Assembly: GCF_000443995.1 (NCBI RefSeq)
Contig: NZ_AUMC01000003.1
Coordinates: 496,001-560,000, forward strand
Length of the DNA: 64,000 nucleotides
Direction of reading: 5' to 3'
From: Bacteriovorax sp. BAL6_X
GTDB taxonomy: Bacteria > Bdellovibrionota > Bacteriovoracia > Bacteriovoracales > Bacteriovoracaceae
This document shows positions 1 to 64,000 of this stretch, piece by piece (positions within the stretch are counted from its first letter, which is position 1; each line of letters opens with the position of its first letter). Below the pieces are notes generated by a model, which was not told where the DNA came from, ran no database searches, and worked only from the letters and a program-made list of their open reading frames with translations. The translations under genes and the position numbers were made by a program.

Positions 1-152
1 ATAAGTCTAAGGTTGCAAATAAAACGGTCATGAAGCCGTATCAAAAAGAGAGTGAGGGCAGTCGTTCGAATAAGTCTGCAAGCTGTGACGAAAAGCTAAA
101 GTCACGAGTGCTTAGTCGTGCTAGCGAGATCTTCGCCAACCTTGATCTTTAG
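1..152 (+). CDS. C-terminal end of a truncated hypothetical protein
   Basis: An open frame runs in from the left edge (first full codon at base 3) to a TAG at 150-152, giving about 49 residues rich in Lys, Ser and Arg and ending SEIFANLDL. No domain is recognisable in this tail. Its stop lies only 2 bp before a long inverted repeat, and the next gene is convergent. I cannot say what the full protein is, and because there is no start in the window the coding call rests on the uninterrupted frame alone. Confidence 0.5.
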   Translation, partial: KSKVANKTVMKPYQKESEGSRSNKSASCDEKLKSRVLSRASEIFANLDL

Positions 153-154
153 TT

Positions 155-349
155 TTAGGGGCGCGGGTACCAATCGAGAATTCAAATACATAGAAGATAT
201 AATCGTATCTTATTCGCAGTTTTTCATGAAAATTTTATGAATTAGCTTCAAAGAATCGCTTTTTGTAGAGATTTTTTTAAAAATCAGTGAATTTTAACAA
301 AAATAGTTAACTAAGTACTGGAATTCTCGATTGGTACCCGCGCCCCTAA
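155..349. repeat. 29-bp perfect inverted repeat enclosing a 137-bp AT-rich core
   Basis: Bases 155-183 are the exact reverse complement of 321-349; both arms contain the GC-rich block GGGGCGCGGGTACC, unlike the AT-rich surroundings. The 137-bp core holds smaller palindromes: 270-285 (GATTTTT TT AAAAATC), one near 226-243 (TTCAT...ATGAA), and one near 194-211. The left arm begins 2 bp after the upstream stop, and the right arm ends 3 bp before the stop of the convergent RDD gene. A 7-bp tandem duplication (CTAACCG twice) lies at 346-359. It could be a MITE-like element, an invertible segment or a long-loop 3' hairpin. No target-site duplication or recombinase is seen. Confidence 0.85.
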
Positions 350-352
350 CCG

Positions 353-946
353 CTAACCGAATAGGCTGATTTGTTCGATCTCGTCGAGAGGTTTTGCTTC
401 AGCCTGAATTTCTGCAAGTGCATAAGCGAACTCTTCAGTACTGATTACATGAGTTTGTGAGATGAAATCTTGCACACCCTTCTGATCATGCCTTAAGAAA
501 TTGATCACTAGAGGTAGGAAGAAAAGAAGATTAGCGAAAACATAACCAATTGATCGACCAAAGCAATCAAGAGCACTTAATGGCTCAGTTACATCGTTTG
601 ACTTCACAACTTTTAGCTTAAAAAATGCTTTCCCTAGAGTCTGTCCATTTCCTAAGTAGTAAGAAAAGAAGAAGTAGCTAAAGAACATGATTGCAAGTGA
701 TAGCTGTGTCGTTTGGCTTTGAAAGGCCATCGATGAAACTTTTGGTGAAGTTGAAATATTTGAAATGAAATTATTTACAAATGATAGCCAAATAAAAGTG
801 AGCGCCTTATTTGCGAAAACAACAAGATAGATATCTAAGATGAAAGCATAGAATCTCTTTCTAAGACGGTCTTGTCGAACCTTCTTAGCTGCTTTGCTCT
901 TTTTATAGTAGTCGAAAATTTCAGATAGCTTATTATTCGTGCTCAT
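353..946 (-). CDS. RDD family membrane protein
   Basis: A 197-aa protein with the RDD-family layout: an Arg/Asp pair around the first membrane helix (R31, D38), a second hydrophobic stretch at about 82-98, the family motif GQTLGK at 101-106 followed by LKVV, and a third helix at about 133-150 followed by a conserved Asp near 160. RDD proteins are small integral membrane proteins, some implicated in ion or substrate transport; the substrate here is unknown. It lies just downstream of mutS on the same strand, separated from it by a terminator. The family call is firm; the function is not known. Confidence 0.8.
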   Translation of the reverse strand: MSTNNKLSEIFDYYKKSKAAKKVRQDRLRKRFYAFILDIYLVVFANKALTFIWLSFVNNFISNISTSPKVSSMAFQSQTTQLSLAIMFFSYFFFSYYLGNGQTLGKAFFKLKVVKSNDVTEPLSALDCFGRSIGYVFANLLFFLPLVINFLRHDQKGVQDFISQTHVISTEEFAYALAEIQAEAKPLDEIEQISLFG

Positions 947-976
947 ACAGTATTTATCGGCATGAACAGGGGAGAT

Positions 977-1004
977 TAAAAAAAAGGCGCTTAAGAAAGC
1001 GCCC
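977..1004 (-). terminator. Intrinsic terminator of mutS
   Basis: The stem GGCGCTT (986-992) pairs with AAGCGCC (997-1003) around a 4-nt loop. On the minus strand it is followed by a run of eight T (978-985). It sits 13 bp beyond the mutS stop and separates mutS from the RDD gene. Confidence 0.85.
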
Positions 1005-1017
1005 TTGGAAATTATTT

Positions 1018-3660
1018 CTAGTTTAAAGTAATTTGATCAACTAATTCATTTAGCTTATTTAAGGCCTGAATTGGAGTTAAGTTGTTGATATCAACTTTTG
1101 ATAAGTGATCTTCAACTTGTTTTAAGTACTCAGGTATTTCTGCAGGTGTTTGTACACTAAAGAAATCTAGTTGTTCGCTATGGTCACTATCAAGTAGTGC
1201 TTGAGATACGCTTGATTCCTTTTCCATGCTCTTAAGAATTGATTGTGAGCGCTTAAGAACAGTTGGAGGAAGCCCCGCAAGCTTCGCAACATAAATACCA
1301 AATGATTGTGAAGCCGCTTGTTCAACAAGACGGTATAGGAATTTTACATTTCCTCTATGGTTCTGTGTTTCAACTGTAAGGTTCTTTGCCTGTGGGTAGC
1401 GATCCGCAAGATCAATTAACTCATGGTAGTGAGTTGCAAAGAGACAAAGTGCTTTTGTATTTTCAATGAAGTGCTCAACCAGTGCCCATGCGATTGAAAG
1501 GCCATCATAAGTAGAAGTTCCGCGACCAACTTCATCAAGAATAATAAGAGACTTATCTGTTGCGTGTCTTAGGATCTCTGCTGTTTCGGCCATCTCAACC
1601 ATGAAAGTCGATTGACCTTTTAAGATATCATCACTTGCGCCAAGGCGACTAAATAAGAAATCGCAAATACTAACCTTTGCGTTTTCAGCAGGAACGTATG
1701 AGCCAATTTGAGTGAGAAGTTGGATAATGGCAATCTCACGCATAACAGTTGTCTTACCGGCCATGTTTGGACCTGTGATAAGACCAAAGTATGTTTCATC
1801 ATTAAGTTTTAAATCATGTGGAATAAACTGGTCCTTGATGGCCGCTTTTATTAGTGGGTGCCATGCACCTCGAATATCCATGTCACGAGACTTATCTGAA
1901 ATTGTAGGTCTTGAGAATTCTTCGTTACGAGCAATCCAAGCTAGAGACTGTAGAGTATCTGTTGCCGATAAGATATTTGCTAGTGTTTGAATGGCCAAGC
2001 TAAGATTTGTAATCTGTTTGATTAGACCTTTAAAGATTTCTCTTTCTAGTTTTTCAAGCTTCTCACGAGCAACAACAACTTCTTTTTCAAATTGTGTTAA
2101 CTCTTCAGTCGCATATCTTTCTGAGTTAACAAGAGTTTGTCTGCGAATAAAGTTTTCAGGAACCTTATCAGTATGAGTCTTTGAAACTTCAATAAAGTAG
2201 CCAGCTACGTTATTTGATTTAATACGAAGCTTTTGAATTCCTGTTTCCTCGCGGTAGCGATTTTCTAGTTCAACGAGGGCCTGCGCCGTATTTTGTGACA
2301 TCTTTGCAAGGTGGTCACGAGTTTCATTTGCACCTTCTTTGATTAAGTTTCCTTTATCAAGGTTGGCACCTATTTCGTCATTAATAGTCTTCTTAATTTC
2401 ATCACGTAGAGAGAATAGCTCTTTCTTAGCGTTTTCTTCTAGGTCTGTGAAAACATTTGTCGGAAGTTTATGAAGTGAGTTTATTAACTCTTCAAAAACA
2501 TCAACAGCACTTGCTATGTTGAGAAGGTCCCCTGCATTAGCACGATTTGTTGCGGCCTTTGCTAGAATTCTTTCAAGGTCACGAACATTATTAAGTGCCT
2601 CGCGAGTGTCTTGTAAAAGATCATCATTCTTTAAAAAGAATTCAATTGTATCAAGACGATTTGTGATCTCTTTCTTATCTGTTAATGGACTTGTAAAAAC
2701 TGTTTTAAGCTTTCGAGAACCCATTGAAGTCTTTGTCTTGTCCATGAAGCCAAGAAGAGAGTCTTTATATGTCTCACGTGACTTTGGAAGAATTTCAAGT
2801 CCTGTAAGAGTTGGGATTGTGACTTTCATTGCACCTGTGCGATCAGAGAGACTGAAAGCATGAAGGTGAGTGAACTCTTCGTGGTTTTGAGTTGAACAAA
2901 TATAATATGAAAGCGCTCCAATTGGACTAAGAACTGTTTCATTCTCTTTTAAGAGTTGATCACGCTTATAAGTTGGAATTAATTTTTCAAGATAAACACT
3001 TGAGTACTTCTCATCAAAGTACTCCTTAGAGAGGTGAGTAACAAGCGTTCCGTTGTGCTCATTTAGCGTTGTCACACTTTCATACTTATCCCATTGACCT
3101 AAGTAAGTAATAAACTCTTTTGGGTGAAGAACACGAATCTTTTCAATGAAGTCTTCAAAGCTATCAAGAATGAAGCCTTTGAAAAATCCTGTTGTAAAAT
3201 CAATGGCAACGATTTCAAAACGGCCATGAACTTCATTGCAGGCGATAATGAATTGATCTTCTTTTGAGTCGGTCTTATCAAGATCGTATGGCATACCTGG
3301 AGAGACAACTTGAGTTACCGCTCTCTTTACGATCCCTTTTGCTTCTTTAGGGTTTTCTACTTGTTCACAAATTGCAACTTTCAAACCTTCGCTTGAAAAA
3401 CGATCAATATAAGTTGCGGCAGCATGGTGTGGAATTCCGGCCATTGGAATTTTATGGTCTCCAAGCTTTCCTCTGTGAGTGAGAGCTATATTTAAAATCT
3501 TTGAAGCGTTTATGGCATCTTCAAAGAAAACTTCGTAAAAGTCGCCCATGCGAAACATTAGCATGTGGTGGCGATACTGAACTTTTATCTCGTGATATTG
3601 GGTCATCATTGGTGTAAGCTTAACGCCTTCGGCAACGATTTTTTCAATCTCTAAAGTCAT
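1018..3660 (-). CDS. mutS: DNA mismatch repair protein MutS
   Basis: This is the mismatch-recognition ATPase of methyl-independent or MutL-dependent repair. From the chosen start it is about 880 aa, normal for MutS1. The Phe-x-Glu mismatch-wedge motif (GDFYEVF) is near residue 40; Walker A GPNMAGKTT is near 630, followed by the MutS signature DEVGRGTSTYDG and the helix-turn-helix/dimerisation C-terminus. The frame can be opened at 3738, but those 26 extra residues are not MutS-like. The ATG at 3660 has AAGGGA about 9 nt upstream, so I use it. The gene is divergent from lptC. No mutL is present in the window. Confidence 0.97.
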   Translation of the reverse strand: MTLEIEKIVAEGVKLTPMMTQYHEIKVQYRHHMLMFRMGDFYEVFFEDAINASKILNIALTHRGKLGDHKIPMAGIPHHAAATYIDRFSSEGLKVAICEQVENPKEAKGIVKRAVTQVVSPGMPYDLDKTDSKEDQFIIACNEVHGRFEIVAIDFTTGFFKGFILDSFEDFIEKIRVLHPKEFITYLGQWDKYESVTTLNEHNGTLVTHLSKEYFDEKYSSVYLEKLIPTYKRDQLLKENETVLSPIGALSYYICSTQNHEEFTHLHAFSLSDRTGAMKVTIPTLTGLEILPKSRETYKDSLLGFMDKTKTSMGSRKLKTVFTSPLTDKKEITNRLDTIEFFLKNDDLLQDTREALNNVRDLERILAKAATNRANAGDLLNIASAVDVFEELINSLHKLPTNVFTDLEENAKKELFSLRDEIKKTINDEIGANLDKGNLIKEGANETRDHLAKMSQNTAQALVELENRYREETGIQKLRIKSNNVAGYFIEVSKTHTDKVPENFIRRQTLVNSERYATEELTQFEKEVVVAREKLEKLEREIFKGLIKQITNLSLAIQTLANILSATDTLQSLAWIARNEEFSRPTISDKSRDMDIRGAWHPLIKAAIKDQFIPHDLKLNDETYFGLITGPNMAGKTTVMREIAIIQLLTQIGSYVPAENAKVSICDFLFSRLGASDDILKGQSTFMVEMAETAEILRHATDKSLIILDEVGRGTSTYDGLSIAWALVEHFIENTKALCLFATHYHELIDLADRYPQAKNLTVETQNHRGNVKFLYRLVEQAASQSFGIYVAKLAGLPPTVLKRSQSILKSMEKESSVSQALLDSDHSEQLDFFSVQTPAEIPEYLKQVEDHLSKVDINNLTPIQALNKLNELVDQITLN

Positions 3661-3826
3661 ATTATTGATTCCCTTAAGTGTTGTGAATTCTTGAGCGATT
3701 AACTCTACCAAATGCACTACCATTGGAAAAGACTTCAATACTTACAATTGGCATGACGCACTTATTTGTCGTAAAATAGAAGGACGTAAATAGCTGATTA
3801 TTTACATAAACTGAAGGAAGCTCTTT

Positions 3827-4813
3827 TTGCTAAGCGTTGGACAGCAACTGTCAATTTGGTTATTTCTCATTGGCATCGTTTCATCTACATTTTTTGGTCT
3901 CTTTAGTCGTTACGAAGAAAATGAATTCGACCAGTCGATATCGGATCTTTTAAACCAAGACATCTATTCATATTTTAAAAATGTGAAATATTTTAAAATG
4001 GCAGACAAGGACGCGCGCTATCACTTAGAGGCCGCAGAGGTTTCACAAAACTTAACAACAGACGTGCTTATCCTTACAGAACCTAATGGTGTTCTTATCA
4101 ATGATCACCAAGCAGACCCAATGTACTACGATGCCTACACTGGTGTTTTAAATGCAAAAGAAAAGTACCTCTCTCTAAGAGGAAAGGTGGTTCTTAGAAA
4201 TCGTAATATGAGTATTAAGTCTGAAAGTATGAATTATTCTGATAACTCTCAAATCGTAAACTTTCGTGGTAAGGCCCAGTCAATTTCAAAAGACTTTGAC
4301 TCTGCTTATGAAGTCGCGGTAAATGCAGATGAGCTAAGTTATAACCTCGTGTCTGAAGTTGGAACTTATGATGGAAATGTTGAGGGAAGAGTGCAGAGAG
4401 TGAGGGCCTATGAAGACTCAGTTAAGTTTTTTGCAGACTCATTAGTGGTTGATAAGAGCAATCGCAATGCCAACATGAGTGGAAATGTAAAATTTCAGAA
4501 ATCTCAACTACTTGCAAGTGCCCGAAATGGCGAAATCTATCTAGATAACTACAATAAAAAACTCAAGTATTATGCACTTTATGACGATGTGGTCATTGAG
4601 GAAACTGTTTCTCCAAAGGGACAAACTCCTTTTAAAAGAAAAGCTTTCAGTGAGAGGCTTGAAGGGTATATGGCAGAAGATAAAATTGTTCTGCTTGGCC
4701 TTCCAAGAGTTTATCAAAAGAAAGACGTTTTAAAAGGAAACACAATTGTTCTTAGGCGAGACATCGAGACCATAGAAGTTGATGATGCTAATACGAACTT
4801 TAAAATAAGGTAA
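3827..4813 (+). CDS. lptC: LPS export protein LptC with a C-terminal LptA/OstA-like segment
   Basis: A 328-aa protein with one N-terminal membrane anchor (about residues 6-26) followed by beta-rich periplasmic sequence of the LptC/OstA fold. The last ~80 residues, with alternating strands such as RLEGYMAEDKIVLLG and GNTIVLRRD, resemble the end of LptA. At 328 aa it is much longer than E. coli LptC (191 aa), so it may combine bridge (LptC) and shuttle (LptA) functions; no separate lptA is seen here. The start is TTG at 3827, with GAAGGAAG 6-7 nt upstream. It is 7 bp from lptB, in the classic lptC-(lptA)-lptB-rpoN-hpf order. The fusion is inference. Confidence 0.8.
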   Translation: MLSVGQQLSIWLFLIGIVSSTFFGLFSRYEENEFDQSISDLLNQDIYSYFKNVKYFKMADKDARYHLEAAEVSQNLTTDVLILTEPNGVLINDHQADPMYYDAYTGVLNAKEKYLSLRGKVVLRNRNMSIKSESMNYSDNSQIVNFRGKAQSISKDFDSAYEVAVNADELSYNLVSEVGTYDGNVEGRVQRVRAYEDSVKFFADSLVVDKSNRNANMSGNVKFQKSQLLASARNGEIYLDNYNKKLKYYALYDDVVIEETVSPKGQTPFKRKAFSERLEGYMAEDKIVLLGLPRVYQKKDVLKGNTIVLRRDIETIEVDDANTNFKIR

Positions 4814-4820
4814 TAGCAGC

Positions 4821-5555
4821 ATGGTTGAAGAAATCGCACAATTATCAGCTCATGGTTTAAAGAAAGTCTACGGCGGCAGAGAAGTCGTTAAAGGCGTAAG
4901 CATCGATGTTAAGCAAGGAGAAGTTGTAGGACTACTCGGCCCAAACGGTGCAGGTAAGACAACATCGTTTTATATGATGGTAGGACTGGTCAAGGCAGAT
5001 GAAGGAAAAATTGATTTATCTGGCGAAGACTTAACTGAACAACCAATTCATATTAGGGCATTAAAGGGTGTCGGCTATCTTCCACAAGAAGCAAGCATCT
5101 TTAGAGATTTAACGGTTGAGGCCAATATCTTTTCGGTTCTAGAAAACCGAGACTTACCAAGGGCCAAGAAGAAGACACTTCTTGATAACTTGATAGCAGA
5201 TTTTGGACTTGGACATATTAGAAAATCTCTTGGTTCAGCTCTTTCCGGTGGTGAAAGAAGAAGAGTTGAGATTGCACGAACATTGGCACTTGAGCCTAAG
5301 TTTGTTCTTCTCGATGAGCCTTTTGCAGGAGTTGACCCATTAGCAGTTAATGACATTCAAAATGTTATCAACAGCTTAAAGAGAAGGAATATCGGTGTAC
5401 TGATCACCGACCACAACGTAAGGGAAACATTAGGAGTAGTTGATCGAGCGTTTATTATGAGTAGTGGAGAATTACTTGTAAGTGGGACACCGGATGAAAT
5501 TGTAAACAATGAAAGAGCAAGGAAGTTCTATCTTGGTGAAGAATTTAGAATGTAG
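4821..5555 (+). CDS. lptB: LPS export ABC transporter ATP-binding protein LptB
   Basis: This is the cytoplasmic ATPase that powers extraction of LPS from the inner membrane with LptF/G and LptC. The 244-aa single ABC domain has Walker A GPNGAGKTT (40-48), Q-loop, signature LSGGERRRVEIAR (~141) and Walker B LLDEPFAGVDPLAV. The FAGVDP variant and the tail (GEEFRM) are typical of LptB rather than of amino-acid importers. It is placed between lptC and rpoN, as in most proteobacteria, and is probably co-transcribed with them. Confidence 0.95.
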   Translation: MVEEIAQLSAHGLKKVYGGREVVKGVSIDVKQGEVVGLLGPNGAGKTTSFYMMVGLVKADEGKIDLSGEDLTEQPIHIRALKGVGYLPQEASIFRDLTVEANIFSVLENRDLPRAKKKTLLDNLIADFGLGHIRKSLGSALSGGERRRVEIARTLALEPKFVLLDEPFAGVDPLAVNDIQNVINSLKRRNIGVLITDHNVRETLGVVDRAFIMSSGELLVSGTPDEIVNNERARKFYLGEEFRM

Positions 5556-5605
5556 CTAGACCTAGGCAAATAGCTGGTCTGGTTACTAAGAAATAAGGAA
5601 CCAAT

Positions 5606-7057
5606 ATGGCCACAAAACTTTCACAAAATCTCAGTCAAACTCAACAGCTCGTGATGACGCCACAGCTTCAGCAGGCGATTAAATTACTGACATTAAGCCA
5701 TTTAGAAATGACAGATGTTATCGCTAAGGAGATGGTGGAAAATCCAATGCTGGAAGAGTTTTCACCAGGTGAAAGTGATTACAAACTCGATAAGTTAGAA
5801 AATCAAACAAAAGAAGCCAAGGCCGATGATTTTAAAGAAGAGGCCATGATGAGTAGTGGCGACGATATGGATTGGCAAAAGTATGTCGATAGTTATAACT
5901 CGACAACTTATGAGCCAAATATGGCCGCGCCATCTCTAAGTCCAGATGATATGCCTAATTACGAGAATATGGTTTCCAAGGGAGAGTCTCTGGCTGAACA
6001 CCTCGAGTGGCAACTTCGTATGGAAGCTTTAAGCGATATTGAAATTGACTTTGCTATTGAGGTTATTGGGAATATTAACGATGATGGATACTTGTCGTGT
6101 CCATTTGATGAACTAATTGAAAAAACAAAATTAGAGCGTGAGCACTGTCTTGATATTTTAGAAGTTGTTCAGCGTCTGGATCCTGTTGGATGTGGTGCTC
6201 AAGATCTTGTTGATTGTCTTTTAGCGCAAGCAAGAATTGCAGAAGAGCGTTCACCACTTCTAGAAAAACTAATACGTTTCCATTTAACGAATCTAAAGAA
6301 TAGAGACTTTAAAAAGATTATTGCGGATACAGGTGTATCGGAAGAGCAGATCATTGAAACAGCAAAACTACTTCATAACTTTCATCCAAAGCCTGGTCGC
6401 CTTGTTGGTGGTGGAGATACTCACTATGTCACTCCTGATGTTTTTGTTGTTGAAGTTGGAGGAGAGTTCGTTGTTCAGGTTAATGACGATGGTGTACCAA
6501 GATTAAGAATTTCTAAAATGTATCAGGATATGCTTAATCAAGCAGAATCCCTAAAAAATAAAGAAGCTAAAGAGTTTGTAGAAGAAAAACTTAAGTCGGC
6601 TTTATGGCTAATAAAGTCTATAAATAAGAGACAGCGAACAATTGATCTTGTGGCAAAGTCAATTGTGAAAAAGCAGCAGCAGTTTTTTAAGAAGGGTCCG
6701 AAATTTTTAAAACCAATGGTTCTTAAAGATGTTGCTAATGAGCTGGGAGTTCACGAGTCTACAGTTTCTCGTGCTACTTCAAATAAGTATATGCACACAC
6801 CAATTGGTCTATTTGAATTGAAGTACTTTTTCAATGCGGGAATTGGTGGAGACAAAGGTGGAATCGACGTTGCAGGTGAAGTTCTTAAACTAAAAATTAA
6901 AGAACTTATCGACAATGAAAATGAGAAGAAGCCTTTGTCGGATCAGAAGATTGCCGACCTTTTGAGCCAAGAAGATGTGAAGGTTGCGAGACGTACGGTC
7001 GCTAAGTATAGAGAAATGCTTGGGATTTTGTCGTCATCAAAAAGAAAAGTAAAATAG
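5606..7057 (+). CDS. rpoN: RNA polymerase sigma-54 factor
   Basis: A 483-aa sigma-54 with all three regions: a Gln-rich region I (LSQTQQLVMTPQLQQAIKLL near the N-terminus) that contacts enhancer-binding ATPases, an acidic linker (about 50-110), the core-binding domain, an HTH around LGVHESTVSRATSNKYM, and the RpoN box ARRTVAKYRE at about 461-470 that reads the -24 element. The start has AAGGA upstream. It sits 50 bp after lptB and 69 bp before hpf, the conserved arrangement. It would direct sigma-54 promoters genome-wide; no activator is in this window. Confidence 0.97.
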   Translation: MATKLSQNLSQTQQLVMTPQLQQAIKLLTLSHLEMTDVIAKEMVENPMLEEFSPGESDYKLDKLENQTKEAKADDFKEEAMMSSGDDMDWQKYVDSYNSTTYEPNMAAPSLSPDDMPNYENMVSKGESLAEHLEWQLRMEALSDIEIDFAIEVIGNINDDGYLSCPFDELIEKTKLEREHCLDILEVVQRLDPVGCGAQDLVDCLLAQARIAEERSPLLEKLIRFHLTNLKNRDFKKIIADTGVSEEQIIETAKLLHNFHPKPGRLVGGGDTHYVTPDVFVVEVGGEFVVQVNDDGVPRLRISKMYQDMLNQAESLKNKEAKEFVEEKLKSALWLIKSINKRQRTIDLVAKSIVKKQQQFFKKGPKFLKPMVLKDVANELGVHESTVSRATSNKYMHTPIGLFELKYFFNAGIGGDKGGIDVAGEVLKLKIKELIDNENEKKPLSDQKIADLLSQEDVKVARRTVAKYREMLGILSSSKRKVK

Positions 7058-7126
7058 CTCGATATTTTGGAGAAACTGCCGATAGGTTTATTCAAGATAC
7101 TATACACATAGAGGAGAACGTATTTT

Positions 7127-7492
7127 ATGAAAGTAACAGTAAGTTTTAGACACCTTGAGCATACGCCAGCACTTGATGAGAGAATCCAAGAGAAATCAGC
7201 TAAAATTGCCAAGTACCTTGATGGAAATCTTCATCTGAAATGGAGTTGCGAAGTAAGGGATGGTCGCGAGCATTACGCTGAGGTCGAAGTAATTGGACCT
7301 AAGTTTGACTATCATGCAAAAGCTCACTCAGATAGCCTATATAAGACCATTGATCTTGTTGTTGCTAAGATTGAAAAGCAGGTACAGAAGAAGAAAGAGA
7401 AAATGCTTAATAAGAAAAAGATGCCACATAAAGATATGGAAATCCTCGATCCTAATGATGCGTGGATGGACTACGACGATATGGCGTCTTAA
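7127..7492 (+). CDS. hpf: Ribosome hibernation promoting factor (RaiA/HPF family)
   Basis: A 121-aa protein of the RaiA/HPF fold, which binds the 30S decoding region and helps ribosomes enter a dormant state. The sequence begins MKVTVSFRHLEHTPALDERI, and has the basic helix SLYKTIDLVVAKIEKQVQKK typical of the family. It lacks the ~60-aa C-terminal dimerisation domain of long HPF, so it is a short form with a slightly longer acidic tail. AGGAG lies 8-11 nt before the ATG. It is the last gene of the lptC-lptB-rpoN-hpf run and is followed directly by a terminator. Confidence 0.93.
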   Translation: MKVTVSFRHLEHTPALDERIQEKSAKIAKYLDGNLHLKWSCEVRDGREHYAEVEVIGPKFDYHAKAHSDSLYKTIDLVVAKIEKQVQKKKEKMLNKKKMPHKDMEILDPNDAWMDYDDMAS

Positions 7493-7532
7493 TTACTTAA
7501 TATAAACATACTTTCTGTATATAAAGTCACAT

Positions 7533-7563
7533 AAAGCCTTCTGTAATGGAAGGCTTTTATTTT
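7533..7563 (+). terminator. Intrinsic terminator after hpf
   Basis: AAAGCCTTC (7533-7541) pairs with GAAGGCTTT around a 7-nt loop and is followed by a T-rich tract (TTTTATTTT). It closes the rpoN-hpf transcript. Confidence 0.88.
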
Positions 7564-7607
7564 GCCTCCGGTACTGGTATGCTTGCTGGTCAAGAAAAGG
7601 AGACAAA

Positions 7608-8408
7608 ATGAAGTTAATTATTTCAATTCTGATCACATTCAGCGCACTTTCATATCAAGAGGTCTCTTCACATACGAATTTCTATAAGAAGATAGTTGAG
7701 TATACGAAGAAGAATAAACTTAAAACAAGCGATGTCCTTGTTGTTTACGATATTGATAATACACTTCTAAGGTTTAAAACGAGTTTTGGAAGTGACCAAT
7801 GGTATGGTTGGCAAAATGACCAAATAAAGAAGGGCTGTCCTGTTCACTGTATTGCTAAGTCTGTTAGTGGACTGTTGGATTATTCATATAAAGCGACTTT
7901 TATTTCTGACATGATTCTTGTTGAAAAAGAAATTCCAACTCTAATTGAAAAGCTGCAAGAGTCTGGTTACGGTGTTTCTTCAATTACTTCAAGAGGACCA
8001 GTTAATTACCCTGCTACAATTCGCGAGCTTAATAAGAGTGGAATTGATTTTAAAAAGTCCAATGCTCCAAGGCTTCCCTTTATGACAAAACTTTACGGAA
8101 GAGAAGTGCGCTATGCTGATGGTGTTTTTATGACTTCTGGCCTTAATAAGGGAAAAATGCTGACTCACTTAATTAACCGACCTGGGCTTGATAAGAAGTA
8201 TAAAGCAGTATTCTTCTTAGATGATCGTCTAAAACACATGAAGACAATGGATAAAGAATATAAGAATAATAAGGCCAATAAGCTTCCGGTATTTGCCTAT
8301 CGTTTAACGACGACAGATGCCATTGTGAAAGAGTTTAATGAGTCAGATAAGAAACTTGAGATTCGCATTGGTGAAGAGTTTAAAGAATTAATTAAAAATC
8401 TTAATTAA
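7608..8408 (+). CDS. Secreted HAD-fold protein (DUF2608-like)
   Basis: A 266-aa protein with an N-terminal signal peptide (MKLIISILITFSALS) and haloacid-dehalogenase motifs: motif I YDIDNTLL with Asp48 and Asp50, a Ser/Thr motif II in SSITSRG (~125), and an acidic motif IV FFLDDRLKHM (~203). The layout fits the DUF2608 family of predicted periplasmic phosphatases found in Legionella and Chlamydia-like bacteria. All catalytic acids are present, so it is probably an active phosphohydrolase of unknown substrate. GGAG precedes the ATG. It is monocistronic between two terminators. Confidence 0.75.
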   Translation: MKLIISILITFSALSYQEVSSHTNFYKKIVEYTKKNKLKTSDVLVVYDIDNTLLRFKTSFGSDQWYGWQNDQIKKGCPVHCIAKSVSGLLDYSYKATFISDMILVEKEIPTLIEKLQESGYGVSSITSRGPVNYPATIRELNKSGIDFKKSNAPRLPFMTKLYGREVRYADGVFMTSGLNKGKMLTHLINRPGLDKKYKAVFFLDDRLKHMKTMDKEYKNNKANKLPVFAYRLTTTDAIVKEFNESDKKLEIRIGEEFKELIKNLN

Positions 8409-8638
8409 AATATAAAAGCCTTCGTAATGAAGGCTTTTATATTAATATGAGTTGTGCAGACAGCATTCATTCCAATCGTTGTACAAGTTGTTCTAAAGCT
8501 ACCGTGTTTTACAGGGGAGCGCTTAAGCTCCCAATTATCTTTGATATATTTCTTTGAGGCTTTCTTGTATCTTTTTCCATCAGAAGACTTAATTGAAAAG
8601 AAGCCAAAATTGAAAATGACACCCTTTTCCTTTCTCAT
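8405..8638 (-). CDS. Possible small Lys-rich hypothetical protein (weak call)
   Basis: A 77-codon frame starting MRKEKGVIFNFGFFSIKSSD, basic and with three Cys near the end. No Shine-Dalgarno is evident, and the frame runs through the terminator hairpin before stopping at 8405, which is unusual for a real gene. No domain is recognised. It fills the gap between the HAD-fold gene and the MscS gene; the opposite-strand frame here (8454-8654) is even less protein-like. Kept as a low-confidence candidate. Confidence 0.3.
   Translation of the reverse strand: MRKEKGVIFNFGFFSIKSSDGKRYKKASKKYIKDNWELKRSPVKHGSFRTTCTTIGMNAVCTTHINIKAFITKAFIF
8409..8445. terminator. Bidirectional intrinsic terminator
   Basis: TATAAAAGCCTTC pairs with GAAGGCTTTTATA with a short loop; A and T runs flank the stem on both sides, so it can stop transcripts from either strand. 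It lies directly after the HAD-fold gene. Confidence 0.85.
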
Positions 8639-8664
8639 TGTTTTGTTCGTTTGATACCAGATAT

Positions 8665-9492
8665 TTACTTATAGAATTCACGTAAGAAATCTTTCAGAAT
8701 TTTCTGCTCTACGGAACCTTTTGTTCTTGCTGGAGCGGTAATTCGGACATTGAGTTCAATTTCATCCTTACTTGTGAAGTTGATTTGAACACGAGGTTTT
8801 AAGATCGGTGTTTCTAAGTGAGATTTAGTGAATAGCTTGTTTAAGACAACTTGGGCCTGCTCAAAATATTCAGAACAGTAGAACTCAGATCTCTCAAGAA
8901 GAATTTTCTCTGCTTTTTCCCAGTCACAATCAGGAGAGAGGATCACTTTAAAAGTATGGAGAACGAAGCTCTTGAGAAATGATTCGTTAGTCACTCGGTT
9001 CGTTAAAAATGTTGAGTTGGGTATGATAACTGAGCGTCCCGTATAATTATGAGATGTCTTATTTGGTCCAACCTCTAAAAGAGTTGTCGTAAATAGATCG
9101 CGGTCAATCACACTTCCACGTTTTCCTTCGATCTCAATAGTATCTCCAATGATAAATCCACCAGAGAAAGTTTTGTAAATACCACCCATAATATTTAGTG
9201 ATACTTCTTTCGTTATTAGTACTATTGCAACCATGAGGGCCGCAAGAGAGAAGGCGAGATTCTTTAGTTCTGTTGAATAGATATAGAGGGTAATAAAAAC
9301 GAAGATAATCGTTAATGAAATATTTGTATTAACGACGTAGCGTCTTTTGGTTTCAATATTAATACTGCTTGTCTTCTTTAAAATGAAAGAAAAGATATGA
9401 TTTGTTATATAAAACAGAATCAGCACAAATATTACATATACCGATTTCTTAATATCACCCTGTGTGTCGACGAATATATTATCTAAAGTCAT
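8665..9492 (-). CDS. MscS-family mechanosensitive ion channel
   Basis: A 275-aa inner-membrane protein with about three hydrophobic helices (near 17-37, 57-72 and 78-100), then the pore-lining/beta-domain signature of MscS: GGFIIGDTIEIEGKRGSVIDRDLFTT and the VIIPNSTFLTN motif, followed by an alpha/beta C-terminal vestibule domain. The length matches small-conductance E. coli MscS (286 aa). Its role is probably release of osmolytes on hypo-osmotic shock, useful in a marine or predatory lifestyle. It is divergent from the ABC-F gene. Confidence 0.9.
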   Translation of the reverse strand: MTLDNIFVDTQGDIKKSVYVIFVLILFYITNHIFSFILKKTSSINIETKRRYVVNTNISLTIIFVFITLYIYSTELKNLAFSLAALMVAIVLITKEVSLNIMGGIYKTFSGGFIIGDTIEIEGKRGSVIDRDLFTTTLLEVGPNKTSHNYTGRSVIIPNSTFLTNRVTNESFLKSFVLHTFKVILSPDCDWEKAEKILLERSEFYCSEYFEQAQVVLNKLFTKSHLETPILKPRVQINFTSKDEIELNVRITAPARTKGSVEQKILKDFLREFYK

Positions 9493-9558
9493 AGCGAAAT
9501 TATAAGGCCAAATAGCTGATTTCCAAACGATTTTATGCGTTAAAAATGTCGAATATTA

Positions 9559-9600
9559 AAGACATATTTAGATGTGCCATGCTAGACTGAACTAATTCGT
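9559..9600 (+). promoter_or_regulatory. Possible promoter for the ABC-F gene
   Basis: An extended -10-like element TGCTAGACT (TAGACT at 9583-9588) lies about 70 bp before the start of the ABC-F gene, with a poor -35 (AGACAT) 17 bp upstream. This is judged by eye only. Confidence 0.3.
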
Positions 9601-9655
9601 ATATTCAGATTAAATTGCTAAGTAAATATTAAACGTTGAATGGGATTTATAACAT

Positions 9656-11272
9656 ATGTTAAATGTTTCCAATATTTCAAAAATTCAAAGTAGTGAAACA
9701 CTATATAGTGGTGGAACCTTTCAAATAAATCCTGGTGAGAAAGTTGGGCTTGTTGGTCCAAATGGTACAGGAAAAACAACTCTTTTTCGTATGATCATTG
9801 GTGAAGAGAAGCCTGATGAGGGACAAATCTCTTTTCCTGATAAGCTTCGTTGGGCCTACTTCTCTCAAAAAGTTGGGGAGATGGCAGGTCAGACTGCTAA
9901 GGAAGTTGTTATGTCTGGTGACGTAAAGATTTCTGAACTAGGGGCCAGGCTTAAAGAGTATGAAGAAAAGCTAGTAGACTGCGCTAATATGAGTGAAGAC
10001 GAAATGAATGATGTCCTAATGAAAATGGGTGATGTTCAGTCTGAGTTTGAAAAGCGTGGTGGATACGATTTAGAAACACGCGCAGAAGAAGTGCTAACTG
10101 GTCTAGGAATTATGCCAGTTGATCACAATAAGATGATCGAAGACTTCTCTGGTGGATGGAAGATGCGTATTGCTCTTGCCCGTGTTCTTGTTATTAATCC
10201 TGAACTTATCTTAATGGATGAGCCTACCAATTACCTTGATATGGAATCTATCCTATGGCTTGAGGAGTGGTTAAAGAATTTCAAAGGTGGGATCTTTATG
10301 ACAACCCACGATCGTGATTTCATGAATAACGTTTGTAATAAGATTATTGAAATTGCTCATAAGAGAATTACGACTTATACGGGAAATTATGACTTCTATG
10401 AAAAGGAAAGAGACCTACGTCGTGATCAACTAATTGCTCAAGCATCTCGCCAAGCCGATATGCTAGCAAAAGAAGAAGAGTTTATTGCAAAATTTAAGGC
10501 ACGTGCCTCACATGCTGCTCAAGTTCAATCGCGTGTAAAAAAACTTGAAAAGATTGATCGTATTGAAGTTCCGGCCGAAGAAGAAACAATTAACTTCCAA
10601 TTCCCAACGCCTCCAAGGGGTGGGGATGATGTTGTTATTATCAAAGACCTTTCAAAATCATGGCCACTGTCTGATGGAAGTGCACATGAGGTCTTTCATG
10701 GCCTATCTACAACAGTTAAAAGAACAAATAAAATAGCAGTTGTTGGAGTTAATGGAGCCGGTAAGTCGACACTTTTAAAATGTATTACTGCTCATACGCA
10801 GCCAACTGCTGGTAGCGTTGCTATTGGTCCAAGTATTAAGATCGGATACTTCTCTCAGTATTCACTTGAGGTTTTAAATCCTGAAGCAAGTGTTTTTGAT
10901 GAAGTAAGAAAGGATCTGCCGACGGCAAGTGATGGCTATATTAGAAACCTACTTGCGGCCTTCTTATTCAGAGGCCAAGACGTTGATAAGAAGGTTAAGT
11001 ACCTATCTGGAGGGGAGAAGTCTCGCCTTGTGATGGCCGTACTTCTTTCACAAAATAATAATTTCTTAGTTCTAGATGAGCCGACAAACCACCTTGATAT
11101 TAAATCAAGAGAGGTTCTTCTAGATGCACTAAAGCGATATGAGGGAACAGTGATGTTTGTATCCCACGATAGGCACTTTCTGAGCGAATTAGCAGAAAAT
11201 GTTTATGAAGTGGATAAGGGGGAAGTTCGCATCTTCCCGGGTTCATACGTTGAATACATGGAGAGACAATAA
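9656..11272 (+). CDS. ABC-F family ATPase (translation-associated type)
   Basis: A 538-aa soluble protein with two fused ABC domains and no membrane segments. Walker A GPNGTGKTT is at 35-43 and GVNGAGKST near 362; signatures are FSGGWKMRIALAR and LSGGEKSRLVMA; both Walker B sites read DEPTN. The charged linker between domains (KERDLRRDQLIAQASRQ) is the P-site tRNA interaction motif region. ABC-F proteins bind the ribosomal E site and relieve stalled or drug-bound ribosomes. It looks nearer the YbiT/Uup type than EttA, but subfamily is not settled. Its stop overlaps the next start by one base (TAATG), so the antiporter is translationally coupled. Confidence 0.92.
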   Translation: MLNVSNISKIQSSETLYSGGTFQINPGEKVGLVGPNGTGKTTLFRMIIGEEKPDEGQISFPDKLRWAYFSQKVGEMAGQTAKEVVMSGDVKISELGARLKEYEEKLVDCANMSEDEMNDVLMKMGDVQSEFEKRGGYDLETRAEEVLTGLGIMPVDHNKMIEDFSGGWKMRIALARVLVINPELILMDEPTNYLDMESILWLEEWLKNFKGGIFMTTHDRDFMNNVCNKIIEIAHKRITTYTGNYDFYEKERDLRRDQLIAQASRQADMLAKEEEFIAKFKARASHAAQVQSRVKKLEKIDRIEVPAEEETINFQFPTPPRGGDDVVIIKDLSKSWPLSDGSAHEVFHGLSTTVKRTNKIAVVGVNGAGKSTLLKCITAHTQPTAGSVAIGPSIKIGYFSQYSLEVLNPEASVFDEVRKDLPTASDGYIRNLLAAFLFRGQDVDKKVKYLSGGEKSRLVMAVLLSQNNNFLVLDEPTNHLDIKSREVLLDALKRYEGTVMFVSHDRHFLSELAENVYEVDKGEVRIFPGSYVEYMERQ

Positions 11273-12414
11273 TGATTAACTTGCAGAATACGGAAGTGCA
11301 GTACTTACTACTGTTCACAATTCTTCTCATTCTTCCAAAACTTTTACTTCGCTTTCAAATTCCGATTGGTATTTCATCAATCTTTTTAGGAATTGGAGCA
11401 GGACTTGGCCTAGGCTGGTTTCAAGGTGATGACCTTCTTCTTATGCTTTCTCGTCTAGGGATCACTTCTTTATTCTTATTCGCAGGCTTTGAAGTTGAGT
11501 TTGAAGAACTTAAGCAAAACTGGAAGGAACTTTTAGGAGGTGTGGCGCAGACAATGTCGATAACACTCGTTGTGGCATTTGTTATTCACTTATTCTTCTC
11601 AATTGGTTTTCGTGCAGCAACTTTAATTGCTCTAGGGATTATGACTCCTTCAACTGGTTTTATTTTAAACTCTCTAAAGAATTATGGATTTAGTGAAGGG
11701 CAAGAGTATTGGATTCGTTCAAAAGCAATATCTAAGGAGATCTCTGCCATCTTACTGCTATTTATTACTCTTCAGTCGGAGAGTTTAGTAAACCTTGGTA
11801 GTTCTACCCTTATTTTAGTTGCCCTCAGTATTTTCTTACCTCTATCTTATAAATTATTTTTCAAATATATCGCTCCATATGCCAAAGATTCAGAAGTTGG
11901 GTTCTTAATTCTTACCGCCCTTATTTGTGGTGTTATTACAAAGAAGATTGGAACATATTATCTTGTTGGTGCCTTCCTAGTTGGATTTATTGCTTCAGAA
12001 TTTAAACACTTTGGAAAGTCTGAAAAGTCGGAAGAAATTCTTAAAAATCTACAGATGTTCTTTTCTTTCTTTATTCCATTTTACTTTTTTAAGGCAGGTG
12101 TAGGTTTTACTGAAGATCTATTTACACTGGAAGGGCTATATATTGGATTGGCCTTTTTAGGGATCTTTATTCCACTAAGAATTTTTAATACATATTCAAA
12201 TATGAAGTTCTTTATGCAGGATTTTTGGCCAGATCGTAAAGAGATTACGGTTTCATTACTACCAACGCTTATCTTTGGTTTAGTCATGGCCCAAATTGCT
12301 AAAGAACGCTTTCAGGTTCCTTTAGAAATTATTTCTGGTCTGGTTATTTACACACTTGTTTCAAGCGTTATTCCGGCCTTCATATTTAAAAAAGTACCAC
12401 CAGAAAACTATTAG
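11272..12414 (+). CDS. Monovalent cation:proton antiporter (CPA2/Kef-like membrane domain)
   Basis: A 380-aa polytopic protein with about 11-12 hydrophobic helices and the Na/H-exchanger fold; the glycine-rich segment GISSIFLGIGAGLGLGWF and the LFLFAGFEVEFEEL segment match CPA2 transporters. It ends shortly after the membrane domain, with no RCK/TrkA-N nucleotide-binding domain, so it is a bare transporter. Coupled by a TAATG junction to the ABC-F gene. Its last bases overlap the 3' end of the convergent porin gene by 4 bp. The ion carried (Na+ or K+) cannot be told from sequence. Confidence 0.85.
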   Translation: MINLQNTEVQYLLLFTILLILPKLLLRFQIPIGISSIFLGIGAGLGLGWFQGDDLLLMLSRLGITSLFLFAGFEVEFEELKQNWKELLGGVAQTMSITLVVAFVIHLFFSIGFRAATLIALGIMTPSTGFILNSLKNYGFSEGQEYWIRSKAISKEISAILLLFITLQSESLVNLGSSTLILVALSIFLPLSYKLFFKYIAPYAKDSEVGFLILTALICGVITKKIGTYYLVGAFLVGFIASEFKHFGKSEKSEEILKNLQMFFSFFIPFYFFKAGVGFTEDLFTLEGLYIGLAFLGIFIPLRIFNTYSNMKFFMQDFWPDRKEITVSLLPTLIFGLVMAQIAKERFQVPLEIISGLVIYTLVSSVIPAFIFKKVPPENY

Positions 12415-13511
12415 AAATACATGGTTGCGCCTAAGATGAATTGATGATTCATCGGGCGCTCTCCAGTTGCTTCTACGCTATCATCTAAGATAAACTCCAT
12501 ACCTAATTGATATAAACCATTAGTAAAAATATAAGAGCCTAGTATCTTTGACATCTCGTAGTCTTCAAGGCCTTTATCATCTGATACCTGCCAATTATAA
12601 CCAAGCATTACTTGATGATAAGTATTAAAACGCCAACCAAGAATTGCTTCAATATTTTCTGAAGTCACAAATCGTCCATCAATTAGTTCAAGATCCTTAG
12701 TGTCTCCGTAAATTGCAGCAAGAAAGAGATGGTCAAAGTAGTACTGTATTCCAGCTGTTACTGACAACTTAGCATGTTCGATTCCGTTATTATTTGAATT
12801 GAGATTGATTGCCGCGAGACCAATTTTAAAGTCTTTATTCAAATAGCGAATTGAGGCAGCAATTGAATGTTCAAGAGTAAGGATAGAATCATTTATACCA
12901 TCTCCGTTGGAGTCGTAGTCAGAACTCTCATCTCCTGTAAACTTAGTTTGTGCTCCAAAGTGAATATTACCAAGTTTGTAGCGTACCTCTAGTAGATCAA
13001 CACCGCGGGAGGTCCCAATGATTTCACTATTGGCCGTGTAGGTAGAGGAGGCAAAAGCCCCCGTTACCATAAAAATGTCAGTCATTCCCGTAATGTCATA
13101 CCAGACAGACCAGTTCTTCCCAAGAGTTGCATATAAATCTCCTCTCTCTATCCAAAGATATGCAAGCCTCGTTGAGAAGGGCCGGTCGCTAGTATTGTCA
13201 ACTTGAAAGCGTCCCGTTGTGTTTGGGATGCTTTGAATATTTTGACTCGTATTACTGGTATTGATTCCAAACTCAGCACGAAGTCCTGTGGTGAACTTCT
13301 CGAAGAGGTCATCTCTCTTATACTTAAACCCGAATCGAGAAGAGTTATTATTTAATGATTGGGCCCCATGTTGACCAATGGCCGCCATAGAGATTTTTCC
13401 GTAAAGCTCAAAATTATCACCGAGGTTCTTTGCTGTAATAGAATTAGAATAAAGAAATGAACTCGCACATAGAGAAAGCGCGAGAGACTTTCTTAAACTT
13501 AAAACCCACAT
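12411..13511 (-). CDS. Outer-membrane porin-like beta-barrel protein
   Basis: A 366-aa exported protein: signal peptide (KSLALSLCASSFLYSNSITA), an opening strand FELYGKISMAAIGQHG followed by RFGFKYK typical of Gram-negative general porins, repeated amphipathic strands throughout, and a C-terminal strand ending FILGATMYF with the terminal Phe recognised by the BAM machinery. It contains an acidic calcium-like loop, DYDSNGDGIND (~200). Probably a diffusion porin. Convergent with the antiporter gene; no intrinsic terminator is seen between them. Confidence 0.85.
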   Translation of the reverse strand: MWVLSLRKSLALSLCASSFLYSNSITAKNLGDNFELYGKISMAAIGQHGAQSLNNNSSRFGFKYKRDDLFEKFTTGLRAEFGINTSNTSQNIQSIPNTTGRFQVDNTSDRPFSTRLAYLWIERGDLYATLGKNWSVWYDITGMTDIFMVTGAFASSTYTANSEIIGTSRGVDLLEVRYKLGNIHFGAQTKFTGDESSDYDSNGDGINDSILTLEHSIAASIRYLNKDFKIGLAAINLNSNNNGIEHAKLSVTAGIQYYFDHLFLAAIYGDTKDLELIDGRFVTSENIEAILGWRFNTYHQVMLGYNWQVSDDKGLEDYEMSKILGSYIFTNGLYQLGMEFILDDSVEATGERPMNHQFILGATMYF

Positions 13512-13595
13512 AGATCCTCACTCAAATCAGAAATCAATAAACTTATTTTAGTGAGGTTCTATGCGAAATTTTAACTTAAAAAAGGTAAAGATTAA

Positions 13596-14066
13596 TTAGT
13601 GACCACATCCGCCTTCACCATGTGGGTGACCATGAGCAACTTCTGTTTCAGTCGCTTCTCTAACTTCAGTAATTTCGATATCAAAGTTAAGATCTTCACC
13701 TGCAAGAGGGTGGTTACCATCTAAAGTAACTTCATCGCCTTCAATTGCAATTACTGCAAATGGAGGAAGACCTTGATCTTGGTTAACTTGAAATACGTCA
13801 CCGATATTTAATTGTGCATCTTCTGGAAATTGTGAGCGTTGAACAGTGATTACTAATTCATCATTTTTGTTACCGTACGCGTCAGCAGCTGGTACATTGA
13901 TAACTTTTTTATCACCAATATTCATTGCGACGATCTCTTTTTCTAGACCTGGAATGATTTGACCAACACCTTCTAAGAAAACTAGTGGACCATGTTCAGC
14001 AGAATTGTCTAAAACTTCGTTCTTTGAGTTCGTTAATGTGTAGTGAAATCCGATAACTTTTGGCAT
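13596..14066 (-). CDS. slyD: SlyD-type FKBP peptidyl-prolyl isomerase
   Basis: A 156-aa cytoplasmic isomerase/chaperone with a split FKBP fold around an inserted IF (chaperone) domain: FHYTLTN...DNSAEHGPLVFLEGVGQIIPGLEKEIVAM, then the insert and the returning strand FDIEITEVREAT. It ends in a His/Cys metal-binding tail HGHPHGEGGCGH, as SlyD does for nickel. The frame opens at 14123, but the ATG at 14066 begins the family sequence (MPKVIGF) and has AGAGGG about 7 nt upstream. It is divergent from the helicase gene. Confidence 0.93.
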   Translation of the reverse strand: MPKVIGFHYTLTNSKNEVLDNSAEHGPLVFLEGVGQIIPGLEKEIVAMNIGDKKVINVPAADAYGNKNDELVITVQRSQFPEDAQLNIGDVFQVNQDQGLPPFAVIAIEGDEVTLDGNHPLAGEDLNFDIEITEVREATETEVAHGHPHGEGGCGH

Positions 14067-14149
14067 AATAGGGCCCTCTAATTGTTGATTATTAATATAG
14101 TAAATAAAGTTCAACACTAACAAGCTAGATGATTAAAGGCAAATAAAGA

Positions 14150-16303
14150 ATGAGTGAATTAGTAAATCAAAAATATATTCAAAAGATTAATGATTTTCTT
14201 ACGCAAACCGTTGATTTAATTGATAGAGTTCCCGATTTGAATGCTGCAGCATTGGCCGATATTGCAGCTAATATAAAGGCCTTAAGAGATGAGTCTCTTA
14301 ACTGTAAAGAAGATGATCTGCCTGGAATTATCCAGCAAATGAACCTTCTTAATCAACTCGCTGATCGCTATGAACAACACCAAAGTTTACCTAATGCTGA
14401 ATCTCCATTCTTTGGTCATTTTAAAATAAAACAAAATGGTAAACTTAAGGATTTTCTCATTGGCCACACTCCTTTTTCACATAAGGAATTAAAGTTTAAA
14501 ATCATCGACTGGAAGAAGTCTCCTATGGCACGTATCTTTTACCAATACGGAGAAGGTGATGACTTTGACTTCGATTTAGATGATCGAATTATTGAAGGCC
14601 ATATATTAGAGAAATCAATTTTAACAGTTAGAGAAAAACAATTGGTTAGAATTGACCGAGAAGGTAATACTAATGTACTTAGAGAAGGTGAATGGATTTC
14701 CCTTAATGAATCAGCGCAAAAACTTGCAGGTGGTGAAGGAAGTGCTAATCAAAGTCTTGGTAGTGGCCGAACAGGCTTTGATGGCCCTGAAGTTATCTCT
14801 CTACTAGATAAAACTCAGTATGACCTTGTTAACCAAAGTGCAAAGAAACCTCTTCTTATCACTGGTGGGGCCGGTTCTGGGAAGACGACAGTTGCTCTTT
14901 ATCGTATTGCAAAGCTTTGTCGTGAAGATGGCATTCGCCAAGAAGAGGTCATGGTTATCGTACCAAATAATGGTCTTGTGAAATTGTCAAAAAAGCTTTT
15001 AGTTGAATCACAACTTGAGAAAGTTCGAGTTTCAACACTTGATGATCTAATTAAAAAGATTGTCTTTCAAAATATGCGCTCGGTTCCTAAGAAGATTGAA
15101 GACAATCCACTCGATTCAATTGCAACAATTAAAAGAAATCCAAAACTTCTAGAGTTAGTGGATGAATATCTAGCTGCAAAAGAATTGAGTATTGAAAAGA
15201 AACTTAAAGGAACAGATCTAGAGTTTTTTACAAAGAATCGTACACGTCCTCTATACGTACGCGTGAAGAATCTTTATGAGAATACACGTGATCCGCTTTT
15301 AAAAGTTGAAGTGAAGAAGATCTTAAATGGCTTCAAGAATGTAAGAGAGGAGCTATTAAATATCTTCTCTGATTCAAAGCTTATGGAGAAACTACCAGAG
15401 ATGACAAATCGTATGGTAACGACTCACATGTTAAATGACTTAAAATTCTATACGGCGAAACAAATTCAAGGCCTTGATAAAGACTCTGATTACGCCAATC
15501 ATGGGCAAGACCTTTCAGGTTTTGTCGATAAGTATGATCTTCCATTATTTAATTATTTAATTGTTAAACAATTTGGTCATCTTAAATACTTTGGCCGTGA
15601 GTTTAAGTCTTATCGCCATATCTTCTTAGATGAGGCCCAAGAATTGTCGAAGTCAGAGCTTGTTATGTTAGGGCAAATTAAACATCAAGACGGTAACTTC
15701 ACAATTGCAGGTGATAGTGTTCAACAGATTGATAGCACATTTGAGTTCACTTCATGGCATGATGTTTGTCATACACTTGAACTTGATGTGGATGATATGC
15801 AAGTTGAAGAACTTAATGTTTCATATCGTTCTCCAAAAGAAATTGTTTCTTTTGCTCACAAGGTCCTTGGGCCACTGGCGCCAAAAGAGCTGCCAGAGTC
15901 GAAGAGAGATGGTGGACCAATTATTGAAACGTCGGTTCAACACCTTGAACATGCTTCGATGCTAATTAGTAGCGCGTTGGTTGAGTTAATGAATCGTGAG
16001 CCAAAAGCATCAATTGCAATTATTTGTTCAAAAGAGAGTATTGCAAGAGAGCTATATTCTGAAATTGAAGAAGTTGGAAGTATTCGACTGGTTCTTGACG
16101 AGAATTTTTCTCTAAGGCCAGGTGTTGATGTGACAACTGTTGAGCAAATTAGAGGTCTTGAATTTGATTACGTTATAATTCCTGACTGCGATAAGGACCT
16201 TTATCCTGCAAATAATACAGCAAGAAAAAGGCTACATCTTGCTGCGACAAGAGCAATTCACCAACTTTGGATTCTATTCAAAGATAAGACACTCATTGCT
16301 TAA
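14150..16303 (+). CDS. HelD-like superfamily 1 helicase (UvrD/Rep family)
   Basis: A 717-aa SF1 ATPase. The N-terminal ~210 residues hold a coiled coil and the HelD-type segment SPFFGHFKI...FKIIDWKKSPMARIFYQYGEGDDF, seen in RNA-polymerase-recycling HelD proteins. Walker A GGAGSGKTT is near 239, Walker B FLDEAQE near 492, and motifs around VSYRSPKEIVSFAH and TTVEQIRGLEFDYVIIPD follow. HelD is best known from Gram-positives, where it pries stalled RNA polymerase from DNA. Function here is inferred from architecture; a plain DNA helicase is the alternative. Confidence 0.8.
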   Translation: MSELVNQKYIQKINDFLTQTVDLIDRVPDLNAAALADIAANIKALRDESLNCKEDDLPGIIQQMNLLNQLADRYEQHQSLPNAESPFFGHFKIKQNGKLKDFLIGHTPFSHKELKFKIIDWKKSPMARIFYQYGEGDDFDFDLDDRIIEGHILEKSILTVREKQLVRIDREGNTNVLREGEWISLNESAQKLAGGEGSANQSLGSGRTGFDGPEVISLLDKTQYDLVNQSAKKPLLITGGAGSGKTTVALYRIAKLCREDGIRQEEVMVIVPNNGLVKLSKKLLVESQLEKVRVSTLDDLIKKIVFQNMRSVPKKIEDNPLDSIATIKRNPKLLELVDEYLAAKELSIEKKLKGTDLEFFTKNRTRPLYVRVKNLYENTRDPLLKVEVKKILNGFKNVREELLNIFSDSKLMEKLPEMTNRMVTTHMLNDLKFYTAKQIQGLDKDSDYANHGQDLSGFVDKYDLPLFNYLIVKQFGHLKYFGREFKSYRHIFLDEAQELSKSELVMLGQIKHQDGNFTIAGDSVQQIDSTFEFTSWHDVCHTLELDVDDMQVEELNVSYRSPKEIVSFAHKVLGPLAPKELPESKRDGGPIIETSVQHLEHASMLISSALVELMNREPKASIAIICSKESIARELYSEIEEVGSIRLVLDENFSLRPGVDVTTVEQIRGLEFDYVIIPDCDKDLYPANNTARKRLHLAATRAIHQLWILFKDKTLIA

Positions 16304-16325
16304 TTTGAATTAGAAGGAAGTTGAT

Positions 16326-17480
16326 TTGAAAAATTTTGGTTATGTCTCGCTAGGCTATCTGTCACTTGTGGCATTAAGTCTTATTGATAATGGACGCGGA
16401 AGTGTCTATCCTGAGCTTTTGCAATATTTTCAAATCAGACCGGATAAGGGATCGTTAATCTTTTCCTTAATGTCGATCACTTCTTTTATTGCTTATTTGA
16501 CTACGTCTTTTTGGTTACCAAGTTTTGGTCCGGTAAAGGCAACTCGTATGGCGATGGTCATGATGGGAATAGGGACGTTTGGAATTGGGCTTGGTGGAGA
16601 CTTTCTCAACTTTGACTTGAGTTTATTCTTTGGTGCCTGGGCCGGATTTGGCTTTGGGATTACTGGAATTACAATGAATTTCATGGTTGATAATGGAGCG
16701 CCGGCCGAGCATAAGAGGCGCTACTTATCAGGACTCCACGGGGTCTACGGAGTGGCCTCATTAATGGCGCCTCAAATTCTTTCTCTCTTTTACTTTTTAA
16801 ATTCAGATTGGATTCACTTCTTTAAGTTCTTACTCATTCCATGTGCTTTAGTTTTTATCTATTCTTTCTTTGTGGATGATACACACCATGAAGAGATAAA
16901 AGAAAATCATGGATCAATGCCTTATGCTTTCTTTATGAATCTCATGATTGGCCTATTTGCAGGCTTCTATGTTGCTTCTGAGATTATGCTTTCGTCGCGA
17001 CTAAAATTTTATTTGGTGGAGGCCCATGAGTATTCAGATATTCTCGCTAATAATTACTTATCTTACTTCTTTCTGTTCTTAATGTTAGGAAGATTAGGGT
17101 TTGCCTTCTTAAATATCAAATTATTATCGAATCATTTGATTTACATTTCACTGATCACAAGCCTAATTTGTTTTAGTTTAGGACAAGTTCATCATATATT
17201 TTATCCGATGACCGCTTTATTTATGTCTTTTTGTTTCCCTGTTATTGTTGATTGGGTTTCAAATAACTTTCCAAAGAAGAACCATGTCGTTCTTGCTCAA
17301 ACCATGAGTTATATCGGTGTAAGTATCGCGATTATGCACTTTATCTTTGGTGCTATTGCTGACAACTACGGTGCAAAGAATGCGATTAATTTCTTTTATA
17401 TTTTAAATATAGGTTCAATAATTTTCTTTACCATCGCAATTGCAATGGTAAAGAAATATCATCAGAAATCTAGCTTGTAG
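16326..17480 (+). CDS. Major facilitator superfamily transporter
   Basis: A 384-aa protein with about 12 hydrophobic helices in two six-helix halves, including a Gly-rich stretch (GAWAGFGFGITGITMNFM) and an FLMLGRLGFAFL loop. The layout resembles the small FucP/NarK-like and sugar MFS permeases, but the substrate is not evident. Start is TTG at 16326 with AGAAGGAAG just upstream. It lies 22 bp after the helicase gene on the same strand. Its 3' end overlaps the convergent btuB-like gene by 19 bp. A link to cobalamin is possible only by position. Confidence 0.8.
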   Translation: MKNFGYVSLGYLSLVALSLIDNGRGSVYPELLQYFQIRPDKGSLIFSLMSITSFIAYLTTSFWLPSFGPVKATRMAMVMMGIGTFGIGLGGDFLNFDLSLFFGAWAGFGFGITGITMNFMVDNGAPAEHKRRYLSGLHGVYGVASLMAPQILSLFYFLNSDWIHFFKFLLIPCALVFIYSFFVDDTHHEEIKENHGSMPYAFFMNLMIGLFAGFYVASEIMLSSRLKFYLVEAHEYSDILANNYLSYFFLFLMLGRLGFAFLNIKLLSNHLIYISLITSLICFSLGQVHHIFYPMTALFMSFCFPVIVDWVSNNFPKKNHVVLAQTMSYIGVSIAIMHFIFGAIADNYGAKNAINFFYILNIGSIIFFTIAIAMVKKYHQKSSL

Positions 17481-19237
17481 CCTAGGAAGTAACTACGGGC
17501 CATTGTTCCGTAGTAACGAATATTCTCATAATCTTTATCGAGAATATTTATTATTTTAAAATTAAAGTTTTGATATTCGTAGTTGATATTACCAATCACA
17601 TAGGAAGGCATGGTTCCAAAATCCTCTCGTTTTCCTACGTATTGCCACCAGTTTGTAATTCTTTGGTTATCATTGATTTGATAGCGGAACTCAAGGCTTG
17701 CCAGTGCCTCTGGTGTTCTTGCTAGTTCAGAATTAGTTATTTTATTTGTGGCCTTCTGAATTGTAACTGAAGTTGTAACATCAAAAGAGTTTTGGAATTC
17801 TTTATTAAAATTGAATTCGATTCCTTGGATTTGTGACTTTGCAATGTTTACGTAACCCATATTAATTGTATCGTAATCAATTTGATTCTTTAATTCATAA
17901 TTGAATACAGTAAGTTCTGCTTGATAAGTAATTTTCTTATACGAAAGAGTTAGTTCACTATTGATACTATCGGTCGGGTCAAGCATTTCAAGTTGATTGG
18001 CGATTTGATAAAGCGTAGGAAGTTTGTAACCACTTGATAAATGTCCTTTAAGTGATAAATCTCTTGTGAAGTTATATCCAACTCCAAGGCTTGCAATAGT
18101 ATTAAAATTAAATGTTGAAAATTTGTCGAAGCGTAGCCCAATATCAGAAAACCAATTATTATATGCATAATTGAATGTTGTATAGAGTGAGAACAACTCA
18201 CTATAGTTACCAAGAGTAAGATCATCTTGCTTAAGGTATTGAGCACCATAGAATGAATTTAAGTTCTTTGAAAATTCATAAGTTGCATCGAGTTTTATAT
18301 CTAATTCTTCACCCCTAAATAGAGGAGTGAAACCTTGAGGGTCTTCTCTTCTGATTGTAGAGTACCTAATACTAGGAGTTAGAGTAAACCTTTGATCTAC
18401 ACTATTATAATTAAGACTAAGAAAGTTATTGTATTGATTATATTTATTTAAATCATTATCAACTATATCAATTGGGTTAAATGGTGGCGCAAAATTGAAA
18501 CCATCAATTTCAATTTCTGAGTCGATAAGTTGAGCTTGGTAGTTTAATTCCAACTGATTACTTATGAGGTAGCTTGTATTCAAAGAGAAGCTAAGGTTCT
18601 TATAAGAGTCAGCTTCTGCATTTGTTAGCCTGTCCTCATTGACTGAAGAGTATCCATCAGATTGTAGGTATGAAAAATTAATTCCATAACTTAATCTTTC
18701 CATATGCCCACTCATTTGGGCCGCAAGTTTGGCCGTATTATAACTACCATACTCAGCACTGGCCCTTGAACTCTTGATCCCTTTTTTAGTATTGATTTTT
18801 AACACCCCACCGATTGCATTAGAGCCGTAAAGAACCGACTGACTACCTTTTAGGATCTCTATACTTTCAATATTATCCAAGTTGATATGATTAATTTGGT
18901 AAGAGTTATTGATATCAGTTGGATCTGTAAGTTCGATATTATCAATGAGTACCTTTGAAAAGCCTGTCGGTAAACCGCGAAGTCGCAAGCTTGAAGCAGA
19001 ACCGATTTGGCCTGTCTGGCCGATAAAGATACTTGCCTTACTTTGTAGTAGTTGTTGCAATGTTGTTGCATCACTATTTTCTATCTCTTCTTGAGTGATA
19101 ATAGTGACGGCACTAGTTACACGTTCAGAACTTGTCTCAAGCTTTGTGGCCTTAATAGTAATTTGTGCGATTGATATTAGTGGTAGAAATGCAGTGGCGT
19201 AATAAAATAGTGTTTTTATGATCTTCCTCCGAGACAT
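17462..19237 (-). CDS. btuB: TonB-dependent cobalamin receptor, BtuB-like
   Basis: A 591-aa TonB-dependent outer-membrane receptor: signal peptide (residues 1-25), N-terminal plug domain with LRLRGLPTGFSKVLIDNIELTD and SIEILKGSQSVLYGSNAIGGVLKI, then a 22-strand barrel of alternating aromatic/polar strands ending YFLGYKLDF. Size and the upstream B12 riboswitch indicate corrinoid uptake. No Shine-Dalgarno precedes the ATG at 19237; a strong GGAGG lies at 19226-19230, inside the first codons and followed 3-6 nt later by in-frame ATC and ATA. The true start is therefore unclear. Confidence 0.93.
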   Translation of the reverse strand: MSRRKIIKTLFYYATAFLPLISIAQITIKATKLETSSERVTSAVTIITQEEIENSDATTLQQLLQSKASIFIGQTGQIGSASSLRLRGLPTGFSKVLIDNIELTDPTDINNSYQINHINLDNIESIEILKGSQSVLYGSNAIGGVLKINTKKGIKSSRASAEYGSYNTAKLAAQMSGHMERLSYGINFSYLQSDGYSSVNEDRLTNAEADSYKNLSFSLNTSYLISNQLELNYQAQLIDSEIEIDGFNFAPPFNPIDIVDNDLNKYNQYNNFLSLNYNSVDQRFTLTPSIRYSTIRREDPQGFTPLFRGEELDIKLDATYEFSKNLNSFYGAQYLKQDDLTLGNYSELFSLYTTFNYAYNNWFSDIGLRFDKFSTFNFNTIASLGVGYNFTRDLSLKGHLSSGYKLPTLYQIANQLEMLDPTDSINSELTLSYKKITYQAELTVFNYELKNQIDYDTINMGYVNIAKSQIQGIEFNFNKEFQNSFDVTTSVTIQKATNKITNSELARTPEALASLEFRYQINDNQRITNWWQYVGKREDFGTMPSYVIGNINYEYQNFNFKIINILDKDYENIRYYGTMARSYFLGYKLDF

Positions 19238-19239
19238 AG

Positions 19240-19345
19240 AAATATTGAAGGGCTCGGACTCTAACCGTTGCGGGACAGTCTCTGAATTTCACAGAGTTCA
19301 CCTTTTATGCTGTATTTGATAGCAAAGATAGTTACAGGAAGCCCA
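19240..19345 (-). ncRNA. Cobalamin (adenosylcobalamin-type) riboswitch
   Basis: Read on the minus strand, the leader of the btuB-like gene contains the B12-box consensus in order: AAAAGGTGAACTC, a GTGAAATTC apical segment closed by CTCTG/CAGAG, ACTGTCCCGCAACGG (core 19267-19274 on the plus strand as GTTGCGGG), and AGTCCGAGCCCTTC. This is the conserved architecture of cobalamin riboswitches, which shut off B12 import when the vitamin is abundant. The 5' boundary is approximate. Confidence 0.92.
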
Positions 19346-19356
19346 TTATCTGTCAA
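19328..19356 (-). promoter_or_regulatory. Candidate promoter of the riboswitch transcript
   Basis: A consensus -35 TTGACA (19351-19356, minus strand) is followed 17 nt later by a weak -10 AACTAT (19328-19333). The -35 sits in the loop of a GCCCA...TGGGC / ATCTG...CAGAT inverted repeat (about 19341-19373) that could be an operator. The assignment is by eye. Confidence 0.4.
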
Positions 19357-19389
19357 TAAACAGATCGTGGGCCGAGATAAGTTAAAATA

Positions 19390-19896
19390 TTAAATATTGT
19401 GGTAGTACTGTGAATCGACAACACTCTTATACACCTTAGGATCTTTCTCCTTCAAATCTGAAAGAATGATCATATCAGGGGCATCAAGATCGTTGGTATG
19501 GGTGTGTATCTGGTACTTAAAGAGCCAATTAAATAATATTCTATGCTCGAGGTATACCATAAACTCACACACAATAAGGATAATTGGTGCAATAAGATAC
19601 GAGTTACATAGAAATAGCTCAAAAAATAGAATGTTAATGGCCAATGGTGCAGTTATTACGGCCGTTAGTGGAACGAAGAGATTAAGTAAGAACATCGTTC
19701 CTAGTACAATTTCAAGGGCCTTAATCATGTAGTACAGGTAGCCAGTATCCTGTAGGGAATTGATAAAGGCCAAAGCTTCAGGTGTAAATTGAGATTCTGT
19801 GAGCAGGCCAAGACCTGGTGTGACTCCGGCCAAGAGTAAGGTCGCTCCCATGAGAATTCGCGCACCTACAAATAAGAATTTCTTTTTATTCTTCAT
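19390..19896 (-). CDS. DoxX-like small membrane protein
   Basis: A 168-aa protein with four hydrophobic helices, beginning FVGARILMGATLLLAGVTPGLGLL and continuing IKALEIVLGTMFLLNLFVPLTAVITAPLAINIL, the pattern of the DoxX/SURF4-like family. Some members sit in thiosulfate:quinone oxidoreductase or redox-stress modules; nothing here fixes the role. The frame can start at 19917, but the ATG at 19896 has GGAGG 4 nt upstream and is preferred. It stands about 150 bp upstream of the btuB leader on the same strand. Confidence 0.72.
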   Translation of the reverse strand: MKNKKKFLFVGARILMGATLLLAGVTPGLGLLTESQFTPEALAFINSLQDTGYLYYMIKALEIVLGTMFLLNLFVPLTAVITAPLAINILFFELFLCNSYLIAPIILIVCEFMVYLEHRILFNWLFKYQIHTHTNDLDAPDMIILSDLKEKDPKVYKSVVDSQYYHNI

Positions 19897-19998
19897 ACAA
19901 CCTCCAAATATGATCACTTGTGATTATATGGTTGAAGGGGCAAGCAAGTATGGAATTAATGTTAAAGAAACTTAAAAGTTCATCTTGATGCTACGGCA

Positions 19999-20583
19999 TC
20001 AGACATTTCTTATTTTACAGATAAAATGATTATCCTTTTCCACAATGATATTTTTTGAAAACGGAATTCGAATTCGCATAAGGGGATCAAAGATAACAAA
20101 TGTATCAATATCCATCTCATTAAAGTCTATATCGATATCTCTAAGCTCTTTTCCGAGAAAACGTTGTTGGTCTTCACGATCGACACTTGTAAGTATGGCA
20201 CGATTGTTTTGGTCTTCAAGGAATTCTGTATAAGCTAGGCCCATAAAAGGAGTATTAATATTGATATCTGCTATAGCCAATTGCTTGGTGAATTTTTCAT
20301 TTCTTTGGCCGCTATAGAATTGATAGCCTTGTTCCTTTAGTTTAATTACGACCTTATTACTTAATTCATTGTTATATAGCCTAACAAGCTTCATTCCCAT
20401 ATATCTAGCTTGGAGTGAAATAATTTCTTCAGGGATTCCCGTGTAACCAACTTCATTGGCCTCTTTTGAAAGTAGGGTAATGAGAATAATTTCATTCTTT
20501 GAACAACCGTTTTTTATTAAATGTTTTAAGCAACTTAGAGAGCTTAAGCCTCCACTCCAAAAGAGTGCCTTCTTATTTTGCAT
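19999..20583 (-). CDS. PP-loop (ATP-pyrophosphatase-like) protein with an altered loop
   Basis: A 194-aa protein opening ALFWSGGLSSLSCLKHL, recognisable as an N-type ATP PP-loop like that of diphthine-ammonia ligase/asparagine-synthetase relatives, where SGGxDS binds the pyrophosphate. Here the key Asp is replaced by Ser (SGGLSS). The rest (TGIPEEIISLQARYMGMKLVRLY, GLAYTEFLED) follows the adenine nucleotide alpha hydrolase fold of that group. It may be a diverged or inactive family member. It is divergent from the first winged-helix gene. No recognisable partner or pathway is adjacent. Confidence 0.55.
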   Translation of the reverse strand: MQNKKALFWSGGLSSLSCLKHLIKNGCSKNEIILITLLSKEANEVGYTGIPEEIISLQARYMGMKLVRLYNNELSNKVVIKLKEQGYQFYSGQRNEKFTKQLAIADININTPFMGLAYTEFLEDQNNRAILTSVDREDQQRFLGKELRDIDIDFNEMDIDTFVIFDPLMRIRIPFSKNIIVEKDNHFICKIRNV

Positions 20584-20714
20584 GAATAACTCTTATCTTT
20601 TGATTAATAATAATTAATAACTGAATATTTTTACGTGTCTTTTTTTACCTCAAAAACATGGACTTGTTCAATGGAATAAACTTCTCTCAAGTATAGCTTT
20701 AGAGGAGAATAAAT

Positions 20715-21041
20715 ATGCACGCTTTTGACAATGACAAGGCCCAAGTAGAAAAACAGCTAAGCTTTCGAAATTTATCTCTCGACCAAGAGAAGCGAGTCGC
20801 ATTTGTTGATGAGCGCAAGGTCGAATTAACCAAGACTGAATATAAAATTCTATACTTTCTGCTAAGTGGTGGAAAAAGGATCTATCCACGTGAGCAACTA
20901 GTTGAATATATTTGGGGCGATGTGGAAGTAGCAAATAAAACTGTCAATACTCACCTTACTCATCTAAGACATAAAACAAAAGGTGTTGACTTTAGAATAC
21001 GTATTAATCGAAATAATCAGGTTTGTTTGCACGACCTCTAA
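20715..21041 (+). CDS. Stand-alone OmpR/PhoB-type winged-helix DNA-binding protein (paralogue 1)
   Basis: A 108-aa protein consisting only of the C-terminal DNA-binding domain of OmpR-type response regulators: a four-strand sheet (LDQEKRVAFVDERKVELTKTEYKILYFLL), the positioning helix and recognition helix NKTVNTHLTHLRHK, and the wing. There is no receiver domain, so phosphorylation cannot control it in the usual way. AGAGGAG lies 7-8 nt before the ATG. A close paralogue follows 150 bp downstream. Probably a dedicated regulator of the neighbouring genes. Confidence 0.85.
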   Translation: MHAFDNDKAQVEKQLSFRNLSLDQEKRVAFVDERKVELTKTEYKILYFLLSGGKRIYPREQLVEYIWGDVEVANKTVNTHLTHLRHKTKGVDFRIRINRNNQVCLHDL

Positions 21042-21190
21042 AATAAATACGTCAAATAGTCGAAATCATTAGCCTAAATAAACTTATTTTTGTTAGCGGC
21101 GATAAGATTTGTAACTTATTGATTTTACAACTTGAGAAATATCTTGCTTCCACTTAACCTAGTTCATTAAGGGGTGAGGAGTCAAAAAAT

Positions 21191-21502
21191 ATGTCATTTG
21201 TTTATCAAAATGAGTGGATTGGATTTCGTAACTTACGAATTAACACCAACACGAAGGCCGTCTTTGTCAATGAAGAAGAAATCTCTTTAACAAAGACTGA
21301 GTATAAAGTTTTAAGCTTTTTAATCTCTAGCCAAAAACGTATTTATACTCTTGAGGAGTTGGTATTAGGAGCGTGGGGCCCTGTTGTCGTCACAAATAAG
21401 ACTATCAATACGCACTTATCTCATATTCGGGCAAAGATTAAGGGCGTTGATTTCAAGATCAAAATCAATCGTAATGGCCAAGTTTGTATTAACGACTTAT
21501 GA
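21191..21502 (+). CDS. Stand-alone OmpR/PhoB-type winged-helix DNA-binding protein (paralogue 2)
   Basis: A 103-aa protein with the same architecture as the preceding gene and clear similarity along its whole length (shared blocks LTKTEYKVL, KRIYTLEELV, NKTINTHLSHIR, KGVDFKIKINRNGQVCINDL). It also lacks a receiver domain. GGGGTGAGGAG lies upstream of the ATG. The tandem pair probably arose by duplication and could form heterodimers or bind related operators. It is about 85 bp before the metallopeptidase gene. Confidence 0.85.
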   Translation: MSFVYQNEWIGFRNLRINTNTKAVFVNEEEISLTKTEYKVLSFLISSQKRIYTLEELVLGAWGPVVVTNKTINTHLSHIRAKIKGVDFKIKINRNGQVCINDL

Positions 21503-21534
21503 GTCGATAAATAATTCATAGGTCTTCATTATCT

Positions 21535-21570
21535 CTTTAATTTCTTTCAGTTAGAGCTATAATCGCCTCT
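21535..21570 (+). promoter_or_regulatory. Possible promoter of the peptidase/ATP-grasp pair
   Basis: A perfect -10 TATAAT lies at 21558-21563, 25 bp before the start codon, with a weak -35 (CTTTAA, 21535-21540) at 17-bp spacing. A start near 21570 would give a short leader. Confidence 0.4.
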
Positions 21571-21587
21571 ACCTTGAAGAGATTGAT

Positions 21588-22595
21588 ATGATTAAACTGA
21601 ATTTAGAATATGCGTCTCGTGAAGACATACTCAATGCTCAATTATGGGAGCTTGATATTTGCTTTGAAAAAAGTAAGTTTGCACATTGTCTTGATCAGCT
21701 AGTACATGAGTTAGACGCTAAGAAGCTTCTTGTCAGACCAAAGGTTTGGCTAAGTGATGAGTGGTTCTGTCCGGAAGCAATTTCTGGAATTGCTATACCT
21801 TTCTCTCTAATGCATCCAAAACTAATTGAGCTAGAAAAAGAATTTACTGGATTGTGTGAAGGTGAAGACCATGACTGGTTTATGAAACTTATGAGACATG
21901 AATGTGGCCACGTTATGGATAATGCCTATTTTCTAAAAGACGAAAAGAAACGTAAAAATATCTTTGGTGATCACGATAGATCTTATCCTTCTTCATATGG
22001 GCCAAGAAAATTCTCTAAAAAGTATGTTTATCATCTCGAAGACAATTATGCTCAAGCGCACCCAGAAGAAGATTTTGCTGAGACATTTTCAGTTTGGCTT
22101 ACTCCGCGTTCAAATTGGAAGCGTATTTATGAGAGTTGGCCAGCACTTAAAAAGTTAAATTATGTCGATCACTTGATGAAATCATTAAGCAATAAGAAGC
22201 CTAATGTTGTTTGTTATAAAGAGGTTGATAGTATCGATGAAAGCGAATTAACAGTAAGAGAGTACCTACTTAAAAAGAAAAGAAAGCTTCGCAAGACTTC
22301 GCAGGCACGACGAAGTATCCAACATATTCAACAATATCTTAGTAAGAATGAAACGACCGGCATTGCACTCGATAAAATCATAGGTAGCTTGAGGAAGGAC
22401 CTCGTGAGGGATATCTCCTTGCTGACAAAAGAATATCAATATAAAATAGAATCTGTTGTAAATGATCTGGAAGGTATATCAAATAAGAAGAAACTTATGA
22501 TTCCAGAAAAGTGCGGTCCTCAAATCATTCATGAGATTGTTCTATCACATGCTGATAAATATTTTAAAGAGGGGCGTGACAGGATAGTCATGTGA
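21588..22595 (+). CDS. Putative zinc metallopeptidase (HExxH type)
   Basis: A 335-aa cytoplasmic-looking protein (no signal peptide) with the zinc motif HECGH at 104-108 and a downstream EEDFAETFSVWLTP segment whose Glu (about 165) is the probable third ligand, as in the Peptidase_Mx/putative zinc-binding metallopeptidase family. A Lys-rich, probably helical C-terminal third (about 230-335) is not part of that family core. The stop overlaps the GTG start of the ATP-grasp gene by 4 bp, so the two are coupled. The substrate is unknown; this is distinct from the secreted proteases elsewhere in the window. Confidence 0.72.
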   Translation: MIKLNLEYASREDILNAQLWELDICFEKSKFAHCLDQLVHELDAKKLLVRPKVWLSDEWFCPEAISGIAIPFSLMHPKLIELEKEFTGLCEGEDHDWFMKLMRHECGHVMDNAYFLKDEKKRKNIFGDHDRSYPSSYGPRKFSKKYVYHLEDNYAQAHPEEDFAETFSVWLTPRSNWKRIYESWPALKKLNYVDHLMKSLSNKKPNVVCYKEVDSIDESELTVREYLLKKKRKLRKTSQARRSIQHIQQYLSKNETTGIALDKIIGSLRKDLVRDISLLTKEYQYKIESVVNDLEGISNKKKLMIPEKCGPQIIHEIVLSHADKYFKEGRDRIVM

Positions 22596-23626
22596 GCCAA
22601 AAAGTAAAAATTAATAAAAAAAAGAAGAGAATCTTAGTTCTTGTTCACTCGGATCTCATCCCTCCTGAAAATATTTCTAAAGAAGATAAGCAAAAAGAAG
22701 AATTTGAATTTAAGCCGTGGATAACAGAATTCAATGTTATATCAACACTTAATGAACTTGGCCATGAGACTAAAGTCGTAGGTGTCTATTCTGATCTTTT
22801 ACCTCTAAGAGAGGCCATCGATGAATTCAGACCACATATTGTTTTCAATCTTTTAGAAGAGTTTGATGGCAAGGTCCTATTAGATCAAAATGTCGTTTCA
22901 TATTTAGAATTACTAAAAGTTAAGTACACAGGCTCCAATCCACGAGGATTGATGATTGCTAGAGACAAGGCCCTGGCAAAAAAACTTCTCTCTTATCACC
23001 GAATTAAAACTCCGGGGTTTCAGGTTTTTACAAGTCGATCTAAGGCCAAGGTGACAAAGATATCGAAGAAGTTAAAATTTCCACTTATTGTAAAATGTCT
23101 TTATCAAGATGCTTCTTTGGGAATTAGTTCTGCTTCAATCGTAAAAACACCGGAGAAGGCAATTGAAAGAATTATTTATCTCATGGATAAGTACGATGAA
23201 GATGTGATCATTGAGGAATTTATTGAAGGACGTGAGTTCTTTGTTGGAGTTATGGGAACAAAGAGATTGAAGGTACTACCGATTTTGGAACTCTCTTTTA
23301 ATAATATAGAAAATCCGCTCGCTCAGCTCTACTCTGAAAAAGCAAAATGGAGCATGAAGTATCGTCAAGAAAAAGGGATCGAAACTGGCCGGGCATTAAT
23401 TTCAAAAGAGTTGGAAGATAAAATTATAAAAATATGTAAAAGAGCTTATAAGGTTTTAGAGCTGACAGGTTATGCTCGTGTTGACTTAAGAGTTTGTCCA
23501 GCGGGGGAACCTTATATTATTGAGGCCAATCCGAATCCTAATGTGGCCACTAAAGACGAGTTTGCCATGGCCGCAAAACTTGCTGGATTGGATTATAAGA
23601 AACTCATAAGTGAAATTATAAAGTAG
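22592..23626 (+). CDS. ATP-grasp ligase related to D-alanine-D-alanine ligase
   Basis: A 344-aa ATP-grasp enzyme. Seen in order: an N-terminal pre-ATP-grasp domain (HIVFNLLEEFDG), the lid/ATP strands FPLIVKCLYQDASLGISSAS and VIIEEFIEGREFFVGV, and the metal-binding RVDLRVCPAGEPYIIEANPNP. True Ddl enzymes carry NTSPGMT-like residues at the substrate end; here the sequence is NPNPNVATKDE, so the acceptor is probably not D-Ala. Start is GTG overlapping the peptidase stop (GTGA). A ligase coupled to a peptidase suggests making and trimming an amide-linked product, which is inference only. Confidence 0.78.
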   Translation: MSQKVKINKKKKRILVLVHSDLIPPENISKEDKQKEEFEFKPWITEFNVISTLNELGHETKVVGVYSDLLPLREAIDEFRPHIVFNLLEEFDGKVLLDQNVVSYLELLKVKYTGSNPRGLMIARDKALAKKLLSYHRIKTPGFQVFTSRSKAKVTKISKKLKFPLIVKCLYQDASLGISSASIVKTPEKAIERIIYLMDKYDEDVIIEEFIEGREFFVGVMGTKRLKVLPILELSFNNIENPLAQLYSEKAKWSMKYRQEKGIETGRALISKELEDKIIKICKRAYKVLELTGYARVDLRVCPAGEPYIIEANPNPNVATKDEFAMAAKLAGLDYKKLISEIIK

Positions 23627-23633
23627 GTGTGAG

Positions 23634-24476
23634 ATGTCATTGAAATTAGATGATTTGAAGAACTTTATTGTGGTTTCTGAGTTAAAGAATGTCACACGAG
23701 CTTCTGAGCAGCTAGGTTTAACTCAGCCAGCTCTAAGTTATTCGATCAAGAGGCTAGAGGAAGAGCTTGGAGCGCCAGTTTTTATTCGTCTAAAAAGTGG
23801 TATTGAACTTACAAAGTTTGGAGAAGAATTTCATCATCGTGCTAATAAGCTTTTACAAGACTGGCAAGATGCTAAAAATATTTTCAATAAAGAGGGGGAA
23901 GATATTGTTGGTGAGTTTAAAGTTGGAATTCACCCTTCTGTTGCAATTTACTCTCTCCCAATTGTATTACCTTTAATTTATAAAAATTTTCCGCGCTTAA
24001 ATTTCAGGCTCATTCACGACTCTTCTCGCGTGATTACTGGTAAGGTAATCAATTTTGAAGCTGATTTTGGTATTGTAGTTAATCCTATAAAGCATCCAGA
24101 TTTAATTATTAATGAAATGGGAGTTGATGAAGTTAAGCTATTTGAATCAGATCGTCCAAAGAGAGAGAATAATAAATTAATATATAACCCTCAATTGGCC
24201 CAAAGTCAGGACTTACTTAGAAAGTTAAAAGATAATTCAATCTTAATTGATGGACATATCGAAAGTGACAATTTGGAAGTCATTGCAAAGCTTACAAGCG
24301 AAGGTGTGGGGATAGGCCTTCTTCCAAGTCGAGTGGCCTCTAATTATAAGAACCTTGTTCCGATTAATGATTCTCCAATTGTTAAAGATCAAATCTCATT
24401 GGTTTATCGTGTCGAGATGAAGAATTCTTTATTAGTTAAGGATATCTTAGAGATTGTAAAAGACTCTTTAATTTAA
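23634..24476 (+). CDS. LysR-family transcriptional regulator
   Basis: A 280-aa regulator: N-terminal winged HTH (LDDLKNFIVVSELKNVTRASEQLGLTQPALSYSIKRLEEELGAPVFIR), a linker helix, and a periplasmic-binding-protein-like effector domain from about residue 90. It lies 7 bp after the ATP-grasp gene on the same strand and probably belongs to that operon, which is unusual since LysR genes are commonly divergent from their targets. Its 3' end overlaps the convergent rlmN by 4 bp. The effector is unknown. Confidence 0.9.
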   Translation: MSLKLDDLKNFIVVSELKNVTRASEQLGLTQPALSYSIKRLEEELGAPVFIRLKSGIELTKFGEEFHHRANKLLQDWQDAKNIFNKEGEDIVGEFKVGIHPSVAIYSLPIVLPLIYKNFPRLNFRLIHDSSRVITGKVINFEADFGIVVNPIKHPDLIINEMGVDEVKLFESDRPKRENNKLIYNPQLAQSQDLLRKLKDNSILIDGHIESDNLEVIAKLTSEGVGIGLLPSRVASNYKNLVPINDSPIVKDQISLVYRVEMKNSLLVKDILEIVKDSLI

Positions 24477-25513
24477 GAAGGCAAATTAAGCTTTTCGTAT
24501 TGTGTTTTTAACTGGCCACAAGCTGCTAAGATATCATCACCTTTAGTTTCTCTAACGGTACAAGTAAGTCCTGCTGCTTGTAGAGATCTTTGAAACCATT
24601 CAATATGCTCATCACTTGGGCGCTTAAATTTACTTTCAGGGTATTCATTAAAAGGAATAATATTAATCTTTGATTCCTTCTTAGGAAGGTTTTCAATCAA
24701 TCCATCAATATCTTCTTGAGTATCATTAAGATCTTTAATTAAGAGGTACTCATACATGATTCGTCGAGAGTTCTTAACAGGAATTGATCTCAGGGCCTCA
24801 AGAAGGTCATCAACTTGGTAGCGCTTATTAATTGGCATCAGCTCTGAGCGTAGATTATTTCTAATAGCATGAAGAGAGATGGCCACATTGACGTCAGGTA
24901 GCTCTTCCCATTGCTTGATCTTCGGGACAAGTCCTGAAGTGGAAATCGTAACCTTATGTTTACTTAGAGCGATTCCAAGAGGATCTGTTAAAAGGTAGCA
25001 GGCCTTCTTAACATTTTCGAAGTTATGAAGTGGTTCACCTTGACCCATAAAAACAATATTTGAAATCTGATACTTCGGGTCGACATTATCTTGCATCCAT
25101 TTAGAGACAGTTAGGTACTGACCGACAATTTCAGATGTTTGTAGGTGTCTTGTAAGCCCCTGAGTGGCCGTGTGACAAAAAGTACAACCAATGGCACAGC
25201 CGACTTGTGACGAAATACACAGAGTCGATCTTAGGCGCTTATCATTTTCACTTTCAATAAGGACTGCCTCAATTGAGTTCTTATCATCTAAACCAAGCAG
25301 AAATTTTCGCGTTCCATCTTTGGAAAGGCCCTGCCAAAGAATCTTTAGTAGCGATAGGTCATATTCCTTTGCCTTTTCTCTAACAACGCGTGGGGCATTT
25401 TCCCATGTGTCAGGATTAAAATTTAACTTTTTATAGACCCACTTTCCCATGATTTTTGCTTCATCATATGGGAAACTTTCTAAAGTTAAATTATATAGGC
25501 TTGTTTTTGTCAT
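24473..25513 (-). CDS. rlmN: Radical-SAM rRNA/tRNA (adenine-C2) methyltransferase RlmN, copy 1
   Basis: A 346-aa radical SAM enzyme that methylates C2 of A2503 in 23S rRNA and A37 in some tRNAs. The [4Fe-4S] motif CAIGCTFC is followed by HTATQGLTRHLQ; NIVFMGQGEPLHNFENV and the catalytic C-terminal Cys in TKGDDILAACGQL are present. The N-terminal HhH-like accessory domain is complete. ATG start at 25513. A second complete homologue lies 2.6 kb away on the same strand, which is noteworthy because most genomes carry one. Confidence 0.93.
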   Translation of the reverse strand: MTKTSLYNLTLESFPYDEAKIMGKWVYKKLNFNPDTWENAPRVVREKAKEYDLSLLKILWQGLSKDGTRKFLLGLDDKNSIEAVLIESENDKRLRSTLCISSQVGCAIGCTFCHTATQGLTRHLQTSEIVGQYLTVSKWMQDNVDPKYQISNIVFMGQGEPLHNFENVKKACYLLTDPLGIALSKHKVTISTSGLVPKIKQWEELPDVNVAISLHAIRNNLRSELMPINKRYQVDDLLEALRSIPVKNSRRIMYEYLLIKDLNDTQEDIDGLIENLPKKESKINIIPFNEYPESKFKRPSDEHIEWFQRSLQAAGLTCTVRETKGDDILAACGQLKTQYEKLNLPS

Positions 25514-25564
25514 AATGCATAATTATCTGATTGCGTTGTGGCAGTCAATATTTTAGGAGGAAAA

Positions 25565-26338
25565 ATGAGAATTTTACTGCCAATTTTGATGGCGATGGGC
25601 TTTGTAAGCTGTTCTTCTGTGACAACGAAGGATGTTGACTACAAAGTAGGGGATAAGAGTTATCGAGGTTATATGGCCCTAACTGGAGATCAGGATAATA
25701 AGAAGCCAGGAGTTGTCGTTGTTCACGAGTGGTGGGGTCATAATGATTATGCGAGAAAGCGTACAGACCAGCTTGCTGATCTTGGTTACAATGCTATTGC
25801 CCTAGATATGTATGGAGATGGAAAAACGGCAGATCACCCAAAAGATGCAATGAAATTTTCATCTGAAGCCTTTAAGAACCCTACGCTTCTTAAAGCAAAA
25901 TTTAATAAGGCCGTAGAGCTTTTAAAAGATCAGCCAAGTGTCGATGCTGATCGCATTGGTGCTATCGGATACTGCTTTGGTGGTGCTGTTGTCCTCTTCA
26001 ACGCAACTCAGGGCGCAGACCTAAAAGGAGTGGTTTCATTCCACGGGTCTTTATCGGGTATTAAAAAAGTTACGAAAAACTCTAAAGCAAAGCTTTTGGT
26101 TATTAATGGGGCCGATGATCCGTTAGTAACTAAAGATGATATCACCAATTTCAAAAAGGTCATTAGAAGGTCGCAACTGCCAATGAGGTTTGTGAACCTT
26201 CCAGGTGCTACTCATGCCTTCACAAATCCAAAGGCAACGGAGAATGGAAAGAAATTTAATCTTCCTTTGGCCTATAATGAAAAGGCTGATAAAGAGTCTT
26301 GGGATTTAATGCGAGAGTTTCTACAAAATACACTTTAA
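25565..26338 (+). CDS. Dienelactone hydrolase-family lipoprotein
   Basis: A 257-aa alpha/beta hydrolase with a lipoprotein signal (MRILLPILMAMGFVSC; lipobox FVSC). The dienelactone hydrolase family Cys-nucleophile elbow is IGYCFGG, with catalytic Asp in GADDPLV and His in GATHAFTNP; the VVVVHEWWGHNDYARKR oxyanion region matches this family. The frame opens earlier with GTG, but AGGAGG 5 nt before the ATG at 25565 decides the start. Substrate unknown; the localisation suggests processing of an external or envelope ester. Followed by a strong terminator. Confidence 0.88.
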   Translation: MRILLPILMAMGFVSCSSVTTKDVDYKVGDKSYRGYMALTGDQDNKKPGVVVVHEWWGHNDYARKRTDQLADLGYNAIALDMYGDGKTADHPKDAMKFSSEAFKNPTLLKAKFNKAVELLKDQPSVDADRIGAIGYCFGGAVVLFNATQGADLKGVVSFHGSLSGIKKVTKNSKAKLLVINGADDPLVTKDDITNFKKVIRRSQLPMRFVNLPGATHAFTNPKATENGKKFNLPLAYNEKADKESWDLMREFLQNTL

Positions 26339-26340
26339 AT

Positions 26341-26375
26341 AAAAAAGGCCGCTAATTGAGCGGCCTTTATATATT
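26341..26375. terminator. Bidirectional intrinsic terminator
   Basis: AAAGGCCGCT (26343-26352) pairs perfectly with AGCGGCCTTT (26358-26367) around a 5-nt loop. A-rich and T-rich runs flank it, so it serves both the hydrolase gene and the convergent lipoprotein gene. Confidence 0.92.
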
Positions 26376-26390
26376 TTTTCTTTTTACTAT

Positions 26391-27644
26391 TTATTCACAA
26401 GCTGGAACTTCTACCCAAAATCTATCTGCATGGTAACCATCTAGCGTATAATCTTCAAAGCTAAATTGTCTTGTCAACTTCTCATCAACTTTGATTGTTT
26501 TCCAATTTGTTGTCACGGCGTTGTCACAATCAAGAGCGATATTTGCAAGATCAAGAGTTGCTAGGAATTTGTTCTTAAGTGGTAAGTTTACCTTACAAGC
26601 TTGGAAGCTTCCTTTTTCACCTTCTGTTGCACAAGTTGTTGCTTTATTTGTAGTAAGAACCATTAGGTTAGAATCTTTTCTAAAGATTGTAATATCTTGA
26701 GTGTCAGCATCAAAAGCAGTTCCATTGTTAACTAGTGCTGTCTTAATTGTTTCTTTTAGTTTTTCAATTTTATGACCTGTCTTGTGAAGGCCACAATCTG
26801 CTGGAGTGTTAGCATTGAACTTTGTCTGACATGCAAAGTTTTCAGCTAGTGCAACACCATCTCTGTCACTTACTTTAGTTCCAAAGTCCGCATCACCTTC
26901 AATTTTTCCGTGTAGCATACCTGCAACTTTTCCATCAACTAGTACCGGAGATCCCGTTGAGTTCCAGTCGATTGCACAGTTAGAAAGAACAAAGTTCTTT
27001 GAATCTTTTGATCCGTTAATTGTAGTTAGTAGTGAATCCGTTAGACCGTTACACTTCTTCTTTGCTCTTGTGTATTTACCTTCAGAAACAGCGTAGTTAA
27101 CTTCATACCCTTTTTTAAAACTTGTTAGTTCAAAAATCTTATTCTCTCCACCGAAGTTGATACCTTGGTTAGTTGTTTCAAGGAATCCTACTTTTGATTT
27201 CTGCTTTGTCGAAACAAGAACAATTTCTGAATATTTTTGGTTTTCAATTGAAGAGCAAGTATATGTAAAGCCTTTAAGGTCTTTGAAAGCAACTTCTGAA
27301 CAAGCTGAATCTAGCCAGTCTGAGTATGATTGATCTTTTTGTCTACTTGGAAGACATTTCTTAGCTGTTGCAATTAGGTTATCGCCTACAAAGAATGCCG
27401 CACATGTTTGAAGCTTTCCACGATTAAGTTTACCCATTAATAAAACTTGGTCGATACAACCATCTCTTGAGAAACGGTCACATACGAAATTAGCTCCTGC
27501 AACTTCTGATGCAATAGCGTCACCTTTTAGTCCTTGGCTATTAATAGTTGGCCCCTTGTCCTCATAAATACTTGAACGGTTACCACATGAAGTTAGGTTT
27601 AAAAGGGTTATGGCACTAACACCAAGAAGTAGAATTTTCTTCAT
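26391..27644 (-). CDS. Lipoprotein with a degenerate trypsin-like domain
   Basis: A 417-aa lipoprotein (KKILLLGVSAITLLNLTSC signal) with a trypsin-fold core whose catalytic positions look lost. The usual TAAHC box reads TAKKC (His replaced by Lys) and the usual GDSGGP box reads NSTGSP (Ser replaced by Thr), though flanking features such as CAAFFVGDNLIATA and VLVDGKVAGMLHG remain. Many Cys suggest disulfides. Start chosen at 27644 rather than 27680 because the signal peptide begins there, with GAGAGAG upstream. It is probably a binding or decoy pseudoprotease. Contrast the intact protease at 40831-41700. Confidence 0.65.
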   Translation of the reverse strand: MKKILLLGVSAITLLNLTSCGNRSSIYEDKGPTINSQGLKGDAIASEVAGANFVCDRFSRDGCIDQVLLMGKLNRGKLQTCAAFFVGDNLIATAKKCLPSRQKDQSYSDWLDSACSEVAFKDLKGFTYTCSSIENQKYSEIVLVSTKQKSKVGFLETTNQGINFGGENKIFELTSFKKGYEVNYAVSEGKYTRAKKKCNGLTDSLLTTINGSKDSKNFVLSNCAIDWNSTGSPVLVDGKVAGMLHGKIEGDADFGTKVSDRDGVALAENFACQTKFNANTPADCGLHKTGHKIEKLKETIKTALVNNGTAFDADTQDITIFRKDSNLMVLTTNKATTCATEGEKGSFQACKVNLPLKNKFLATLDLANIALDCDNAVTTNWKTIKVDEKLTRQFSFEDYTLDGYHADRFWVEVPACE

Positions 27645-27766
27645 AGATTGCTCTCTCGATAATAGGGTAAAAGTTGGCAAAATCTAGCATAATAAATATG
27701 AACAATGTAGTTCTAACTCAGCAAATATAATTTTTACAATTTGTCAGATGGTGTAGAATAGATAGT

Positions 27767-28144
27767 ATGAATATTATCTTTATCGACGGTAAGTGCTTAA
27801 TATGTAATGGCCTTGTCAAGATTATTTATCGAATCGATCACAAGAAGAGGGTTAAATTCTGTCACCTGCAGGACCCTAAAGCGCTAGATTATCTTCAACA
27901 AGATTTTGTTAAGAATCTCTCCACAGTTGTTTTCTATCAAAATGGTGAGGTTTCAACGAAGTCAGATGCCGCGATTGCGGTAATGGTAGAATTAGGCCAT
28001 CGCTATTTTAGGGTTTTTAAAATAATTCCGAGGCCACTAAGAGACTGGCTCTATGAAGTCGTTGCGAAAAATCGCTACAGACTTGGTAAGGAGTTAGAGA
28101 CTTGTCCAGTTCCTGATAAGGATTTAGCAAGTCGCTTTCTATGA
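27767..28144 (+). CDS. DCC-family thiol-disulfide oxidoreductase-like protein (DUF393)
   Basis: A 125-aa protein with the defining DGKCLICNG motif (Cys-x2-Cys) right at the N-terminus, followed by RVKFCHLQDP and a conserved YRVFKIIPRPLRDWLYEVVAKNRYRLG segment. This family is predicted to have a thioredoxin-like active site; a biochemical role is not established. No signal peptide. Its 3' end overlaps the convergent second rlmN by 6 bp. Confidence 0.85.
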   Translation: MNIIFIDGKCLICNGLVKIIYRIDHKKRVKFCHLQDPKALDYLQQDFVKNLSTVVFYQNGEVSTKSDAAIAVMVELGHRYFRVFKIIPRPLRDWLYEVVAKNRYRLGKELETCPVPDKDLASRFL

Positions 28145-29176
28145 GTCTTGTGATGTCAATTGTCCACAGGCCGCTAAAATATCATCGCCCTTTGTTGTGC
28201 GAACCATGGCGTGAAAGCCGAGCTCTATTAGGCCTTTTTTAAATTCTTCGACGGCCGCCATTTCTGGCCTCCTGTAAGGAGCTCCTGGAAATTCATTAAA
28301 TGGAATGAGATTAAAAATAACGGGCATCCCTTTTAAGAGTCGACCAATTTCTTCCACATGCTTCTTTGTGTGGTTTAAGTCGCGAATAATTAAGTATTCA
28401 AAAGTTAGGAATTGGCGCTTCATTAACTTGATCGTCTTAAGCTCATCTATTAATTTATCAATAGGGTAGGCTTTATTAAGTGGTATGAGCTCATTTCTTT
28501 CTTCATTAAATGGAGAGTGGAAGCTGAGAGCAAAGTTAACGCTTCCTAGCTCACTGAATCTTTTTATGCCTGGTAAGTATCCGGCCGTTGAAAGAGTAAT
28601 TTGTCTTGGACCTAATCCCATGCCTTCTTTTGTCTTTAGGATTTCAATGGCATCCGCAACATTATCTATATTATGGAGAGGCTCACCTTGTCCCATAAAG
28701 ACAATATTAGGAGCAGCTTGATGGCCTTGAAACTTCTCTTTGATATAGGCATAAGCTTGTAAATATTGAAGAATAATTTCTTTCTTCTCTAGCGAACGTG
28801 TTAACCCCTGCGTTCCTGTAAAACAGAATGAGCATTTCATAGCACACCCAACTTGAGAAGAAAGGCAAAGTGTATATTTCTTTTGAAAGGGAACACAGAC
28901 TGTTTCCACTGTTCGTCCATCACTAAGTTTAAATAAAAGCTTAACAGTCTTATCATCAACTGATTCTTGAATCTTAGCGATTTCAAGTAGGTCAAAAGAA
29001 TATTTTTCTTCTAATAGCGAGTAGAGTTTTTGAGGTAGACCAGTAATCTCTTTAAAGGATACTGCCCCATGCTTATAAACTTGGGTATAGATTGTTTGAG
29101 CATGGACTCCGGTAAATCCATGCTCAGTGATGAAGTCTTCAAGACTCGAAAGTGGGGTTGAAAAGAATGACTCTAT
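28139..29176 (-). CDS. Second RlmN-type radical-SAM methyltransferase with an apparent AUA start
   Basis: An RlmN homologue with CAMKCSFC, TGTQGLTRSLE, NIVFMGQGEPLHN and the terminal TKGDDILAACGQL. Starting at the first ATG/GTG/TTG (GTG, 28909) would remove about 89 residues that are plainly RlmN-like, including SFFSTPLSSLEDFITEHGF and AVSFKEITGLPQKLYSLLEE. The frame stays open upstream with no ATG, GTG or TTG. An ATA at 29174-29176 overlaps the upstream stop (TAATA) 8 nt after GGGG and gives 345 aa, matching copy 1 (346 aa). Alternatives are -1 frameshifting from the upstream gene, another rare start, a sequence error, or loss of the start. Confidence 0.72.
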   Translation of the reverse strand: MESFFSTPLSSLEDFITEHGFTGVHAQTIYTQVYKHGAVSFKEITGLPQKLYSLLEEKYSFDLLEIAKIQESVDDKTVKLLFKLSDGRTVETVCVPFQKKYTLCLSSQVGCAMKCSFCFTGTQGLTRSLEKKEIILQYLQAYAYIKEKFQGHQAAPNIVFMGQGEPLHNIDNVADAIEILKTKEGMGLGPRQITLSTAGYLPGIKRFSELGSVNFALSFHSPFNEERNELIPLNKAYPIDKLIDELKTIKLMKRQFLTFEYLIIRDLNHTKKHVEEIGRLLKGMPVIFNLIPFNEFPGAPYRRPEMAAVEEFKKGLIELGFHAMVRTTKGDDILAACGQLTSQDS

Positions 29177-29535
29177 TAGATCATCCCCATTTTCTTTGCT
29201 TGCTCCATCATTTGCTCGCGCTGCTCTGGAGACATATTCTGTAACATATCTTGCATTTTTTGTAGCTCTTCTGGCGACATTTGAGACATCATCTCTTGTG
29301 CCTTAGCATACATATCTTGCTGATTTTCAAATTTCTTCATCGTAAAAATGATTTTTTCTGGGCCAATTTCACTGTCGATCATTTTCTTTTCTCTTAGTTC
29401 TTCGAGAACCTTATTTAGGCTTAGGCCTTTACTATCTGCAACTTCATACATCTTTTCAGTAGGAAGAGATACCTTCTTTTCAGGGAAGCCATTGGCGCTT
29501 AAATTCTTGATAATTTGATCAATAAATTTTTCCAT
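29176..29535 (-). CDS. Small hypothetical protein with Met/Gln-rich C-terminal helix
   Basis: A 119-aa protein with no domain I recognise. The first ~70 residues look like a small mixed fold; the rest is a Met-, Gln- and Glu-rich helix with a repeated MSPEE/MSPEQ element (SQMSPEELQKMQDMLQNM then MSPEQREQMMEQ), like the STI1/DP-type motifs of co-chaperones, though this is only resemblance. AAGGA lies upstream of the ATG. Its TAA overlaps the presumed AUA start of the second rlmN gene, so the two are probably coupled. Confidence 0.7.
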   Translation of the reverse strand: MEKFIDQIIKNLSANGFPEKKVSLPTEKMYEVADSKGLSLNKVLEELREKKMIDSEIGPEKIIFTMKKFENQQDMYAKAQEMMSQMSPEELQKMQDMLQNMSPEQREQMMEQAKKMGMI

Positions 29536-29578
29536 TTCATCATCCTTTTCTTTGCTCGATTAGGTCATATTTAGTAAC

Positions 29579-30460
29579 ATGATGCGCATGAAAAACCAAG
29601 CTGTAGCAACGAAAGGCCCTGAGGGCTTTGAATATTTTTACTCACAAATGTGGGGACCCCGATGGAATTCACTTAAAGATTCTTTTACTAAGAAAGAAGA
29701 GAAGGCCTATCGTCGCAATAAATGGTTTTCAGGAGAATTTATTGATTCTGAAGAACTAATTGCTGGGGTGTATGCCAAGGGAAAAGTAACGGAGTCTAAA
29801 GATCTTAAGTCTCATTACGTGATGGATGCTGCCAGTGTTATTGTTGCTCGTAACCTCAAACCAACTCCTGGCTCCAAAGTTCTTGATATGTGTGCGGCAC
29901 CTGGAGGGAAGAGCTTAGTCCTATTTGAAGAAATGGAAGGTAGGGGACACCTGGTTCTAAATGAACTTTCACGTAACCGAAAAGAGCGTTTACGACGAGT
30001 TGTTTCAGAATATATTCCAGAAGAAATGAGAGATATTATTGATATCCGTGGTTTTGATGGCAATAAGTATGGGCTTAATTTAAAAGATGAATTTGACTTT
30101 GTTCTACTAGACGCCCCTTGCTCTGGAGAACGTCATACTTTAAACGATCAAAAATATCTTAATATGTGGTCAAAAAAGAGAACTAAAAATCTTGCTGGCC
30201 TTCAATATTCCCTACTTTGCTCTGCCCTTTTAACACTGAAAAGTGGCGGAGAGGTTCTCTACTCGACATGCTCTATTTCTAGTCTAGAAAATGATGAAGT
30301 GATTGCTAAAGTCTTAAAAAAGAGGGGCGATCAAGTTGAGCTTGTTCATGACTTAGATACTTTTGGTTTTGGAGAAAAAACTGAATATGGTATAATTTTT
30401 CTACCTGATAAAGAGGGGGCCATTGGTCCACTCTATATGTGTAAACTTCGAAAAAAGTAG
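29579..30460 (+). CDS. NOP2/RsmB-type RNA (cytosine-C5) methyltransferase
   Basis: A 293-aa SAM-dependent methyltransferase. The SAM-binding motif is KVLDMCAAPGGKSLVL; the family's two Cys motifs are DAPCSGE (release Cys) and YSTCSIS (nucleophile). A short N-terminal region lacks the NusB-like domain of RsmB, so it is closer to minimal NSUN4/RsmF-like enzymes. Target (rRNA or tRNA) is not evident. It starts 43 bp from the divergent small protein gene, and is 6 bp before the Kazal gene. Confidence 0.88.
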   Translation: MMRMKNQAVATKGPEGFEYFYSQMWGPRWNSLKDSFTKKEEKAYRRNKWFSGEFIDSEELIAGVYAKGKVTESKDLKSHYVMDAASVIVARNLKPTPGSKVLDMCAAPGGKSLVLFEEMEGRGHLVLNELSRNRKERLRRVVSEYIPEEMRDIIDIRGFDGNKYGLNLKDEFDFVLLDAPCSGERHTLNDQKYLNMWSKKRTKNLAGLQYSLLCSALLTLKSGGEVLYSTCSISSLENDEVIAKVLKKRGDQVELVHDLDTFGFGEKTEYGIIFLPDKEGAIGPLYMCKLRKK

Positions 30461-30466
30461 GTTGGT

Positions 30467-30844
30467 ATGAAATTTTTCTTGGCCCTAGTTCTTACTATAA
30501 ATAGTTATGCATTTAAATGTACAAAGGAATACCGTCCAGTTTGTGCAAATGGAAAAACTTTTGCGAATCGTTGCATGGCCCAAATGGTCGACGCCGCGAA
30601 TATTAAAGAAGGCCCTTGTTCTAAAGAGGGAAATAAAGCCGAAAATAAAAAACAATTAAGGCCACAATCAACTTCACCTATGAAGCCTCATCGTCCACAA
30701 GTAGAAGCTCCTTGTATCTGTACAATGATTTGGATGCCTGTGTGTGGAGTGGACGGTAAAACTTATGGTAGCGCTTGTAATGCTAATTGTGAAAAAGTGG
30801 AAATAAAACATCAAGGTGAATGTGAAAAGATTGAAACACACTAA
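30467..30844 (+). CDS. Secreted two-domain Kazal-type protease inhibitor
   Basis: A 125-aa exported protein (signal MKFFLALVLTINSYA) with two Kazal-like modules. Module 1 (about 17-51) has C-x7-C pattern EYRPVCANGKTFANRCMAQ and is short; module 2 (about 82-117) is canonical, CICTMIWMPVCGVDGKTYGSACNANC...GEC. A Pro/Lys-rich linker joins them. Kazal domains inhibit serine proteases by presenting a loop; the P1 region here is WMPVC-adjacent. In a bacterium that secretes trypsin-like proteases it may protect the envelope, which is inference. Lies 6 bp after the methyltransferase gene. Confidence 0.88.
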   Translation: MKFFLALVLTINSYAFKCTKEYRPVCANGKTFANRCMAQMVDAANIKEGPCSKEGNKAENKKQLRPQSTSPMKPHRPQVEAPCICTMIWMPVCGVDGKTYGSACNANCEKVEIKHQGECEKIETH

Positions 30845-30951
30845 AATTACTACAGATTTCCTTTAGACTTTCTCACGCTTTAGACTAACTTATGTTGTTT
30901 TTCTTAAGTTATTAAAATTCTGACCGAAAATATCTACTGGTTGGAGGATTA

Positions 30952-32541
30952 ATGAAAAACACGAATTTCAAAGTTAAGCTAATTTTATTATGTGTCTTTT
31001 TATCTGTTGTTAGTATTGTAATTAGTACTGTTTCATATTTTGGCGTAAGTGATTTAAACGGCCAATCAAATTTTTTTAGCGAAAATATCATTCCTAGAAA
31101 TTTATTATTAAGTGAAATGGATGTGAGTTATCAAAAAACACGAATTCAAGTCAGAACACTAGGGCTTAGTGACATAGATAGCGAAAATAGAAAAATAGCG
31201 ATTTCGAATACAATGGAAATGATTGAGAATTACGAACTCGCTGCAAGTAAATTACAAAAAAAAATTACAAATGCCGAAGAACAAAAAATCTTTGATGATC
31301 TTCAAGATCAGTGGGTGGACTTTAAGAAGGTTGGTGCCAGAGCGCTAGAGCTTGCACAAATTAATAATTCCGCAGCTAAAGCTGAACTACAAGAAATCTT
31401 CTTGGTTCATTGTCCTGAGGCTGCAGAAAATTATCAAAGAGTTTTAGATAAGTACAATAGCCGCTTATCGAAAGAAGTAACTTCTTCAGCTGCAGTTGTA
31501 AGTTCAACGGCAAGTCGCTTACAGTTAACAATTGTTATCGTTTCATTAGTTGGTATATTACTAGGTTTCTCTATTGGCGTAATATACGCTTCAAGTATAT
31601 CTAGAAAGATTAAAGCTACAATCTCTGCGCTTACTAATACATCTATCTCTCTTACGAAAAGTGCCAAGAGTATTGCTACAACTTCAAATGAACTTTCTTT
31701 GTCAAGTGAAAGACAAGATTCATCTCTTCAAGAGTCTTCAAGTTCTTTAGAAGAAATAAGCTCAATGGTGAGAATGACTGCTGATAATGCAAAGAAGTCT
31801 AATAATCTAGCTGAAGAGAGTTTAGACAAAGCCGCTGTCGGTAAAAAGATTGTAAAGAATATGATAGATTCAATGGGCAATATTGATGGAAATATCGATG
31901 TAATGGTTGGGGAATTTTCTGAAAATAACAAGAAGATGCTTCATATAGTAGAGTTAATAAATCAAATTGAAGAAAGAACTCAAGTGATTAATGATATTGT
32001 ATTTCAAACAAAGCTACTTTCGTTTAATGCTTCTGTTGAAGCCGCACGAGCAGGTGATGCCGGAAAGGGGTTTGCAGTTGTTGCGGAAGAAGTTGGTAAA
32101 TTGGCCCAAATGAGTGGTAATGCTTCAATTGAAATTTCGGAAATGGTTAGTACGAGTGTTCACGAAGTTAATTCAATTGTAGAAGAATCAAATATGAAAC
32201 TTTCTGGACTTGTTCAAAAAGTTAAAACTAGTGTTACTTCGGGTTCTGAAGTGGCCAGTCAATGTGGACAAATTCTTGAAGAAATTGTTTCAAGTGTAGA
32301 AAACGTTACCAACTCTATAACTGAGATAACATCTGCAACTTTTGAGCAGTCTAAGGGAATAACTGAACTTCAAGGCTCGATATCAAGTATAGATGTATCT
32401 TCAAAATCAAATACTGGTATTGCAAAGGGAGCGTCAAATATTGCAGATCAATTATTAAATGAAGTTAGCTTTGTAAATCGCTCTATTGGAGAGATTGAGC
32501 TTGTTTTCTTAGGTGAAGAAGAAAGAAAACAAGCCGCTTAA
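30952..32541 (+). CDS. Methyl-accepting chemotaxis protein
   Basis: A 529-aa chemoreceptor: TM1 (about 8-30), a 160-residue four-helix-bundle sensor region, TM2 (about 192-215), then a long cytoplasmic coiled coil with the highly conserved hairpin [40 protein letters not shown]. No obvious HAMP signature is seen. No C-terminal CheR-docking pentapeptide is present. The sensed ligand is unknown. Transcribed alone, with GGAGG 4-5 nt before the ATG. Confidence 0.93.
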
Positions 32542-32549
32542 CTCAGAGG

Positions 32550-33350
32550 CTACGAAGAGGCCGAGTCATAGACTTGTAGTCCTCGCTCCCAAAGTTTTAA
32601 TAAGATAAACCAAAATACACCGGTGGCAACTACCATGATAAGAAGGTAGTGCCACTTATTCATATCTAATAAGAAATGAATAGGAGCAGAACCAACTAGA
32701 AGTATTGGAATAAGTGTCGAAAATACTCTCTTTGTCGTGACTCCATAAATAAGGTCCGGCCAGCGCGAAAGTTGCTGCATCTGCATCCTAAAAAAGTTAA
32801 TTCCAACACCTTCAACAAGCCAAAACATTGCACAGCTGATGACGAATTCAACGACAGAAAGCAGTGCAAGTGATAGGACTAACAGAATAGGAATAAGTGC
32901 CCATTGAAATATGTTAAAGCCGTTAATGTTTGCATAGTAACTGAAAACCGCAATTGCAGGAACTAGTGTAGGAATTGATGAAGGTCTTATATTGCGAAAG
33001 AAGACACTGAAGATCGAGCTAAGAGGTCTTAAAATTGTATAATCTAATTGACCTGACTTTAGATCATCACTGAAGCGCCAAAAATTCTGACTTAATATAA
33101 TCATATGAAAACCATCAACAAGTAAGACATAAGATAGAAATAGCATGAACTGATTTCTATTCCATCCCATAACCATATCCACGTGATCAAAGATAAAATC
33201 AACAGTAAAGTATGCTGAACCAAAGAACATTAGATCCATCATAACCATCAAAACAAAACTTGTACGAAAACTCATCGCAACTGCCGTACTTGTTGAGATA
33301 AACTTCTTATATACTGATAAGTAATGCTTTACTTCTGAACCAATACTCAT
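32550..33350 (-). CDS. ABC-2 type transporter permease (second subunit)
   Basis: A 266-aa membrane protein with six hydrophobic helices. The sequence (DDLKSGQLDYTILRPLSSIFSVFFRNIRP) resembles the permeases of the DUF990/COG3694 exporters that work with a NatA-like ATPase. It overlaps its partner permease by one base and is the last gene of a four-gene minus-strand run (SpoU methyltransferase, ATPase, two permeases). Substrate unknown. Confidence 0.85.
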   Translation of the reverse strand: MSIGSEVKHYLSVYKKFISTSTAVAMSFRTSFVLMVMMDLMFFGSAYFTVDFIFDHVDMVMGWNRNQFMLFLSYVLLVDGFHMIILSQNFWRFSDDLKSGQLDYTILRPLSSIFSVFFRNIRPSSIPTLVPAIAVFSYYANINGFNIFQWALIPILLVLSLALLSVVEFVISCAMFWLVEGVGINFFRMQMQQLSRWPDLIYGVTTKRVFSTLIPILLVGSAPIHFLLDMNKWHYLLIMVVATGVFWFILLKLWERGLQVYDSASS

Positions 33351-34147
33351 TACATCCCCGCCGCTGTATAAAGTCTAATTCCACGCTTCCATGTTAGAGT
33401 ACAAATGACGCTGACAAGAAGTAACCAAGGTCCTAAGACACTAAAGAAAGATGTATAACTCACGGCCTCTCCCATAAAGACTTTAATTGGATAGTAGGTT
33501 AAATATGGAAAGGGTGTATACATTAGGATCTCTCTAAAGAAGTCCGGATAAAGCTCTAAAGGAATAATTGCGCCTGAAAGAAATACTGTAATCATTTGTA
33601 GCATTACTCTTAAGATCCATGTCTCTTCTAACCAAAAGGCCATCACTCCCGTTAAGTATTGAAGGGAGAACCAAAAGAGGCTGACAAAGAGACAGACACC
33701 AACACCGTTTAGGAGTGTAGGGAGTTCGACACTTGGTAAAATACCAATTATTGAAAACAAGAATATTGCAAACCCTGTTACAAAGAGTTGAATAACTTGA
33801 AAGCCTATAAATGAAGCCGTGTGAAACTCCCAGAAGTTAAATGGATAGATGAGATAAGTAGAGATTCTTCCCATTCTAATATCAAGGGCCAGATTAAGTG
33901 CAGTGTGACCTTGGGCAAGTTGAGACACAACGAAGGCCCAAACATGGTAAGTTAGCATGGCCTTAAGTGTATAGCCTTTAATTGTATCACTACCGGTACT
34001 TTCAAAAATGGCCGTCCATAGATTGTACTTAATAAAAAGAAATACTAGTGCTGGTCCAATAATTTGAAGGAAGAAGTTAAGCCGATAGGCCGTGTACTTT
34101 ACAATGGATATCTTAATGGTTTGCCACCATTTTATAAGATTAGACAT
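33350..34147 (-). CDS. ABC-2 type transporter permease (first subunit)
   Basis: A 265-aa membrane protein with six predicted helices, the partner of the following permease. Features such as ALNLALDIRMGRISTYLIYPFNFWEFHTASFIGF are shared with COG4587-type permeases. It overlaps the ATPase gene by 8 bp and the next permease by 1 bp, so subunits are likely made in equal amounts. The three form a typical ATPase/permease/permease exporter. Confidence 0.85.
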   Translation of the reverse strand: MSNLIKWWQTIKISIVKYTAYRLNFFLQIIGPALVFLFIKYNLWTAIFESTGSDTIKGYTLKAMLTYHVWAFVVSQLAQGHTALNLALDIRMGRISTYLIYPFNFWEFHTASFIGFQVIQLFVTGFAIFLFSIIGILPSVELPTLLNGVGVCLFVSLFWFSLQYLTGVMAFWLEETWILRVMLQMITVFLSGAIIPLELYPDFFREILMYTPFPYLTYYPIKVFMGEAVSYTSFFSVLGPWLLLVSVICTLTWKRGIRLYTAAGM

Positions 34148-35132
34148 TACTTAGAATCTCCGGGTTCTCCATGATCTTCTTCATCACTTTCTCAATAGGA
34201 AGTTTTTCAGTATGAAAATCAATAACTGGATACTTTGATAAGATGGCCGTAGAGATTTCAGAGAGTTTTTCTTTATCAACTCTTAACTCAACACTTAATC
34301 CATTATCTAGAAAATCACAATCAAGATTCGACCAAAAGTCTTCATTGGTATCAATTTCTTTATCAAAGCTGAAGTAAACAGATTTTTTATCACCAAGAAT
34401 CTTTTCTAAATTTTGAAGTGGCCCATCATATGCTTTTTGTCCTTTTGAAATAAGAACAAGATCTTTACAGAGGGCCTGAACATCCGCCATATAGTGAGAT
34501 GTAAGAATAATCGAGAGTTCATTCTTAGCATGATATTCTTTTAAGAAGTTTCTCATATTTTCTTGGGCAACTAGGTCGAGTCCAATTGTAGGCTCATCTA
34601 AGAAGAGAACTTCTGGTTCGTGTAAGAGTGAGGCCATGAGTTCTAGCTTCATTCTTTCACCAAGGGAAAGTTTTCTTACATGAATATGAAATAACTCAGT
34701 CACATCTAAGAGTTCACCCATATAACCAAGTTTCTTTTTAAATTGATCATCTGGGATTTCATAATATTTTTGAAGTAATTGGAATGAGTCCATTGCTGGG
34801 ATATCCCACCACAACTGTGATTTTTGCCCCATAACTAGCGCAATCTTCTTTCTAAACTCTTTATCACGTTGCCAAGGTTTGTATCCTGCAATTGTGACCT
34901 CTCCACTTGAAGGAACAATAATTCCTGTCAGCATTTTCATGAGGGTAGTTTTTCCTGCTCCGTTAGGACCTAATAAACCTTTAATTTCACCTTTTTCTAC
35001 TTTAAAGCTAAAATCGTTTACAGCATATTTGGTAATTGGATTACGATTGAAGAATGACTTAATACTTCCTTTAAATCCTTCTTCTTTCTTATAACTTGTG
35101 AATTTCTTTGTGAGGTTATTTGTTTCAATCAT
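34140..35132 (-). CDS. ABC transporter ATP-binding protein (NatA/COG4586-like)
   Basis: A 330-aa ATPase with Walker A GPNGAGKTT, signature LSLGERMKLELM, Walker B VLFLDEPTIGLDLVA and an H-loop TSHYM. The insertion GFKGSIKSFFNRNPITKYAVNDFSF before the P-loop and the QKSQLWWDIPAMDSF segment are typical of the ATPases paired with the two permeases downstream. The frame opens at 35192, but the family sequence begins at the ATG at 35132 (MIETNNLTKKF). It follows the methyltransferase gene by 7 bp. Confidence 0.88.
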   Translation of the reverse strand: MIETNNLTKKFTSYKKEEGFKGSIKSFFNRNPITKYAVNDFSFKVEKGEIKGLLGPNGAGKTTLMKMLTGIIVPSSGEVTIAGYKPWQRDKEFRKKIALVMGQKSQLWWDIPAMDSFQLLQKYYEIPDDQFKKKLGYMGELLDVTELFHIHVRKLSLGERMKLELMASLLHEPEVLFLDEPTIGLDLVAQENMRNFLKEYHAKNELSIILTSHYMADVQALCKDLVLISKGQKAYDGPLQNLEKILGDKKSVYFSFDKEIDTNEDFWSNLDCDFLDNGLSVELRVDKEKLSEISTAILSKYPVIDFHTEKLPIEKVMKKIMENPEILSNV

Positions 35133-35139
35133 TTTAATC

Positions 35140-35661
35140 TTACTCGCTAGCGTGTTGGTTAGTGTATTCGTACATGACAATACTTGCCGCAATGGAAACG
35201 TTTAATGATTCAGTCATTCCGTATTGCTTAATCTTAAGTCTTTCGATTCCTGGCATCTCTTTAAGTGGGCCAAACTCTTCATGGCCAAAAATAAAGGCCG
35301 ATTTTTTAGGAAGCTCACTCTTATTTAAATAAGTTTTTGCATTTGAGTCTAGAGTTAGGGGAGTGTAGCCTAGTTCTTTAATACGCTTAATTGAATCTTC
35401 GATATCCTCATAGAAGAAAGTCTTAACTCTTTTTAGAGCACCTTTTGCAATTGTGACATCAAAGAATTTTGTTCCAACAATATGGACTTCGTGAACACTG
35501 TAGATTTCACATGACCTCAATATTTTACCAATATTAAAACCACCCTTAAGATGATCTAAGATAATGATTATTTCGTGTTGCCCATGAACGGCTTTTTCTT
35601 TAGCTATCTCTAGTTCTTTTTCAAATTTCTTTTCTAAGAATTTTCTTGTTTTCTTGCTCAT
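35140..35661 (-). CDS. SpoU/TrmH-family RNA 2'-O-ribose methyltransferase
   Basis: A 173-aa SPOUT-fold methyltransferase with the three family motifs in order: HLKGGFNIGKILRSCE (motif 1 Asn/Arg), AFIFGHEEFGPL (motif 2) and ESLNVSIAASIVMYEY (motif 3), which form the trefoil-knot SAM site. About the size of TrmL/TrmH catalytic cores; the substrate RNA cannot be assigned. First gene of the exporter operon and divergent from msrA. Confidence 0.85.
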   Translation of the reverse strand: MSKKTRKFLEKKFEKELEIAKEKAVHGQHEIIIILDHLKGGFNIGKILRSCEIYSVHEVHIVGTKFFDVTIAKGALKRVKTFFYEDIEDSIKRIKELGYTPLTLDSNAKTYLNKSELPKKSAFIFGHEEFGPLKEMPGIERLKIKQYGMTESLNVSIAASIVMYEYTNQHASE

Positions 35662-35698
35662 ATGTCGGTTAAATTACGAAATAAATCGGAGGTTTGCA

Positions 35699-36178
35699 AT
35701 GAACAATATCGAAGTTGCAGTATTTGGAGCAGGGTGTTTTTGGGGTGTCGAAGAGACCTTTCGAAAGCTTGCGGGTGTTATTGAAACCGAAGTTGGCTAT
35801 GCTGGTGGAAATAGTGATCAGACGACTTACGAAGAAGTTTGTACTGATACGACTGGACACGCTGAAGTAGTTAAAATTACTTACGATCCATCCATAATTA
35901 AATTTGAAAATCTTTTAGATGTCTTCTTTAATAACCATAATCCTACAACGCTTAATCGTCAGGGAGTTGATGTTGGCTCGCAATATCGAAGTGTGATCTT
36001 CTATGGTAACGAGGAGCAAAAGGAAGCTGGAGTAAAGGCCATAAAAGAGCTTGAAGAAAGTGGTTGCTTTAAAAATCCTATAGTAACTAAACTTGAATTA
36101 TTGAATAATTACATCAAAGCTGAAGAGTATCATCAGAAGTACTTGAAAAAGAAGGGCCTTACGAGTTGCTCGCTATAA
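35699..36178 (+). CDS. msrA: Peptide methionine sulfoxide reductase MsrA
   Basis: A 159-aa reductase of methionine-S-sulfoxide. The catalytic motif GCFWGVEETF is at the N-terminus; GYAGG, the HAEVVKITYDP strand and EYHQKYLKK near the C-terminus are all conserved. A C-terminal resolving Cys is probably in GLTSCSL. The ATG at 35699 with GGAGG 7 nt upstream is chosen over an earlier frame start at 35654. No signal peptide, so cytoplasmic. Confidence 0.95.
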   Translation: MNNIEVAVFGAGCFWGVEETFRKLAGVIETEVGYAGGNSDQTTYEEVCTDTTGHAEVVKITYDPSIIKFENLLDVFFNNHNPTTLNRQGVDVGSQYRSVIFYGNEEQKEAGVKAIKELEESGCFKNPIVTKLELLNNYIKAEEYHQKYLKKKGLTSCSL

Positions 36179-36364
36179 ATTTTAATGAATTTATAAGTCC
36201 ATGTTTTTATTATTACTGACATAGGAAGATGGCACTTTTAAATTATCTAAATCAATAAAATAGCTACGATTTATCTCTTTGTTCATAATTTAACTATCTG
36301 TAATTAGATAAAATAAAATTTCTCGTTAGATTTAACCAAAACCTTTGCATAATAGCTAAATAGC

Positions 36365-36393
36365 CAAAGCGGCTCCAGGGGGTTGCCGTTTTG
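36365..36393 (+). promoter_or_regulatory. Stem-loop in the leader of 84-aa protein 1
   Basis: A 9-bp stem (CAAAGCGGC at 36365-36373 with GCCGTTTTG at 36385-36393, one G-U) closes an 11-nt loop containing GGGGG, 22 nt before the start codon. The preceding TGCATAAT-like sequence (about 36347-36352) may be the -10. It could regulate translation; no known riboswitch class was matched. Confidence 0.45.
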
Positions 36394-36415
36394 TAAAGTG
36401 ACGAGGAGAGCACAA

Positions 36416-36670
36416 ATGAATATTGAGAACTTTAGAGAGACTTTTATTGCCCATGCTAGAGATGAGATTAAATCAATTATTTCTCAATCAAAAATTAAAG
36501 GTGAGTTTAATAGTAGTGTCTTTAATGAAAAGCTTGAAATAATTTGGTCAGAGGCGCAAATAAATGGTCTGACAGAGTATGAGTTCGCAACAATTGTTGA
36601 AGAAGTCATCCCTACTCAAATCGACAATATTATCTTTCCATTTAATAACGATATACCATTAGCAGCTTAG
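36416..36670 (+). CDS. 84-aa hypothetical protein, paralogue 1
   Basis: An 84-residue acidic protein, MNIENFRETFIAHARDEI... ending IFPFNNDIPLAA. It has no recognised domain, signal peptide or membrane segment, and is probably helical. A second gene 1.2 kb downstream encodes a protein of exactly the same length with 31 identical positions (my count), including FNxxxFxEKL, NGLxExEF, VE and the terminal AA. The frame opens at 36383, but AGGAG 7 nt before 36416 and the equal length of the paralogue fix the start. Confidence 0.8.
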   Translation: MNIENFRETFIAHARDEIKSIISQSKIKGEFNSSVFNEKLEIIWSEAQINGLTEYEFATIVEEVIPTQIDNIIFPFNNDIPLAA

Positions 36671-36683
36671 AGCTGTTTTATAG

Positions 36684-37646
36684 TTATACTCGGGTATCGT
36701 TGACAACAGACGATGCCCCGGTATTTTCTATTAACTCACTATCTTCGCTTTCATCTTTTTTAATATTAGTAAATCTTGGAACAAGTGCTACTGATATAAT
36801 AATGACGATTGAACCAGCAATGGCTGTTGGATCTAGCGTCTCTCCAAATAAGATATAGCCAAATAATGCTGCAAAGATTGATTCACTTAAGAAGACTAGT
36901 CCAACAATATGGGCCGGAATACTTCTTTGTGCCGTAATCTGAAGGGAGAAGGCAATAAGTGAAGAGAAGATTGATAGAATTAGAAATCCCCACAGAGGAG
37001 AAGGAAAGTTTAAAGGGGAGTTCGTGTAAAGAGCTGTTAAGCTCGTTGGCCCTTCATAAAGTAGAGCAAAAACTAAACCCATGATTCCCATAAAGATACA
37101 TTGAAGGAAGTTAAAGCGAACGGCTTCGACATTATTGGCATAACGATCCGTTGCAATAATGTGTAGAGAGAAGAAAATTGCTGATGCAATTACAAAGATA
37201 TCTCCCATATTAAAATTACTAAAATCCATTCCATTCATCATCATAATTCCAAGCATTGATGTTGAAAGTAGAAGCCAGAATGTTTTACTTACTCTCTGCC
37301 CAAAGAATATTACAGAGATTATTGGAGTAATAATAGCGTAGAAGACGGTAAAGAATCCGGCCTTCGCCATTGTCGTCATGGCAATACCAACAGTTTGAAG
37401 CTGCAGGGCCATCATTAGAAGTGCGGAGCAAACTAGCCCCCCTAGAATTTCATCTTTTTTACTGATAATTTTTTTAAATTCATTTCTAAAAAGTAGAATG
37501 AGAAAAGCGAATGATCCCGCAAAGATATAGCGTAGTGAATTTGACCACACTGGTGAATAGTCCGTTAGTGTAAATCGAGTTCCGGCAAAGCCGAGCCCCC
37601 AGATTGCACAAGCAATACTTAATAAGATAATACCTTTCATGGCCAC
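36684..37646 (-). CDS. EamA-family (DMT superfamily) transporter
   Basis: A 320-aa inner-membrane protein with ten hydrophobic helices in two EamA repeats: repeat 1 starts IACAIWGLGFAGTRFTL and ends with a conserved Pro/Gly helix; repeat 2 includes AHIVGLVFLSESIFAALFGYILFGETL. Such proteins export amino acids, nucleosides or other metabolites. The C-terminal ~25 residues are charged and cytosolic. Start may be GTG at 37646 or the ATG at 37640; neither has a clear Shine-Dalgarno. It lies between the two 84-aa paralogue genes, on the opposite strand. Confidence 0.85.
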   Translation of the reverse strand: MAMKGIILLSIACAIWGLGFAGTRFTLTDYSPVWSNSLRYIFAGSFAFLILLFRNEFKKIISKKDEILGGLVCSALLMMALQLQTVGIAMTTMAKAGFFTVFYAIITPIISVIFFGQRVSKTFWLLLSTSMLGIMMMNGMDFSNFNMGDIFVIASAIFFSLHIIATDRYANNVEAVRFNFLQCIFMGIMGLVFALLYEGPTSLTALYTNSPLNFPSPLWGFLILSIFSSLIAFSLQITAQRSIPAHIVGLVFLSESIFAALFGYILFGETLDPTAIAGSIVIIISVALVPRFTNIKKDESEDSELIENTGASSVVNDTRV

Positions 37647-37687
37647 AATATAAATCGATATTAAAAAGAAAACAATGAAGAGTTTAG

Positions 37688-37713
37688 ACTAATGGACAAG
37701 TTCATTAGTTTTT
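37688..37713 (+). terminator. Terminator-like hairpin without an obvious upstream gene
   Basis: ACTAATG (37688-37694) pairs with CATTAGT (37703-37709) around an 8-nt loop, followed by TTTT. No plus-strand gene ends here; an RNA antisense to the start of the EamA gene or a short untranslated RNA would be needed to use it. Confidence 0.35.
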
Positions 37714-37791
37714 GTTTATTGCCAAGGAAACCTGACAAAAAATCCCGATATCCTCACGAAGTTTTATTCATTAGGGTATAGGTAAGTTATC

Positions 37792-37818
37792 GAATTCATT
37801 GAATTGTATGAATTAATT
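37792..37818 (+). repeat. Three GAATT direct repeats at 9-bp spacing
   Basis: GAATT occurs at 37792, 37801 and 37810, exactly 9 bp apart, about 80 bp before the start of 84-aa protein 2. It could be an operator, or chance in AT-rich sequence. Confidence 0.4.
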
Positions 37819-37894
37819 CTTAGAAATTAAAAATTGCTGCAAAATGAATGAGTAGAAATGAAGTACACGTACTTTTTTTACGGGGGACGTTCGA

Positions 37895-38149
37895 ATGCAA
37901 AAAGACAATTTTAAACAAACTTTTTTAAATGAAACAAGAAATGAGGTGCAGGGAATTTACTTAGAAACAACAACAGACGGAGATTTTAATGCAGACCTTT
38001 TTTCTGAAAAACTAACACCTGTTTGGACAGCAGCTTCATTAAATGGCCTAGACGAATTTGAATTTATATCCTTGGTCGAGGATATTATTAATAAAGATGC
38101 CCAGGAAATATACTACCCCTTTAGTTTAAATTACAAAACTGCGGCATAA
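37895..38149 (+). CDS. 84-aa hypothetical protein, paralogue 2
   Basis: An 84-residue protein, MQKDNFKQTFLNETRNEV... ending YYPFSLNYKTAA, 37% identical by my alignment to the protein at 36416-36670 with no gaps. No domain is recognised. The two share a PF near the end and a double-Ala C-terminus. A short inverted repeat AAGTAC/GTACTT followed by seven T (37861-37879) and a GGGGGA Shine-Dalgarno directly precede the ATG. It is followed by a strong terminator, so it is a monocistronic gene with a defined 3' end. Confidence 0.82.
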   Translation: MQKDNFKQTFLNETRNEVQGIYLETTTDGDFNADLFSEKLTPVWTAASLNGLDEFEFISLVEDIINKDAQEIYYPFSLNYKTAA

Positions 38150-38153
38150 GAGT

Positions 38154-38184
38154 AAGCTCCCATAGTGGGAGCTTTTCTTTTTTT
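38154..38184 (+). terminator. Intrinsic terminator of 84-aa protein 2
   Basis: AAGCTCCC (38154-38161) pairs with GGGAGCTT (38167-38174) with a small loop, followed by TTTCTTTTTTT. It lies 5 bp after the stop codon. Confidence 0.9.
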
Positions 38185-40186
38185 AAAGTAATTTATCATC
38201 AACTAAGTTTGGAAGCGTTACCTTTAAAAGAGGCTCTTTTTCCATCGCTCTCTTAATCGCAAAGGTCGCACCTTCATTGCGGGCCCAACTACGACGATTA
38301 ATTCCGTTATTTACATCCCAAAAAAGCATCGACTTGATACGACGATCACAGTCTTCACTTCCATCAAGAACCATTCCAAAGCCACCATTCATAACTTCAC
38401 CCCATCCGACACCTCCGCCGTTATGAAGTGAGATCCAAGTCGCTCCTCTAAATGAGTCTCCAACAAAGTTTTGCACGGCCATATCTGCTGTGAAGCGAGA
38501 ACCGTCATAGATATTAGAAGTCTCTCTAAATGGAGAGTCTGTTCCAGAAACATCGTGGTGGTCGCGACCTAAAACGACTGGTGCCTTTAGCTTTCCTTCA
38601 CGAAGTGCTTTGTTAAAGGCAAGAGCAATTTCAATTCTTCCATCACTATCTGCATAGAGGATACGAGCTTTTGATCCAACAACTAGATCGTTCTCTTTTG
38701 CACCTTTAATCCAAGTGATATTATCCTGCATCTGCTGAGTAATCTCTTTTGGTGACTCTTGCATTAGTCTCTCCAGAACTTCTGTTGCCAGTTGATCTGT
38801 AAGATCAAGATCCTCTTGTGTGCTTGAAGTACAAACCCATCTAAAAGGCCCAAACCCGTAGTCAAAACACATTGGCCCCATAATGTCTTGGACGTATGAA
38901 GGATACTTGAAATCTTCTGTTGATCCTTGTTTCATAATATCAGCACCAGCGCGAGATGCTTCAAGTAAGAATGCATTTCCATAATCAAAGAAGTACATTC
39001 CTTTATCTGCAAGCTTATTAACAGCATTTACATGTCTAACCAAACTCTTTTGTACCTCAACCTTAAATTGCTCTGGGTTATTTGCCATCATCTCATTTGC
39101 TTCTTCAAATGAAAGATCGGCAGGGTAGTAACCACCTGCCCACGGGTTATGGAGAGAAGTTTGGTCGGAACCAATGTCAATATGAATATCACTGTCAGCG
39201 ATCTTCTCCCAAAGATTAATAATATTTCCTTGGTAGGCAAGAGAGACGGCTTCTTTATTTTCTTGAGCTTTTTTAATACGTGCAATGATTTCATCTAGGT
39301 CAGTGAAAACTTCATCAACCCATCCTTGCTCGTGTCTTGTTTTAACGGCCTTAGGATTTACTTCTGCAACAACACCAATACATCCGGCTATTACAGCGGC
39401 CTTTGGTTGTGCTCCAGACATTCCACCAAGTCCTGCTGTGACAAATACTTTTCCAGCTGTTTCTGTCACAGTTTCTTTTGAAATTTTTCTAAGAGCATTT
39501 AGAACTGTAATTGTTGTTCCGTGAACAATTCCTTGTGGCCCAATATACATGAAAGAGCCCGCCGTCATTTGTCCGTATTGTGTTACACCTAGTGCATTGA
39601 ATTTTTCCCAGTCGTCTGGCTTTGAGTAGTTTGGAATCATCATTCCATTTGTCACGACTACTCTTGGTGCATCTTTGTGTGATGGAAATAAGCCAGCAGG
39701 GTGACCAGAGTAGAGAACAAGTGTTTGCTCATCAGTCATTGTTGCAAGATATTGCATTGTTAAAAGATACTGGGCCCAGTTTGAGAAAACAGCACCGTTT
39801 CCACCGTAAGTAATTAACTCATGGGGGTGTTGTGCAACAGCGTAGTCTAGATTATTTGAAAGCATCAGCATGATGGCCGCTGCTTGCTTTGATTTGTGTG
39901 GGTACTCATCAATTGAGCGTGCATGAATTTTATAATCAGGACGATAACGGTACATATAGATTCGTCCATACTTCTCTAATTCCTCTTTGAATTCTGGAAG
40001 TAGTTCAGCATGAAGATCACTTGGGAAGTAGCGAAGAGCATTTCTTAATGCTAGCTTCTCTTCTTCTTGAGATAGAATTTGTTTACGTTTTGGAGCGTGG
40101 TTAATATCCTCTTCATATTTCTTATAATTTGGTAAAATCTTAGGAATACCCTCTAATATAGCTTCTTTAAAACTATCCGTACTCAT
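38183..40186 (-). CDS. hutU: Urocanate hydratase
   Basis: A 667-aa urocanase, the second enzyme of histidine degradation, which converts urocanate to imidazolonepropionate with tightly bound NAD+. Family segments are evident: ELITYGGNGAVFSNWAQYLLTMQYL, TLVLYSGHPAGLFPSH, QMTAGSFMYIGPQGIVHG, TAGLGGMSGAQPKA, RAGADIMKQGS and GGGVGWGEVMNGGFGMV. It is longer than the ~555-aa E. coli-type enzyme, matching the longer bacterial urocanases. No hutH, hutI or hutG is adjacent, so the rest of the pathway lies elsewhere or is absent. Confidence 0.95.
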   Translation of the reverse strand: MSTDSFKEAILEGIPKILPNYKKYEEDINHAPKRKQILSQEEEKLALRNALRYFPSDLHAELLPEFKEELEKYGRIYMYRYRPDYKIHARSIDEYPHKSKQAAAIMLMLSNNLDYAVAQHPHELITYGGNGAVFSNWAQYLLTMQYLATMTDEQTLVLYSGHPAGLFPSHKDAPRVVVTNGMMIPNYSKPDDWEKFNALGVTQYGQMTAGSFMYIGPQGIVHGTTITVLNALRKISKETVTETAGKVFVTAGLGGMSGAQPKAAVIAGCIGVVAEVNPKAVKTRHEQGWVDEVFTDLDEIIARIKKAQENKEAVSLAYQGNIINLWEKIADSDIHIDIGSDQTSLHNPWAGGYYPADLSFEEANEMMANNPEQFKVEVQKSLVRHVNAVNKLADKGMYFFDYGNAFLLEASRAGADIMKQGSTEDFKYPSYVQDIMGPMCFDYGFGPFRWVCTSSTQEDLDLTDQLATEVLERLMQESPKEITQQMQDNITWIKGAKENDLVVGSKARILYADSDGRIEIALAFNKALREGKLKAPVVLGRDHHDVSGTDSPFRETSNIYDGSRFTADMAVQNFVGDSFRGATWISLHNGGGVGWGEVMNGGFGMVLDGSEDCDRRIKSMLFWDVNNGINRRSWARNEGATFAIKRAMEKEPLLKVTLPNLVDDKLL

Positions 40187-40349
40187 TCTTAAATCCCCTT
40201 AAAATAAAGTATATTAGAAGACATATATCACTTTTGGGATGAAGTAAAAAGGATTGAGCGTCAATTGACGCTACCTATTAAAGAATAGATTGCCTTCGAG
40301 AAATTCTAATTCACTTGTGTTATAATACTTATCTAACGAAAGGGGATTT

Positions 40350-40823
40350 ATGCCAAAATTAGAAATAGGACAAGAGGTAGTATCGATTAACTTTGGAGTT
40401 GGCGTAATTACTGAAATAAAAGATATGAGTGGAGCGGAGTTCTACATTATTGAATCTTCACAAGGGCGCTCGACAACGATGATTCCAACAGTAAAGGAAG
40501 ATGCGTTTAGACCTTTAAGTAGTCCTACTGAATTAGAAGAAACTCTCGATAGGCTTTCGCAAGATAGAGAACTTAGGCAGTTCGATTCTAAAAAAGATCG
40601 TATCAATTTTTTTAAATCAAATATTCAAAAACAAGATATCGATACATTTGTTGATAATATTCAGCAGTTACTTCAAATTACTGACAAGGGCTCGGCCGAG
40701 TCAAAGTATTTAGAAATGCTTTTAGAAAATTTATCTGTGGAAGTTGGTGCAGTCTTTAATGAAGATATAAACCAAGCAAAAGAACGTGTGAACTCTTGCT
40801 TGGATGGTAAGTTTAGTTTCTAA
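40350..40823 (+). CDS. CarD/CdnL-like transcription factor
   Basis: A 157-aa protein with an N-terminal CarD_CdnL/TRCF RNA-polymerase-interaction domain (IGQEVVSINFGVGVITEIKDMSGAEFYIIESSQGRS followed by TMIPTV and FRPL) and a helical C-terminal half (KKDRINFFKSNIQKQDIDTFVDNIQQLLQI). CarD/CdnL proteins bind the polymerase beta subunit and stabilise open complexes at rRNA and other promoters. AAGGGG lies 7 nt before the ATG. Monocistronic; the closeness to the CdnL group is moderate. Confidence 0.8.
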   Translation: MPKLEIGQEVVSINFGVGVITEIKDMSGAEFYIIESSQGRSTTMIPTVKEDAFRPLSSPTELEETLDRLSQDRELRQFDSKKDRINFFKSNIQKQDIDTFVDNIQQLLQITDKGSAESKYLEMLLENLSVEVGAVFNEDINQAKERVNSCLDGKFSF

Positions 40824-40830
40824 CTATTTT

Positions 40831-41700
40831 TTAGTCTCTAAGGTAGTGGATTCTATTGATGCGGAAAACATCTTCACCGCCACAACTATCCATATTACAA
40901 ATATTTGGTTCGTAGCAGTTTTTCTTTGTGTTGTAACGGTAGTCTCGGTCTCCACGAACAAGAATACCTTCTACAATACCTGTGTTTTGGTTGAAAACTG
41001 CTGAACCAGAGTTTCCTGAGAATGTATCTAGATTTGTTTCAAAGCTCCAAAAGTCACTTGCATCTCTAACGTAAGCATCGGCCGCTACTTTTGATGGAAG
41101 GCCAGAAGGGTGACCAATAACAAAGATCTCTTCACCTTTCATGATATCTGATTTTTGTCTATATTCTAGAGGCTTACGGTCCTCAACTCGACGATCAAGT
41201 TCAATAAGAGCAAAATCAGTTCCATTGGAGCTATTTAAGCTTTGAACAGCAATCTTTTTACAGCTGTAAATATTACTTTCTTGAATTGTTCTTGCATCGT
41301 CATTTGGAGATTTTTTAGCGTAGTCAAAAACCCAATAGTTATCGTAGCAATCAGACTTTGAAGTTGCACAGTGGCCCGCTGTTACAACGTATTGCTTGTT
41401 ATTCTTTTCAATTAAAAACCCTGAACATTCAGCAACATCAACTTGATTGTTAAACCTTGCATCATCACATAGGCCAATCTTTGAATCGATCGTCTTAAAA
41501 CTTCCACTATTATTCATATCTCTCTTGAGTTTTGATTTTGGAATCATTGCCAGTGTTGATCTTTGAAGGTCTAGTATATTTTGATCAGTTATTTCGAATT
41601 GATCCAGACGGTTATCTTCACCATAAACAACTTTATCAATGGCCATCGACGAAAGATTAAGAGTGAAAACAACAGCTAGCAGGGCAAGTGAAAAGTTCAT
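40831..41700 (-). CDS. Secreted trypsin-like serine protease
   Basis: A 289-aa exported protease (signal MNFSLALLAVVFTLNLSSMA) with an intact S1 triad: His110 in VTAGHC, Asp162 in GTDFALIEL and Ser231 in FSGNSGSAV. The mature N-terminal region (about 21-80) may be a propeptide. Eight or more Cys suggest disulfides. The GNSGS form and GHPSG loop fit V8/glutamyl-type bacterial S1B proteases. It is divergent from the NlpC/P60 lipoprotein gene. Likely acts outside the cell or in the periplasm. Confidence 0.9.
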   Translation of the reverse strand: MNFSLALLAVVFTLNLSSMAIDKVVYGEDNRLDQFEITDQNILDLQRSTLAMIPKSKLKRDMNNSGSFKTIDSKIGLCDDARFNNQVDVAECSGFLIEKNNKQYVVTAGHCATSKSDCYDNYWVFDYAKKSPNDDARTIQESNIYSCKKIAVQSLNSSNGTDFALIELDRRVEDRKPLEYRQKSDIMKGEEIFVIGHPSGLPSKVAADAYVRDASDFWSFETNLDTFSGNSGSAVFNQNTGIVEGILVRGDRDYRYNTKKNCYEPNICNMDSCGGEDVFRINRIHYLRD

Positions 41701-41800
41701 TTATTCATCCTTATTTTGTGAGTGGCGCATTAAAACAATGAGATGTTGAAAAGTACAGAAAAGGGCCTTTAATAAAAAATTACAAATCCTTACATTCTAT

Positions 41801-41813
41801 GTAAATTATTTAC
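41801..41813. promoter_or_regulatory. 13-bp palindrome in the divergent protease/lipoprotein intergenic region
   Basis: GTAAATTATTTAC is a perfect 6+1+6 palindrome midway between the divergently transcribed protease and NlpC/P60 genes. It is a candidate operator; no regulator is known. Confidence 0.35.
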
Positions 41814-41890
41814 GCGAGAGCATAAGTATAGATAATCACGTCTAAAGTAATATGAAGCATTAGCCGATAAGTCTTTGAGATGAGAGACTT

Positions 41891-43180
41891 ATGAAGAAAA
41901 ATACAATTTTAACTTTTATATTTTTGGCCGTGATTAACACGTCTTGCCAGTTAACGAGTGGTGATTTCTTAAGCGGAAAGGCCCAGGGAATGGCCAAGCG
42001 AGTTTCACGTGAAAGTGATATTCTTGATATAGTAGATGATGTTGTGCGTGAAGAAGAAGGGCAAGGCGTTAATGAGGATTTGCGCGACCTAACTGATAAC
42101 TACTCAAACTTTCCAACATCATACGATATTACAGATTATATTAACGGTAATGTTGCGGCAATGGGAACACAATGTGCAATGACTGATCAGGAACGTGAAT
42201 GGTCTTTTGTTAAAAACGTTGGTACTGGCTCTTTTGGTGCTCGTAAGGTTTTGGCCACAATCTATCAGTCATGTATGCCAATTAATACAATCATTGACTC
42301 AAGCACTCCAAGTTTAAGTGGAGTTTCAACTAGGGAAGCAACTTTGAGTGATGGAACAGACTTTAGACAAAGAATTGTTCATGATCGTGTTGCCATGGTG
42401 AGATCTCATGAAGTTTTAAGAAAGCTAGATCAGGATCCTGGCTACCCTGGTGAGGGATGTATAGATGCAACTAAGATTCCACCTGTTTATGGCTACGGAT
42501 CTCGTAAGGGGCTACGAAGCAATGAGGTTAACTTATTCACTCGTGGACAAGGTGTTTCAAAAAGTGGTGCAAGGGCGTCGGGGATTGATTGTTCTGAATT
42601 TATTTCAGCTGCCTATGCAGCTGAAGGTTTAAAGTTTACAACTAGAGATCAAGACTACCGTTCACTAACGACAACTTCTCTTCATAATACTGTAAAGAGT
42701 AAGAATTCCTGTGTTAAACCGGTGAAGTTTGGCCTACCTTATTCTCTTCAATCAGGTGATATCATCAATCTAAAAGGAAGTCATGTTGTGATGGTTGATA
42801 CTATTGGTGAAGATCCTCTGGCGATAAGAAAGTTTTCAGAGCTTGGGCGTTGTGACGATATAACAATTAGTGATTTTAATTTTACTTATATCCATAGCGG
42901 AGCTCTTAAGAATTACGGTCCAGCAAGAGTTGATGCAAGAACGCACGCAAAGAATCGTTCTACAATGTTTAATACACTAAGGGCCCAAGCTGTTTCTTCA
43001 TGTAAGGCGATTGTAGCTAAAAAAGAGTATTCTAATGAAATGATGTCTGGTCGCTTTAGTATCTTAAGACATGACTCTTCAAACTCTGCATGTTTTTATG
43101 ATGAGCCTGCAAAACTTAAGGGTGAAAGTTGTATCAATCAATGTCTTCAAGAAGAAATAAAAGGGGCAAAGAATGTATAA
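41891..43180 (+). CDS. Lipoprotein with an NlpC/P60-like domain
   Basis: A 429-aa lipoprotein (signal MKKNTILTFIFLAVINTSC) whose central region carries the NlpC/P60 signature: Cys234 in SGIDCSEFISAAY and His298 in GSHVVMVDTIG, preceded by a GDIINLKG strand. These enzymes cleave peptidoglycan stem peptides (gamma-D-Glu-diaminopimelate) or related amides. The N-terminal ~200 residues are unassigned. Coupled by 8-bp overlap to the next small secreted protein. A cell-wall hydrolase role is likely but not shown. Confidence 0.75.
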   Translation: MKKNTILTFIFLAVINTSCQLTSGDFLSGKAQGMAKRVSRESDILDIVDDVVREEEGQGVNEDLRDLTDNYSNFPTSYDITDYINGNVAAMGTQCAMTDQEREWSFVKNVGTGSFGARKVLATIYQSCMPINTIIDSSTPSLSGVSTREATLSDGTDFRQRIVHDRVAMVRSHEVLRKLDQDPGYPGEGCIDATKIPPVYGYGSRKGLRSNEVNLFTRGQGVSKSGARASGIDCSEFISAAYAAEGLKFTTRDQDYRSLTTTSLHNTVKSKNSCVKPVKFGLPYSLQSGDIINLKGSHVVMVDTIGEDPLAIRKFSELGRCDDITISDFNFTYIHSGALKNYGPARVDARTHAKNRSTMFNTLRAQAVSSCKAIVAKKEYSNEMMSGRFSILRHDSSNSACFYDEPAKLKGESCINQCLQEEIKGAKNV

Positions 43181-43643
43181 ACTATTAATTGCTACTATTT
43201 TATTTTCTCAATTTAGCTACGCTAAAGAAATTTGTCCTGATAATAAGGATATTAAAAAAGTAGCTGCTCAATTGGCCGAAATTGAAATGAGTGGCATTAG
43301 GCTTATTAATGGTGCAAAGGATGATTGCTTAAAAGAAAAATATCAAAAGTATTATCGATTCAATAAAGATCCTGATTATGATGCGCCAAAGTCGTTGCAA
43401 TATATTGCAGCATCAGAGAAGGCAATTAAAATATCGGAAGTAAAGCTTATTAATAAAGATATTCATTCTTATGAAGCGAAGTACACTGTGAATGTGGAAG
43501 ACTTAAAAGGGAAGAAGAGTGTGGTAAATGATAGTCTACGCTTCTATCTCAATGTTTCTGAAAGGGCCCAGAAAGGTGACGGATGTGCATCTGTAATTGG
43601 TCCACCAAAGAAACTAATATTATTAAAATCATGTAAGAAATAA
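43173..43643 (+). CDS. Small secreted hypothetical protein
   Basis: A 156-aa exported protein (signal MYKLLIATILFSQFSYA) with four Cys in the mature part (CPDN, DDCL, DGCA and KSCK), probably forming two disulfides. No domain recognised; the later half has alternating strand-like segments (SYEAKYTVNVEDLKG, SLRFYLNVSERA), like NTF2-like or cystatin-like sheets. Overlaps the upstream lipoprotein gene by 8 bp, so it may act with it. Followed by a terminator. Confidence 0.75.
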   Translation: MYKLLIATILFSQFSYAKEICPDNKDIKKVAAQLAEIEMSGIRLINGAKDDCLKEKYQKYYRFNKDPDYDAPKSLQYIAASEKAIKISEVKLINKDIHSYEAKYTVNVEDLKGKKSVVNDSLRFYLNVSERAQKGDGCASVIGPPKKLILLKSCKK

Positions 43644-43672
43644 AAAAGCTCCTTTCGGAGCTTTTTCTTTAT
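43643..43672. terminator. Bidirectional intrinsic terminator
   Basis: AAAAAGCTCC (43643-43652) pairs perfectly with GGAGCTTTTT (43657-43666) around a TTTC loop; it closes both the secreted-protein gene and the convergent FMN-reductase operon. Confidence 0.93.
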
Positions 43673-43679
43673 TTGAAAC

Positions 43680-44183
43680 TTATGCAAGTTTTATTAAACT
43701 ATTTAGTGCATCTCTTGCACCTTCTTCATTTAACTGCTTGCTGTAATTCGTTATAAGTTTACGGCCAACAATATGAAGTCCAATGAAAGAAAGTTGATTT
43801 TGCATTGCTTGGATAACGTATTGTCCGCCTCCTCCAGAGTGCGTTCCAAGAACAGCTGGCTTATCAACAAATGCTTCGCGCCAAGATTCTCCACCTGAGC
43901 GAGATATCCAAGCAATGGCATTGATAAATGATGGAGTTACTGATCCATTGTATTCCGGTGTTAAGAAAACAAAGCCTTTTGCAGCAATAAACTTATCTGT
44001 TAGTTTTACACCATCTTCTGGAATTCCATTCTTTTCTTCTTCTGCTGTATATAGTGGAAGTTTATAATCGCTAATTTTTACGATTTCAAAAGATCTTCCT
44101 GATTCTTGTGCTAATTCAAGAATCTTGTCTGCCATTTTTAGATTCATTCCGTCACTTGAAGTAACGATTAAAAAATCACTCAT
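43680..44183 (-). CDS. NAD(P)H-dependent FMN reductase
   Basis: A 167-aa flavodoxin-fold reductase; TSSDGMNLKMADKI binds the FMN phosphate and FLTPEYNGSVTPSFINAIAW is the family signature. The GTHSGGGGQYVIQAMQ segment follows. The type reduces FMN or quinones; specific role unknown. It is the last gene of the fxsA-ilvA-astE run, 16 bp after astE. Confidence 0.88.
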   Translation of the reverse strand: MSDFLIVTSSDGMNLKMADKILELAQESGRSFEIVKISDYKLPLYTAEEEKNGIPEDGVKLTDKFIAAKGFVFLTPEYNGSVTPSFINAIAWISRSGGESWREAFVDKPAVLGTHSGGGGQYVIQAMQNQLSFIGLHIVGRKLITNYSKQLNEEGARDALNSLIKLA

Positions 44184-44199
44184 TTTCTCTCCTGATTTG

Positions 44200-45183
44200 T
44201 TATTCTAATTCTTTAATAAGTAGCAATGCTCTTTGTCCTAAAATGACTTTAGAGTTTGGAAAAATCATACGTAAATTATCTTCCGGAGCGAGGTACTTTT
44301 CGTTATTTTGCGTGAAAATATGATCACCTTTTTTAAAGAGAGTAAAGTTTGCGCTTTCTTCCTCCTCAAAAGTAAAACTAAAGTCATCATATTCTTTATT
44401 GATTGAAGCATAGATTGTAAATGCTTTTGCAAGAACCTCATTTTTTAACAACTTAGAGCTTAAAAGTGATTCTATAGTTTCTTGCGCTGCTTTGAACTTT
44501 CCTTGTGGGTTATGTCCAAAAGGATAGACCTTACCAAGCTCAACTGTGGCACTATAGGCATTTAGCTTTTTAAAGCTAAACGAACTAAATACTGTTGATT
44601 CTTGATGAGAAAATAAAGAAGCTTGAACCCCCATATTTGCAAGGGCCAAGTTGAAATGATGATCTCTTTGTCGATCAGTTGTCTTTGGTACAAGTGCAAA
44701 GCGCTCCATTTCACTTTTCTTTAAGGCGCAATGAAGATCAAAGTGAAAGAGTTGTTTGTCATCGTATTTATCAACAAAGTCATAGCATTGTTTCTCAATA
44801 ACACTTGCTCTTTTAACCTCATAGTTTTCAGGTAACTCTTTATAAGCTCCATTAAAGCAACGATTTAAATTGTATTCACTAAAGCGCTTACCAATATTCA
44901 TGGCCTTTGGATTACCAAAGATAAAGAGAGTAGGAGAGTTGATGATAAGTTCATCACGATAAATCTTCTCGAGTGTTTCATTTGTAAATTCAATCGGTGC
45001 AGTTTCATTGCCGTGAATTCCACAAGAGATTATGTAGATATCATCTGTTGTTATTGAATTAGGTGTGACTTCCACAATACCAGTATCATGAACTTGAAAG
45101 TGACAATTTTTTCGTTCAAAAGTAACTGGTGCTAAAGCATTTTCATTATTTCTTGTTGTTTTCAAAAAGTTAAATTCACTCAT
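44200..45183 (-). CDS. Succinylglutamate desuccinylase/aspartoacylase-type (M14 family)
   Basis: A 327-aa zinc deacylase with the AstE/aspartoacylase motifs: Zn ligands in CGIHGNETAP (His and Glu) and FHFDLHCA (His), and the catalytic Glu in ATVELGKVYPFGHN. These split N-acyl amino acids; AstE ends the arginine succinyltransferase pathway. No astA, astB or astD is near. Its neighbour is a threonine/serine ammonia-lyase, so it may process a different N-acyl amino acid. The C-terminal domain (about 240-327) is of the short lid type. Confidence 0.85.
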   Translation of the reverse strand: MSEFNFLKTTRNNENALAPVTFERKNCHFQVHDTGIVEVTPNSITTDDIYIISCGIHGNETAPIEFTNETLEKIYRDELIINSPTLFIFGNPKAMNIGKRFSEYNLNRCFNGAYKELPENYEVKRASVIEKQCYDFVDKYDDKQLFHFDLHCALKKSEMERFALVPKTTDRQRDHHFNLALANMGVQASLFSHQESTVFSSFSFKKLNAYSATVELGKVYPFGHNPQGKFKAAQETIESLLSSKLLKNEVLAKAFTIYASINKEYDDFSFTFEEEESANFTLFKKGDHIFTQNNEKYLAPEDNLRMIFPNSKVILGQRALLLIKELE

Positions 45184-45192
45184 TAGTAAAAC

Positions 45193-46413
45193 CTAGACTC
45201 TTTTGGCGCTAAGGCCCATTGAATTGAGTTCATCAACAATTTCTTTAATATGAAGATGTCCTCTCGTCTCAAGTGAGAATTCGACCTCTGTTTCACCGAG
45301 GACACTTGTTGTGAAGGCCCTATTATGGTGAATCTCTAAAATATTGGCCTGTTTAGAGCCGATAATATTTGAAATTCTTGCAATTGTGCCAGGTGTATCT
45401 GGAACATTAACTATAATTGAGCAAGAGCGACCAGAAGTAATGAGACCTCTTTCGATGATACGGTCAAGAATATTTAAGTCTATATTTCCACCGCTTACGA
45501 CTAGGACAACAGTCTTTCCTTTTATATCCTTGAACTGATCATATAAGAGTGCCGCAACAGAAGTTGCTCCAGCACCTTCACAAAGGACCTTCTCATACTC
45601 AAGAAGAGTCACTATTGCGTGTGATATCTCAGTTTCTTTTACTGTGACAATTTCATCAACATATTTTTTTACAGTATTAAATGTATTATCAAGAACAGTA
45701 GTGACAGCAATACCATCTGCAATTGTTTTTTTCTTATCCACGGTAACAATTTTGTTTTGTTCGATAGATGTCTTCATTGCAGGCATTTCGACTGCTTCGA
45801 CTCCAACGATCTTCGCTCTACTTCCACTTTCTTTGATGGCCGTTGAAATACCTGAGATGAGGCCGCCGCCTCCAATAGGAATAGCAACAAGATCGACATC
45901 AGGTAGCTCATCAATAATTTCTAAACCAATTGTTCCTTGGCCTGCAATTATATCTTTATCGTTAAAAGGATGAATAAATACTTGACCTGATTCTCTTTGG
46001 ATCTCTAGTGCTTTTTGATAGGCATCATCATAGAAATTTCCATGAAGGATGACTTCTGCACCAAATTTCTTTGTTCCTTGGATTTTTGCTAGAGGAGTTG
46101 ATTCAGGCATAACAATTGTTGCCTGAATGCCAAGTTGTTTAGCTGCAAGAGCAACACCTTGAGCATGATTTCCAGCAGATGATGCAATAACACCCTTATC
46201 TTTTTCTTCTTTTGTTAGTTTAGAAAGACGATTAAGTGCCCCTCTTATTTTATAGGCTCCAGTTAACTGTAGATTCTCAAGTTTTAAATAAACTTGGCAG
46301 TTAAACTTCTCACTCAATGTTGTTGAGTAAGTTAATGGTGTTTTAATAATACGATTTTCAATAGCAAGCCTTGCATCTTGAATATCACTTAGCTTTACGT
46401 TAGTTGTTGTCAT
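45193..46413 (-). CDS. Threonine ammonia-lyase (ACT-domain type)
   Basis: A 406-aa PLP enzyme; the Lys in TGAYKIRGA forms the Schiff base and IGGGGLISGIS binds the cofactor phosphate. The C-terminal ~75 residues (SIIVNVPDTPGTIARISNIIGSKQANILEIHH) form an ACT regulatory domain, as in the catabolic/biosynthetic TdcB-like enzymes (YbgE-type in length). It makes 2-oxobutyrate from threonine for isoleucine synthesis or catabolism. It is 9 bp from fxsA and 9 bp before the AstE-like gene. Confidence 0.92.
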   Translation of the reverse strand: MTTTNVKLSDIQDARLAIENRIIKTPLTYSTTLSEKFNCQVYLKLENLQLTGAYKIRGALNRLSKLTKEEKDKGVIASSAGNHAQGVALAAKQLGIQATIVMPESTPLAKIQGTKKFGAEVILHGNFYDDAYQKALEIQRESGQVFIHPFNDKDIIAGQGTIGLEIIDELPDVDLVAIPIGGGGLISGISTAIKESGSRAKIVGVEAVEMPAMKTSIEQNKIVTVDKKKTIADGIAVTTVLDNTFNTVKKYVDEIVTVKETEISHAIVTLLEYEKVLCEGAGATSVAALLYDQFKDIKGKTVVLVVSGGNIDLNILDRIIERGLITSGRSCSIIVNVPDTPGTIARISNIIGSKQANILEIHHNRAFTTSVLGETEVEFSLETRGHLHIKEIVDELNSMGLSAKRV

Positions 46414-46422
46414 AATGAGATC

Positions 46423-46941
46423 TTACTTCTTTTCGTAATCAACTTCAAATGTGTTCTCATCCACTTGGATCGGGCCATTTTGATTTCCTTCGTGACGGGC
46501 CTGTGAATTATAGGCATTTCCAGAATAAGAAGAGAAACCACCACCATTTTTAAATGAATAAAATTGCATATTGCCACTTTCAATTGAGCTCATAAAGAAT
46601 TTTTTCATGTAAATAAGCCAAATGTGACGAGTTAGTGGAAGAACCATCGAGAGTCCAAGGACATCTGTAAGAAAGCCTGGAGTTAAGAGAAGAAGACCTC
46701 CACCAAAAACAAGAAGTCCATGGATAAAACTATTTGCAGGAACACGTCCTTGAGTAAGTTCTCCTTGGATCTTGGTTAGCAGTGCTGCTCCTTGCGATTT
46801 TGCTAGGGCCGCACCGATTACACCAGTAATTAGAACGAGTAGAAAGGTATTCCCTCCTCCAATTTGGCCACCAATTGAAAAGAGTAAGTAGATCTCAATT
46901 GCAGGAATAACTGTGAATAACATAACTAATATTGGAAACAT
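46423..46941 (-). CDS. fxsA: FxsA family membrane protein
   Basis: A 172-aa inner-membrane protein with the FxsA layout: hydrophobic helices at about 4-24, 30-50 and 75-100, the Gly-rich turn SIGGQIGGGNTFLLVLITGVIGAALAKSQG, and a variable hydrophilic C-terminus. FxsA affects phage F exclusion in E. coli; the molecular role is unknown. First gene of the minus-strand run leading to ilvA. The C-terminal tail is Gly/Asn-rich and then acidic. Confidence 0.88.
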   Translation of the reverse strand: MFPILVMLFTVIPAIEIYLLFSIGGQIGGGNTFLLVLITGVIGAALAKSQGAALLTKIQGELTQGRVPANSFIHGLLVFGGGLLLLTPGFLTDVLGLSMVLPLTRHIWLIYMKKFFMSSIESGNMQFYSFKNGGGFSSYSGNAYNSQARHEGNQNGPIQVDENTFEVDYEKK

Positions 46942-47001
46942 GGTACCTCATTTATTTTTGTGTACCTATAAGATGGGATGAGATTTAGTGATGTCAAGGT
47001 A

Positions 47002-47027
47002 GGGAATTTCGAAGAATCGAAATTCCC
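47002..47027. other. Perfect 10-bp hairpin between SH3-protein gene and fxsA
   Basis: GGGAATTTCG (47002-47011) pairs with CGAAATTCCC (47018-47027) around a 6-nt loop. No T run follows on either strand, so it is not a standard intrinsic terminator; it may be an RNA processing or stability element. Confidence 0.6.
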
Positions 47028-47044
47028 ATTGTATGTTACTGATA

Positions 47045-47788
47045 TTAAATAGATTTTAAGTTCTTAGAGTCGTAAACCCAACCTTCATGAGTTGATCCTT
47101 TCAAATAATTCTTATACTTAATTTGAACCCAGTCACCATCTGTTTTTAAGATTTCAACACGAGTATTTGGAGCAACAACTTCAAGCTTTTGACCCTTTGT
47201 ACTTGGGATCGCTCTTAAGTTAAGATACTTAACTGGAGTATGGAATGATTTTTGGACTGCTGCGACAGCAGGCTTAACGATTTCTTTCGTTACGACTTGA
47301 GCCTTTGGTTCAGATTTGAAAATCATTGCACTTACTATAAGTGAAATTGCTACAATTGAGGCAGCAATATAAAGTGGCTTTTGGTCTTTTGACTCTATAG
47401 GTGATGGAGAAGATTTCGGGGCAGACTTAAGTTCGATCTGCTCTCGAACATTCTTTTGATTAATGATTATTGATTGTAGAAGTGATTCGAGTCTTTCAAA
47501 TTTCTCGTTTACTTCTTTCGTTTCAAATCTTCTCTCAAGATCTTCGATCTTTTTATATAAGTTGTCCTTTTTCTCTTCTCTTTCTATATGTGTTTCAACA
47601 TCTGATGCGACGACTGTCTGAGTTGTTGATTGGAGTAAGTTTGAAATAGGACTTTTAGAGGCTTTTTTTTCATTTTTTTCGAGTAGATTTGAAAAATTGA
47701 AATTACCTTGAAAATCGTCATTCATAAATTGTGCGGCTTTCTTTAATGAGTTCTCTAGATTCTTGCTAGAGTCAACACTCTCTTTCAT
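47045..47788 (-). CDS. Membrane-anchored SH3-domain protein
   Basis: A 247-aa single-pass protein: cytosolic N-terminus with coiled-coil segment (KDNLYKKIEDLERRFETKEVNEKFERLESLLQ), one TM helix (about 140-160), then a periplasmic bacterial SH3 domain (YLNLRAIPSTKGQKLEVVAPNTRVEILKTDGDWVQIKY). Bacterial SH3 domains bind peptidoglycan or proteins. A link between the cytoplasm and wall is suggested. Not placed in a known operon; upstream of fxsA. Confidence 0.8.
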   Translation of the reverse strand: MKESVDSSKNLENSLKKAAQFMNDDFQGNFNFSNLLEKNEKKASKSPISNLLQSTTQTVVASDVETHIEREEKKDNLYKKIEDLERRFETKEVNEKFERLESLLQSIIINQKNVREQIELKSAPKSSPSPIESKDQKPLYIAASIVAISLIVSAMIFKSEPKAQVVTKEIVKPAVAAVQKSFHTPVKYLNLRAIPSTKGQKLEVVAPNTRVEILKTDGDWVQIKYKNYLKGSTHEGWVYDSKNLKSI

Positions 47789-47840
47789 TAAACTTCCTTG
47801 TCATAAATTTTAATTACTTATAAGAGTGTAGAGAATAGTT

Positions 47841-48356
47841 TTAGACTTGAAAAGTTTTTAAATACTCTTTCACATCGGCCTGTGCACTTAAGAAGTACTT
47901 CTTCTCGAGAACAAGAGCATTAGCAATATAACTAATCTCATTAGATTCGACATTGTCGACTTCTCCATCGGCAGCGGCAATTGCAAAAAGTGCCTTTAAA
48001 ATTTGATAGCGCTCGTGTTGAGACATGATCTCAACTAGTGGCTTGCAGTAACTTCTGGTATCAAGTCCAGAAAGCTCTTTCATTTTCTCAATAGAATACT
48101 CTGTAATTAACTCGGCTTCCTCGGCATTTAATTGTGTCATACCCGTGATTATTTTTTGCATCTTTGACTTTTCGTTTTGGCTGACATGAAAGTCTGAATA
48201 CGCGATACGGGCAAGAAGTCCACAGACGCATGAGATGATTACTTTTCTTTCATCGTTCATATTTGGAAATTTCTTATTTAAGTATGCGTGTATCTGATTA
48301 ATAGAGCTTGATTGATGATCGGCCTTCAGTGATTTGAAAAATTCGAAGAAGTTCAT
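47841..48356 (-). CDS. TerB-like (tellurite resistance) family protein
   Basis: A 171-aa helical protein with two TerB-type acidic repeats: AYSDFHVSQNEKSKMQKI and AAADGEVDNVESNEISYI, which in TerB bind metal ions. No terC/terD partner genes nearby, and TerB domains also occur in unrelated contexts. Cytoplasmic. Divergent from clpS. Confidence 0.8.
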   Translation of the reverse strand: MNFFEFFKSLKADHQSSSINQIHAYLNKKFPNMNDERKVIISCVCGLLARIAYSDFHVSQNEKSKMQKIITGMTQLNAEEAELITEYSIEKMKELSGLDTRSYCKPLVEIMSQHERYQILKALFAIAAADGEVDNVESNEISYIANALVLEKKYFLSAQADVKEYLKTFQV

Positions 48357-48462
48357 TATGGACCTTTTTTAGAGATTTTCAGTCGTATATACCTTGAAAA
48401 GAGTAACACAGATGGGCGATAATGGAAAAAAAGAAAAAAATTAGCAAAGTAGAGGAAGTAAA

Positions 48463-48819
48463 TTGAATAAGTTTGAAGTTGGCGATATTGACATTAAAAA
48501 AATGAATACCATCTTAAGTACAGAAGAGGATGGTGATGTAGCACTAGAAGATAAAGTAAGGGTTAAAAAGCCTTCTAAATATCATGTCATCCTACATAAT
48601 GATGACTATACGACAATGGAGTTTGTCATTTGGGTGTTGATGCATATCTTTAATAGAGGTCAAGAAGAGGCCATGAAGATTATGCTCGATGTCCATAATA
48701 ATGGACGAGGGGTATGTGGTACCTACTCATATGAAGTTGCAGAAACAAAGATGAATAAGGTTATGTCTGAAGCAAAGAAAGAAGGACACCCACTACTTTG
48801 TACTGTTGAGCCTGAATAG
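48463..48819 (+). CDS. clpS: ATP-dependent Clp protease adaptor ClpS
   Basis: A 118-aa N-end-rule adaptor with the diagnostic YHVILHNDDYTTMEFVIWVL core and the MLDVHNNGRGVCGTY strand. The N-terminal ~35 residues are the extension that enters ClpA. Start is TTG at 48463 with AGAGGAAG 6 nt upstream. It is 18 bp before clpA, its usual partner. Confidence 0.93.
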   Translation: MNKFEVGDIDIKKMNTILSTEEDGDVALEDKVRVKKPSKYHVILHNDDYTTMEFVIWVLMHIFNRGQEEAMKIMLDVHNNGRGVCGTYSYEVAETKMNKVMSEAKKEGHPLLCTVEPE

Positions 48820-48837
48820 GCACAGGAGAAATATAGA

Positions 48838-51174
48838 ATGATGTCAAAAAAATTAGAAACCATCATTAATGAGTCAATACAAAGAGCTAATACTTTAAAG
48901 CACGAATATTTGACTCTTGAAAATGTCCTTTTGTCTTTACTTGCAGATGATAATGTAAGAGAGATAATTGAATATTGTGGTGGCGATCTTGAAGAAATTG
49001 AAAATGAGCTTAACGAGTTTATTCATGATGAATCTAACTTTAGTATTTTATCTGATGATCAAATCGAATCTCTTTCTAAACAACAATTCGTTAATGATGA
49101 GTTAAGAGAGTTGGCTCGAGAAAACGGTATTGTTTATCAGCCTGAAATTTCAATGTCTTTACAAAGAGTCATTCAAAGGGCCGCAATTCATGTGCAATCA
49201 AGTGGAAAAAGTCAGATACTAGGAATCAACTTACTAGTTTCTCTATTCCAAGAGAAAGAAAGCTTTGCTTTATATTCTCTGCAGAAGCAGGGGATCGAAA
49301 GGTTCGATATTGTTAAGGCCATTTCCCATGGACTTGGGCCTGATCAAGATGAAGAAGAAGTTCCTCGTATTGAATATGTAGAGGGCGAAGAACCTCAATC
49401 TCGTTCTAAAAAGGGAGATTCTTTCTTAGCTAAGTTCACTGTTAACTTAAATGAACTAGCTAGAGAGAATCGAATTGATCCTCTTGTTGGCAGAGAAGAA
49501 GAGGCCCTACGAATTGTTCAAATTCTTTGTCGTCGCCGTAAAAATAACCCTCTCTTGGTCGGTGAGGCCGGTGTTGGAAAGACAGCGATCGTAGAAGGAC
49601 TTGCACAGAGAATTGTAGAAGAGAAAGTTCCTGACATCTTAAAAGGTACAACTATTTTCAATCTTGATATGGCCGCACTTGTTGCTGGAGCAAAGTTTAG
49701 AGGTGACTTCGAGCAAAGAGTTAAGGGAGTCATTAAAGATCTAGAAAAACTCGATAAAGATGGTAAAAAGGCAATTTTATTTATCGATGAAATGCATACC
49801 GTAATGGGGGCGGGGGCAACCTCTGGTGGAAGCATGGATGCCTCTAACTTATTAAAGCCTGCCTTAAGCCGTGGAGTTGTTCGTATCATTGGTTCAACGA
49901 CATATGCTGAACATAGAAAGTTCATTGAAAAAGATCCAGCATTTAATCGTCGATTCCAAAAAATTGATGTAGATGAACCTTCAAATGAAGATACAATTGC
50001 TATTTTAAAAGGATTGCGACCTAAGTTTGAATCATATCATAGTGTTAAGATCTCTGATAATGTTATAAAGGAAGCCGTAGCTCTAACTTCTCGCTACCTA
50101 ATGGATCGTAAAAATCCAGATAAATCAATTGATGCAATTGATGAAGCAGGTGCTTTAAATCAAATTAGGCCTGAAAGTAAGAAGAAATCTTCGATAACTA
50201 AGAAAGATATTGAAGATGTTGTTGCAAAAATGGCCAATATTCCAAAGATTACAGTTGAAACTACTGAGAAAGATAAGCTTAAGGATTTAAATAAGAATCT
50301 TAAAATGCTTATTTTTGGACAAGACCATGCAGTAAATGAAGTGTCTCAGGCCATTTATATGTCTAAATCTGGCCTTGGCGATGAAGGAAAGCCTATTGCT
50401 AGCTTCCTTTTTGCTGGTCCAACGGGAGTAGGGAAGACAGAGCTAGCTAAACAACTTTCCATCCAGTTAGGTTGTCATCTTGAGCGCTTTGATATGTCTG
50501 AGTACATGGAAAAACACTCAGTCAGTAAGCTAATTGGCTCACCTCCTGGTTATGTTGGCCACGATCAAGGTGGTTTATTAACAGATGCTGTTAAGAAAAA
50601 CCCACATTCTGTTCTACTTCTAGATGAAATCGAAAAAGCACATGTGGATATCTATAATATTCTTCTTCAGGTAATGGATCATGGGTCTCTAACAGACTCT
50701 CAAGGAAGAACAACAGACTTTACAAACACAGTGATAATCATGACGACGAACGCTGGAGCTAAGGAAATGGATAGTGGGTCTATTGGCCTAGCAAAGTCAT
50801 CTTCAAAGAATACTGGCAAGAGAGATCAGACCATTAAGAACTTTTTTAGCCCTGAATTCCGTAATCGTTTGGATGGAATTGTGCACTTTGAGAAACTTTC
50901 TACTGAATACATTGTTAAAATTGTTGAAAAATTCGTTTCGCAACTTGAAATTAAGTTAGCGGCTAAAAATATAGAGATCGTTTTAAATGAAGAAGCAAAA
51001 ATTTGGCTTGCAAAAAATGGTTTTGATGAAAAAATGGGAGCTAGACCAATCGCTCGAATCATCGATCAGAAGCTTAAAAAGCCAATTTCTACTGAGGTTT
51101 TATTTGGTTGTCTAACTCACGGTGGAAAAATTGAAGTTGTCGTTGAAAACAATGATCTAAAATTGAATTTTTAA
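48838..51174 (+). CDS. clpA: ATP-dependent Clp protease ATP-binding subunit ClpA
   Basis: A 778-aa AAA+ unfoldase: N-terminal ClpN repeats (LTLENVLLSLLADD), D1 with Walker A GEAGVGKTA and Walker B ILFIDEMH, and D2 with GPTGVGKTE and VLLLDEIEKAH. Substrate-gripping pore loops are GAKFRGDF (D1) and GSPPGYVG (D2). No M-domain between them, so ClpA rather than ClpB. Works with ClpP (not in the window) and the ClpS adaptor. Followed by a terminator. Confidence 0.95.
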   Translation: MMSKKLETIINESIQRANTLKHEYLTLENVLLSLLADDNVREIIEYCGGDLEEIENELNEFIHDESNFSILSDDQIESLSKQQFVNDELRELARENGIVYQPEISMSLQRVIQRAAIHVQSSGKSQILGINLLVSLFQEKESFALYSLQKQGIERFDIVKAISHGLGPDQDEEEVPRIEYVEGEEPQSRSKKGDSFLAKFTVNLNELARENRIDPLVGREEEALRIVQILCRRRKNNPLLVGEAGVGKTAIVEGLAQRIVEEKVPDILKGTTIFNLDMAALVAGAKFRGDFEQRVKGVIKDLEKLDKDGKKAILFIDEMHTVMGAGATSGGSMDASNLLKPALSRGVVRIIGSTTYAEHRKFIEKDPAFNRRFQKIDVDEPSNEDTIAILKGLRPKFESYHSVKISDNVIKEAVALTSRYLMDRKNPDKSIDAIDEAGALNQIRPESKKKSSITKKDIEDVVAKMANIPKITVETTEKDKLKDLNKNLKMLIFGQDHAVNEVSQAIYMSKSGLGDEGKPIASFLFAGPTGVGKTELAKQLSIQLGCHLERFDMSEYMEKHSVSKLIGSPPGYVGHDQGGLLTDAVKKNPHSVLLLDEIEKAHVDIYNILLQVMDHGSLTDSQGRTTDFTNTVIIMTTNAGAKEMDSGSIGLAKSSSKNTGKRDQTIKNFFSPEFRNRLDGIVHFEKLSTEYIVKIVEKFVSQLEIKLAAKNIEIVLNEEAKIWLAKNGFDEKMGARPIARIIDQKLKKPISTEVLFGCLTHGGKIEVVVENNDLKLNF

Positions 51175-51222
51175 AATATTTCTAAGTCAAATTACAATCA
51201 AACTAACATTTTTTAAATGCTG

Positions 51223-51250
51223 AAACTGCCCTGAAAGGGCAGTTTTTGCT
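51223..51250 (+). terminator. Intrinsic terminator of clpA
   Basis: AAACTGCCCT (51223-51232) pairs with AGGGCAGTTT (51236-51245) with a 3-nt loop, followed by TTTTT-rich sequence. It closes the clpS-clpA transcript. Confidence 0.92.
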
Positions 51251-51553
51251 TATTCTTTTGAAAAAAAATGAAAAAAAAATTCGCTTAATTTTTTTATAAG
51301 AGTAAGTACGAAACCAACGTCTATCAGGAAGATTAGAAAGTTTTGTACTTTTTGGAAAAGCCTTGCTGTCGGCTTGTTTCGAGGTTTTCTTTAAAAATAA
51401 TGTAAAGTAATTTCAAAATTAATCCGAAGTTAAAAAGGAACATAGGGAAATAAAAAAGATGCTTATGCTTATCAAAAAGTAATTTTTTATTTGCACACAA
51501 ATAAAATTATGTTTACCATAAACATAAGTATTGAAAAAACCAGGAGGATGTCA
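51251..51553 (+). other. 303-bp structured non-coding region before the histone-like gene
   Basis: No convincing reading frame. It holds an 11-bp inverted repeat, AAGTACGAAAC (51304-51314) with GTTTTGTACTT (51340-51350, one G-U), ending in TTTTT, which looks like a terminator or attenuator of a short RNA. A second small stem AAGCC/GGCTT lies at about 51360-51377. The last ~90 bp are very AT-rich. It could be a long leader with attenuation or encode a small RNA. Confidence 0.5.
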
Positions 51554-52072
51554 ATGGCAGTTAAGAAAACTACTAAAAAGACAACTAAGAAAAAAGTAGC
51601 TAAAAAAGCTACAAAAAAAGTAGCTAAGAAAGCAGCAAAGAAAACTGCAAAAAAAGCTACTAAGAAAAAAGTAGCTAAAAAAGCTACTAAGAAAGTTGCA
51701 AAGAAAGCTACAAAGAAAAAAGTAGCAAAGAAAGCAACTAAGAAAGTTGCAAAGAAGGCAACTAAGAAAAAAGTAGCAAAGAAAGCAACAAAGAAAAAAG
51801 TTGCAAAGAAAGCTACAAAGAAAAAAGTAGCAAAAAAAGCAACTAAGAAAGTAGCAAAGAAAGCAACAAAGAAAAAAGTTGCTAAAAAAGCTACAAAGAA
51901 AGTAGCTAAGAAAGCTACTAAGAAAAAAGTTGCAAAGAAAGCTACTAAAAAAGTAGCTAAGAAAGCAACTGCAAAGAAAGCAACTAAGAAAGTAGCAAAA
52001 AAAGCTACAAAAAAAGTAGCAGCTAAGAAAACAGCTAAAAAAGCTACGAAAAAAGTTGCTAAAAAGAAATAA
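51554..52072 (+). CDS. Histone H1-like Lys/Ala repeat protein
   Basis: A 172-aa protein composed almost wholly of Lys, Ala, Thr and Val in repeats of the KKVAKKATKK type, like bacterial H1-like (AlgP/Hc1/HctB) chromatin proteins that compact DNA. The start is ATG at 51554, with AGGAGG 6 nt upstream; the frame extends further to 51491 but without a ribosome site. The near-identical codons make the array prone to copy-number change. Strong 5' leader and 3' terminator suggest a highly expressed, regulated gene. Confidence 0.88.
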   Translation: MAVKKTTKKTTKKKVAKKATKKVAKKAAKKTAKKATKKKVAKKATKKVAKKATKKKVAKKATKKVAKKATKKKVAKKATKKKVAKKATKKKVAKKATKKVAKKATKKKVAKKATKKVAKKATKKKVAKKATKKVAKKATAKKATKKVAKKATKKVAAKKTAKKATKKVAKKK

Positions 52073-52102
52073 GAAGCACAATTCTTAATTCAATAATGAG
52101 TC

Positions 52103-52130
52103 GGCCCGCTATTAGCGGGCCTTCTTATTT
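52103..52130 (+). terminator. Intrinsic terminator of the histone-like gene
   Basis: GGCCCGCT (52103-52110) pairs with AGCGGGCC (52114-52121), a GC-rich stem with a 3-nt loop, followed by TTCTTATTTT. Confidence 0.92.
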
Positions 52131-52221
52131 TCAAATCTATTTACATTCCACCCAAAAACATCTAAAAAAAGACCATATTATCGCCAGATTTTATAGCTGA
52201 TACGGTAAGAAAAATTCAATG

Positions 52222-52342
52222 ATTTCAGATAGTTATGGTCCTGGGTACTGTAGTTATCTCCTTGGTTTTCTCGTTATTTCAGTTAGTTATAAGCTTTTCA
52301 TCTCTTAATTCTGCCCGTAGGTTGGTCAGGGGAAATGAAAAG
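52222..52342 (+). promoter_or_regulatory. Repeats and stem-loop upstream of miaB
   Basis: ATTTCAG[A/T]TAGTTAT occurs at 52222-52236 and 52276-52290 (one mismatch), with another TAGTTAT at 52251-52257. An 8-bp stem CTTTTCAT (52294-52301)/ATGAAAAG (52335-52342) encloses the stretch just before the miaB ribosome site. These may be a regulator site and leader hairpin; no known family was matched. Confidence 0.35.
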
Positions 52343-52365
52343 AAAGGCGTTAGAAGGAAAAGTTC

Positions 52366-53841
52366 ATGGCAATAGATATTTCTCCAACGGGTCTAGGTGT
52401 AAGTAAGCAAAATCACGTAGCTTCATCATTTATTGATGAAAAGTCAGGTGACCGCATCGTCCAATTGGGTGATGTGACATTCCCTCCTCGAAAAGTTTGG
52501 ATGAAAACTTACGGTTGTCAGATGAATTATCATGATACTGAACGTATTCTTTCACATCTAAAAAATTTGAACTTCTCCCATACTGAAGATTTAGAAGAAG
52601 CGAGTCTAGTTCTTTTTAATACTTGTGCGGTAAGAGAGCTTGCTAATAATAAATTTTATTCACAGTTAGGTGAGTTAAAACACTTGAAGCAAGAAAAAGG
52701 TGATGATCTTGTTATCGGTGTTGGTGGATGTGTGGCCCAAACGGAAGGGAAGGATCTTGTTAAAAAATTCAAGCATCTTAATTTTGCCTTCGGTCCGGAC
52801 ACTATTGATACAATTAACGACATGGTTTACCGCACATATGCTGGAGATGATAAATTCTCTGTTAATACTTGGGACCGTTCTAGTAACTTTTCGATTGAAA
52901 CAAAAATCAATCACGGAACACCTCAAGCATTCGTTAATATTATCAAAGGTTGTGATAAGTATTGTACTTATTGTATCGTTCCTTACACTCGTGGCCGTGA
53001 GCGTTCAAGAAGTCAGGCCGAGATTGTTGAGGATGTAAGAAGACTAGTTGAGTATCAAGGTGTTCAAGAAGTTATGTTACTTGGGCAAAATGTTAACTCT
53101 TTTGGAAAAGAAAATGGGGAGAGATTAAGTGATCTAATCATGGATCTCGACCAAATTAACGGCCTAGAGATTTTAAGATACACAACTTCACATCCGTATG
53201 ATGTGTCGGATGACTTAATTGCAGCTCACGGAGCGGCCAAAAAGTTATCAAAACACTTACACCTTCCAGTTCAATCTGGATCAAATACAGTTCTCCAAAG
53301 AATGAATCGTGAGTACACAAAAGAACACTATCTAGGACTTCTAGAAAAACTTCGTGCTGCCAGGCCTGATATCGTTCTTTCAACTGATATTATCTGTGGT
53401 TTCGTTAATGAAACTGACGAAGAACACAAAGAAACACTTGATCTACTTGAAAAAGCTCAATTTGACTTCATTTATTCATATGTTTACTCACAAAGAAGTA
53501 AAACTCGAGCTGCGAAAATGGAAGATTTTCTGACTCAGGAAATTAGAAAATCACGCCTTCATGAAGTCCAGGCCTTTCAATTAGCTATCCAAGAAAAGAT
53601 ACGTGCTAAGATGGTTGGTAATGAATACCGCGTGCTAGTCGAGGGTTCGAATACTATGAAGGGTGAAACGAAGTGGAAGGGGAGAACAAATTGTAATCGC
53701 CTTATTCACTTTAAGGGACCGGAAGACAACGAGGATTTAAATCTTAAATGGCACTGGGTCGATGTTAAGTGTATTTCGACAACTGCTCTTTCTTGTCAGG
53801 GTGAACTCCTTCAAGATCATGGACGTCGCTTAAATAAATAG
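52366..53841 (+). CDS. miaB: tRNA-2-methylthio-N6-dimethylallyladenosine synthase MiaB
   Basis: A 491-aa radical-SAM methylthiotransferase. The UPF0004 domain starts VWMKTYGCQMNYHDTERI; the radical SAM cluster is CDKYCTYCIVPYTRGRERSR; HPYDVSDDLI and VQSGSNTVLQRMNR follow; a TRAM domain ends the protein. It adds the 2-methylthio group to i6A37 of tRNAs. It has a ~44-residue N-terminal extension (MAIDISPTGLGVSKQNH...) beyond the usual start. AGAAGGA is upstream of the ATG. Confidence 0.95.
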   Translation: MAIDISPTGLGVSKQNHVASSFIDEKSGDRIVQLGDVTFPPRKVWMKTYGCQMNYHDTERILSHLKNLNFSHTEDLEEASLVLFNTCAVRELANNKFYSQLGELKHLKQEKGDDLVIGVGGCVAQTEGKDLVKKFKHLNFAFGPDTIDTINDMVYRTYAGDDKFSVNTWDRSSNFSIETKINHGTPQAFVNIIKGCDKYCTYCIVPYTRGRERSRSQAEIVEDVRRLVEYQGVQEVMLLGQNVNSFGKENGERLSDLIMDLDQINGLEILRYTTSHPYDVSDDLIAAHGAAKKLSKHLHLPVQSGSNTVLQRMNREYTKEHYLGLLEKLRAARPDIVLSTDIICGFVNETDEEHKETLDLLEKAQFDFIYSYVYSQRSKTRAAKMEDFLTQEIRKSRLHEVQAFQLAIQEKIRAKMVGNEYRVLVEGSNTMKGETKWKGRTNCNRLIHFKGPEDNEDLNLKWHWVDVKCISTTALSCQGELLQDHGRRLNK

Positions 53842-53935
53842 CTGTAATGACAAAGAAGAATGGAGTTCTTTGCCTAAATAGGCATTGATGAGTTGGTAAG
53901 TTGTAAAATATCCCTGAGTATACTTTGAGGATATT

Positions 53936-54562
53936 ATGAAATTACGCTTACCCTTACTTTGTAAAATTATATTATTTGGCTTTTTGTCTTTGAATTCATT
54001 GGCCCTTACAGAACTTGATCTCGACTTTAATTACAATAAGAATATCTTTGGGGTTGATCGCCAGTCTTATGAAACAAAGAGGACATATGCTGGATCGGTT
54101 ACTTTCTATTTTCTTTCTAAAACGGGAATTGAGTTTAATATTTCACAATCTGAGAATGAAATTATTGGAAAATATGACAATTCTGACCTTTCGACGGGTC
54201 TAGTGATTGAAAATGAATATACTAATATTAAAACTCAAAGCTTTGGGATAGGTATTAGGCAGGCGCTCTCAAGCCGTAAATCATTTCTTCAACCGCTCAT
54301 TTCATTAGGTTGGAGTAGACAACAGTATACTCTTTATTCAACAACTTTAGTTAAGGACTTAGATACTTCAACCGAATATCTCATTAGGTCCGGAGAAGAG
54401 AAGTCGAGTTACGATGCAATGTTTGGTGCTTTTGCGCTGAAAATGATGCTAACAAAAACTTTCTCTATTAAGGGCTCAGTAAGAACGGTCTTTCGTGCAT
54501 TCAAATTTGAAGAGGCGAGGGATCAGCTAAGTTATAGCGCTGGGATCTCATGGTTATTCTAA
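53936..54562 (+). CDS. Outer-membrane beta-barrel-like hypothetical protein
   Basis: A 208-aa exported protein (signal LPLLCKIILFGFLSLNSLA) followed by alternating amphipathic strands (TYAGSVTFYFLSKTGIEFNISQSE, IKTQSFGIGIRQALS, YSAGISWLF). The C-terminal Phe and aromatic-rich strand fit a small eight-to-ten strand outer-membrane barrel of the OmpW/OMP_b-brl type. Overlaps the next gene by 13 bp, so the two are probably co-expressed. Confidence 0.65.
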   Translation: MKLRLPLLCKIILFGFLSLNSLALTELDLDFNYNKNIFGVDRQSYETKRTYAGSVTFYFLSKTGIEFNISQSENEIIGKYDNSDLSTGLVIENEYTNIKTQSFGIGIRQALSSRKSFLQPLISLGWSRQQYTLYSTTLVKDLDTSTEYLIRSGEEKSSYDAMFGAFALKMMLTKTFSIKGSVRTVFRAFKFEEARDQLSYSAGISWLF

Positions 54563-55593
54563 AAAGAATCTTTCAATTCTCTCTTTTATTAAGCTGTCTA
54601 TCATGTGCCAAAATTAGCTATCTTACAGAACAGAGTATTGGCCAAGTGGACATTCTTTGGAGTGCTAGAAAGAACCATGAAGTTCTAGAAGATCCAAAAG
54701 TCAGTGAAGAGTATAAGGCGAAAATTAAGCAAATCGAAACCTATAAGAATTATTTCTATAATTATTGGCAAAGGCCATCGACAGATATTTATTCTAAGAC
54801 GACTCTTTTGAAATCTCGTGCAGTTACTTATCTCGTTATCGCTTCAAGGCCAAATGAAATTAAGGCCCGTAAAGAATGCTTCGTTTTCTATGGCTGTTTT
54901 CCTTATTTGGGTTTTTTTAAAGAAGAGTCTGCAAGAAAGTTTGCGATTGAACTAGAAAGGGAAGGGTATGATACCTATACAAGAGATGTTCTTGCTTACT
55001 CGACGCTCGGTAATTTTAACGATCCCATTCTTTCTTCTTTTTTCGAATATGGAAAATATAGTTTAACAGAAACTATCTTTCATGAACTATTTCACACTAT
55101 CTTCTTTGCAAAGAATGAGGTTGATCTCAATGAGAATCTGGCCAACTACTTTGGTGAACAGATGCTCATCGAATATTATAAAGATGATCAAGAGTTGGCG
55201 GGATACTTCAAAAACTTAGAACTAAACTCTAAGCTTAAAATGGCGGTCACAGCTCATGCCCAAAAGCTTAAGGATATTCTTAAACAAGATGATTGGAAGG
55301 GGGCCAAGAAAGATTATCTTTCTAAGACGATGCCTGCGGAGCTTGCCAAACTTTGTGCTCAACTTGAGGTGACTAATTGTTGGCCTGCAAAAATGGAGTG
55401 GAATACGGCATCTCTAGCTGCATTTATGACTTATGAGAAAAACCAGTCTCATATGACTGAGTATGCAAAGCAATTTAATGGTGATCTTAAAGCTCTTTTT
55501 GCAAATATAGAACAGCGCTACGAAAAGTACCTTAACGAAGACGTCGAAGGTAGTTTTGAGGACTATCTTTTTAATTCCAAATCGCTAAATTAG
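54550..55593 (+). CDS. Putative lipoprotein aminopeptidase (COG4324-like)
   Basis: A 347-aa lipoprotein (LLLSCLSCAKISYL signal) with an HELFH zinc motif in TIFHELFHTIFFAKNEVDLNENLANYFG and the preceding YDTYTRDVLAYSTLGNFNDPILSS segment typical of the predicted aminopeptidase family PF10023. Zinc ligands are the two His of HELFH and probably the Glu in LNENLA. Substrate is unknown. Overlaps the upstream beta-barrel gene and is 16 bp before gshB. Confidence 0.82.
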   Translation: MVILKRIFQFSLLLSCLSCAKISYLTEQSIGQVDILWSARKNHEVLEDPKVSEEYKAKIKQIETYKNYFYNYWQRPSTDIYSKTTLLKSRAVTYLVIASRPNEIKARKECFVFYGCFPYLGFFKEESARKFAIELEREGYDTYTRDVLAYSTLGNFNDPILSSFFEYGKYSLTETIFHELFHTIFFAKNEVDLNENLANYFGEQMLIEYYKDDQELAGYFKNLELNSKLKMAVTAHAQKLKDILKQDDWKGAKKDYLSKTMPAELAKLCAQLEVTNCWPAKMEWNTASLAAFMTYEKNQSHMTEYAKQFNGDLKALFANIEQRYEKYLNEDVEGSFEDYLFNSKSLN

Positions 55594-55609
55594 TGATATC
55601 TTTCTTGTT

Positions 55610-56560
55610 ATGAAAAGCAAGAAACACTTATTCTTTATTGATCCAATTGAAAAACTTGTCACAAAGAAAGATTCGACAATCTTAATTGCTTTAACAATGC
55701 AAGAAAGAGGAGAAGATGTTTACGTTCTTTTTGAGAAGGACTTCTTTGTGCAAAATGCTAACGGTATTCAGTTTGACTGCTACCGAATTAGTGGAAAGAT
55801 TAATGAAAGCTTCTATATTGAGGACTTCAAAGTAGAAGATTCTCCAGAAGTTGTTTCGATTGATGCAAACACGACGATTCACATGAGAATCGACCCGCCA
55901 TATGATTCGCGCTACCAACGCTATCTTTGGATGCTTAACTTTCTTACTGATATGTATGGTGTTCAAGTTTTAAATAACCCTCTAGGTATTATGAAACATA
56001 ATGAAAAACTTGCGGCCTATACGAGAGAGTTAAGTCTTGAGAGTTATGTTGGAACTTCTTTATCGGGGGCAAAGAAATTTATCTCTAAACTTGAGGCCCG
56101 TGGCGTTCAAGAATTGATTTTAAAGCCCTTAGACCTTTTTCAGGGCATTGGTGTTCAAAAAGTGAGCTTGAACGAATTTGAGGGGCATTTTAAGGCCAAG
56201 TGCGATGAGTTTAAAGGACCTGTTGTTGTTCAGGAATTTGATAACTCAGTAGTTGAGGGTGAAATTCGTACGATCTTCTACCGCGCCAAGGAGTTGGGAA
56301 CAATTCTCAAGGTTCCAAAAGAAGGAGAGTTCCTTGCCAATATTGCACAAGGTGCAAAGTACTCGGCAGTAGAATTAGATGCTCAGGTAAAAGCAGAATG
56401 TCTGAATATTTGCGAAAAGCTAATGGTAGATGGAGTTGATTTAATTGCTTTTGATATTTTGGGTGGAAAAATTTCTGAAGTAAATGTGACGTGTCCAGGA
56501 CTCATAGTGGAGGTTTCTTCTGCTATGAAAAGAAACCTCGCACTCGAATTATTTAAGTAA
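55610..56560 (+). CDS. gshB: Glutathione synthetase-like ATP-grasp protein
   Basis: A 316-aa ATP-grasp enzyme similar to prokaryotic GshB: FIDPIEKLVTKKDSTILIALTMQERG at the N-terminus, the HMRIDPPYDSRYQRYLWML motif that binds gamma-glutamylcysteine, LNNPLGIMKHNEKLAAYT, the LKPLDLFQGIGVQKV lid and the ISEVNVTCPGL metal site. Catalyses the final step of glutathione synthesis. No gshA is adjacent. Its 3' end abuts the convergent lipoprotein gene with no gap. Confidence 0.88.
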   Translation: MKSKKHLFFIDPIEKLVTKKDSTILIALTMQERGEDVYVLFEKDFFVQNANGIQFDCYRISGKINESFYIEDFKVEDSPEVVSIDANTTIHMRIDPPYDSRYQRYLWMLNFLTDMYGVQVLNNPLGIMKHNEKLAAYTRELSLESYVGTSLSGAKKFISKLEARGVQELILKPLDLFQGIGVQKVSLNEFEGHFKAKCDEFKGPVVVQEFDNSVVEGEIRTIFYRAKELGTILKVPKEGEFLANIAQGAKYSAVELDAQVKAECLNICEKLMVDGVDLIAFDILGGKISEVNVTCPGLIVEVSSAMKRNLALELFK

Positions 56561-57385
56561 TTACATTCTTGGAGCTGAAGCTGGGAAGTCCTTTGTCGAG
56601 TCAGTTGAAAACTGAAGATCAAAGGCGACACAGTCATTTGGCCACACAGATGCCATAGGGCAATAACCATTTGTTACGGCGTCACTTTGGCTATAATCTT
56701 GGTTTAAGTAGTATTGACAAGACCAATCCCATTGAACATCAAGAATATCAATAATCATAGGCCCGTAAGTTGATGGCAATGTTGAGCCAGAAAATTCCTT
56801 CACTTTCGAAACTTCTTCGTTTGCAATATCGCCAAATGTTACAGTTCTTGTTAGGTTACAGGCTTGTCCTTCGGCCCTAATACAAAGCTTAATTTTTAGC
56901 TTCTTATATTGTTGTGGATTGTAGTGACACTTTACTCCGTAGTCGTCGTACGTTCCTTGAGAAGGAGCAGTTCTTGGACGGACTCGAATATTAAAACGAG
57001 AGTCTGTATAGAGCATTGCTTGACCTGTTCCAAGTGATGTTGAGGACCATCTGACATTAGAACCTGATGAAGTACGTGAGTTTCCGTGAATAACAATACT
57101 TCCTACTGTGTAGAAGTTTTGCGTCTGACCACCGTCAGCATTACCTTCTTCATTTCCGTCACCATAACCGTCACCTGGATCTGTTTGTTCATTATTACTG
57201 TCATCACCGCTGTCACCGCTACCGTTACCCCAGTCCCAGCCACCACCATTGCCTGTTCCTGTGTTACCATTGTTACCCCAATTGCTTCCATTAGAGTTAT
57301 TATAACTTGCTCTAGAGTTGGTCGGCTGAGTACAGCTTGTTAATGTCATGAGTACTAAAGTTCCCAATAATAAAATTTTTCTCAT
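56561..57385 (-). CDS. Lipoprotein with Gly/Asn/Asp-rich low-complexity region
   Basis: A 274-aa lipoprotein (signal MRKILLLGTLVLMTLTSC) with a Gly/Asn/Trp/Asp-rich stretch (about 20-90), then a Cys-containing folded region (SIVIHGNSRTSSGSNVRW ... KIKLCIRAEGQACNLTRTV). Function unknown; the disordered acidic part may bind Ca2+ or form a surface linker. GAGGA precedes the chosen ATG at 57385; the frame opens at 57412. Convergent with gshB. Confidence 0.72.
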   Translation of the reverse strand: MRKILLLGTLVLMTLTSCTQPTNSRASYNNSNGSNWGNNGNTGTGNGGGWDWGNGSGDSGDDSNNEQTDPGDGYGDGNEEGNADGGQTQNFYTVGSIVIHGNSRTSSGSNVRWSSTSLGTGQAMLYTDSRFNIRVRPRTAPSQGTYDDYGVKCHYNPQQYKKLKIKLCIRAEGQACNLTRTVTFGDIANEEVSKVKEFSGSTLPSTYGPMIIDILDVQWDWSCQYYLNQDYSQSDAVTNGYCPMASVWPNDCVAFDLQFSTDSTKDFPASAPRM

Positions 57386-57509
57386 GTAATCCTCGTTCTT
57401 ACATTTCCTCACTATTTTATCGGTAATCTATTGAATATACTTTAATCTTCACTTAAGTGTTTAAAATCTCAGTAGCATTTTTTTAAAAGCTTGTTAGAAT
57501 TATCCTGTG

Positions 57510-57929
57510 ATGGTTAAAAAAGAACTTATTCGAAAATTAGTGGATGAATTTTATCAAGTTGCCAATTATTTGATTCAAGATCAGTTGCAGGCGATGCAGT
57601 TGATTATTGATGTGGCAACTGGCTTCGTTGCCCAAGATAGTCAGACTCTCTATAAGATTGATAATGAATACTTTGAGCGTAAATTCTTGTTGAAGTTAGT
57701 ATCGTTGGCCAAACAAAGAAGTGAACAAATTCTAAATAGCAGAAGTGGTAATATAAATACGGTTGAGCAAAGGGCATGCATTTACCTTTTCGAGTTTAAG
57801 GGGGAGGCAGTCGATAATATCTCAGAGATCTTAAGAATCTCACAACAACAAGTCTTATCTTATATCGACCAACTACCGCATAAGAGTATTAATCTAAATG
57901 AGAGCTTCGATGGAAGAACAATTAATTAA
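57510..57929 (+). CDS. Small sigma-70-family-like protein
   Basis: A 139-aa protein whose C-terminal half resembles sigma region 4: EQRACIYLFEFKGEAVDNISEILRISQQQVLSYIDQL, a probable HTH. The N-terminal half (FYQVANYLIQDQLQAMQLIIDVATGF) may be a very reduced region 2. No Shine-Dalgarno is visible; the ATG at 57510 is preceded by an in-frame GTG. Its 3' end overlaps the anti-sigma-like gene. A sigma role is inferred from the HTH and the neighbour; it is much shorter than most ECF sigmas. Confidence 0.55.
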   Translation: MVKKELIRKLVDEFYQVANYLIQDQLQAMQLIIDVATGFVAQDSQTLYKIDNEYFERKFLLKLVSLAKQRSEQILNSRSGNINTVEQRACIYLFEFKGEAVDNISEILRISQQQVLSYIDQLPHKSINLNESFDGRTIN

Positions 57930-58308
57930 TAATAATCTGAATAAATGTTTCTTTTCAAAACAGATGACCTACCTAGAAAGTCGTGACTTTGTAAAAAATG
58001 AACAACACATTACTCAATGTCTGGATTGTCGTCAAAAATTACTGGAGTATGAGCTTAAAAAGCAAGAACTCGTTAATGATTTTGATTCGTATCAGGCCAA
58101 TACTGAAGTTAAAGAGATTCTTCTACGTGAGCTAGATGAATTAATTCCGGATCTTGAAGAGGCTCAAATAAAGGGGAGTCCAGTTATAAGAAAGCGTCAG
58201 TACAATCTGGCCTTAAGGGACTTCGTTGTTTTCATTACTTTTGGAATTTCACGTAAGTTACAATTAATTATTGTTGCCACGCTAATCTTAGCGGCGTGTA
58301 TTTACTGA
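57910..58308 (+). CDS. Zinc-containing anti-sigma-like membrane protein (ZAS motif)
   Basis: A 132-aa protein with the anti-sigma zinc motif His-x3-Cys-x2-Cys (HITQCLDC), a helical middle and a single C-terminal membrane helix (QLIIVATLILAACIY). ZAS proteins trap ECF sigma factors in the cytoplasmic face until a signal releases them. The start at 57910 overlaps the sigma-like gene by 20 bp; that overlap and the motif suggest a functional pair. The periplasmic part is essentially absent, so sensing would be through the membrane helix or a partner. Confidence 0.65.
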   Translation: MEEQLINNNLNKCFFSKQMTYLESRDFVKNEQHITQCLDCRQKLLEYELKKQELVNDFDSYQANTEVKEILLRELDELIPDLEEAQIKGSPVIRKRQYNLALRDFVVFITFGISRKLQLIIVATLILAACIY

Positions 58309-59085
58309 GAGAGTGAAGATTGCATAGTACTTACCATCTTCATCTTTTAGGTCTTTGACAATATTAGGAATCTTATTCATCTTAGCAAGGGCCGTTTCAA
58401 AGATCTTGTGTATATCATCGTCTTCAGATGACTTTAGAATCTTTACAATTTCTGCATTCCCTTCTTCGTCATAGCGAACAACCGCCCTTAGCTCTTGAGC
58501 TGATGCTGAACGTAAGCTTTCTTGAACATAGGGTCTTTCGTTAACTCGGTTTCTCACTGAAATTTGAACGGAGTTGATATATTGAACGGCCACACGCTTA
58601 TAGAATGCATAGAATACTTTTTCAAATTCATTTAGCTTATCTGGGCTAATTCCTTTTGGAGGAAGAAAGCTTACAGTGGCATCTTGAACGTGAGATAACT
58701 CGTTAGTCCAATTAGCGTCTTTAAAGCTATCCTTGGAAATTTTCTTTTGAAGAATCTGATTCTTTTGTACAGATTCTTTTTTTGCCACTTTGATAATTCT
58801 TTGTTCTTCTTTCTTTGATAGGGCCGAAGAGCGACTTTTTACTTCTTGGTCCACGCGCTTAATTTCTTTTTCGCTATATGATGGCTTAGAGTAGGCGAGT
58901 TGACCAAATAGGTTTTGATTATCCTGGGCCTTATCAAGTCCAATCTTTCTTACTTCAACTTGTTTAAATTTGAGTTTTATTGCTTCTTCTTGGGCCAGCT
59001 TTTTAGAATCGCCAGTATCAAATACTAGACTTAGTATCAATGCATGCAAAACGAGGGAAAATAGGATTGTTATATAGTTGATCAT
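58288..59085 (-). CDS. TonB C-terminal-domain-like protein
   Basis: A 265-aa protein: short N-terminus, one TM helix (about 4-22), a long charged helical region (about 35-140), and a C-terminal domain with ELRAVVRYDEEGNAEIVKILKSSEDDDIHKIFETALAKMNKIPNI, the TonB/TolA-C pattern. No ExbB/ExbD genes nearby. May energise a specific outer-membrane receptor or act as a periplasmic spanner. Its 3' end overlaps the anti-sigma-like gene by 21 bp on the other strand. Confidence 0.65.
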   Translation of the reverse strand: MINYITILFSLVLHALILSLVFDTGDSKKLAQEEAIKLKFKQVEVRKIGLDKAQDNQNLFGQLAYSKPSYSEKEIKRVDQEVKSRSSALSKKEEQRIIKVAKKESVQKNQILQKKISKDSFKDANWTNELSHVQDATVSFLPPKGISPDKLNEFEKVFYAFYKRVAVQYINSVQISVRNRVNERPYVQESLRSASAQELRAVVRYDEEGNAEIVKILKSSEDDDIHKIFETALAKMNKIPNIVKDLKDEDGKYYAIFTLSVNTRR

Positions 59086-59264
59086 TTTTCTCCGGCCGGA
59101 TTATCCTTTAAAAATTGTACCATTTTACTTGGTTAGGGACAAAGGAATCTCCTTTAAACTGGTAAAATTTGTCTACTCTTTATTCTAGCGCAATGAATAG
59201 GTAGAATTAAAGTGTGCTAGTTGGCGCAATAGTAAATGAATTACGCAATTTTAAGGACTTATGG

Positions 59265-60725
59265 ATGAGTAAACCAGTTCAATACAAATTTTCAAAGGTG
59301 AGATTAGGAATATTAGGTCTATCTTCTGTCTCAATTTTAGTCATTGCTTATATGCTAAGTGGTGTATCAAATAGCTATAAACTGGTCTCAACAATTCAAA
59401 ACGGAATTCAAATTTGTAGTACACGTGTTCAGCAGACCTACACGGCCGCAGTTGCAGGGGATATGAACTCTACATACCTTGATAGTAACTTTACGGCGCA
59501 AACTGGAGAGTGTTTCGCACAAGTCTCTGACCTTATGACTGAGTATGGAAAATTCTCATCAGCTATTGTTAAAAAATTTAATACTGTTAGTTCAAATGTT
59601 CACTGGTTTCATGAGAGCTTAAGAAGTACAGGGAAAGGGTTCTCTGTTACTGATAAAAACTTTTCCAGTAACGTTGACGAAAAATTCTCTCAATTTGAAG
59701 ATGCTGCCGATGCGGGGTCAATTCTTATTGAGAATCACTTTGAAACAATTTCTAATTCTCTTTCAAATATAAAAGTTTCTCTTGTTCTTGTGGCAGGTGT
59801 TTTTCTATTTACTTTTGCATGGGAATTAATTTTTAAGAAAGTTGTTATGCAAAGAAGAAAGGAACTTGAAGACGAAGCCTTAAGTTTACTAATGCTTAAT
59901 CAAGAAGAGAATTTTGATGAGATTGAAAGTGTTATTATTAATGCTCTAGAACTTAACGAAATGAAGCATTGCTCAAGACTTTACTCAGTACAAAAACAAA
60001 GTTTCAAAAAAGAGAAGAGAAAGGCAACGATTTCTTCTAATGAAAATAAAACTTTCGGTATGGTTCTTTCTGGTGATGACCAAGATGCAAAGCAAGTTGC
60101 AGATCAAATTTGGTCAATGAGTGAGTCAAATGAAAGTGGTGATAATGAAACAAATGTACCTATGGTACAAAGTTGTGAAATCTCATCTGTAAATCGTTTC
60201 ATTGCTTGTAAAGTACAAGATCAGTACAAAGAGCAGGGAGTCGAATTTAAAATTGATACTAATGAAAAAGAAATCATTGGTGAGAGAGAAACAATTGAGC
60301 AAATTCAATATAATATTCTTTTAGATGCAGCTAAGAACTCAATTAATGCAGAGGAAGATAAGAGAACAATTGAAGTTCAAGGTAAGACTCTTGGAGCAAT
60401 TTACTATCTAAGTATTTCATCATATGGGGAGAGTAAAAACTCAACTGAGCTTGAAACATCTGTTCAAATTGTGAGAGAACTACTTAAAGACATTTCAGGA
60501 CGTCTAGAGCTTGCAAATCTTTATAATGACGATCTTCAGCCTGTTGGTCGTAAGTATAAGCTAATCTTTAAGACAAAAGATGTTGTTAGCGCTGCTCCTG
60601 CCGTTGAAGCAGAGAGTGTGGAGCAGGGAGCTGAAGACTTTACAGAAGTTAAGGAAGATAATTCTAAGAATGTAACTCGTATTGAAAAGGGTACTAAACG
60701 CGAAATTATGCAAAGACTAATGTAA
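59265..60725 (+). CDS. Membrane protein with a degenerate histidine-kinase-like ATPase domain
   Basis: A 486-aa protein: TM1 (about 14-32), a ~135-residue periplasmic region with two Cys (QICSTRVQQ, GECFAQV), TM2 (about 167-188), then a cytoplasmic part with an HATPase_c-like fold. An N-box-like YNILLDAAKNSINA is present, but no clear H-box, G1 or G2 boxes, so it probably cannot phosphorylate. The ATG at 59265 with AAGGA 7 nt upstream is preferred to the GTG at 59214. It abuts the convergent ChaN-like gene. Confidence 0.55.
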   Translation: MSKPVQYKFSKVRLGILGLSSVSILVIAYMLSGVSNSYKLVSTIQNGIQICSTRVQQTYTAAVAGDMNSTYLDSNFTAQTGECFAQVSDLMTEYGKFSSAIVKKFNTVSSNVHWFHESLRSTGKGFSVTDKNFSSNVDEKFSQFEDAADAGSILIENHFETISNSLSNIKVSLVLVAGVFLFTFAWELIFKKVVMQRRKELEDEALSLLMLNQEENFDEIESVIINALELNEMKHCSRLYSVQKQSFKKEKRKATISSNENKTFGMVLSGDDQDAKQVADQIWSMSESNESGDNETNVPMVQSCEISSVNRFIACKVQDQYKEQGVEFKIDTNEKEIIGERETIEQIQYNILLDAAKNSINAEEDKRTIEVQGKTLGAIYYLSISSYGESKNSTELETSVQIVRELLKDISGRLELANLYNDDLQPVGRKYKLIFKTKDVVSAAPAVEAESVEQGAEDFTEVKEDNSKNVTRIEKGTKREIMQRLM

Positions 60726-62354
60726 TTAGAATTCACGTTTTTTAAGTTTTTTAATTTCTACTAAATTCCCAATTTCATTTAACAGGCTTTGATAGTTTTC
60801 ATTTGAGTAATCATCTGATGCTACAAGCCTGTATACATCTTTATACTCAATTCTATTTGGCGCAAAGTAGTAGTCGAAGATAATGTCTGCCAACATATGG
60901 GATACTTTCCGCGAAGTCTTGTGAAGCTGATAGAGGTTAAGTCCTTTAAGTTCTTCATTCACATTGACTCTTTTATTACATAGCTTTAAACATGCCTTAA
61001 AGACCATCTTATCTGTCTTCTTTACCTGTTTATTGTGACGGGCCATATATTGAAAGTCTTTATACATATTACATTTTCGATACGGATTAAAGAGTTTAGA
61101 ACAAAAATACGCACTTATATAATTGTGGACGAGATAGACGAATAAATTTGTACGATCTCTTTTGTTAAAGAAGCCAACAATTTCCTTTTCTGGAATCTTT
61201 AACTTTGACTGGTGAATATGAATTCCTGCTAAGTATGAAATACGATTTATGGAGTAACTTGAGCAGTAGTAGGCTTTCTTACATGGAAGCTTAAAAGTTT
61301 TTCCATGTTCAAGTAGCTTGTTATAAAAGCCGACGGCCTTCTTAGACTTAAGTTTACTAATAGTATTCTTTACTCTCTTTAGGCTTTGTTGATCAAAGAT
61401 CCTAAAATCTTCAATCTCTCCAATTGGAATATCAAGGTTAAGGGTATTATTAATCTCATGGCAGAAGTAAGCAAAGTTATCAATGATATTATCCGAAAAC
61501 TTTAGTGTTCCAGTTTCAATAATATACTCGTGAATATCAAACTCCGGATCATCGGCCAAGTGTTCATACCAGTAAATTTGAGACTCATACTTAAGCCAAG
61601 GTGGTGAGTTTACAAGAACGAACTCACGCATATTATATTTAACAATCTGGTCTGATCTAAGTTTATTAGTTTCAACAAGTTTCCAGTAAACCTCGTCAGT
61701 ATTTTGATGAATTATGGTTTGAACGATGTCTTTATTGGCCAGGTCAAAAACTTTTTGCGGCAGCTTATTCGGAACGATGTGAAGTTCACCAAAGAGAATA
61801 AGCAGTTTCTGTTCTGGATTTTCCTTGTGATAGGATGCAATTTTCTTTGCGGCCTTCTTATCTCTATTTTCAAGATTTCCTTTTGTGTTAAGAGCAATAA
61901 TTGAAATATTATGTTCCTTAGCAAGATCAAAGAAGATCTTGTAGAAGGTCCAAGGAAAACGCCAGGAGTTCTTGTAGTTGATAGATTCCAAGAACTCGAG
62001 CTCTGTAATTGCCCCTTTTAGGTAAGAGTCAATATAGAATTGGTGATTAATGTGAATGAACTCCACACCGATGGCAAATTGATAGTCGCTCTTTGCTAAG
62101 ATGCGAATGATACGCTCGAGGTTTCTCGTGCTTTGATCAAAAGTGTGAAAGTCGCCAAGGTAGATAATATCAGAAGAATCAATAGAGTCGTATAATTGAC
62201 TTACGCTTGATTTTTGAAATTCACGGCGTGCATAGCGCTGTTGATCTTGTCGATATTTCTTTAGTAGAGGCGTGGGCTCTCCTTCAAGAGAGTTGGCCTT
62301 ATTTTTAAAATAGCGGTAGATACTCCTGTGAGTCTCATCGGCTTTCAATTGCAT
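60726..62354 (-). CDS. ChaN/PF04187-like protein
   Basis: A 542-aa protein whose first ~260 residues resemble the ChaN (haem/iron-associated) fold: IIYLGDFHTFDQSTRNLERIIRIL and LLILFGELHIVPNKLP with the two His-containing strands. The remainder (about 300-542) is a Lys/Tyr-rich helical domain I do not recognise, with several Cys. No signal peptide or lipobox, unlike classical ChaN lipoproteins. It lies 15 bp downstream of the large partial gene on the same strand; probably an operon. Confidence 0.6.
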   Translation of the reverse strand: MQLKADETHRSIYRYFKNKANSLEGEPTPLLKKYRQDQQRYARREFQKSSVSQLYDSIDSSDIIYLGDFHTFDQSTRNLERIIRILAKSDYQFAIGVEFIHINHQFYIDSYLKGAITELEFLESINYKNSWRFPWTFYKIFFDLAKEHNISIIALNTKGNLENRDKKAAKKIASYHKENPEQKLLILFGELHIVPNKLPQKVFDLANKDIVQTIIHQNTDEVYWKLVETNKLRSDQIVKYNMREFVLVNSPPWLKYESQIYWYEHLADDPEFDIHEYIIETGTLKFSDNIIDNFAYFCHEINNTLNLDIPIGEIEDFRIFDQQSLKRVKNTISKLKSKKAVGFYNKLLEHGKTFKLPCKKAYYCSSYSINRISYLAGIHIHQSKLKIPEKEIVGFFNKRDRTNLFVYLVHNYISAYFCSKLFNPYRKCNMYKDFQYMARHNKQVKKTDKMVFKACLKLCNKRVNVNEELKGLNLYQLHKTSRKVSHMLADIIFDYYFAPNRIEYKDVYRLVASDDYSNENYQSLLNEIGNLVEIKKLKKREF

Positions 62355-62369
62355 AAGTCTATGATATCA

Positions 62370-64000
62370 CTAATTATTTATTTGACCAATAATGATATTA
62401 TTTAGAGTGTTATTAATAAGAGCAAATGTTTCATTTACGTTTTGAGCAACTTGATCTTGCTCAGTTAGTAATGAGTTAAGCTCGGCGGCAGCAGGCACTT
62501 CAAGTGATTGAATAATTGTTGATATTGGAGTTCCAACAGCGCTAGTAAGAATGAATTGAATAAATTGCAGAAGTTGAATTTCACCGTGTAGGTTAAGAAC
62601 TTCAGTATCATTAGAGATTAGTCTAAGCTTTGTTGTGTGTTCAGACTTTTCAAAGATTGCACTCGTTAGCGGAAGGTGAATATCGCTTCTTTCACTAATT
62701 AGGGTTTCAAGATAAATGTCTTGATTGTTTGGATAGATTGGGGTCTTTGGTAGAGCGACAATCTTACTAATTAGAGTATTTGAAGAATAGTCGTACTTCA
62801 TCTGAACCTTTCCACTATTTACTTGATCACGATAGTTACCAATGATGATTTTTAGATGAGAAAGGATACAGCTTGTATGCCAAGGCCAGCGCTTAGCAAG
62901 TAGATTGATATTATCAACCTTAGATGCAAGTTTTTGCGTATATACTGAGAAGTCTGTTTTCAGGATATCTTCTTTTGAAAGAGTGATATCTTGTAGAGAC
63001 TCAATATGGTGAGTTGGTAAGAATTCTGTCTTTTCTAGGAACTTTGGAATTAACATGGCATTTAGTTTTGCCTTGGTCTTCTTTAGCCCACCATTGAAAG
63101 TAAGTTGAGTAATTTGTTTACCAATTGTTGTCTTAAAAAACTCTCTAAATAGATTGATATTTAGATTTGAGATCTTAGGAAGAAGTCCAAAATATTGGAA
63201 GTAAGCATTTCCGTACTCTTCAATCTTCGCCTTTAGAGAATCAATTGTCGTAAGCTCAAGCTTAATATCATTCTCATTCGTGAAATCAACAATTAGTAGA
63301 TATGGGTAGCGCTCTTGTGGGTTTAAATTGAAACCTAAAAGATCGTAATTCTCATCTTCACGATAATTTGAAAGAGACTCAACACTGAAGAACTGGTCAA
63401 AAGGAATACAGCTCTTAGTTAGGTTTTTGAAGTATTGTGGGTGAGTGATCTTGTCACTCTCACTATTATTACTTAAAAGCTTCCCGTTTAGGATAGCATC
63501 CTGATGGAATTCAAATGATAGTCCACACTTTGTTTCATTTGAGAAAAGTGGAGCATCAATGGCCTTCTTATTTGCGAATAACTTGTCAATTTCTTCAACG
63601 AAGAAATCAAACTTAGAAAAGTGAGTGAGGTCACCATTCATATTTACAGATAGGCATGACTCTTTTAGTAAAGTGGAATTTACATCCGGGTTACCAAAGA
63701 TATCTAATTTATTTTCAACAACACGTTTTGAGAAGATATAGAAGTAGCGAGGAATTTCTCCCTTGCCCTTAAGTCCTTCTAGATTAAAGCGCATTAGTAG
63801 CTTGTACTGTTTAAATAGTGCTTCGTTCTTTGCTGCATGTGAAGGAACGAAAAGCTTCTGGTTAGAGAAGACATACATATAACCACTATTAGAAAGATGC
63901 TCCCCATTTTGCATAATATTTGTAATGAGGTAGTGGTGTGGGTTTTTCTTAGGAATATTTACTAAGTTAACAAGTATTCTATCGTAGATACTTTGCTGAA
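62370..64000 (-). CDS. Large hypothetical protein, truncated by the window edge
   Basis: Over 540 residues from the stop at 62370 to the right edge, where the frame is still open (residues before the first internal ATG at 63914 read YDRILVNLVNIPKKNPHHYL), so the true start lies outside. No signal peptide in view and no domain recognised. Composition is ordinary, with a Leu-rich helical C-terminus (LLQFIQFILTSAVGTPISTIIQSLEVPAAAELNSLL). Co-directional with the ChaN-like gene, 15 bp upstream of it. Confidence 0.75.
   Translation of the reverse strand, partial: QQSIYDRILVNLVNIPKKNPHHYLITNIMQNGEHLSNSGYMYVFSNQKLFVPSHAAKNEALFKQYKLLMRFNLEGLKGKGEIPRYFYIFSKRVVENKLDIFGNPDVNSTLLKESCLSVNMNGDLTHFSKFDFFVEEIDKLFANKKAIDAPLFSNETKCGLSFEFHQDAILNGKLLSNNSESDKITHPQYFKNLTKSCIPFDQFFSVESLSNYREDENYDLLGFNLNPQERYPYLLIVDFTNENDIKLELTTIDSLKAKIEEYGNAYFQYFGLLPKISNLNINLFREFFKTTIGKQITQLTFNGGLKKTKAKLNAMLIPKFLEKTEFLPTHHIESLQDITLSKEDILKTDFSVYTQKLASKVDNINLLAKRWPWHTSCILSHLKIIIGNYRDQVNSGKVQMKYDYSSNTLISKIVALPKTPIYPNNQDIYLETLISERSDIHLPLTSAIFEKSEHTTKLRLISNDTEVLNLHGEIQLLQFIQFILTSAVGTPISTIIQSLEVPAAAELNSLLTEQDQVAQNVNETFALINNTLNNIIIGQINN

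Follow-up and report, generated by a model that had tools for sequence, protein, structure and literature searches.

An RlmN-like gene with ATA, overlapping the upstream stop codon, at its probable start

The analysed window, a 64,000-nt (64-kb) stretch of Bacteriovorax sp. BAL6_X DNA, carries two RlmN-like genes on the minus strand (Table 1). One has an ordinary ATG. The reading frame of the other is closed upstream by a stop codon just before 29302 and contains no ATG, GTG or TTG between there and a GTG at 28909, and RlmN-like sequence extends over 89 codons ahead of this GTG. Among the AUN codons of the extension, the ATA alone gives a full-length RlmN. The 3' end of the upstream gene reads ATG GGG ATG ATC TAA, and the rlmN frame crosses it in the -1 register as GAT GAT CTA ATA GAG TCA TTC; if ATA is the start, TAATA constitutes a stop/start overlap of two co-directed genes. 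On re-reading of the sequence, the coordinates, the length of the extension, the shared A of TAA and ATA and the 8-nt spacing of an upstream GGGG, all proposed in an initial annotation of this DNA, proved correct, as did its statement that no canonical start precedes the GTG.

Table 1. Features around the rlmN junction and the second RlmN-like gene of the window
Feature	Position	Strand	Remarks
rlmN-like gene	28139..29176	minus	345 codons from ATA + stop; TIGR00048, 325 bits; 61%/59% identity to same-genus orthologues
ATA, ancestral start-codon position	29174..29176	minus	ATG at identical codon in same-genus orthologues L005/L053, L006
TAA stop of upstream gene	29176..29178	minus	last A is first A of ATA, giving TAATA (29178-29174)
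GGGG, possible Shine-Dalgarno (SD)	29185..29188	minus	8 nt ahead of ATA; duplex with assumed anti-SD, -5.5 kcal/mol
Upstream gene, 119 aa (MEKFIDQ...GMI)	29176..29535	minus	no Pfam/NCBIfam match
GTG, first canonical in-frame start	28907..28909	minus	product a 256-aa fragment without N-terminal domain; SD -3.0 kcal/mol, weak
Other RlmN-like gene, ATG start	24473..25513	minus	TIGR00048, 339 bits

RlmN methylates A2503 of 23S rRNA and A37 of tRNAs, and the same function is predicted for this gene. In profile searches, the translation from ATA exceeded the cut-off of the TIGR00048 RlmN equivalog (290 bits) and scored well below the cut-offs of the Cfr models. It contains the CxxxCxxC radical-SAM motif (CAMKCSFC) together with YTLCLSS and AACGQL, whose cysteines we take to be catalytic from general knowledge of Escherichia coli RlmN. 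A codon-usage survey of the window for coding signal upstream of the first ATG, GTG or TTG ranked rlmN as by far the strongest ORF (11.3, next best 2.9) and yielded no second ATA-start case in these 64 kb, where a genome-wide habit of ATA starts thus found no backing. The chance that the 88 codons after ATA include no start-like codon is ~0.05, so this absence is unremarkable taken alone; it is homology that makes the case.

Two further RlmN-like genes, at C3:443451 and C10:721176, bring the number in this genome to four. The four genes of this 3.2-Mb genome fall into distinct clades that are common to relatives. In the tree, the ATA gene clusters with orthologues from Bacteriovorax sp. DB6_IX (G004) and G003, beside the clade of the C10 gene, a placement that marks the organism as a predator of Halobacteriovorax/Bacteriovorax type. 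Other RlmN homologues (L020, L022, L023 and places in G142 and G150) have open frames of only ~284-311 aa and apparently lack most of the N-terminal domain.

The ATA marks the ancestral start position

Alignment places an ATG at exactly the ATA codon in the G004 and G003 orthologues, with neither extension nor deletion; their N-termini read MKSFYNYTLNELEDL and MQNFYDYSLTDFKSL, respectively, and the gene studied here begins (I)ESFFSTPLSSLEDF. The C10-type gene of G001 likewise has ATG at that codon (MRSFYSLNYSELKEL), and the conserved N-terminal pattern (M)xSF(F/Y)xxxLxxL begins at the ATA. Thus, the ATA of BAL6_X marks the ancestral start position, and the start defined by homology, as expected of a natural AUA start, falls on the AUA itself. 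The ATA is not conserved, being present in one genome only; the relatives listed carry ATG or other canonical starts, and of the 75 highest-scoring RlmN loci listed for the family, all the others have a canonical start near that position. As far as the search extended, the change from ATG to ATA appears confined to this genome. The ATG in G003 and G004 also supports the ATG loss that the initial annotation had suggested; its proposal of a G-to-A substitution that left AUA as the start is one of two possible routes, the other being loss at a breakpoint.

The same alignment bears on a base-call or assembly error, in which case the true sequence would be ATG in an ordinary TAATG overlap. A single base separates TAATA from that coupling, and same-genus orthologues do have ATG at this codon. 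Against an error, the assembly comprises 10 contigs and is 99.98% complete, and no other gene of the window is missing its start; we judge this reading to be rather improbable.

The gene junction is new to this lineage

Orthologues of the upstream gene are found in 16 of 58 relatives. Its 119-aa protein is methionine-rich and conserved among Halobacteriovorax relatives. In G003 and G004 this gene lies 17 and 11 kb from rlmN, respectively, on the same strand in both, and in G007 and G015 the distance is 23 and 13 kb; the genes in between vary by species. The contents of this interval (L165, L166) differ between G003 and G004, resembling a variable insertion region, and this genome shows no evident orthologue of two proteins encoded there, an M48 peptidase in G003 and a second TruA in G004.

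Since the two genes abut here and lie 11–17 kb apart in same-genus relatives, TAATA was made by a lineage-specific rearrangement, and since the pair is uncoupled in relatives, the overlap itself is new. The rearrangement was probably a deletion, and the simplest history is one in which it brought the upstream stop right up against the rlmN start; the ATG could have been lost either at the breakpoint or by a G-to-A change.

The history of the junction also bears on the GGGG run, which the initial annotation had offered as a possible -1 frameshift site. The G003 copy of the upstream gene has the terminator-like ending GGGGCTAATCTAAGCCCCTTTTTTT, and other relatives show comparable GGG(G) ends. 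Upstream-gene orthologues not followed by rlmN also contain the GGGG, there as the leading arm of a repeat resembling a terminator; the run is therefore inherited coding/terminator sequence rather than a frameshift signal. Programmed frameshifting where the upstream gene ends would yield a fusion with RlmN, and the geometry would allow it: relative to that gene, rlmN is read in the -1 frame, which is free of stops back to 29302, with the GGGG run at the gene end. However, no slippery heptamer of the form X XXY YYZ occurs in the right frame, conserved RlmN sequence begins at the ATA, and upstream gene and rlmN are apart in all relatives examined. With an inherited run, a gene pair that is not conserved and no in-frame heptamer, we rejected the fusion, which we hold to be very unlikely.

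The N-terminal part shows no sign of decay

In Tajima relative-rate tests that compared this gene with its G004 and G003 orthologues and took G015 and G007 as outgroups, the counts were 31:28, 36:32, 39:29 and 36:31, none of them significant; control paralogues of the same genome gave counts that were alike or more uneven. When the protein was split at residue 89, the N-terminal part gave 10:11, 13:10, 12:9 and 11:10, and its identity to the orthologues resembles the identity among the orthologues themselves. Near-invariant sites are kept at 66 of 68 positions, the two differences (2/68) matching the number in another intact paralogue. Across 345 codons, N-terminal part included, there is no stop, frameshift or excess of substitutions. 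Relaxed constraint as a sign of a pseudogene was thus not seen in rlmN, in tests that have little power against recent loss. Nothing suggests that the N-terminal part has long been untranslated; therefore, either the start was changed recently or AUA is in use.

These data weigh against a functional 256-aa protein from GTG 28909 as the sole product. That GTG is the only canonical in-frame start near the N-terminus, and the family does include homologues with short N-terminal parts. Yet the N-terminal part has not evolved faster than that of the orthologues, the GTG is a valine codon inside a conserved VETV motif preceded by a weak SD, and a 256-aa product would be shorter than even the short homologues (284-311 aa). 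We consider this reading highly unlikely.

An incipient pseudogene is harder to dismiss. Its start would have been lost recently, it would make no useful full-length RlmN, and its frame would be open only for lack of time. The genome has three further RlmN-like genes, the ATA is not conserved, and UAAUA without an SD is almost inactive in E. coli (PMC9955659). Set against this are the intact 345 codons and the activity that AUA with an SD retains elsewhere (PMC13009471, PMC12864459). Such a state is possible, if doubtful.

Initiation signals at rlmN and infC

A search of the assembly for the 16S 3'-end pattern GGATCACCTCCTTT gave no match, and the anti-SD was therefore taken as canonical. The infC gene of this genome served as a control: it has no fitting ATG, GTG or TTG start and begins GGAGGTGATTT-ATT, and the ATT with its GGAGG, which fits the canonical anti-SD, is common to all six genomes examined (L178 of BAL6_X itself, at G000:C8:142460-142969, and L175-L177, L179 and L180). 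Calculated with the assumed anti-SD, the duplex of infC in this genome reaches -10.8 kcal/mol, compared with -5.5 for the GGGG of rlmN and a median of -4.0 for the genes of the window. The infC gene of E. coli starts at AUU. Conservation of the infC ATT implies that the genus uses at least one apparent non-canonical start, of a different anatomy. As the ATA would be at rlmN, the AUU of infC, in E. coli and in this genus, is a non-canonical start in a translation-related gene; unlike the ATA, which is confined to one genome, the infC start recurs in six genomes and has a strong SD.

Weak translation from AUA is the most likely state

The sequence of this locus is well explained if a redundant rlmN paralogue, now at a newly formed gene junction, has lost its ATG in this lineage only. 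The state that we favor, at about even chances, is an intact paralogue whose ancestral ATG is now ATA in this lineage and which is weakly translated from AUA; the most likely state thus appears to be weak AUA-initiated expression, with the incipient pseudogene and the base-call error as serious rivals. A deletion would have joined the upstream stop to the rlmN start, removing the terminator and rlmN's own leader, and the change in the start codon would date from that event, at the breakpoint, or from a subsequent G-to-A substitution. Ribosomes that terminate at the overlapping TAA, together with the GGGG 8 nt upstream, would then assist initiation at AUA, and the yield of full-length RlmN would be low, some 1-10% of that from AUG. 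The loss would be tolerable given three other RlmN-like genes.

Three points count against weak AUA translation. UAAUA coupling without an SD is nearly inactive in E. coli (PMC9955659). The ATA, unlike the infC ATT with its strong SD, is not conserved. The GGGG may be held in a predicted hairpin with CCCC at 29154-29157, although this pairing does not go beyond shuffled sequences (z -0.96). A working natural UAAUA termination-reinitiation that keeps RlmN at a selected level, unlike the E. coli junction without an SD, seems to us unlikely on balance.

Either outcome would be informative. If AUA is used, ribosomes would be reinitiating at a non-canonical codon that overlaps a stop, which is seldom seen in nature, and the junction would offer a simple way to gauge the extent to which termination upstream can make up for a lost start. 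If it is not, the locus would cleanly illustrate how a rearrangement can silence a paralogue that is redundant, and an automatic 256-aa gene call from the GTG would miss the N-terminal domain.

Comparison with known AUA starts

AUA starts are rare but documented in bacteria, which makes the use of AUA at rlmN plausible. In Staphylococcus aureus, infC, ccpN and citZ start at AUA, with reporters giving ~10% of AUG and ccpN up to 30% in rich medium; citZ AUA is lineage-restricted (PMC13009471). Like these, rlmN is an ordinary chromosomal gene with AUA where translation would begin, and like the citZ AUA its ATA is restricted to a lineage. The S. aureus ccpN and infC sites, however, have extended SDs and initiation shown by ribosome profiling, whereas the rlmN ATA is a start proposed from sequence and overlaps an upstream stop. 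An ATA is also carried by ralp3 of emm4 Streptococcus (PMC11238559).

An ATG>ATA mutant of E. coli rpoS makes up to five-fold less RpoS (PMC12864459); the same paper quotes a figure of Hecht et al. 2017 for ATA of up to 1% of ATG. This mutant shares with rlmN a single-base ATG>ATA difference in an intact gene, but it is of laboratory origin, its lowered protein was measured and it has no new junction with an upstream gene.

The closest counterpart of the junction is the engineered UAAua construct, which has the same stop/start pentanucleotide, TAATA. In E. coli with active RRF, in-frame reading past a UAAUA junction without an SD amounted to 0.4% of the ribosomes arriving from upstream, compared with 24.7% for UAAUG; without RRF activity the UAAUA value was 17.2% (PMC9955659). 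From the 0.4% it follows that coupling alone would hardly rescue rlmN in E. coli. The rlmN junction differs from the engineered one in its GGGG 8 nt upstream, which might help initiation at AUA.
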